From Candidatus Omnitrophota bacterium (GTDB lineage Bacteria > Omnitrophota > Gorgyraeia > Zapsychrales > Fredricksoniimonadaceae): DNA of 33,812 nucleotides. Position numbers and translations under genes: made by a program. The notes beneath the pieces were generated by a model, which worked only from the letters and a program-made list of their open reading frames with translations, had not been told where the DNA came from and did not search any database. The DNA lies in NCBI GenBank assembly GCA_028865345.1, contig JAGWKL010000017.1:1-33812 (forward strand), read 5' to 3'. This document shows, in pieces, positions 1-33,812 of this stretch (its first letter is position 1; each line of letters begins with the position of its first letter).

Positions 1-3000
1 TCACTCCAGTTGATCCCCGTCTTGCTCAACACTTGCAAGTCATTCCAGTTGAGCCCCGTCTTGCTCAACACTCCAAAGTCAGCCCAGTTGATCCCTGTGC
101 GGCCAAGCACATTGATATCAGCCCAGTTGATCCCTGTATTGCTCAACACGGATAAGTCATACCAATTAATGGAAGAATTGGTGAATACTCCAAAGTCCTG
201 CCAATTGATTCCCGAGCCGCTTAATACGGCCAGGTAGGACCAATTGACGCCGGCCTGGGTGAATACTTGCAGGGCCTGCCAGTTGATATTGGAATTTGTC
301 AGGCTTCCTAATGAAACCCAGTTGATCCCGGTCTTGGTCATTACTCCTAAATCACTCCAATTGATCCCTGTCTTGCTCAACACTTGCAAGTCATTCCAGT
401 TGATTCCTGTATTGCTCAATACTCCAAAATCGCTCCAGTTGATCCCGGTCTTGCCCAACACTCCAAAATCAGCCCAGTTGATCCCAGCCTTGCTCCACAC
501 TCCGAAATCATTCCAGTTGATGCCCGCCTTGCCCAACACGCCCCAATCGCTCCAGTTGATGCCCGTCGATGTAAATACCGCCATGTCCTGCCAGTTGATC
601 CCCGTCTTCGTCATCACCGCAAAGTCGCTCCAGTTGATACCCGCCTCAGACAGCGTGTTGATGTAACTGCCCAGATCCATCCAGTTGACGCCTGTCGTAG
701 ACAACACCCGGAAATCACTCCAGTTGACGCCCGTGCGGCTCAACACGTCCATATCATTCCAATTGATCCCGGTGTTGCTCAATACTCCAAGATCGCTCCA
801 GTTGATCCCTGTCTTGCTCAACACACCAAAATCGTTCCAGTTGATCCCCGTGCGGCTGACCACATTGATGTCATTCCAGTTGATCCCCGTGCGGCCAAGC
901 ACATTGATATCAGCCCAGTTGATCCCTGTATTGCTCAATACTCCAAAGTCACTCCAGTTGACCCCGGTCTTGGTAAATACCGCCATGTCTTCCCAATTGA
1001 TCCCCGTCCTCGTCATCACCGCAAAATCGCTCCAGTTGATCCCCGCCTCGGACAGTGTATTGATGTAGCTGCCCAAATCCATCCAGTTGATCCCCGTGGT
1101 CGACAAAATCCTAAAATCATTCCAGTTGATGCCCGTCTTGCTCCACACCGCCATGTCATCCCAATTGACACCGGCATTGCTCATCACTCCGAAGTCACTC
1201 CAGTTGATCCCTGTCTTGCTCAACACTCCAAAATCATTCCAGTTGATCCCCGTGCGGCTGATCACATTGATATCATTCCAGTTCAACCCTGCCTTGCTTA
1301 AGACCCCGAAATCATTCCAGTTGATCCCTGTCTTGCTCAACACTCCGAAGTCATTCCAGTTGAGCCCGGTCTTGCTCAACACTCCGAAATCACTCCAATT
1401 AATTCCTGCATGACCCAAAACATACAAATCATTCCAATTTAGACCAGCCTTGGTCAAAACCCCCAAATCATTCCAGTTGATCCCTGTCTTGCTCATTACT
1501 CCGAAGTCATTCCAATTGATCCCCGTGCGGCCAAGCACATTGATGTCAGCCCAGTTGATCCCTGTGCTGCTCAACACTCCCAAATCGCTCCAATTGATCC
1601 CTGTGTGGCCCAAAACATACAAATCATTCCAATTCAACCCCGTCTTGGTCAAAACCCCCAAATCATTCCAGTTGATCCCCGTATTACTCAAAACTCCTAA
1701 ATCACTCCAGTTGATCCCTGTGTGGCCCAAAACATACAAATCATTCCAATTCAGCCCCGCCTTGGTCAAAACCCCCAAATCATTCCAGTTGATCCCTGTC
1801 TTGCTCAAGACTCCAAAGTCATTCCAGTTGATCCCCGTGCGGCCAAGCACATTGATGTCAGCCCAGTTGATCCCTGTGTTGCTCAACACTCCCAAATCAC
1901 TCCAGTTGATCCCTGTGTGGCCCAAAACATACAAATCATTCCAATTCAGCCCTGCCTTGGTCAAAACTCCCAAATCACTCCAATTGATCCCTGTGTGGCC
2001 CAAAACATACAAATCATTCCAATTCAGCCCCGTCTTGGTCAAAACCCCCAAATCGTTCCAGTTGATCCCTGTCTTGCTCATCACGCCCAAATCGTTCCAG
2101 TTGATCCCTGTCTTGCTCATCACACCGAAGTCATTCCAATTAATGCCTGTATGGCTGACCAAATAAATATCATTCCAGTTCAGGCCCGCGCGGCTGAGCA
2201 CATTCAAATCGTACCAATTAATACCCGTCTTACTTAATATTCCGAAGTCCTCCCAGTTGATGCCTGTGGTGCTTAACACATCCAGGTCATTCCAGTTGAT
2301 TCCTGTATTGCTCAACACTCCAAAATCACTCCAGTTGATCCCGGTTTTACTCAACACTCCAAAATCACTCCAGTTGATCCCGGTTTTACTCAACACTCCA
2401 AAATCACTCCAATTGATCCCGGTTTTACTCAACACTCCAAAATCACTCCAGTTGATCCCGGTTTTACTCAACACTCCGAAATCATTCCAATTGATTCCGG
2501 TCGTGGTAAATACCGCCATGTCCTGCCAGTTGATCCCCGTCTTCGTCATCACCGCAAAATCGCTCCAGTTGATCCCCGCCTCGGAGAGCGTATTGATGTA
2601 GCTGCCCAGATCCATCCAGTTGATCCCGGTGGTCGACAATATCCTGAAATCATTCCAGTTGATCCCTGCCTTGCTCCACGTCGCAAAGTCACCCCAGTTG
2701 ACGCCCGCCTTGCTCAACACACCCAAATCACTCCAGTTGACGCCCGTCGCAGACAACACCTGGAAATTATTCCAGTTGATCCCTGTCTTGCTTAAGACTC
2801 CCAGGTCATTCCAATTGATCCCCGCTTTGCCCAAGACGCCGAAATCACTCCAATTGACCCCTGTCCTGGACAAGACATCCAAATCACCCCAGTTAATGCC
2901 TGTATTACTCAATACGCCAAAATCGCTCCAGTTGATCCCCGTCTTACTTAACACCCCGAAATCGCTCCAGTTGACGCCCGTCGCAGACAACACCTGGAAG

Positions 3001-6000
3001 TTATTCCAGTTGATCCCTGTCTTGCTTAATACCCCCAAATCATTCCAATTCACACCCGCATTGCTCATCACGCTGAAATTGTTCCAATTCACACCGGTCT
3101 TGGTCAATACGCTCAAATCGCTCCAATTCAAGCCCGTCTTGGTCATCACCGCCAGATCGCTCCAGTTGATCCCCGCTTCGGACAAGGTATTGACGAAACT
3201 GCCGATGTCCATCCAGTTGACCCCGACGGTCGTCAAGGTTTGAAAATCGCTCCAGTTGATGCCTGTGCGGCTCAAGGCGTTGAGGTCACTCCAATTGATC
3301 CCGGTGTTGCTCAAAACCCCCAAATCGCTCCAGTTGACTCCTGTCTTGCTTAAGACCCCGAAATCATTCCAATTGATCCCTGTTTTGCTTAAAACCTCAA
3401 AGTCATTCCAGTTGACGCCTGTCTTGCTCATGACCCCAAAATCAGCCCAATTGATCCCTGTTTTGCTTAAAACCTGCATATCATTCCAATTAATTCCCGT
3501 CTTGCTTAATACGCCCAGGTCAGACCAATTGATTGAGGAATTGGTAAACACCCCAAAGTCATTCCAATTGATCCCCGCAGAGCTTAATACGGCCAAATAG
3601 TTCCAGTTGATGCCGGCCTGAGTGAATAATTGCAGGGAATCCCAATTAACGCCTGAATTCGTCAAGATCTGGAAGGACGACCAATTGACCCCTATCCTGG
3701 TCATGACGCTCAGATCACTCCAGTTGATCCCTATCCTGCTCATCACCTCAAAATCATTCCAATTAATGCCCGTCTTGCTCAACACGCCGAAATCGTTCCA
3801 ATTGACACCCGTCTTGCTTAACACACCGAAATCAGCCCAGTTGATCCCTGTCTTTCCCAGCACGCCGAAATCAGCCCAATTGACACCCGTCTTGCTCAAA
3901 ACGTTGAGATCGTTCCAGTTGATCCCTGTCTTGCCCAGCACGCCGAGATCAGCCCAATTGATTCCCGTCGTGCTCAACACGGCAAAATCATTCCAATTGA
4001 TCCCTGTTCGGCTTACAACATTCAAATCATTCCAATTGACTCCCGTCGTGCTTAATACCGATATGTTAGACCAGTTGATGGAAGAATTGGTAAACACCGC
4101 AAAGTCCTGCCAATTGATCCCCGAAGAGCTTAATATGGCCAGATAATCCCAGTTGACACCGGCCTGAGTGAATATTTGCAGGGCCTCCCAGTTAACGTTG
4201 GAATTTGTCAGGCTTCCCATGGATGCCCAATTGATCCCGGTCTTGGTCATCACGCTCAGATCATCCCAGTTGATCCCGGCCTTGCTTAAGACCCCGAAAT
4301 TATTCCAGTTGATCCCAGCCTTACTCCACACTCCAAAATCGCTCCAGTTGATCCCTGTCTTGCTCAACACGCCAAAATCATTCCAGTTGACCCCGACCGT
4401 GCTCATGACCCCGAGGTCATTCCAATTAATACCCGCCTCGGAAAGGACAGCAAGGTCCGACCAATTAATATTCGACGATCCCCCGAGAGTGGACCCTATG
4501 ACCGCGGTCAAATTGGCCCAGTTGATCCCCCGGGTGGTTAAAACAGTCATGTCCTCCCAATTGACGCTTGCCGTACTCATTACCTCAAGATCGTCCCAAT
4601 TGACACCCGTCCTGCTCAACACCTCAAAGTCATTCCAGTTGATCCCCGCTTTGCCTAACACCCCGAAATCGCTCCAGTTGATGCCGGTCTTGCTCAACAC
4701 GCCGAAATCGTTCCAGTTGATGCCGGTCTTGCTCAACACGCCGAAATCGTTCCAGTTGACCCCTGTCCTGCTCAATACCCCCCAATCGCTCCAATTGATC
4801 CCCGTTGTGGTGAAAACCGCCATGTCCTGCCAATTGACCCCTGTCCTGGTCATCACCGCCAGATCGCTCCAGTTGATCCCCGCTTCGGACAAGGTGTTGA
4901 CGAAACTGCCGATGTCCATCCAGTTGACCCCGACGGTCGTCAATGATTGAAAATCGCTCCAGTTGATGCCCGTGCGGCTCAAGGCGTTCAAATCATTCCA
5001 GTTGATCCCTCTGGTGCTCATTACTCCCAAATCGCTCCAGTTGATCCCCGTCTTGCTTAAGACCCCAAAGTCGCTCCAATTGATCCCCGTCTTGCCTAAA
5101 ACGTTAAGATCGTTCCAATTGATCCCTGTCGTGGTTAATACGCCAAGGTCACTCCAATTGATCCCCGCCTTGCCCAGCACGCCGAAATCATTCCAGTTGA
5201 TCCCTGTGCGGCTTACAACATTCAAATCATTCCAATTGATCCCCGTCTTGGTCAATACGCCCAGGTCATTCCAATTGACCCCCGCCTTGCCCAACACGCC
5301 GAAATCAGCCCAGTTGATCCCTGTACGGCTTACAACATTCAAGTCATTCCAATTGATCCCCGTCGTGCTTAACACGCCAAGGTCATTCCAATTGACCCCT
5401 GCGTTACTCAACACCCCGAAATCGCTCCAATTGACACCGATCTTGGAGAATACGGCCAAATCGCTCCAATTCATGCCTGTCTTGGTCATCACCGCCAAAT
5501 CGCTCCAGTTGATCCCTGCTTCAGACAAGGTATTAAAGAAGCTGCCGATGTCCATCCAGTTGATCCCCACCGTTGTGAACACCTGGAAATCGCTCCAGTT
5601 GATGCCGGTCCTGGACCATACGTTGATATCATTCCAGTTAATGCCGGCATTGCTCATGACGCCCAGGCTGCTCCAATTGATCCCGGTGCGGCTTAAAACA
5701 TCAAAATCATTCCAATTGATTCCTGTATAACTTAAAACATGAAAATCATTCCAGTTGACCCCGGCCTTGGTCAACACGCCGAAATCATTCCAGTTGATGC
5801 CTGTACGGCTTAAAACATCAAAATCATTCCAATTCACCCCCGTACGGCTTAAGACATTAAAATCATTCCAATTGACCCCGGCCTTGGTCAACACCCCGAA
5901 ATCACTCCAGTTGACGCCTGATAAACTGATAGTATTAAGGCCGCTCCAATTGATTCCTGTATAAGTTAAAACGCGAAGATCATTCCAGTTGATGCCCGCC

Positions 6001-8480
6001 TTGGTCAGCACCCCGAAATCATTCCAGTTGATGCCTGTCTTGCTCAACACATTAAAATCATTCCAGTTGATCCCTGTACGGCTTAAAACATTAAGATCAT
6101 TCCAATTGACCCCAGCATTGCTCAACACCCCGAAATCGCTCCAGTTGACCCCTGTCTTGGTCATTACAGCCAGGTCTTCCCAGTTCAAACCATTTCTTGT
6201 CAGTATGGCCAAATCGCTCCAGTTGATCCCCGCCTCAGACAAGGTATTAAAGAAGCCGCCGATATCCGACCAGTTGATCGATGTGGTCGTCATCTGTTGA
6301 AGGTCAGACCAGTTGATGCCTGTGTGGCTCCAAACCTCCATATCATTCCAATTGATGCCCGCCTTGCTCATGACGCCAAAACTGCTCCAGTTGACGCCGG
6401 TGCGGCTCAAGACCTGCCAATCATTCCAGTTGATTCCCGTTTTGCTCCACACCGCAAAGTCAGCCCAGTTGATCCCGGCCTTGCCCAACACGCCAAGATC
6501 AGCCCAGTTGATCCCGGTTTTGCCCAACACGCCAAGATCAGCCCAGTTGATCCCCGTGGAACTTAAAACATTAAGATCGCTCCAATTAACGCCCGCCTTG
6601 GTCATCACCCCGAAATCATTCCAGTTGATCCCGTTTTTGCTTAATACGGTGAAATCATTCCAGTTGATGCCCACCGTGCTTATTCGATTCACATCATTCC
6701 AGTTGACGCCCTTGTTGGTCAGCACCGCAAAATCAGTCCAGTTAACGCCGGCATTGGCCATGATGTACAAACCCGTCCAATTGACCTGGCTTGTCTGGAG
6801 TTCGTTTATGGCCGTCCAATTGACCTGGGACAGGTTGGAAAAAGCCTCCCAATTGATCCCCTGGTGGGACAAAAGTTCGAAATCCAACCAGTTGACGCCG
6901 TTGGTCGTCATGACCCTTAAATCAAGCCAGTTGATGCCTATCTTTGTCATCACGGCCAGGTCGCTCCAATTGATCCCCGCTTCGGACAAGGTATTGATGT
7001 AGCTGCCCAGGTCAGACCAGTTGATCCCTGTCTTGCTCAACACGCCGAAGTCATTCCAGTTGATTCCCCTTGTCGACATCACCCCGAAATCGTTCCAGTT
7101 GATGCCTGCCGCGCTTAAGGTCTGGAGATTCTGCCAGTTCATGCCCGTGGTGGAAATGTTGGCCCAATATTGCCAGTTCACGCCTGCCCTGGTCATCACC
7201 GCAAAATCACTCCAGTTGATCCCTGCTTCGGAAAGCGTGTTGAAATAGCTTCCCAGATCCGACCAATTGATGCCTGTCCGCGTCAGGATGTTCAGATCAT
7301 TCCAGTTGATCCCTCTCGTCGACACTGTATACAGGTCATTCCAGTTGATCCCCGCCTTGGACAAAACCCCGAAATCACTCCAGTTGACCCCTGAGGCGCC
7401 TACCACGACCAGGGCCTGCCAATTGACATTGGCCGCACTCAGCGCGTTAATGCCGGCCCAATTGACCCCTGCTTTGGATAAAACACCGAGACCGGCCCAA
7501 TTGATGCCGTTCGTGCCCATCACTGCGAAGTCATTCCAATTAATACCGGTTTTGGTCATCACTGCCAAATCGCTCCAGTTGATCCCTGCTTCGGAAAGCG
7601 TGTTAAGGGAACCGCCCAAATTCGCCCAATTGATCCCTGAACGGCTTAAGACATTCAATCCGTTCCAGTTAATTCCCGTCTTACTTAAGACACCCATGTC
7701 AGCCCAATTGATCCCTGCCTTGCCCAAGACGCCAAAATCGTTCCAGTTGATGCCGGTCTTGCTCAAGACGTTGAAATCGCTCCAGTTGATGCCCGTCTTC
7801 CCTAATACTCCCAGGTCAGCCCAATTGAGGCCTGCCTTGCTCAGCACGCCGAAATCATTCCAGTTGATGCCTGCATAGCTCAAAGTGCGAAAATCATTCC
7901 AATTGATATTATTTTCAGACAGGACCGTCAAGTCGCTCCAGTTGACCCCCACCTGGCTCAAAGCCGCCAGGTCATACCAGTTGATCCCCTGGGACCAGAC
8001 CACACCGGCATGGGTCAAGACCTCAAAATCATACCAATTGACCCCCACCTTGCTGGAAACGGCCAGATCGTTCCAGTTGATCCCTGCCTTGGCCAATACG
8101 GCCAGGTCATTCCAGTTGACGCCCGTGTTGAAAAGCCTTTGCACATCGGCCCAGTTGACGCCTTTTTTGGTGAGCACTCCGAAATCGCTCCAGTTGATAC
8201 CCACGTTGGAAAGCACGTTCAAGTCCTGCCAGTTGATGCCATCGGCGGACATTTTGGCGATATCGCTCCAATTGACCCCGGCGTTGGTTTGCACCGCGAA
8301 ACTGTTCCAGTTGATGCCGTAGGAATTCGACAACTGAGTGAAATCGTAAATGCTGCTGACGCGCGTTTGGAGAACGCCGACGTCCTGCCAGTTGACGGTA
8401 TCGGTCTTGGCTTTAATGGCTGCTATATCCGCCCAGTTGATCTTATCGGTATTGGCCTTGATGACGCCGATGTCTTCCCA
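1..8480 (-). repeat. 39-bp coding tandem repeat array (about 210 units), 13-aa consensus G[IV]NWxD[LF]xVLSK[TA]
   Basis: Core '(c/a)ca(g/a)ttgatcc...' recurs every 39 bp on the plus strand (minus: ATC AAC TGG = INW). Occasional longer units (for example 51 bp) keep the reading frame. Confidence 0.95.
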
Positions 8481-9464
8481 GTTGATGACATTGCCGTAGG
8501 AATCTTGAGTAATAATACCGGCGTTTCCGTTGAGGGCCAATGGGACGTCAGCTGTACAGGAGGCTGCCCCGCAAGGTGTCTGGCCGGTAACAGTTACTAC
8601 GGCGCTAAATCCATTGGCAAATGTAGCGCTGTTAAAAGCAGCTGGAGTCCAGACAGAAGTTGAAACGCACCAATTATTGGTATAGTTGGCAGTAAAGGCA
8701 GTTGAACCAAGGGTCGAGCCGTTCTGAGTCCCATCCGGATTATAAATAGCAACAGAACACTCATCGCCTGCATTTGTATTATCGGATGAAGCAAAAGGTT
8801 CGGCTTGATTATCATGGGCCACCCACACGTAGATGTAATACCCGCCTTTACCGCTATTGGCTCCGTTATCCCATACAGCCGAAGCTTGAGGGCCGGTACC
8901 GGGATTGATATTAAAGGTAGCTGAGACGCCCGGTGTCAAATTAGAAGATGTGGGTGATGTCGCTTGAAGGGTATATAATTGGCCGGCAGCTGTAATGCCC
9001 AAATTGGAAAATTGCGCCAATCCATTGACAACATTTACTGTAGCGGTACCCATCAAACCGCCATTGCCGGGATTGCTTAAAATCGTCACCGTCACCTGGT
9101 CCGTATTGTCATTGGCAACGATATTGCCGTAGGCATCTTCAACAGCCACCACCGGCTGGCGAGAGAACGGCTGCGAGTGATTGGTATCCGACGGGCTTAC
9201 AGTAAAGACCAGCTTGGCCGGCGTGCCGTAAGACAAGGTGCCGGTCGAGCCGGAAGTGGCATAGGGAGAATTGTTCTGTGCCCCGCCGTTGTAGATATCG
9301 CTGCCGATGGAGGATTCCGCGGGGTCGGTGGTTTCGTTGCCGCCGCTGTATTGGGCCCAGGCCGAAGAGAGAAAGGCGCTCCCAAAGAAAATCGCCCAAA
9401 AGGCAAAAATTTTCCATAGGCCGGGTCTTAGCTTCAATTTTAAAACCGTGTCTTTGTCAGGCAT
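1..9464 (-). CDS. Giant secreted tandem-repeat protein (5' part; 3' end beyond left window edge)
   Basis: Minus-strand ATG at 9464 gives MPDKDTVLKLKLRPGLWKIFAFWAIFFGSAFLSSAWA^QYSGGNETT (clear signal peptide). Manual translation is continuous from 9464 to about 7700, and spot checks at about 6777, 4503, 2334, 162 and 3 are all in the same frame (plus-strand codons begin at multiples of 3). Repeats read GINWNDFGVLSKT etc. No stop reached before position 1. Confidence 0.92.
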   Translation of the reverse strand, partial: MPDKDTVLKLKLRPGLWKIFAFWAIFFGSAFLSSAWAQYSGGNETTDPAESSIGSDIYNGGAQNNSPYATSGSTGTLSYGTPAKLVFTVSPSDTNHSQPFSRQPVVAVEDAYGNIVANDNTDQVTVTILSNPGNGGLMGTATVNVVNGLAQFSNLGITAAGQLYTLQATSPTSSNLTPGVSATFNINPGTGPQASAVWDNGANSGKGGYYIYVWVAHDNQAEPFASSDNTNAGDECSVAIYNPDGTQNGSTLGSTAFTANYTNNWCVSTSVWTPAAFNSATFANGFSAVVTVTGQTPCGAASCTADVPLALNGNAGIITQDSYGNVINWEDIGVIKANTDKINWADIAAIKAKTDTVNWQDVGVLQTRVSSIYDFTQLSNSYGINWNSFAVQTNAGVNWSDIAKMSADGINWQDLNVLSNVGINWSDFGVLTKKGVNWADVQRLFNTGVNWNDLAVLAKAGINWNDLAVSSKVGVNWYDFEVLTHAGVVWSQGINWYDLAALSQVGVNWSDLTVLSENNINWNDFRTLSYAGINWNDFGVLSKAGLNWADLGVLGKTGINWSDFNVLSKTGINWNDFGVLGKAGINWADMGVLSKTGINWNGLNVLSRSGINWANLGGSLNTLSEAGINWSDLAVMTKTGINWNDFAVMGTNGINWAGLGVLSKAGVNWAGINALSAANVNWQALVVVGASGVNWSDFGVLSKAGINWNDLYTVSTRGINWNDLNILTRTGINWSDLGSYFNTLSEAGINWSDFAVMTRAGVNWQYWANISTTGMNWQNLQTLSAAGINWNDFGVMSTRGINWNDFGVLSKTGINWSDLGSYINTLSEAGINWSDLAVMTKIGINWLDLRVMTTNGVNWLDFELLSHQGINWEAFSNLSQVNWTAINELQTSQVNWTGLYIMANAGVNWTDFAVLTNKGVNWNDVNRISTVGINWNDFTVLSKNGINWNDFGVMTKAGVNWSDLNVLSSTGINWADLGVLGKTGINWADLGVLGKAGINWADFAVWSKTGINWNDWQVLSRTGVNWSSFGVMSKAGINWNDMEVWSHTGINWSDLQQMTTTSINWSDIGGFFNTLSEAGINWSDLAILTRNGLNWEDLAVMTKTGVNWSDFGVLSNAGVNWNDLNVLSRTGINWNDFNVLSKTGINWNDFGVLTKAGINWNDLRVLTYTGINWSGLNTISLSGVNWSDFGVLTKAGVNWNDFNVLSRTGVNWNDFDVLSRTGINWNDFGVLTKAGVNWNDFHVLSYTGINWNDFDVLSRTGINWSSLGVMSNAGINWNDINVWSRTGINWSDFQVFTTVGINWMDIGSFFNTLSEAGINWSDLAVMTKTGMNWSDLAVFSKIGVNWSDFGVLSNAGVNWNDLGVLSTTGINWNDLNVVSRTGINWADFGVLGKAGVNWNDLGVLTKTGINWNDLNVVSRTGINWNDFGVLGKAGINWSDLGVLTTTGINWNDLNVLGKTGINWSDFGVLSKTGINWSDLGVMSTRGINWNDLNALSRTGINWSDFQSLTTVGVNWMDIGSFVNTLSEAGINWSDLAVMTRTGVNWQDMAVFTTTGINWSDWGVLSRTGVNWNDFGVLSKTGINWNDFGVLSKTGINWSDFGVLGKAGINWNDFEVLSRTGVNWDDLEVMSTASVNWEDMTVLTTRGINWANLTAVIGSTLGGSSNINWSDLAVLSEAGINWNDLGVMSTVGVNWNDFGVLSKTGINWSDFGVWSKAGINWNNFGVLSKAGINWDDLSVMTKTGINWASMGSLTNSNVNWEALQIFTQAGVNWDYLAILSSSGINWQDFAVFTNSSINWSNISVLSTTGVNWNDLNVVSRTGINWNDFAVLSTTGINWADLGVLGKTGINWNDLNVLSKTGVNWADFGVLGKTGINWADFGVLSKTGVNWNDFGVLSKTGINWNDFEVMSRIGINWSDLSVMTRIGVNWSSFQILTNSGVNWDSLQLFTQAGINWNYLAVLSSAGINWNDFGVFTNSSINWSDLGVLSKTGINWNDMQVLSKTGINWADFGVMSKTGVNWNDFEVLSKTGINWNDFGVLSKTGVNWSDLGVLSNTGINWSDLNALSRTGINWSDFQTLTTVGVNWMDIGSFVNTLSEAGINWSDLAVMTKTGLNWSDLSVLTKTGVNWNNFSVMSNAGVNWNDLGVLSKTGINWNNFQVLSATGVNWSDFGVLSKTGINWSDFGVLSNTGINWGDLDVLSRTGVNWSDFGVLGKAGINWNDLGVLSKTGINWNNFQVLSATGVNWSDLGVLSKAGVNWGDFATWSKAGINWNDFRILSTTGINWMDLGSYINTLSEAGINWSDFAVMTKTGINWQDMAVFTTTGINWNDFGVLSKTGINWSDFGVLSKTGINWSDFGVLSKTGINWSDFGVLSKTGINWSDFGVLSNTGINWNDLDVLSTTGINWEDFGILSKTGINWYDLNVLSRAGLNWNDIYLVSHTGINWNDFGVMSKTGINWNDLGVMSKTGINWNDLGVLTKTGLNWNDLYVLGHTGINWSDLGVLTKAGLNWNDLYVLGHTGINWSDLGVLSNTGINWADINVLGRTGINWNDFGVLSKTGINWNDLGVLTKAGLNWNDLYVLGHTGINWSDLGVLSNTGINWNDLGVLTKTGLNWNDLYVLGHTGINWSDLGVLSSTGINWADINVLGRTGINWNDFGVMSKTGINWNDLGVLTKAGLNWNDLYVLGHAGINWSDFGVLSKTGLNWNDFGVLSKTGINWNDFGVLSKAGLNWNDINVISRTGINWNDFGVLSKTGINWSDFGVMSNAGVNWDDMAVWSKTGINWNDFRILSTTGINWMDLGSYINTLSEAGINWSDFAVMTRTGINWEDMAVFTKTGVNWSDFGVLSNTGINWADINVLGRTGINWNDINVVSRTGINWNDFGVLSKTGINWSDLGVLSNTGINWNDMDVLSRTGVNWSDFRVLSTTGVNWMDLGSYINTLSEAGINWSDFAVMTKTGINWQDMAVFTSTGINWSDWGVLGKAGINWNDFGVWSKAGINWADFGVLGKTGINWSDFGVLSNTGINWNDLQVLSKTGINWSDLGVMTKTGINWVSLGSLTNSNINWQALQVFTQAGVNWSYLAVLSGSGINWQDFGVFTNSSINWYDLSVLSNTGINWADINVLGRTGINWADFGVLSKTGLNWNDLQVLSKTGINWS
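8900..9230 (-). other. Invasin/Big-type bacterial Ig-like domain in the giant protein
   Basis: Translated YGTPAKLVFTVSPSDTNHSQPFSRQPVVAVEDAYGNIVANDNTDQVTVTILSNPGNGGLMGTATVNVVNGLAQFSNLGITAAGQLYTLQATSPTSSNLTPGVSATFNINPG; the 'vaVeDayGNiv' and 'G.a.FsnL.i..aG.yTL.A' signature is typical of Big_1-like repeats. Confidence 0.7.
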
Positions 9465-9483
9465 GCAATTCTTTTTTACCATC

Positions 9484-9538
9484 TGTCATTCCCGCATGCT
9501 TTTGCTCCGAGTCTGGGGCCAGGCGCGGGAATCCAGAT
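9484..9538. repeat. REP-like palindromic intergenic element (GTCATTCCCGC...GCGGGAATCCAG type)
   Basis: tgtcattcccgcatgc...ggcgcgggaatccag: inverted repeat ATTCCCGC/GCGGGAAT, in the 80-bp gap between the SUMF1 gene and the giant gene. Confidence 0.65.
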
Positions 9539-9544
9539 CAAGTC

Positions 9545-11212
9545 TTACGTCGCGTTTCTCCCTAAACGACCCCCGTAAAACACACCGCAACTGGGATCGT
9601 AACGTTCCATACACCCTTGTGAATCAGGGTCTTTAGCTGCATAAAATCTCGAAGATGTCGCGTACACGGATGAGTTGGGCGACTGGAAATCCCCGCCGCG
9701 GTAACCGATGCCGACGGTGCCGTCCACCCCGTTGGCGGTATTGGAATCCATGCCCGGCCAGTCCGCGTTGGTGGCAAAGCCATATGTCGTCAGCACTCCG
9801 GTGCCGTCCGTGCCCTGGAAATTAAGCCCTTCCGGCCGCCCCACGGTCACCACCGGCTCGGCCAGGTTGCCGGAAAGCTCCATGTTGCCGTAATAACCTG
9901 CGCCGGCGCTTGCCCTGGGATTGGTGGAAGTCCCGACACTCGCCGCAAAAATACCCACACGCAACGGCCCCATCTGTCCGGCGGCAATGCCCCCGCTGCG
10001 ACCGTCGCCGGAGGTCCATGCCACGGAGTTGCTGTTGATATTGGCCGTATCTTTCAAGGTCTCCGCGCCGTTTTCATCGCCATTGGGAACAATGTCCCCG
10101 GCGCCGGGCGCCGTGTATGAAGTTGTGCCCCACACAAATTCTCCCGGTGTGGGCGGATCGTCCTTACCGCGCGCCGCCTTTTCATATTCCAATTCCGTGA
10201 TGGGGCGCAACGCGGCCCATTCGGCGTACGCCGCCAAATCCGGCCAGGAAATATAACTGACCGGCCTGGCAGGCCTTAAAGTCGTTGCCGGGCTCGAAGG
10301 GATCGCGGCATTCCAGGAGATCGTATTGCGGTTGACGACTCCTTCGGAATTCTTGCCGCCTGTTCTCGTGTTGGCGGATGTGATGTCGCGGTAAGGACGG
10401 GCCGCCACCGGAAGCGTGTTAAAGAAAGCCACCCATTCGCCTTCAGTAAGCTCATATTTCATCAGATAAAAAGCTCCATAACCTTTAGGGAAGGACGCGG
10501 GTATCAAAAATGAAGAGCCGCTGGCAAATTCATCACCCTTGGCGCCGGTGTTCTGATAATAATACGTACCGCTTGCGGCACCGGTCGTTTGGATGGCGTT
10601 TTCATTTTGGATATACCAGGGCTCCGTCACCGCGCTGCCTTGAGTAAAGGCGTATTCTGTTGAACTGTTTGAACTTCCGTCGCCGGCATAAAAAGCGCCT
10701 TGAGGAATGTAGACCATCTCAATGCCGTAGATGGTGGTCAGCGTGTTGCCGGACTGGGCCACCGCCGCCGAAAGCCCGTCCAGCGCGTAATTCCATGTAA
10801 ATTGAATGCCGGTCAAAGCAATGTTTCCTGAGGCTTGGGCCGACCGCTGCACGAAAAACCCTTTTTGATCGGAAGGGACAAACACCTCGAATTGGCTGGC
10901 AAATTGAGCAGGGATGGAAAAGCCGGCAGGATTGATCCCGGAACCGGCCATGGAGGCATGCTTCCATGTGGCCCCGCCGTCCGTTGAATATTTCATGAAG
11001 ACCCATACGGCATCATAATTTGTCTGGTTGCGCCAGCTGTTGTCCTGGCTCAAATTAAAAGAGAAGGTCATGGTGCCGCCGGCCGTATTGGCGCTGACTT
11101 CATCCAAACCGCTCAATTGCAGATTACTGGCCCATGCCGTAGACGCAAACATGGATGTCATTGCGAGAAGCGCAGCCACGAAGCAATCTCTGACCGAATT
11201 AACTCCCATCAT
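9545..11212 (-). CDS. Secreted SUMF1/FGE-sulfatase-fold protein with N-terminal 'NSWRNQTNYDAVWVFMKY' domain
   Basis: 555 aa; YGIEMVYIPQGAFYAGD, FYLMKYELTEGEW, RPARPVSYISWPDLAAYAEWAALRPITELEYEKAARG, GYRGGDF are hallmarks of the SUMF1 fold. No Cys at the FGE catalytic positions. Confidence 0.85.
   Translation of the reverse strand: MMGVNSVRDCFVAALLAMTSMFASTAWASNLQLSGLDEVSANTAGGTMTFSFNLSQDNSWRNQTNYDAVWVFMKYSTDGGATWKHASMAGSGINPAGFSIPAQFASQFEVFVPSDQKGFFVQRSAQASGNIALTGIQFTWNYALDGLSAAVAQSGNTLTTIYGIEMVYIPQGAFYAGDGSSNSSTEYAFTQGSAVTEPWYIQNENAIQTTGAASGTYYYQNTGAKGDEFASGSSFLIPASFPKGYGAFYLMKYELTEGEWVAFFNTLPVAARPYRDITSANTRTGGKNSEGVVNRNTISWNAAIPSSPATTLRPARPVSYISWPDLAAYAEWAALRPITELEYEKAARGKDDPPTPGEFVWGTTSYTAPGAGDIVPNGDENGAETLKDTANINSNSVAWTSGDGRSGGIAAGQMGPLRVGIFAASVGTSTNPRASAGAGYYGNMELSGNLAEPVVTVGRPEGLNFQGTDGTGVLTTYGFATNADWPGMDSNTANGVDGTVGIGYRGGDFQSPNSSVYATSSRFYAAKDPDSQGCMERYDPSCGVFYGGRLGRNAT
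11156..11190. repeat. REP-like interspersed element (GTCATTGCGAG...CGAAGCAATC type) overlapping the start of the 9545..11212 CDS
   Basis: tgtcattgcgagaagcgcagccacgaagcaatctc; its minus-strand translation is the familiar 'DCFVAALLAMT'. Confidence 0.7.
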
Positions 11213-12782
11213 AAGTCCTGACTCCCCTGCCGCCGTAATTATTCAAAGCCGCTGTATCCGTCCTTGCCGCCTCGGCGCGGTCCGATGTCCTTAAATAATT
11301 CGCGCCGTCAGACCATGAGCCGCCGCGAAACCCGGACCCTGCCGCACCGTCAACGCCGTTGGCAGGCGTGCCCTGGTCCATCCCCGGCCAGCCGGCGACA
11401 TCGGCATTACCTTCAAAGCCCGCCGTTGTATCAAGGGCCCCGTTGCCGTCAGTTCCTGTAAAAGCCAAACCTGAGGCATTGCCGATAGTTACAACACGTT
11501 CTTTCAAATTACCGCCTAGGTCCATGACCCCGTAAAAAGACGCTCCGGCGGCGGTTCTTGTAGAATTTGTCCCTGCAAATATCCCGCCGCGCAAAGGCCC
11601 CTGGTTATAACCGGCGCCCAATGAAGAATCCCCTCCTGTAAAAATGGTGTCGCCGTAATTGGCATTGGCATTGGCGGGTGCCGTGATAGTCTCTGTCCCG
11701 TCCTCAGTTGTGCCGCTGATGGCAACGGCCGGAGCAATGGTCTGGTTTCCCCAAATATATTCGCCGGGAACAGGCACCAGCGGCCCGCGGGACATTTTTT
11801 CAAATTCCAATTCCGTCATGGGGCGCAAAGCGTCCCAATCCAGAAAAGCCGCCAAATCCATCCAGCTCAAATAACCCACCGCGCGGCCCGGCCTCTGGGT
11901 CGAGCACAACAAAGGCGTGCCTGCGCAACTGATCGTGTTACGGGCAATGACGTTGGTGGAGTTCTTATGATTATTGTCCGACAAGTCCCGGTTGATGCGC
12001 GCCGCCGCCGGTAAAGAATTGACAAACTGCGCCCATTCCCCTTCGTTGATCTCATACTTCATCACATAAAACGCGTTATATCCTTTAGGGAAGGCGGCCG
12101 GGATGGTGAAGCCGGCGCCGCTGGCGAATTCTCCGGGATTATTGGCGGAAACATAATAATAAGCTCCGGACGCGGCATTGGTGACGGGAATGGGATTTTC
12201 GCTGGTGATATGCCATGGGGTGCTGTCCGCAGAGCCGCTATTTAAGGAAGCCACACTGGCGTTATAGTCGCCCGCGTAAAAAGAGCCTTGGGGGATAAAG
12301 ACCATTTCCAGGCCGAATACGCTGGCGTAGATCTGGTCGGAATCGGTGAACCCGCAGGACTGATAGTTGACGGTCAGCTGCACATTTTGGGTATTGACAT
12401 TGCCGATAAAACCCGGGTTGGCAGGTTGCAAAAAGGCGCCGGCGGCGTCCTGGGGCACATAGATCTGCAAATTAGACCCTGTCCCGACGGAAGTGCCCGC
12501 CGGATTCAAACCGGTGGCGGTAATTGGGCATAACACGGCGTCAGTGGGTGAAGCGGCAGAGTTGATCAAGCGCACGGTGAGCCACGCTGCGTCATAATTG
12601 ATCTTATTGCGCCAGGAATTCTGCCAGCTGACATTAAATGTCACGACCACTGTATGGGCATTCGGGTCGCGCGTGCCTAAGGTCACATTGGTCACTGACA
12701 GGTTATTGGCAAAACTTGGGGTCGCACTTACCGCTAAGATCAGCACTGCCGCTGCTAATATTTTTCCGAAATATCCGGTCAT
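11199..12782 (-). CDS. Secreted SUMF1/FGE-sulfatase-fold protein, paralog of 9545..11212
   Basis: 527 aa; signal peptide MTGYFGKILAAAVLILAVSATPSFA; same N-terminal domain (NSWRNKINYDAAWLTVRL) and FGLEMVFIPQGSFYAGD, FYVMKYEINEGEWAQF, RPMTELEFEKMSRG, GFRGGSW. Confidence 0.86.
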   Translation of the reverse strand: MTGYFGKILAAAVLILAVSATPSFANNLSVTNVTLGTRDPNAHTVVVTFNVSWQNSWRNKINYDAAWLTVRLINSAASPTDAVLCPITATGLNPAGTSVGTGSNLQIYVPQDAAGAFLQPANPGFIGNVNTQNVQLTVNYQSCGFTDSDQIYASVFGLEMVFIPQGSFYAGDYNASVASLNSGSADSTPWHITSENPIPVTNAASGAYYYVSANNPGEFASGAGFTIPAAFPKGYNAFYVMKYEINEGEWAQFVNSLPAAARINRDLSDNNHKNSTNVIARNTISCAGTPLLCSTQRPGRAVGYLSWMDLAAFLDWDALRPMTELEFEKMSRGPLVPVPGEYIWGNQTIAPAVAISGTTEDGTETITAPANANANYGDTIFTGGDSSLGAGYNQGPLRGGIFAGTNSTRTAAGASFYGVMDLGGNLKERVVTIGNASGLAFTGTDGNGALDTTAGFEGNADVAGWPGMDQGTPANGVDGAAGSGFRGGSWSDGANYLRTSDRAEAARTDTAALNNYGGRGVRTYDGS

Positions 12783-12787
12783 TTGTT

Positions 12788-13567
12788 TTACCGCGTCAAA
12801 TTAAAATTACCGTCATGGTTCTCAATGGGGGAATTGATCTGGCTGCGCAGGCTGAGCCTGGCCTGAATGATCTTTTCCTGGACCGCGGCCTTATCAGACG
12901 CGTTGGGCTTAAGGTACAGATACATTTGATAATGCTTCAGGGCCGTTTCCTGGTCCCCTAAATATTCGCCGCTGACAAAGGCCAGGTTGTAATGGGTGTC
13001 CGGATCATTGGGGTCCAGGTCCACGGCCTGGTAATATTCCACCACGGCCCTCTGGTATTCGCCCTGTTCAAAATAAATATTCCCCATGTTGTAATGGGCC
13101 TTGGCCAGCTCTTTCCTGAAAGCCTTGTCTTCAGGGTTAAGGTCTCCGCCTTTGGAGAGCATCTCGTTGGTCTTGGCTTCCAGTTCCTGGGTCGTGGCCT
13201 GGCTCTGCTGCGCCACCACCTGCTGTTTGGCTTCCTGGCTCTGCTGGGCCGCCAGCTGGTCTTCCAACTCCTGCATGCGTTTTTGATAGTCCGCGTCACG
13301 GGCAGAGAGCAAGGCACGGACGCTTTTGATCTCGGAGGTATATTGCGTATTAAGATACTCCACATGACGGATCTCCTTGATCAACGCATCCTGTTCCGCC
13401 TGGGTTTCGCCGGCAGTGCTGCCCACCGTCTGTTGCGGCGGGCCCGCGGAATTGTCTTCATCCTGGGCATACGCGCGAGCGCCGCCCGTCCCCAGGCCGA
13501 TGGCGATGATGACAGCCGCGGTCATCCAGATTTTCCGGTCATGCAATTGGTTCCATAGTTTGCCCAT
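12788..13567 (-). CDS. Periplasmic/envelope coiled-coil and TPR protein
   Basis: 259 aa; N-terminal hydrophobic segment, Q-rich coiled coil, then TPRs: AHYNMGNIYFEQGEYQRAVVEYYQAVDLDPNDPDTHYNLAFV. Confidence 0.8.
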   Translation of the reverse strand: MGKLWNQLHDRKIWMTAAVIIAIGLGTGGARAYAQDEDNSAGPPQQTVGSTAGETQAEQDALIKEIRHVEYLNTQYTSEIKSVRALLSARDADYQKRMQELEDQLAAQQSQEAKQQVVAQQSQATTQELEAKTNEMLSKGGDLNPEDKAFRKELAKAHYNMGNIYFEQGEYQRAVVEYYQAVDLDPNDPDTHYNLAFVSGEYLGDQETALKHYQMYLYLKPNASDKAAVQEKIIQARLSLRSQINSPIENHDGNFNLTR

Positions 13568-13584
13568 AAGATTGATCTCCGTCC

Positions 13585-15264
13585 TTAGGAATGATTGAGA
13601 TTCGGTACCGCCGCCTGCGTAGCAGGTCCATCTAATTTAAAATCGTTGTCATTATATGTTTTTGGTCCTTTGATGGTGCCCATGACTCTCTTGATATCGT
13701 CATTAGTACCTTCAACAATATGGGGAGTGATTAAAATGATGATTTCCGTATTGGTCATCGTATCGGACTGATGGCTGAAGAGATAACCCAGATAAGGAAT
13801 GTCCATCAGGCCCGGAATGCCCTGCTTCGTATGCACCTTGTTCTGGTCGCGCAAACCGGCCATCACGATCGTCTGGCCGTCCTTGACCATGACCGATGTT
13901 TCCACTTCGGTCTTGTTCACCTCGGGGATGGTGCTGCCTTCGGAGGAGGCGATATTTTTGACCACCTCCGAAATCTCCGGAGTAAGCTTCATGGTGATGT
14001 AGCCGTCATCATTGATGGTGGGGGTGACGCTTAATTTGATGCCCACATCCACGAAACGCACATCATCGGAGGTGATGGCATTGGACCCGGTCCCGTTGGT
14101 GGTGGCCACAATATAAGGAACAGTGTCACCGACATGGATCTTGGCTTCCTCATTATTGGTCACCAAAAGCTGGGGCGTGGAAAGGATCTTGGTATCGCTG
14201 ACCGATTGCAGGGAACGGATGGCCGCGGTAAATTGATTGCCGGTGAAATTGCCCACCACCGCCGATCCGAAGGTATTAGCCAGGTTGGCGCCCGATCCCG
14301 ACGGGGCCGTGGCCGCCGCTCCGGAAGCAATGCCCAGCGCCGTACTTTGCAAGTCGAACTTCTGGCTTCCGTTGTGGGTGATCGGGGCGTTGAAGTCCGT
14401 GCCCACATCGTAATTGGGGTTGAATACGATCTGCAAAATCCGCGCCTCGATGAGCACTTCCTTGGTGGGGACATCCAGGTCGTGGATGATCTTTTCCACC
14501 TCTTCGCGGCGTCCGGGAAAGACCCTCACCAAAAGCTCATTGGAACGCTCGTCCGGCGTGATGGAGCCCACGGCCTTGGCATCGATGCGCGCGCGCAGCT
14601 TCTCGGCCACCACGTCGGCTTTGGCGTATTTCAGGTCGAAGACCATGGTGTCCAGCGGCTTTTCGATCTGGGCGATGGCTTTTTTCATGAGCGCGATGGA
14701 TTGGGGCGTGTCGATCAGCACGACGCTGCCGGTGTCGTCGTCAATGATGATCTTGCCGCGGTTGCTGCGTATATTGTCGAGCGCGGCCAGCACATAGCTG
14801 GGTTTCGCGTATTGCAAATGGATGATGCTGACCTCCGTCTGGTCATTGAACTGCTTGCCGTACATGGCCTCGTATTCGCCGGCGGTCATCACGCTGATGA
14901 TGCCGTCCTCCATGTGGTAGGCCAGCTTGTCGGACCCGATGACGATGTCCAGGGCGTCCTTGATGGCAACACCATGCAAAAACACCGTGGTCCGGCCCTG
15001 CACCGACGGGGCGATGACGACGTTGAAATCGCCCTTTTGGGCCAGGAACTTGATGACGTCAACAATGTTCATGTCCCGCACGTCCAGCGTGATCTTGCGC
15101 GCCAGCCTCTCGTCCAAAGACTGCTTGGGCTCGGTCATGATGATGGGCAGAATGGGCTTGCCGGGGTCATCGTCCGCCGCCGACCGTGAGGCCCAGGAGA
15201 CGGCCGCCGCGAGGCCGACCAGAAAAAGGAACAGGAATTTGGAAAGTGGGGTATGTTTGCTCAT
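13585..15264 (-). CDS. Secretin (GspD/PilQ family)
   Basis: 559 aa; N0/STN-like KITLDVRDMNIVDVIKFLAQKGDFNVVI, N1-like repeats, EVLIEARILQI, STPQLLVTNNEEAKIHVGDTVPY, VMAGLRDQNKVHTKQGIPGLMDIPYLGYLF, EIIILITPHIV. Confidence 0.93.
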   Translation of the reverse strand: MSKHTPLSKFLFLFLVGLAAAVSWASRSAADDDPGKPILPIIMTEPKQSLDERLARKITLDVRDMNIVDVIKFLAQKGDFNVVIAPSVQGRTTVFLHGVAIKDALDIVIGSDKLAYHMEDGIISVMTAGEYEAMYGKQFNDQTEVSIIHLQYAKPSYVLAALDNIRSNRGKIIIDDDTGSVVLIDTPQSIALMKKAIAQIEKPLDTMVFDLKYAKADVVAEKLRARIDAKAVGSITPDERSNELLVRVFPGRREEVEKIIHDLDVPTKEVLIEARILQIVFNPNYDVGTDFNAPITHNGSQKFDLQSTALGIASGAAATAPSGSGANLANTFGSAVVGNFTGNQFTAAIRSLQSVSDTKILSTPQLLVTNNEEAKIHVGDTVPYIVATTNGTGSNAITSDDVRFVDVGIKLSVTPTINDDGYITMKLTPEISEVVKNIASSEGSTIPEVNKTEVETSVMVKDGQTIVMAGLRDQNKVHTKQGIPGLMDIPYLGYLFSHQSDTMTNTEIIILITPHIVEGTNDDIKRVMGTIKGPKTYNDNDFKLDGPATQAAVPNLNHS

Positions 15265-15833
15265 AGCTTGATTGTTATCTCCTCATTTTCGTGACTGAAG
15301 ACCACTCTATCCGTATAGATGGTCTTGACAGTGACGCCTTCTAATTGTTGGCCCTGCTTCAGGAAGTACGTTTTATTATTGTCCGTATCTTCGATCATGA
15401 CCGTGGCCGTGTCGGGCAAATCCAGCCAGGAGATGCCCACCAATTTATACTTGGACATCTGCTGGGCCAGGCCCTGCGCCGCCGGATGTTCGGTCTTCGG
15501 GGCATACGGATTAAAAATATCGCGCTCGTTGATCTGTTGCAGGTAATAATCAACGCTGTGCGCGGAAGGCAATGCAGTCTCGGATAATGAAGAACGGCCT
15601 CTTAACTCGGGAGGGAATTGGGCCGGTGAGGCAAGCAGCGAAATCCCGGCGTGCAACTCGAGGCCCAGGACGATGAGGCAGGCCACGATCCCCGCAAACA
15701 GGCAAATGTTTAAAGCGGCGATGCTGAAAGCGAATTGAAATTTTTTCCGGGGAGCCGATTGTGGTTTAGCAGCGACGGAGGATGATTTTTGCATCATCCT
15801 CACCAACTTTTCTTCCGCAGATTCTTTAGGCAT
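15261..15833 (-). CDS. GspC/PilP-like inner-membrane clamp protein
   Basis: 190 aa; one N-terminal TM, linker, 'QQINERDIFNPYAPK', and small beta domain YKLVGISWLDLPDTATVMIEDTDNNKTYFLKQGQQLEGVTVKTIYTDRVVFSHENEEITIKL. 4-bp overlap with the secretin start. Confidence 0.75.
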   Translation of the reverse strand: MPKESAEEKLVRMMQKSSSVAAKPQSAPRKKFQFAFSIAALNICLFAGIVACLIVLGLELHAGISLLASPAQFPPELRGRSSLSETALPSAHSVDYYLQQINERDIFNPYAPKTEHPAAQGLAQQMSKYKLVGISWLDLPDTATVMIEDTDNNKTYFLKQGQQLEGVTVKTIYTDRVVFSHENEEITIKL

Positions 15834-15918
15834 AAAAGGACCCTAAATGAACTTTCCCGTCGGTAAAATTAAACTCCTGGATCTATGTGGTACGCCGTTT
15901 GAAATTCTTTTTGATTTA

Positions 15919-15957
15919 TTATTATAATCTTAACATAGGAGAAAGGTGTTTCAAGGA
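15919..15957 (-). promoter_or_regulatory. Candidate sigma70-type promoter for the clamp-secretin-giant operon
   Basis: Minus strand TTGAAA-N16-TAAGATTATAATAAT upstream of the first gene; motif resemblance only. Confidence 0.3.
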
Positions 15958-15961
15958 ATCT

Positions 15962-16993
15962 TTAAGAAATCTTTTCCTTCTTCCCAGGCAGGAAGATCAA
16001 AATCCCCGTCGAGAAACCGGCCAGGCGCGCCAGGGCCCGCAGGAACATCACGCCACCGTATAAAATCCCTTCAAAAAAAAGCCGCGTCATCATCCATGCG
16101 CAAAAAATTTCAAAAAACAGGAAGGACAAGGCCGCCCAACAAACCATGCCCATATATATAAAATTGAAACCCGCGCTTAAGACTGCCCCCGCAGCCAGAA
16201 AGGCCGCCCAGGGTATTTCGATCATGTCCTTCCAGTAGGTATACCCGTCCCCGCGCATCATGGCGGGGTGGTCTTTGTACATCTTCAGGCGCCAGAAGCC
16301 GTGCCGGAATTGTTCCTTCAGATATTTGGACAGGATTTGCGGGTGGTAATGGTCCACCAGAGCCATGCGTTGAAAATAAATCCGTTGGCCCGAACGGATG
16401 ATCTTATAACTTAAGTCATTGTCCTCCCCGCTGGCATGGCGGTATGCTGTATTGAACCCCCCCACCGCCTCAAAAACATCTTTTCTGGCGCAAAAGTTAT
16501 AACTGCCGAAGGAGTTGGGAAAATCCGGCATCAAATGGGTATGGCGCCAAAGGATCTCTTTGTACACACACCGGGCCAGTAGGCTTTGGGGGTTGGCGAT
16601 CCCGTAACTTCCCGCCACAACGCCCGTTTGCGCGCGCTTCAAACCCTCCATCAACAAAGAGATCCAGTCCTCGTGCGGGACACAGTCGGAATCCGTAAAG
16701 GCGAGATAAGCGCCCCGGGCGAGCCGGGCGCCGTGATTGCGCGCCGCGGCAGGGCCGGCGTTGTCCTGGCGCGCGTATTTGACCGACGAAAACGAGCGGA
16801 CGATGTCTGCCGTGTTGTCGCGGGAACCGTCATCCACGACGATCACCTCGAAGGGCTGGGAACATTTTTGCCGGGACAGCGCTTCCAGAGTCCGGCCGAT
16901 CGTGGCCGAGGCGTTGTAAGCAGGAACTATAACACTGACGGTTACATCCGTTACAGACATTTCTTTCATTGTCATGCCCGCGAAAACAGACAT
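15962..16993 (-). CDS. Glycosyltransferase family 2
   Basis: 343 aa; VSVIVPAYNASATIGRTLEALSRQ, VIVVDDGSRDNTADIV, AFTDSDCVPHEDW, GEDNDLSYKI; C-terminal TM segments. True start probably ATG at 16960 (MSVTDVTVS); the longer N-terminus derives from a repeat. Confidence 0.88.
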   Translation of the reverse strand: MSVFAGMTMKEMSVTDVTVSVIVPAYNASATIGRTLEALSRQKCSQPFEVIVVDDGSRDNTADIVRSFSSVKYARQDNAGPAAARNHGARLARGAYLAFTDSDCVPHEDWISLLMEGLKRAQTGVVAGSYGIANPQSLLARCVYKEILWRHTHLMPDFPNSFGSYNFCARKDVFEAVGGFNTAYRHASGEDNDLSYKIIRSGQRIYFQRMALVDHYHPQILSKYLKEQFRHGFWRLKMYKDHPAMMRGDGYTYWKDMIEIPWAAFLAAGAVLSAGFNFIYMGMVCWAALSFLFFEIFCAWMMTRLFFEGILYGGVMFLRALARLAGFSTGILIFLPGKKEKIS

Positions 16994-17007
16994 CCAAAGG
17001 TGTTAAT

Positions 17008-17248
17008 GACGGGATAGGTTCGTCTTTTGGCGAGGAGTAAGTTTTTTAGCCAAAGCAACTCATGGCTTGAAGGGCAGCCCGAGGCTTTTGGCCGAGGGCT
17101 GGCCAAACCTGTTCGAGCTTTGAAGCTCCAGAGAGCTTCAAAGCGAGTTGTTTGGCCACCTTCGAGCCATGAGGCCTTTGGCGGCCCCGCCGCAGGCGGG
17201 GCAAAAAACGAGCGAAGCCTCCTCGCCAAAAGACAAACCTATCCCGTC
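17008..17248. mobile_element. MITE-like long foldback (inverted-repeat) element
   Basis: 29-bp terminal inverted repeats gacgggataggttcgtcttttggcgagga (17008-17036) and tcctcgccaaaagacaaacctatcccgtc (17220-17248), one mismatch; interior arms also pair. Confidence 0.7.
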
Positions 17249-17250
17249 GT

Positions 17251-17604
17251 TTATTTCTCGGATTTCTTTTTCAATTCCTTCAGCTCGAATTCCAGCAACG
17301 CGATTTTCTGGGCCATCAGGTCGTTTCTGATATTTTGCTGGCACAAAAACACCGTCATTACAAGGCTTAAGAACACAAACACGCAAAACAACGTGAAGAA
17401 AATGAAGTTGCTGGGCAGTTCAAACCCGAAAAAATCGGCGCAGGCAAAGATCAACCGGTAAAAGACCGCGAAAAAAATCCCGACCGCGGAAACCGAAAGC
17501 CAGCCCACCGCGTACTTGAACGTCAACCGGCGCCGGCGCACCAGATCTATGACGAACAAGAAAACGGCCACTGAAACAAGGAACGCCACCAGATGAATGT
17601 TCAT
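17251..17604 (-). CDS. DUF2304 family membrane protein
   Basis: 117 aa, three hydrophobic segments plus C-terminal coiled coil (ALLEFELKELKKK); next to a DPM1-like GT2, the usual DUF2304 context. Confidence 0.7.
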   Translation of the reverse strand: MNIHLVAFLVSVAVFLFVIDLVRRRRLTFKYAVGWLSVSAVGIFFAVFYRLIFACADFFGFELPSNFIFFTLFCVFVFLSLVMTVFLCQQNIRNDLMAQKIALLEFELKELKKKSEK

Positions 17605-18350
17605 GACAATCTCCTCCGTCTGCGGGCCATCTGCAAAAGGATCGCCAGCGTCACCTTCACCATGTAATACAAGGTCTTGAAATAGCGGATGGAACTGCTG
17701 CCCGCCTCACGGGGACGCATGGCGACGGGCAATTCAACGATCCGCGCCCGGGCCTGCTGGGCCAGCACAATGGCTTCCGGTTCCGGAAAATCGTAGGGGT
17801 AATAATCGGCGAATAAATCGATCATCCTTGAGTTGTACGCCCTGAACCCCGAGGTCGGGTCATTGATCCTGACGCCGGTCAAGGCATTGATCAGGTGCAC
17901 AAAGAAGCTGATCCCCATCCTGCGGCTAAACGATGACCGGTATCCTGCGGAGCCTTCCAGAAAGCGGCTGCCCACCGCCATATCAGCCTCGCCGCGCGCC
18001 AAAGGCTCCACGAGCCTGTCCATGAAGGACGGGTCGTGCTGGCCGTCACCGTCGATCTGCACGGCGATATCGTACCGGCGGCTTTGGGCGAATTGGAACC
18101 CCGTCTGCACCGCGGCGCCGATCCCCAGGTTAAACGGCAGGGAAACCACCATGCCGCCGGCCTTTGCAGCCTCCTTAGCCGTCTCATCTTTCGAGCCGTC
18201 ATCGATGACCAAAACATCGACGCGTTGTCCCCAAGCCTTGCGGATCTCCCCCACCGTACGGCCGACATTGCCGCACTCGTTAAAAGCGGGGACAATGGCA
18301 AGGATCTTTTTGTCCGCAGGGTTCATTTTCCGCATTCCTTGTCCCAGCAC
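17601..18350 (-). CDS. DPM1-like glycosyltransferase family 2 (polyprenyl-phosphate sugar synthase type)
   Basis: ILAIVPAFNECGNVGRTVGEIRKA, VLVIDDGSKDETA, QIDGDGQHDPSF, AVGSRFLEGS, NDPTSGFRAYN. Likely start is ATG at 18326, overlapping the stop of a small upstream ORF (ATGA). Confidence 0.9.
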   Translation of the reverse strand: MLGQGMRKMNPADKKILAIVPAFNECGNVGRTVGEIRKAWGQRVDVLVIDDGSKDETAKEAAKAGGMVVSLPFNLGIGAAVQTGFQFAQSRRYDIAVQIDGDGQHDPSFMDRLVEPLARGEADMAVGSRFLEGSAGYRSSFSRRMGISFFVHLINALTGVRINDPTSGFRAYNSRMIDLFADYYPYDFPEPEAIVLAQQARARIVELPVAMRPREAGSSSIRYFKTLYYMVKVTLAILLQMARRRRRLS

Positions 18351-18415
18351 CGCTTAAGAAAGATGACGGCCATTAAAACAAAAAAAATCTGAACGGCTAT
18401 GAGGATAAAGACCAT
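18323..18415 (-). CDS. Small single-pass membrane protein (30 aa)
   Basis: MVFILIAVQIFFVLMAVIFLKRCWDKECGK*; stop overlaps the GT2 start as ATGA. Below the ORF-track size cutoff. Confidence 0.5.
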   Translation of the reverse strand: MVFILIAVQIFFVLMAVIFLKRCWDKECGK

Positions 18416-18422
18416 AAGGGCC

Positions 18423-18442
18423 TGCCCCCAAATGCGGGGGCA
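18423..18442. other. Short GC-rich stem-loop
   Basis: tgccccc-aaatgc-gggggca perfect 7-bp stem between the S41 gene and the small ORF; no T-tract. Confidence 0.45.
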
Positions 18443-18446
18443 ACGA

Positions 18447-19691
18447 TTACTGCTGCTGCGTTTGCATTTCAATATAGGCCGCGGCCAGATTGATCAGCCC
18501 GTCCTTGGGGGCGCCGGTGATGATTTTATTGGGCGTAATCCCGTCGAAACCAAACACCTGGCCGTCGGGATAATATCCCCGGGCCACGACCAAAGCCAGC
18601 ATGGATCCGTCTCCCATGGGGAACATCCTCTTGAGCAGGATCTGCCCGGCGGTGTTGACCCCCAGCACCACGGCACGCTTCCTGAATTGCATGATGCCGG
18701 TGAACAACTCCGCGGCAGAGCCCGTATCGGCATCGACGAGGATGACGATGGGGCCGTCAAATTGGTATTGGGCGCCGATATCCGGCACGTCCAGATCGGC
18801 CTTGGGCCCGTTACGTTCCTGAAAGTAGGCAAATTCCTGGCCGCCTTTCAGGAAAAAAGCGGAAATTTCCCGCGCGGCCAACGGCGGTCCGCCGGGATTG
18901 CCCCGCAAATCCAGCACCAGGCCCTTGGGGCGCTGCTCTTCTATCCAGGAAAGGAAACGGTACATGTCCTGTCCGGTCATGCGGTTGAATTTGGGCACTT
19001 CCAGGCAAAACACGCCGGGCACCGGCACCGGATGGAGAAACACGGTCTGCTTGAAATATTTCTTGCTGACGGCGACAATGGTCTTTCGCGTTGCGGTCTC
19101 ATGGCTCAGATAGGTCAACCGGACACGGGTATTGACCAGCGGCGTCAATTCTTTTTCGATCTCCTCCTGGGTCATGCGCGCCACAGCGCGGCCGTTGATT
19201 TGCAGGATGACATCATTTTCACGCAAACCTTTCTCATAGGCGTCGGAACGCGGCTCCATGCGGGTCACCAAAAACCCGGTATCATTCTTTTGGCCGATGA
19301 TGCCCAGGTCGATTTTTTCGCCCAGGGCTTCACGTTTGAATTTGACGGCGGGTTTGGGCGGATAAAACTGGGTGAACTTATCGTCCCTGGACCTCAAAGC
19401 GTCGGCCAGATACCAGGCGCTGCGCCAGCGGACGTAATCGATGCTTTTGCCCTCGCCTTTAAGCTGCGGATAAATGATGGTATTGAACTCTTTCAGAAAA
19501 TGGTCGTAGATCTTACGGTCAGGCGCGAGGTAATAATTTTCCTGGAAAGTTTTATAGACCTTCTCAAAAAAGGCCGTGTATTGTTTGTATGCGCGGCCGC
19601 TGAAAGCTGCGGGAGCGGCGGCAAGAACCGGGGATGAAACCGCGCCGAGGCTTGCGGCCATCAAAAAAATGCATATGATCCTGGAACACAT
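18447..19691 (-). CDS. S41 family (C-terminal processing/IRBP-like) peptidase with PDZ domain
   Basis: Signal peptide; PDZ GFLVTRMEPRSDAYEKGLRENDVILQINGRAV; LVLDLRGNPGG; PIVILVDADTGSAAELFTGIMQ. Confidence 0.85.
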   Translation of the reverse strand: MCSRIICIFLMAASLGAVSSPVLAAAPAAFSGRAYKQYTAFFEKVYKTFQENYYLAPDRKIYDHFLKEFNTIIYPQLKGEGKSIDYVRWRSAWYLADALRSRDDKFTQFYPPKPAVKFKREALGEKIDLGIIGQKNDTGFLVTRMEPRSDAYEKGLRENDVILQINGRAVARMTQEEIEKELTPLVNTRVRLTYLSHETATRKTIVAVSKKYFKQTVFLHPVPVPGVFCLEVPKFNRMTGQDMYRFLSWIEEQRPKGLVLDLRGNPGGPPLAAREISAFFLKGGQEFAYFQERNGPKADLDVPDIGAQYQFDGPIVILVDADTGSAAELFTGIMQFRKRAVVLGVNTAGQILLKRMFPMGDGSMLALVVARGYYPDGQVFGFDGITPNKIITGAPKDGLINLAAAYIEMQTQQQ

Positions 19692-19729
19692 CTTTTCTAT
19701 CTTATCAAATTTATATTATCCATCATTAA

Positions 19730-21868
19730 TTATCTCGAAAAATTTTGCTCCAGACGGTCCCGTTTCATCCGCGCCACCGGGTCGCCCTGAGAAAAAAGGA
19801 TCGCCAGGTCATAATCCTTGAGGGCCTTTTGCCTGCGTCCCATGACATAATACAGGTCCCCCCGCGTGATTAAAGCATGATAAGGATAAAGCTCCAGGCT
19901 TATGGCCTTCGTGTAATCTTTCAGCGCCAGGCCGAATTTCTTTTGTTGAATATAAACGATACCCCGGTTGCTGTAGGCATTGTCGTAATAAGGGTGCAGG
20001 GAAATGGCCCTGGTGAACACTTCCAGGGCCTTGCGGTCATTGCCGTTCCTAAGATAGGCGATCCCCAGCTCATTGAGCACCTTGACATCATAGGGGGCCT
20101 GCTGCAGCGCCCTCTTGAAATCGTCCACGGCTTCAGGCAGGCGCCTCAACGCCGTGTAACTTTCCGCTCTTCTGCAGTAACTGTCTTTCAAATCGTTCTT
20201 CAATGCGATCGACTTTGTGAAATCATCGACGGCACGGCCGGTATCGCCCAGGCTGCTGTATAAGATCCCCCGTTGATAATAGATCGCCCCCATGGAGGGA
20301 TCGGCCTGGATGGCTTTATCAAAACACGCCAGGGCATCAACGGTCTCATGCATTTGTTTTAAGATCGCCGCTTTCTGGATGTAGGCCAGGGCGCTTTTTG
20401 TTTTGAGGGCGATGGCCCGGTCAAAATCCTCCAGCGCTTTTTCATTTTTCCCTCTCAAGGCGTACAGCTGGCCGCGCATGATGTAGGCCATTGCGTCGCG
20501 AGGGTCAAGCTTTACGGCCCTGTTGAAATCGCTGAAGGCCAGAAAATAATCCCCTTCGCCCAATAAGGCGGCTCCCCGGTCAAAATAACCCCGGGCCCCC
20601 GAAGGGTTTTTATCGATGGCGCGGTCCAATTTTTTAAAATCGGGGATTCCTTTTCCGGGGCCGTAAATGGCCTCATCCTGGTTTCCTTTGGCGATCGCGT
20701 TTCTGGGATCATGCTTCAGCGTCCAGGTCCACAGCGTCCGGTCATTCTTCCATATCCGGCACTGGTTGAACGTCATGCATCCCAAAACAAAAATGAGCAA
20801 AAAGGCCGCGGCCTTAAATCTTGATAAACGCGCCCCCAGCCAGAGGCAAAACCCCAGGGAAGGCAGATACATGAAACGGTCCGCCACGATGTTGTTGTCG
20901 TTAAAATCGAACCTCCAGAAGAAGAAAATCGTCGCCATCCAAAACAGGCAGGCGAAAATAAACAGCCTGTCCTTGCGTCCGATGATCATGGAACCCAGGA
21001 AAACGGCAAAAACAACCAGCGCCAAAATGTAGCTGGGATCGGACAATGTGACGGGCAGGGCCGGAGAATACGCGGGAATAAAATAAACCGGGAGAAAGAA
21101 TTTTTCCAGATACCACGAAAAAGACCAGACGCCGCACAGAAAAGACTGGGGGCCGATCGCCGGATGCGGCGATAATTTAAAGACCGTTATCAGCGCGACG
21201 GGAAAGATCAAAACGGCAAAAGGCAGCTTGTCTGCTATCATCGTTTTGCTCAAGCGCCGCTGATAAAACCAATCCAGCAATAACAACACCCACGGGATGC
21301 TGACGGCCATGGCCTTGGTCAAAACGCTTAAAAACCCGAAAAGCAGGCTTAAGCCATACTGTTTTGTGGATTTGCTTTTGAGATACTGTCCGTATTGCTT
21401 TAAACACAACATATAAAACAGGATGCCCAGGACATCCTTGCGTTCGGTCACCCATGCCACCGATTCCACGTGCATGGGATGGACCGCGAAAACAGCGGCG
21501 GCGATAAAGCCTGCCCAGCAGGACATCCCCAGCATACGGGCAAAATCGAAAACCAAGAGCACCACGGCCAGATGCAGCAGCACGTTGATGCCGTGGGCCG
21601 CCCAGCTCGCAAGGCCGAAGAGGTGGTATTCCAGATTGAACGAGAGGGTGGTTAACGGGATGTAGGTGTCATTGATGGTTTGCCTAAAGAGACTGCAAAT
21701 ATTATTCCAGGACAGGCTGTAAACGCAGGGATTGGCGATAAAATGCTGGTAATCGTCCCAGTTTAGGAACCCGCAACGAAGGCAGGGACCAAACGCCGCC
21801 GCCGTAAGCGCGGCCAGAAAAATCAAAAACAGGAAAACGTTGTCTTTTTCAGCTTTCTTGGATTTCAT
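19730..21868 (-). CDS. TMTC-like multi-pass membrane protein with C-terminal TPR repeats (DUF1736/GT-C type)
   Basis: N-terminal 'FLNWDDYQHFIANP', 'HGINVLLHLAVVLLVF', 'FAVHPMHVESVAWVTERKDVLG', then many TPRs (YFDRGAALLGEGDYFLAFSDFNRAVKLDPRDA...). Confidence 0.82.
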   Translation of the reverse strand: MKSKKAEKDNVFLFLIFLAALTAAAFGPCLRCGFLNWDDYQHFIANPCVYSLSWNNICSLFRQTINDTYIPLTTLSFNLEYHLFGLASWAAHGINVLLHLAVVLLVFDFARMLGMSCWAGFIAAAVFAVHPMHVESVAWVTERKDVLGILFYMLCLKQYGQYLKSKSTKQYGLSLLFGFLSVLTKAMAVSIPWVLLLLDWFYQRRLSKTMIADKLPFAVLIFPVALITVFKLSPHPAIGPQSFLCGVWSFSWYLEKFFLPVYFIPAYSPALPVTLSDPSYILALVVFAVFLGSMIIGRKDRLFIFACLFWMATIFFFWRFDFNDNNIVADRFMYLPSLGFCLWLGARLSRFKAAAFLLIFVLGCMTFNQCRIWKNDRTLWTWTLKHDPRNAIAKGNQDEAIYGPGKGIPDFKKLDRAIDKNPSGARGYFDRGAALLGEGDYFLAFSDFNRAVKLDPRDAMAYIMRGQLYALRGKNEKALEDFDRAIALKTKSALAYIQKAAILKQMHETVDALACFDKAIQADPSMGAIYYQRGILYSSLGDTGRAVDDFTKSIALKNDLKDSYCRRAESYTALRRLPEAVDDFKRALQQAPYDVKVLNELGIAYLRNGNDRKALEVFTRAISLHPYYDNAYSNRGIVYIQQKKFGLALKDYTKAISLELYPYHALITRGDLYYVMGRRQKALKDYDLAILFSQGDPVARMKRDRLEQNFSR

Positions 21869-22607
21869 AGAGCTGTTTCATCAATGAAAACTCCTGCGTG
21901 CTGGGATCTGCGGGCATGGCGGCCTGAAAAACCTGCGACAAATGGTTTTTAAAAACACCGGGATCGACGGGAACATTGGTGACGAAATCCTCATGGCTGC
22001 GGCCCCTGCGGTATTCCGGGATGTCCTGCGGGTGCCTCAAATAGCGGTGGATGAGCGCCAGGTCAAAGTTATAAAGGATGGTGCCGTGGTGCAAAATATA
22101 TTTCTTCAACCGGCGCTGGGCATTGCCGGAAAACTTTTTCTCCGCCGGCCCGAAGGCCAAATCCGAAAGCGGCCTGAAATAAGCTTCCGTTCCGGCCCGC
22201 TGCAGCGCTTCGATGACTTGGCCGGCGATCCATTGATAAGACCGGCGCAAATCGTTAAGCTCGGGACGCTTGTCCTTGGAAAGGACCAGCGTGTAATTCA
22301 GGCAGCCCGGCCCCTGGACAACCGTGCCCCCTCCTGAAAAACGCCTTAACACGGGGATATGGTCTTTTTTTGTTTGGAACAAATGAATATCCGCCTCTGC
22401 GCTTCCGGTGCGGCCCAGCACGATAAATACCCGGGAAGATTCCCAAAAACGCAGATACTCGCCGCTGCCTTCTTTTTCCGCCAGGCGCAGCAAGGCTTCA
22501 TCAAAGGCGATATTTTCCTGAGGTGTGGGAAACGAAATGTCTCTAAGCTGCATCTGTTGTTGCCGCGAAGAAACTGGTTTTGACGTCCCGCGCGGCCTTG
22601 ACTTCAT
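21849..22607 (-). CDS. lplA: Lipoate-protein ligase A family
   Basis: PTPQENIAFDEALL, YLRFWESSRVFIVLGRTG, VLRRFSGGGTVVQGPGCLNYTLVL, KKFSGNAQRRLKKYILHHGTILYNFD. Likely start ATG at 22550, overlapping the gcvPB end. Confidence 0.88.
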   Translation of the reverse strand: MKSRPRGTSKPVSSRQQQMQLRDISFPTPQENIAFDEALLRLAEKEGSGEYLRFWESSRVFIVLGRTGSAEADIHLFQTKKDHIPVLRRFSGGGTVVQGPGCLNYTLVLSKDKRPELNDLRRSYQWIAGQVIEALQRAGTEAYFRPLSDLAFGPAEKKFSGNAQRRLKKYILHHGTILYNFDLALIHRYLRHPQDIPEYRRGRSHEDFVTNVPVDPGVFKNHLSQVFQAAMPADPSTQEFSLMKQLYEIQES

Positions 22608-24012
22608 CCGGCCGTGAAACGGGCATGGTCTTGGGGAACTCTTTAAAAACCGCCGGATCCGTTTGCGAAAGCTTGTCGGCCTCGACCATCTTCCCTATAT
22701 AATAGTCCATGGTCTGCTTGGATTCCGTTTCGGTCGGCTCGATCATGATGGCCTCGGGAACGCTGATGGGGAAATACACCGTCGGAGGATGCACCTGCTG
22801 GTCGATGAGAAATTTGGCGATGTCGATGGCGTGCACCCCGCGCGCCGCCTGCTGCGATGCGGAAAAAACGCTTTCGTGCATGCATATCCTGTCAAAACAA
22901 AGTTTATAATAAGGCGCCAGTTTTTTCATGATGTAATTCGCGTTCAGGACCGCGTGATCGGCGGTATCGGCGAGGCCTTCCCTGCCCAGCATCAGCAGGT
23001 ACGCGTAGGCCCGCACCAAAAGGCCGAAGTTCCCGTAAAATGAGGCGATATAACCGATGGATTGCGCGAAGTTGTAATCCAGCGCAAAGGCGCCGTCTGC
23101 GCGCCTGACCACCCTGGAAACCGGCAGGAATGGGGCAAGTTTGTCATTGACCCCGACGGGCCCGGCGCCCGGTCCGCCGCCGCCGTGGGGGGTCGTGAAG
23201 GTCTTGTGGGTGTTGATGTGCATCACGTCAAAGCCGACATCGCCGGGACGGAACCGGCCCAGGACCGCGTTTAAATTGGCGCCGTCATAATACATGATGC
23301 CGTCGACGGCATGGATGACCTCGGCGATGGCGCTGATATTGGGTTCAAAGACGCCGTAGGTGCTGGGCACCGTCATCATCAGGCCGGCGGTTTGCTCATT
23401 GACGGCGTCTCGAAGCGCCTGCAGGTCCATGCCGCCGTCTTTATTGGACGGGATGGTGATCGTTTCATAACCGGCGATGGCCGCGGAAGCGGGGTTGGTG
23501 CCGTGCGCGGAATCCGGGATGATGACATATTTCTTTTTGTGGTTGCCCTTGGATTTGTGATAGGCGGCCATGAGCATGATGCCGGTCAATTCGCCGTGCG
23601 CGCCCGCCAGGGGCTGCATGGTGAAATGCTTGAAACCGGTGATCTCACCCATCCACTGTTGAAGTTCGTACAGGATCTGAAGGGCGCCTTGCGTCCAGCG
23701 TTCTCCGCCGGAGAGCTGGGCCAGCAAGGGATGCAGGTCGGTGAACCCGGACAAACGCGCCAGCGCCTCGGTGAATTTGGGGTTGTACTTCATCGTGCAG
23801 GAACCCAGCGGATAGAAATGGGTGTCGATGGAAAAATTCATCTGCGACAAACGGGTGTAATGGCGCACCACGTCGAGCTCTGAGACTTCGGGCAAAGGCG
23901 CATCCTGCGTGCGCGCGTACGCAGCGGGCACTTGGACGCGGACCGGCACGTCCGAGTCCCCGAACCGGAATCCCTTTCGCCCTTCCACCGATTTTTCAAA
24001 AATGAGTTCCAT
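22543..24012 (-). CDS. gcvPB: Glycine dehydrogenase (decarboxylating) subunit 2
   Basis: 489 aa; GSCTMKYNPK, DSAHGTNPASA, PLP-lysine motif HINTHKTFTTPHGGGGPGAGPVGV. Confidence 0.95.
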   Translation of the reverse strand: MELIFEKSVEGRKGFRFGDSDVPVRVQVPAAYARTQDAPLPEVSELDVVRHYTRLSQMNFSIDTHFYPLGSCTMKYNPKFTEALARLSGFTDLHPLLAQLSGGERWTQGALQILYELQQWMGEITGFKHFTMQPLAGAHGELTGIMLMAAYHKSKGNHKKKYVIIPDSAHGTNPASAAIAGYETITIPSNKDGGMDLQALRDAVNEQTAGLMMTVPSTYGVFEPNISAIAEVIHAVDGIMYYDGANLNAVLGRFRPGDVGFDVMHINTHKTFTTPHGGGGPGAGPVGVNDKLAPFLPVSRVVRRADGAFALDYNFAQSIGYIASFYGNFGLLVRAYAYLLMLGREGLADTADHAVLNANYIMKKLAPYYKLCFDRICMHESVFSASQQAARGVHAIDIAKFLIDQQVHPPTVYFPISVPEAIMIEPTETESKQTMDYYIGKMVEADKLSQTDPAVFKEFPKTMPVSRPDEVKAARDVKTSFFAATTDAA

Positions 24013-24094
24013 GATTCGATCCCTAATTTATAGGGCTAAATTTATCCCTTATATAATTGTTTCATCGTTATGCATAATCAAAAAATAACCGTAA

Positions 24095-25432
24095 TTAAGC
24101 TAATACCTCTTCCATCGCCTTCGCGTAACCTTCGATCTGGTCCCTGGTCCTTTTCTCCGTGACGGCAACGAGCAAATAGCGCTCCATGCCCGGATAATAA
24201 CGGCCCAGCGGAAAGCCCGCGGCAAACCCTTTGGGCATCATGGCCGCGACCGCCTCGGAAGCATCCACAGGCAGGTGCACGGTGAACTCGTTGAACGTCG
24301 GCGATGAACGTTTGACCTCGACGCCCTTGATCCTGGACAAAAGCTGCTTGGCATATTCCGCCTTATCCAGGTTCAACTGCGCCATTTCCTTCAACCCGTT
24401 CTTGCCGACGAGGGCCATAAAAATGGCCGCCTGAAGCGCGCACAGGGACACATTGGTGCAAATGTTGGAGGTGGCTTTTTCCCGGCGGATATGCTGCTCA
24501 CGCGCCTGCAGGGTGTTGACAAAACAGCGCCGCCCCTTGGAATCCAGCGTTTCACCGACGATGCGGCCGGGCATCTTGCGGATATATTTCCTGCGGGCGG
24601 CCATGAACCCCAGGTAAGGCCCTCCGAAATTAAGCGGCAGCCCCAGAGACTGCCCTTCCCCCGTGACCAGATCCGCCCCCATTTCCGCCGGTGTTTTCAA
24701 CAGCCCCAGGGAAACAGGATAGACGCTGACCAGGGCCAGGGCCCCCGCGTCATGGGCTTTTTGGATGATATCGGTAAAATCATCGATGGCCCCGAAAAAA
24801 TTGGGGTTCTGCAGGATGACCGCCGCGGTATCCTTGTCCAGGAGCCGCTCTATTTCCGGGCGGCTGGTCTGGCCGTGGACCACGGGCGTTTCTGCAAACC
24901 GGTAAGACAGATGATGGGTGTACGTCTTTAAAATTTTGCGGTAAATGGGGCTGACCCCGCCGTCCATGATCACTTTATGCCTTCCGGTGATGCGGATGGC
25001 CATCATCATGGCCTCATACAGGGCCGTTCCCCCGTCGTACAAAGAGGCGTTGGCGACATCCATGCCGGTCAGGGCGCACATGGAGCTTTGGTACTCAAAA
25101 AGAGCCTGCAGGGTCCCCTGGGCGCATTCGGGCTGGTAGGGCGTATAGGCCGTGGTGAATTCCCCGCGCGAAGCCAGCGCCGGCACCGCCGACGGTATGT
25201 AGTGGTCGTAATAACCGCCGCCGATAAAAGGGATCACCTGCACGTTGTTTTTCAGGGACAGGGCCTTCACGCGGGCCGTCACCTCCTGCTCCGAAAGGCC
25301 TTTGCCCAAGTCAAATGATTTGGGCCTGTGTTCAGGCTTGATGCCGGCAAAAAGACCGTCGATCGATTTCACGCCGATGTCTTTAAGCATTTCTTCGACT
25401 TCTTGAGGGGTATTGGTGATATAAGGGTTCAA
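24095..25432 (-). CDS. gcvPA: Glycine dehydrogenase (decarboxylating) subunit 1
   Basis: 445 aa; FIGGGYYDHYIPSAV, TAYTPYQPECAQGTLQALFEYQ, NASLYDGGTALYEA, GGPYLGFMAARRKYIRKMPGRIVGET. Confidence 0.95.
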   Translation of the reverse strand: MNPYITNTPQEVEEMLKDIGVKSIDGLFAGIKPEHRPKSFDLGKGLSEQEVTARVKALSLKNNVQVIPFIGGGYYDHYIPSAVPALASRGEFTTAYTPYQPECAQGTLQALFEYQSSMCALTGMDVANASLYDGGTALYEAMMMAIRITGRHKVIMDGGVSPIYRKILKTYTHHLSYRFAETPVVHGQTSRPEIERLLDKDTAAVILQNPNFFGAIDDFTDIIQKAHDAGALALVSVYPVSLGLLKTPAEMGADLVTGEGQSLGLPLNFGGPYLGFMAARRKYIRKMPGRIVGETLDSKGRRCFVNTLQAREQHIRREKATSNICTNVSLCALQAAIFMALVGKNGLKEMAQLNLDKAEYAKQLLSRIKGVEVKRSSPTFNEFTVHLPVDASEAVAAMMPKGFAAGFPLGRYYPGMERYLLVAVTEKRTRDQIEGYAKAMEEVLA

Positions 25433-25445
25433 AGGAAGGTCCCGA

Positions 25446-25835
25446 TCAATGCCCGAGGGTGTCGATATAACTGCGGTATTCCTCCGCGTTCATGAGATTG
25501 GTGCTTTCATCCATATCGCGCACGTCGATTTTGGCGATCCAGCCTTTGCCGTAGCAATCCTTGTTGATTAAAGACGGGTCGTCTTCCAGCTTGTGGTTGA
25601 CTTCGATGATCCTGCCTGAAATGGGCGAAAAAATATCGCTGGCCGCCTTGACCGACTCGACGGAAACGAATTGTTCGAACTGTTCCACTTCGGATTCCAT
25701 CTCGGGGAGTTCCACATAGGTGACGTCGCCCAAAGCCTCCTGGGCGTAGTCCGTGATGCCCATGGTGGCGGTGTTTTCCTCAATGGAAATCCACTCATGC
25801 TCCTTGGTATATAGAAAACTTTCTTCGATTTCCAT
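25446..25835 (-). CDS. gcvH: Glycine cleavage system H protein
   Basis: 129 aa; YTKEHEWISIEENTATMGITDYAQEALGDVTYVELPE, VESVKAASDIFSPISGRIIEVN (lipoyl-lysine). Confidence 0.96.
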   Translation of the reverse strand: MEIEESFLYTKEHEWISIEENTATMGITDYAQEALGDVTYVELPEMESEVEQFEQFVSVESVKAASDIFSPISGRIIEVNHKLEDDPSLINKDCYGKGWIAKIDVRDMDESTNLMNAEEYRSYIDTLGH

Positions 25836-25858
25836 GACGTGTTCCCCCGGAAGTTCTC

Positions 25859-26950
25859 CTACGCTTTTAAAGATCCGCCTTTATAAAACGGCCTTCGAAC
25901 GACTTGAGCGGCGGTTTTGCTTTTGTCATCACCAAAGAAAATTTCAGCGCCGGTGTCGGGACGGGGGACGGCCATAAACCCTATGCCGATACCGAGGCCC
26001 AAGGCCGGCGAAAAAGTGCCGCTGGTAACGGCCCCCAAAACACGGCCTGCCGCGTCAAAGATCTGATGCCCCGCTCTTGGGCTTTTGCGGGAGGCGCTGA
26101 TAAAATATCCGGTGGTCCGCAGGGCATCCCGCGCCGCGAGGGAGCGGCGCCCTATAAAATCTTTCTGGGTGTCGATAAATTTATCCAGTCCTGCTTCCAG
26201 CGGTGAGGTCGCTTCGTCCAGCTCGTGGCCGTAAAGGCTGTAGCACATCTCGATACGCAGCACATCGCGCACGCCCAAGCCTGTGGGCTTTACTGTACCA
26301 TTCTTCAAAATATTTTGCCAGATTTCTTTGGACTTTTCCCAGGGGCAATAAATTTCATAGCCCAGTTCTCCCGTGTATCCGGTGCGGCTGATCAGGCAGG
26401 GAATGCCCGTGATCGTAAAATAGCCGAAGGTGTAATAGGTCAATTGTTCGATGCCGGGCGCGAAGGCTTTCAACACATCGCGCGATTGCGGCCCCTGCAG
26501 GTCCAGTTTGGCCGTTTTAAAAGAGGCGTCTTCAAAATGGGCTCCGGCGTTCAAATGGGCCCGGATGTGGCGGGCGTCCTTCTCTATATTAGCGGCATTC
26601 ACAACGATCATCCAGTCTTCAGCGCCCTTGCGGTAAACGATCAGATCATCGATGATCCCCCCGTCTTCATTGAGCATGGCGCCGTAACGGCAGGTATGGA
26701 CAGGCATGTCCGCGATGGGCTGCATCACGATGGCGTCCAGGCCGTTTTTCAGCGGATCGCCTTTGATCATGAACTCGCCCATGTGGGAGCAGTCAAAAAG
26801 GGAGACGGTTTTGCGGTTATGTTCCCATTCGGCCAGGATGCTCTCGTATTGCAAGGGCATGTTCCAGCCGCCGAAGCCGGTCATCTTGGCGCCGAGGCTC
26901 AAATGCTCCTCGACTAAAGGAGTATTATGAAAGAAGGTTTCCACAGACAT
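25859..26950 (-). CDS. gcvT: Glycine cleavage system T protein (aminomethyltransferase)
   Basis: 363 aa; MTGFGGWNMPLQY, SLFDCSHMGEF, LDLQGPQSRDVL, SRTGYTGELGYEIYCP, GLGVRDVLRIEMCYSLYGHELDE. Confidence 0.96.
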   Translation of the reverse strand: MSVETFFHNTPLVEEHLSLGAKMTGFGGWNMPLQYESILAEWEHNRKTVSLFDCSHMGEFMIKGDPLKNGLDAIVMQPIADMPVHTCRYGAMLNEDGGIIDDLIVYRKGAEDWMIVVNAANIEKDARHIRAHLNAGAHFEDASFKTAKLDLQGPQSRDVLKAFAPGIEQLTYYTFGYFTITGIPCLISRTGYTGELGYEIYCPWEKSKEIWQNILKNGTVKPTGLGVRDVLRIEMCYSLYGHELDEATSPLEAGLDKFIDTQKDFIGRRSLAARDALRTTGYFISASRKSPRAGHQIFDAAGRVLGAVTSGTFSPALGLGIGIGFMAVPRPDTGAEIFFGDDKSKTAAQVVRRPFYKGGSLKA

Positions 26951-26965
26951 AGATAATAGGGAATA

Positions 26966-27241
26966 TTATCCAAAAGTTATTTCAAAGTAAAGACAAAAAT
27001 GATTTTGAATCCCCCTGCCGCCTTTGAGCACTTCAGAAGCAGAACAAATTACAGGTCCCGATGGGCCATCGCAACAATGTTGGATTTGATCCCTGACCCA
27101 TTCATAGCATTTTTGGGCGATTATCATTTTATCTGTTTCGCCGGCTGCGATGACTCCGGCTTTTTTAAACACCTGCGGATGTTCCAATTGATAATCACCG
27201 TTGATTGAAGATAGTTTTTCATCGTGACGTTCCTGAATCAT
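26966..27241 (-). pseudogene. Truncated transglutaminase-like protein (lacks catalytic half)
   Basis: YEWVRDQIQHCCDGPSGPVICSASEVLKGGRGI matches the segment before the catalytic Cys of transglutaminase-like proteins (...VRDeIkHs...vtCSASEVLk.G.GiC.AKs...); it diverges (QNHFCLYFEITFG*) exactly there. Start overlaps the MAPEG stop (ATGA). Confidence 0.6.
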
Positions 27242-27654
27242 GACATGCTCTTTAAAATACTCAAAAGGATGGTGATTTGGGCTGCCCAGGCAACCGCAAA
27301 CGCTAAGGTTCGTACGACAGGAATGCCTAAAATATAAACAAAATAATGGACGATTCTGGCATAAAAATAAACCATGGCGGCATATTGGGTAGTCGGCGTT
27401 GAAATTCCCAGGATGCTGACTACCAAAACAGCCGGCACAAAAATGATTAAATTTTCAACCGCATTGGCATGGGCGCGGAGAGCGCGCCGGGCCCAAATGG
27501 TGGGAGTCTCTCCTGTCTCGGCCGCGGCATTCGATAGGGAAAGCCAAAGGCCCCGTGTCACCAGACGATTTAAAATATACGGCACCCACATCAGCGCAGT
27601 AAAAATAGTTACATAAATCAGCCATTTCAATTCAGGGACATAGGGATGGGACAT
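27238..27654 (-). CDS. MAPEG family membrane protein
   Basis: 138 aa; RRALRAHANAVENLIIFVPAVLV, YFYARIVHYFVYILGIPVVRTLAFAVAW. Confidence 0.88.
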   Translation of the reverse strand: MSHPYVPELKWLIYVTIFTALMWVPYILNRLVTRGLWLSLSNAAAETGETPTIWARRALRAHANAVENLIIFVPAVLVVSILGISTPTTQYAAMVYFYARIVHYFVYILGIPVVRTLAFAVAWAAQITILLSILKSMS

Positions 27655-27666
27655 ATTCGATCCTTT

Positions 27667-28188
27667 CTAATCACCCGGCCATGACCTGGCCATGAACCTG
27701 CCTTCGTTGCCTGCCAAAACATGCAAAGCCTTTTGGCAATTACGCTCTTTTGCCTCAATTGATTTCAGTTCTGAGAAATATCGTAAAATTTCCTTCTGCC
27801 GGCTGGGGGCAAGGCCATCCCAGCCTTGCCTTGCCTGCCGGTTACGGTCCAACTGTACGGCAAACCAGGAAGGCATAGAGTGCAGGGGGCCGTTCCTGTA
27901 CGCCTCATCAAATTCCACCATGAGTTCGACAGTATCCCCCGGCCCCACGCCGACGGCTTTCCTTATACTGCCATGCAAATAAAGATAAAAACTGCCGTCC
28001 CCCGCAGGCATCATGTTGATATGCCAGGGGCAGTCCGGCTTACCGTTAAGGCGGATCTTTACCGGCATCGGCCTGCGCCAATTCTTTTTTATAAAAGCGG
28101 CGTTCCTGCTGCTGACGTGAACATAGGGATTAATGCCCCGTATTTTTATGACAGATTTAAACTTCAGCAAACCGGACTTCATACTCAA
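27667..28188 (-). CDS. DUF1905 / YdeI (OmpD-associated) domain protein
   Basis: VKIRLNGKPDCPWHINMMPAGDGSFYLYLHGSIRKAVGVGPGDTVELMVEFD and W..LAPSRQKEILRYFSELKS.EAKERN C-terminal motif. Confidence 0.72.
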   Translation of the reverse strand: MSMKSGLLKFKSVIKIRGINPYVHVSSRNAAFIKKNWRRPMPVKIRLNGKPDCPWHINMMPAGDGSFYLYLHGSIRKAVGVGPGDTVELMVEFDEAYRNGPLHSMPSWFAVQLDRNRQARQGWDGLAPSRQKEILRYFSELKSIEAKERNCQKALHVLAGNEGRFMARSWPGD

Positions 28189-28215
28189 TCAGGACTTTAA
28201 ACCCGCGCTCGCAGT

Positions 28216-28467
28216 TCAACGATGAGAGCACCCGGGCCAACAACACGGCCTGCGCTTTCCTTTTTTAAGATTGGAACAACCCCATTCGATCCGTTTGTTC
28301 CTGGTTTCTATTTTTTTTGCTGATATGACCCAGCATATCCACTCATTGCGCGCAAGCGGCGTAATATCCTCCCACACCTCTAAAGCTTTTGGATTACAGG
28401 CCAACGCTTTTTTTAAATCTGCAGGCAGTTCATGAACCACGCCGCCTGGGATTTCTTTGTGCCCCAT
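28216..28467 (-). CDS. YdeI/OmpD-associated family small protein
   Basis: HELPADLKKALACNPKALEVWEDITPLARNEWICWVISAKKIETRNKRIEWGCSNLKKGKRRPCCWPGCSHR. Confidence 0.78.
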   Translation of the reverse strand: MGHKEIPGGVVHELPADLKKALACNPKALEVWEDITPLARNEWICWVISAKKIETRNKRIEWGCSNLKKGKRRPCCWPGCSHR

Positions 28468-28525
28468 ATCACTCCTTCGAAAACACTCAATCTCCCCCTG
28501 CTGTACGAGTTTTGCAAATGGCTGG

Positions 28526-28795
28526 CTAATTCAGAGCCATTCTCTGCTGAACGATGGCTAAATCCCTTTGTGTCTGCAAATTCATCCAAAATTCAGGGGT
28601 GGTCTTGAAAAACCGGGACAATAAAACCGCCGTCTCGGGAGTCATGTCCCTCTTTCCATTAATAAGCGTATTAATACGTTGAATAGGGACCTTGATTCTG
28701 CGGGCCAATTCGACTTGGGAAAGCTTCTTGGGGATGATAAATTCTTCAAGCAAAACTTCTCCCGGATGTATAGGTAAACGATATTTGGGAATCAT
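28526..28795 (-). CDS. higA: HigA-type antitoxin (XRE family)
   Basis: 89 aa; PIHPGEVLLEEFIIPKKLSQVELARRIKVPIQRINTLINGKRDMTPETAVLLSRFFKTTPEFWMNLQTQRDL. Confidence 0.93.
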   Translation of the reverse strand: MIPKYRLPIHPGEVLLEEFIIPKKLSQVELARRIKVPIQRINTLINGKRDMTPETAVLLSRFFKTTPEFWMNLQTQRDLAIVQQRMALN

Positions 28796-28807
28796 AGCTC
28801 TTCTCCT

Positions 28808-29104
28808 TTAATGATAATCAACTATTTCAACTTCATAAGCATTCCCATCCCTGAATTCAAAAATGATACGGCACTGGTCATTAATGCGAATGCTGTACTT
28901 CCCTTTCAAATCACCCTTAAGGCCTTCCAACCTATTGGCCGGGGGTGATTTCAAATCGATCAAAGAATGTGCGGCATTCAATAAGTCCAGCTTCCTTTGG
29001 GCGACCCGCCAAATAGTTTGGGGTATTCGCCTTGCCTGCTTAGACTCCAAACCGTCATAAATATCACGCGTCGCTTCTGAAAGAAAGGTGATAATCATAT
29101 ACAC
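28808..29104 (-). CDS. higB: HigB/RelE-type toxin
   Basis: 98 aa; KLDLLNAAHSLIDLKSPPANRLEGLKGDLKGKYSIRINDQCRIIFEFRDGNAYEVEIVDYH; directly upstream of higA. Confidence 0.93.
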   Translation of the reverse strand: MYMIITFLSEATRDIYDGLESKQARRIPQTIWRVAQRKLDLLNAAHSLIDLKSPPANRLEGLKGDLKGKYSIRINDQCRIIFEFRDGNAYEVEIVDYH

Positions 29105-29154
29105 TGCGATAATAACATATTAACAGTATACGTGCAAGTAATAATTATTGCCCA

Positions 29155-29183
29155 TAAAAAAGCCCTGGGCGCAAGCTCAGGGC
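29155..29183 (-). terminator. Rho-independent terminator (minus direction)
   Basis: Minus strand GCCCTGAGCTTGCGCCCAGGGC hairpin followed by TTTTTT. Confidence 0.7.
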
Positions 29184-29185
29184 AA

Positions 29186-29280
29186 AACTCCCCGCCCCCC
29201 AAATCCGAACTTTTTCTATGAGGTCATTTTTGGCCTTACTAACGCCAGAAGCGGCAAACCTTGGTTTATTTCCAATTGAC
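29186..29280. repeat. Interspersed repeat, copy 1 of 3
   Basis: aactccccgccccccaaatccgaactttttctatgaggtcatttttggccttactaacgcc...; core aaatccgaactttttctatgag shared with 30541 and 32592. Confidence 0.8.
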
Positions 29281-29344
29281 TTTCCCATTGCTATTTGTAT
29301 CCCCATATAGGAAAATGTGCAGTTAATTATGGAGGTAAAAAAAT

Positions 29345-30460
29345 TTGTCTCATCCCAATAAAGCCGCTCCAAAACATATCTTACTGATATTCCAACCCGC
29401 ATGGCTGGATTTCTTGCTGAAAGAATGGTTATTACTCATTTCAGCAGTAGGGCTGTTTCTTACTTCAATCCATATCAAAAAATTCCCGACAATCTCCCTT
29501 TCTGAATGGGAAGTTCTTTTAATCCTCTACGCTCTTTTCATAGCGGTCAAGGGCTTGGAAAAATCCGGGCTGTTTACCTGGATTTCATGGCGTATTGAAC
29601 AAGGTAAATATTTGCCTTTAAAACTCATTCTAACAACATTCTTTCTTTCAATGATTGTAACCAATGACGTGGCCCTGATCATCATAGTGCCCATCACTCT
29701 GGCCCTTAGAATACCAAGAAAAGACATTGTCGTGATCATGGAAGCCCTGGCCGCCAATGCTGGTTCAGCCCTGACCCCGATCGGTAACCCCCAAAATCTT
29801 TTTATTTATTGGTATTATCATGCTTCACCCGCTGGATTCATGATAGCGATTGCTCCTTTGACGCTTTCTTTTTTGCTTATACTGGCCTATTGGGCCGCCA
29901 ATCTACCACAAAATTCAAATAAAAATCCCTTAAAAAATTCTGCCCCTCCCGACCATTCAGCTATTTCTCACGGATTGCTGTTATTGATAATGATCCTCGT
30001 AGTTCTTCACCTTGTCCCTGTTTGGTCATCTGTCTTGGTGCTGATTTACGGAATTATATTCAGCCGCTCCTCTTTTCTCATTGATTATCCTCTGCTCTTG
30101 ACATTTTTTTGTTTCTTTGGCCTTGCCGATAATCTTCAAGGCATTCTTGCAGACCGAATAGGGAATTTGAAACATGTCTTTCTTTACTCGGCTTTTTTTA
30201 GTCAAATCATGAGCAATGTCCCCGCATCTATTCTATTTGCAAAATTCACGACTCAATGGAAAGCTCTTCTCTGGGGGGCCAACGTCGGAGGATTTGGAAG
30301 TCTTGTCGGTTCATTAGCCAATATCATTGCCTACAAACTATACATTGCGAAGAAAAGCCATAAAGAGATAATGAAATTTACCGCGAAATTCTTGCTTATT
30401 GGTTATGGTGCTTTTGTTATCGGGATAGGAATTTATTCTTTTCTAGTCGGAAAAATATAA
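29345..30460 (+). CDS. Ion transporter superfamily membrane protein (ArsB/NhaD/SLC13-like)
   Basis: 371 aa, about 10 TM segments; LTTFFLSMIVTNDVALIIIVPITLAL, EALAANAGSALTPIGNPQNLFIYWYY, SQIMSNVPASILFA, NVGGFGSLVGSLANIIAYKLY. Confidence 0.85.
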   Translation: MSHPNKAAPKHILLIFQPAWLDFLLKEWLLLISAVGLFLTSIHIKKFPTISLSEWEVLLILYALFIAVKGLEKSGLFTWISWRIEQGKYLPLKLILTTFFLSMIVTNDVALIIIVPITLALRIPRKDIVVIMEALAANAGSALTPIGNPQNLFIYWYYHASPAGFMIAIAPLTLSFLLILAYWAANLPQNSNKNPLKNSAPPDHSAISHGLLLLIMILVVLHLVPVWSSVLVLIYGIIFSRSSFLIDYPLLLTFFCFFGLADNLQGILADRIGNLKHVFLYSAFFSQIMSNVPASILFAKFTTQWKALLWGANVGGFGSLVGSLANIIAYKLYIAKKSHKEIMKFTAKFLLIGYGAFVIGIGIYSFLVGKI

Positions 30461-30489
30461 AATTTTAAGCAATAAAATTCTCTAATAAA

Positions 30490-30535
30490 AAACCGTTGTA
30501 AATCTATTACGTAAGCGGCTGAAATACAACGGTTT
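30490..30535. terminator. Stem-loop, possible bidirectional terminator
   Basis: aaaccgttgta (30490-30500) / tacaacggttt (30525-30535); A-run before it gives a T-tract on the minus strand. Confidence 0.5.
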
Positions 30536-30540
30536 AAGTA

Positions 30541-30641
30541 AACTCCCCGGCCACCCCCAAAATCCGAACTTTTTCTATGAGATCATTTTGAGGATAACGA
30601 ACACTAAAAGTAATGATGCATGGTCTATTTTAAACATAAAC
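30541..30641. repeat. Interspersed repeat, copy 2 of 3
   Basis: aactccccggccacccccaaaatccgaactttttctatgagatcatttt... Confidence 0.8.
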
Positions 30642-30748
30642 TAAAGAATGTTTCTTAGTTTTAAAAGCGTATCAACCAGGCAACATAACGATTCCCGTTT
30701 CGGCGCTGCATTTTAGAGGCCGTCCATTCGACTTAAATACTTGTCCCC

Positions 30749-32563
30749 TTGCCTATAGGATATGACGCTGATAGAATAAGCCCGCCTATGCAACATCTGC
30801 AACCGCTGCTAACGATCATATGCTCCATATCCGCAGGAATTTTCTGTATCATCCTCGCTGACCGGGTGAAATGGCCGTCCATTTTGCTCCTTTTACTAAC
30901 GGGGACCGGCCTTGGACCTCACGGGCTGAACCTGATCCAGCCTGCCCTATTTAAAGACCAGCTTTCTCAGTATATTTCGCTGTTAGTGGCCCTCATTTTA
31001 TTCGAAGGCGGCACATCCTTGAAATTCAAACAGCTAAAAGACATTTCAGGACCGTTGCGGCAGTTATTAAGCACGGGCGTTCTGGTGACACTGGCTGCCG
31101 CAGCCCTGGGGGCGCATGTGCTGCTTAAAATGCCCTGGACCAAGGCCATTCTTTTTGGCTCCGTCCTGGTGGTCACTGGCCCCACTGTCGTGCCGCCCAT
31201 TCTGAAAAGGATCAAAATCAAGGAAAAGCTCCACAATATCCTCAAATGGGAAAGTATTCTCATCGACCCCATCGGGGTCATCATGACCATTGTGCTCTCG
31301 GAAATCCTGCTGGTCAATTCCATCGGCCCCTTTCAAGGCATGGAATTGTTGGCGGCCAGGGTCCTTATCGGGCTCGGACTTGGGTTTCTGGCCGCAGAGA
31401 TCATGTACCTGTTCCTCAAGCACCCTTCCTTGCTGCGTTTCGAAAGCGAGGAGATTTCCGGCGTGTTCATTTTCGCCGTCAACCTGCTTTTTTACGGGAT
31501 CTCGGAAGCCCTTCTTTCTGCATCAGGCATCGTGACCGTCACGGTAGCAGGGATCCTGTTCGGCAACAAAAAGCTGGCCGGCATTGACCCCATATTGCGC
31601 TTTAAAAAGCAATTGACCATGGTGGCCCTTTCCGTCATTTTCATTCTGTTATCCGCTAATATCCCCTTGTCTAAAATTTATGGGATACTGCCCGCAGGCT
31701 CCCTGTTCCTGGCTTATTTGATCGTCCTGGTCCGGCCGCTTTCCGTGCTGTCAAGCACAGGCAAGGAGAAATCCCTCTCCCTGCAGGAAAAGCTCTTTTT
31801 ATGTTTTTTTGCTCCCCGGGGCATTGTTTCGGCGGTCATGGCCTCCCTCTTGAGCATCCTGTTCGAACAAAAGGAGTTGATCGGACGCGGCATGTTCCTA
31901 CCCGTGGCGTTTTACATCATCACCGGCACCATCATCTTCTATTCCGTGACCGGTAACCTGACGGCCAGGGTACTGAACCTCATTGAAGAAACAGGCAAAA
32001 AGATTCTTATCATCGGCGTCAACCAGACGACCTTGATGATCGCCAAAACCCTCAGAGATTGCGGATTCCATACAGTATTTATCGATACAAACCCCGGGCT
32101 CTGTCACGAGGCTGAGCAGGAACATTTCGAAGTTTATTGCGGCAACGCCACAGATAAAAATTTTCTGGAATCCTTGGAACTCAAAGGCCTCCAAAAAATG
32201 CTGGCAGCAACTCCCAATCATGAAGCAAATGTGCTTGTCTGCCAGTTGATGTCGGAATATTTTGGGAAAAAAGGCGTTTATCGGATTTGGGATAAAAATG
32301 ATTCGTGGAAAAATGCCGTTTCTATCCAGCAAGAAACCTGGGGACGGCCTCTGCTGATCGGCAGCAGTCCCGACGGTAAAATGGACGTCCCCCGCATGCA
32401 TTTAGTCAAACAAAACCTGGCTGGCGCCATACCCATCAACGAACAATACTACAAGCTCCAAACTACTCTACCTTTATTCGCGATCAAGGGCGACACCCTT
32501 TACTTCCCAGCACCGCATATCATTCTACCGCAAGACTGTGAATTGTTCTCCCTATCCACTTAA
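30749..32563 (+). CDS. CPA1/NhaP-type cation:proton antiporter with C-terminal TrkA-N (RCK) domain
   Basis: ILLLLLTGTGLGPHGLNLIQP, FEGGTSLKFKQLKDISGPLRQL, GSVLVVTGPTVVPPILKRIKI, then KKILIIGVNQTTLMIAKTLRDCGFHTVFIDTNP...YCGNATDKNFLE. Likely start ATG 30788. Confidence 0.9.
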   Translation: MPIGYDADRISPPMQHLQPLLTIICSISAGIFCIILADRVKWPSILLLLLTGTGLGPHGLNLIQPALFKDQLSQYISLLVALILFEGGTSLKFKQLKDISGPLRQLLSTGVLVTLAAAALGAHVLLKMPWTKAILFGSVLVVTGPTVVPPILKRIKIKEKLHNILKWESILIDPIGVIMTIVLSEILLVNSIGPFQGMELLAARVLIGLGLGFLAAEIMYLFLKHPSLLRFESEEISGVFIFAVNLLFYGISEALLSASGIVTVTVAGILFGNKKLAGIDPILRFKKQLTMVALSVIFILLSANIPLSKIYGILPAGSLFLAYLIVLVRPLSVLSSTGKEKSLSLQEKLFLCFFAPRGIVSAVMASLLSILFEQKELIGRGMFLPVAFYIITGTIIFYSVTGNLTARVLNLIEETGKKILIIGVNQTTLMIAKTLRDCGFHTVFIDTNPGLCHEAEQEHFEVYCGNATDKNFLESLELKGLQKMLAATPNHEANVLVCQLMSEYFGKKGVYRIWDKNDSWKNAVSIQQETWGRPLLIGSSPDGKMDVPRMHLVKQNLAGAIPINEQYYKLQTTLPLFAIKGDTLYFPAPHIILPQDCELFSLST

Positions 32564-32591
32564 GAGAGAAAAGAAGTTGAATTCATGAGCA

Positions 32592-32690
32592 GGCTCCCCG
32601 GTCACCCCCAAAATCCGAACTTTTTCTATGAGGCCTTTTTCGGTCTAACCAATGCTAAAACTGGCGACAGATGGGTTATTTTTAACTGAA
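32592..32690. repeat. Interspersed repeat, copy 3 of 3 (overlaps the 3' end of the ATPase gene)
   Basis: ggctccccggtcacccccaaaatccgaactttttctatgaggcctttttcggtctaaccaatgctaaaactggcgac... Confidence 0.8.
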
Positions 32691-33812
32691 TTTGAGTATC
32701 TGCGTCTCAATTTAACATAGAGCCTAAAGACCGGATTAACAAATTCATATACACCTGTTTGTTCTGGTACGCGTCTTAAAATGGGGCCAAAATTTCTATC
32801 AAGTAATCGGGGAATCAACTGATCAATGAATTTAATATTAAAATCTTCTGCCTCTTTCCGCGTTGTTTTTAAAAGAATGCGACTAAAATCCTCACGATTA
32901 TCTTGCTTCTGTTCAGCCAATAAACATAAGAGTAGTTCACGATCCGGTGATTCACCTATAGCAAGCTGATATTCACTCTCTAAGGTAGGAAAAGCAATCC
33001 CTTTAGCAATGTCATCCAATACCATCCGAAAGATGTTCATTGTAATCTTGCTCATATGCTGTTCATTTGCCTTATTTACGCAAGACTTACCGACCATTTG
33101 AGTAAAATATGGATACCCTTCTGAAATTGCAATAATTTGTTCTTTGACATCAATGTCGAAGATCAGATCCCCATCAAATAATGTCTCTGCGCGTTCGAGT
33201 ATTTGTAACGATTCGTTTTGATCCATAGGGTCAACACGGACTGCACCTTGTTCTAATAATCGACTTACTGATGCATGGTCTTCTACTAAATCTTTCAAAT
33301 CATATGCTATACCACATATTCCAAACTTAACCTCATCACTACTTAATGACTTTATCAAAGAACCCAACCCTCTTTTATCAGCTATTACATCAAATTCATC
33401 AAGCAAGATCAAAAGGCCGTCTCTTCCTCTTTTTCGAACTTGATGAACTATAATCGAATTAATATAATTCCGAAAAGTTTGTACGATATCTCCAGGAACT
33501 TGGCGAGCGTATTTGGATGTCTCAATCCCCTTAGCCCCCCAATTAACTACTTGTAGGTCTATCGCAGCCTTTGCTTCAATGCTACGTGAGAATTCCACCA
33601 ACTCTTTTCCGTCATTTGGCACTAGTCTAAGGAGCCCATCTTCTCCATTTTGATCATTGCAAAGACGAGTTAATAAAGCATCGCCGTTTTTAATTAAGGA
33701 ATCACAGGCATAAAAAACAGTAAAATACTTTCGAGGATTCGTTGGAATTTCGCTGCCAAGACCAGCATTCTTTGCTATACCATAATCGCCATTCGCCATT
33801 AACTGTAATTGT
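32645..33812 (-). CDS. AAA/STAND-type ATPase, 5' end beyond right window edge
   Basis: LLILLDEFDVIADKRGLGSLIKSLSSDEVKFGICGIAYDLKDL (Walker B/sensor), AISEGYPYFTQMVGKSC; frame stays open to the window end (...QLQLMANGDYG) and Walker A is absent, so the listed Met is probably internal. Confidence 0.75.
   Translation of the reverse strand, partial: QLQLMANGDYGIAKNAGLGSEIPTNPRKYFTVFYACDSLIKNGDALLTRLCNDQNGEDGLLRLVPNDGKELVEFSRSIEAKAAIDLQVVNWGAKGIETSKYARQVPGDIVQTFRNYINSIIVHQVRKRGRDGLLILLDEFDVIADKRGLGSLIKSLSSDEVKFGICGIAYDLKDLVEDHASVSRLLEQGAVRVDPMDQNESLQILERAETLFDGDLIFDIDVKEQIIAISEGYPYFTQMVGKSCVNKANEQHMSKITMNIFRMVLDDIAKGIAFPTLESEYQLAIGESPDRELLLCLLAEQKQDNREDFSRILLKTTRKEAEDFNIKFIDQLIPRLLDRNFGPILRRVPEQTGVYEFVNPVFRLYVKLRRRYSNSVKNNPSVASFSIG

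Follow-up and report, generated by a model that had tools for sequence, protein, structure and literature searches.

Architecture of the locus

The window, i.e. the whole 33,812-nt stretch analysed (contig JAGWKL010000017.1 of a Candidatus Omnitrophota bacterium), carries on its minus strand two tandem genes for FGE-sulfatase-like proteins, the second of which (hereafter the host gene) coincides at its start with a short interspersed repeat (Table 1). The PF03781 domain scores 52.1 bits in the host protein and 35.5 bits in its partner (cut-off 23.3), and no FGE-sulfatase members beyond these two were found in the genome. The pair, with its order kept, is widely conserved, having a match in 39 of 55 genomes searched. 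The ATG of the host gene sits 14 nt inside the 3′ end of the upstream gene; this overlap, already pointed out in a preliminary description of this DNA, is conserved in congeners. Genes for TPR, secretin and T2SSC-like proteins lie upstream of the pair on the same strand.

Table 1. Features of the tandem pair and of the associated repeats (window positions)
Feature	Position	Strand	Remarks
Second repeat type (GTCATTCCCGC...GCGGGAATCC)	9485..9534	+	Directly beyond the 3′ end of the host gene; one of six matches in the genome
Host gene, predicted secreted FGE-sulfatase-like protein (PF03781)	9545..11212	-	555 residues; second of the tandem pair
Predicted signal peptide, MMGVNSVRDCFVAALLAMTSMFASTAWA	11129..11212	-	28 codons; hydropathy and ortholog comparison; probable cleavage after AWA
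DCFVAALLAMT, residues 9-19	11156..11188	-	Repeat read in frame as predicted hydrophobic core; translation and hydropathy
Repeat copy, tag T-GTCATTGCGAG...GAAGCAATCTC	11157..11190	+	34 nt; the family also occurs in congeners and many phyla
Tandem paralog, ordinary signal peptide MTGYFGKILAAAVLILAVSATPSFA	11199..12782	-	46% identical to the host protein

Other parts of the window show features of their own. On the minus strand, positions 1-8900 are occupied by an open frame that runs off the contig end, comprises 2966 residues or more and is built from repeats of ∼10 residues (e.g. TGINWxDLGVLSK); the many plus-strand ORFs in this region are its shadow. In the region 16960-17251, a glycosyltransferase ORF (15962-16993) begins MSVFAGMTM, a start that may derive from a degraded repeat of the second type, and beside it lie 33-nt inverted arms (17005-17037 and 17219-17251) that are 94% complementary. 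Finally, a 93-nt sequence with a AATCCGAACTTTTTCTATGAG core occurs in three copies (29184-29276, 30543-30635 and 32594-32686; 67-100% alike), located in or near gene borders.

A repeat translated as the core of a predicted signal peptide

The 34-nt copy reads GTCATTGCGAGAAGCGCAGCCACGAAGCAATCTC and matches exactly a short repeat of wide occurrence. It is the single match to this repeat in the window (≤3 mismatches), and none of 100 shuffled sequences contains any. Its TGTC tag is at 11156-11159 and its other end is GAAGCAATCTC, not the CCA-like tail of CGTC-tagged REPs. The host protein begins with MMGVNSVRDCFVAALLAMTSMFASTAWA followed by SNLQLSG, and its residues 9-19 are covered in frame by the repeat, in agreement with the preliminary description, which had read the core as translated repeat DNA. 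Among the six frames of the repeat only this one is hydrophobic (DCFVAALLAM, mean 2.09; the remaining five are below 0.1).

Simple properties of this N-terminus were compared with those of related proteins. The best 10-residue hydropathy is 2.37 (CFVAALLAMT), at the low end of the range of 2.22-3.79 spanned by the paralog and 19 orthologs; for six cytoplasmic control proteins from the window the values are -0.16 to 1.48. An uncharged stretch of 20 residues accommodates the 7-15-residue hydrophobic core of Sec signals, and an A-W-A cleavage motif before SNLQ aligns with the A-W-A or A-x-A of orthologs. The net side-chain charge of the n-region is 0 (R8 is cancelled by D9), compared with +1 to +3 in the same 19 orthologs and paralog. 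Judged from these features, the signal peptide is probably functional, and export may be weaker than in relatives, given the uncharged n-region and the position of the core in the hydropathy range. The same two features, with an Asp immediately ahead of the core, would also be expected if the repeat had broken the signal peptide, so that the protein is made with little or no export and the gene is heading for loss. This is unlikely, since the ORF is intact across 555 codons and its product 88% identical to that of the nearest relative (G003), the core remains inside the ortholog range and the A-W-A is retained. Moreover, relative to a form that occurs nine times among the loci retrieved (GATTGCTTCGTCGCTGCGCTCCTCGCAATGAC), the copy has two substitutions (GTC>GTG and CTC>CTT), both silent in the DCFVAALLAMT frame, although so small a number does not allow a test of selection.

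Another reading places the repeat in an untranslated leader, with the true start downstream. Di Nocera et al. (PMC3733652) caution, from other species, that REPs at annotated N-termini are in many cases extragenic, and in-frame alternative starts exist at codons 12 (GTG), 18 and 21 (both ATG). As the preliminary description had argued for the next in-frame Met, these leave too little: ATG18 and ATG21 give 11 and 8 residues ahead of the cleavage site, and GTG12 begins within the repeat, so that no start codon yields a full signal peptide free of repeat codons. With the overlap between ATG and upstream stop conserved in congeners, and all orthologs predicted to be secreted, a downstream start is highly improbable.

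Ancestral state of the signal peptide

Ortholog N-termini were collected from 23 further genomes within the order; 21 were translated back to the preceding stop and two (G004 and G006) were taken from the alignment. In all 23, a hydrophobic stretch that closes with A-x-A or a related motif directly precedes a conserved NNL/SNL-like mature start, and neither repeat type is present at any of these loci, that of G003 included. The signal peptides of congeners read MTAFNRALVILIFFLALGTSVYA in G003, MMVIKNILLTVVFVLATFSTVWA in G005 and MMAINLIKQSLFFIFLFFVSMSASVAWA in G002. They comprise 23 residues in G003, G004, G005 and G006, and 28 in G002 as in the window genome (G000), yet that of G002 is without repeat. 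In an alignment of six congeners, the upstream-stop overlap and the A-W-A end align, whereas the core is replaced in G000.

Since the orthologs and the tandem paralog have signal peptides of the ordinary type at this position, the comparison indicates that the signal peptide is old and that the repeat was swapped in for its core and did not create it. A signal peptide created from nothing is rejected. Thus, the preliminary proposal of a repeat recruited as an export signal stands for the core and fails for the signal peptide as a whole, older ones being present in the 23 orthologs and the paralog. That proposal was to fall if repeat-free orthologs had the same N-terminus; it withstands the comparison, as they share the position and the flanks but not the core sequence. 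Taking out the 34 nt alone would break the frame, which points to a compensating loss or replacement of sequence.

The repeat family and its placement

A pattern search of the window genome (2.14 Mb, 65 contigs) found three copies of the repeat: the exact one in the window and others in contigs C39 (3 mismatches) and C42 (2 mismatches). All are in coding sequence, namely in the signal peptide, in a loop of a histidine-kinase-like protein (GGTLSVIARNETTKQSFIIEISDTG) and in the last codons and stop of an ORF. The C-terminal insertion was considered as orthologous to one in G006 and this was rejected, the two proteins showing no similarity. In the adjacent tandem kinase the other repeat type occupies the same loop (GGTLTVTTNVIPAKAGIQYHQYIIEISDTG); at this C39 locus (L165, L002), the peptides VIPAKAGIQ and VIARNETTKQS of the tandem genes stem from different repeat types.

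An assembly or binning artefact, in which the repeat joins unrelated sequences, has in its favour the apparent draft state of the source genome (65 contigs) and the ability of short repeats to mislead assemblers. It is scarcely credible, because the sequences on both sides come from the conserved tandem pair, whose order and spacing match those of orthologs, the reading frame is preserved, and the genome offers few further copies that could have led to a false join.

With three copies, the repeat cannot be called dispersed in this genome, as had been claimed; the term is apt for relatives, the family having matches in many phyla and 7-75 copies in five of six congeners. Exact-arm copies number 0 in G003 and 7, 13, 15, 36 and 75 in the others, about half of them within ORFs, with units of about 26-50 nt. 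By a mechanical rule that makes the shares approximate, 142 distinct copies in the genus divide into 52 in the interior of ORFs of fair length, 16 N-terminal, 6 C-terminal, 10 that themselves contain the start of the ORF, and 58 that are intergenic or belong to short ORFs. The palindromic character assigned to the repeat holds weakly for the 34-nt copy, which folds at the level of shuffled sequences (z about 0). A strong DNA hairpin is rejected, the window copy and two family variants all folding no better than shuffles. Searches of Rfam and of plasmids returned no match, and a literature search with the letters of the repeat returned unrelated papers only. A REP-associated Y1 transposase is likewise rejected as driver: Y1_Tnp (PF01797) is absent from the window genome, and copy number in congeners does not track its presence.

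Recurrence in other signal peptides

The search for further gene-start cases, suggested in the preliminary description, was productive. The same one of the six frames is found in predicted Sec or lipoprotein signal peptides of five further genes, from congeners and one other genus, two of them with ambiguous starts. In a trypsin-like protein of G005, the repeat forms the core (MYYTSRIITILSDCFAALAMTTNIVWA before DN), and orthologs in G000, G002 and G003 have plain signal peptides. A secretin-like protein of G005 (MFQLIKIKDCFASLAMTLLTTLFVVMLLHGSSWA before Q) has plain counterparts in G002 and G003; here, and in the predicted signal peptide of G006 L335 (MKMFSMIKDCFASLAMTFQLFLLSFCFIGSIAYA), the ATG of the repeat itself is a possible alternative start. 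In the lipoprotein starts of G001 L311 (MYLINCVIARSRRRRSNLLKDCFASLAMTLIGASVLICGC) and G027 L042 (MNTFVSLRAKSEGRSEAIYLKDCFVILFLVMTVFFAGC), paired copies supply a basic n-region and a hydrophobic core before the lipobox Cys. Ortholog comparisons covered the trypsin-like and secretin-like genes and one more case. In an S41-like protein of G001, the n-region comes from the repeat, and a repeat-free ortholog (75% identical) lies in the window at 18447-19691.

Other repeats occur at comparable places. In the G004 ortholog of the trypsin-like protein, the position of the repeat is taken by a different one (WIPACAGMT); at this locus (L142, contig C17) a long near-perfect palindrome and the other repeat type at the start give NIFLIILIQCVPVFSLWIPACAGMT in place of the signal peptide of relatives. 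Different repeat copies also precede the hydrophobic stretch in genes presumed from their sequences to be BatD-like (G002 and G004) and pilus-type (G004 and G005). In one BatD-like ORF (L116, G002 contig C37), the frame crosses a repeat copy at residue 615 and continues into what resembles a second protein, whose own start is signal-peptide-like (LLSLFFSISLLLTATAWA); two genes may have fused here across the repeat.

Among in-ORF copies, N-terminal ones use the DCF frame more often (5 of 16) than those in ORF interiors do (4 of 52; Fisher P = 0.028, with classes set post hoc and related copies non-independent). Placements as a core (5 of 68 in-ORF copies) exceed a guessed share of 0.5-2%, itself an estimate made for this analysis (P = 2.5e-5 to 0.012). 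A strict search for the repeat followed in frame by A-[FSYCWL]-A had eight hits in 81 genomes of the order, only the window gene being in frame (the other cases of recurrence lack the motif), and a scan of genome contigs for the repeat plus A-W-A gave at least 119 stretches from other phyla, with no convincing in-frame signal peptide among those listed. The recurrence in signal peptides is thus a habit seen so far in this genus and in one related genus.

Proposed history

Signal peptides require hydrophobicity rather than a set sequence, and tolerate many sequences. A replacement of the core is feasible on this ground, one frame of the repeat (DCFxAxLAMT) being hydrophobic and free of stops. 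The preferred reading (probability about 0.8) is that a repeat of the REP/RPE kind entered an existing signal peptide and became its core, that the protein is still exported by Sec and cut after AWA, and that this is one case of a genus-wide habit. In the lineage to G000, a small interspersed repeat would have inserted in the stretch that encodes the signal peptide of an FGE-sulfatase-like protein, secreted even before this event. The net outcome would be a replacement, with 34 nt gained, other sequence lost and the frame preserved, which made the repeat the hydrophobic core; Sec export and cleavage after AWA would have been retained. The order of insertion and deletion, like the mechanism of mobility, is inferred. 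In the genus at large, in-frame insertion would recur, with signal peptides as repeated hosts.

It is tempting, if speculative, to go further and regard the repeat family as a mobile stock of export signals, with signal peptides in the genus turning over repeatedly by repeat insertion. One frame would then provide hydrophobic cores and the other strand basic n-regions, a pair in opposite orientation could build a whole lipoprotein signal (as in L311 and L042), and turnover would be visible in the different repeats carried by the same gene in G004 and G005.

Comparison with known systems

In function, Rickettsia palindromic elements (RPEs) come closest to the present repeat. Like RPEs and the coding palindromes of Wolbachia (Ogata, Claverie), the present repeats are small, lie in frame in many unrelated genes and are tolerated; the family has many copies, a large share of them in frame within unrelated genes, and the tandem kinases with repeats in the same loop recall this trait. 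In contrast, RPEs are described as about 100-150 bp and have a long stem, whereas the window copy has 34 nt and family units ∼26-50 bp. Furthermore, RPEs appear as tolerated inserts in the literature consulted, while here the repeat is the predicted core of an export signal.

The CGTC-tagged REPs of families 1-4 (Di Nocera et al. 2013, PMC3733652), for which TGTC and CCTC tag variants are allowed and intragenic and N-terminal copies are reported, have in common with this repeat the TGTC tag, A-T at the first stem positions, a short unit, dimers and intragenic copies. No linked transposase is described for them; in the window genome, a search for Y1_Tnp gave no match. Their stem of 8-9 bp, 4-5 nt loop and CCA tail do not fit the present repeat with its weak hairpin.

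A direct precedent is the Yersinia YPAL/RU-2 repeat (Delihas 2007; reviewed in PMC2229807), which has a hydrophobic frame and makes up part of the signal peptide predicted for YPO1552; the kind of event is thus already known. There, a 168-bp element belongs to a putative new exported protein, whereas here a 34-nt element replaces the core in a protein that is conserved and was secreted ancestrally. A literature search, outside which most subscription journals fell, gave no paper that describes this repeat in signal peptides. The present case differs in that the protein affected is conserved and secreted, in that its ancestral state can be read, and in the parallel cases in other genes.

Significance

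The host gene offers a clear before-and-after case of interspersed repeat DNA that is now part of a conserved gene, with the ancestral state readable in many relatives. In addition, one repeat family samples the sequence tolerance of signal peptides several times inside one genus. For annotation, a warning follows: peptides of the DCFVAxLLAMT type at protein starts may be real, and not merely mistranslated intergenic repeats.
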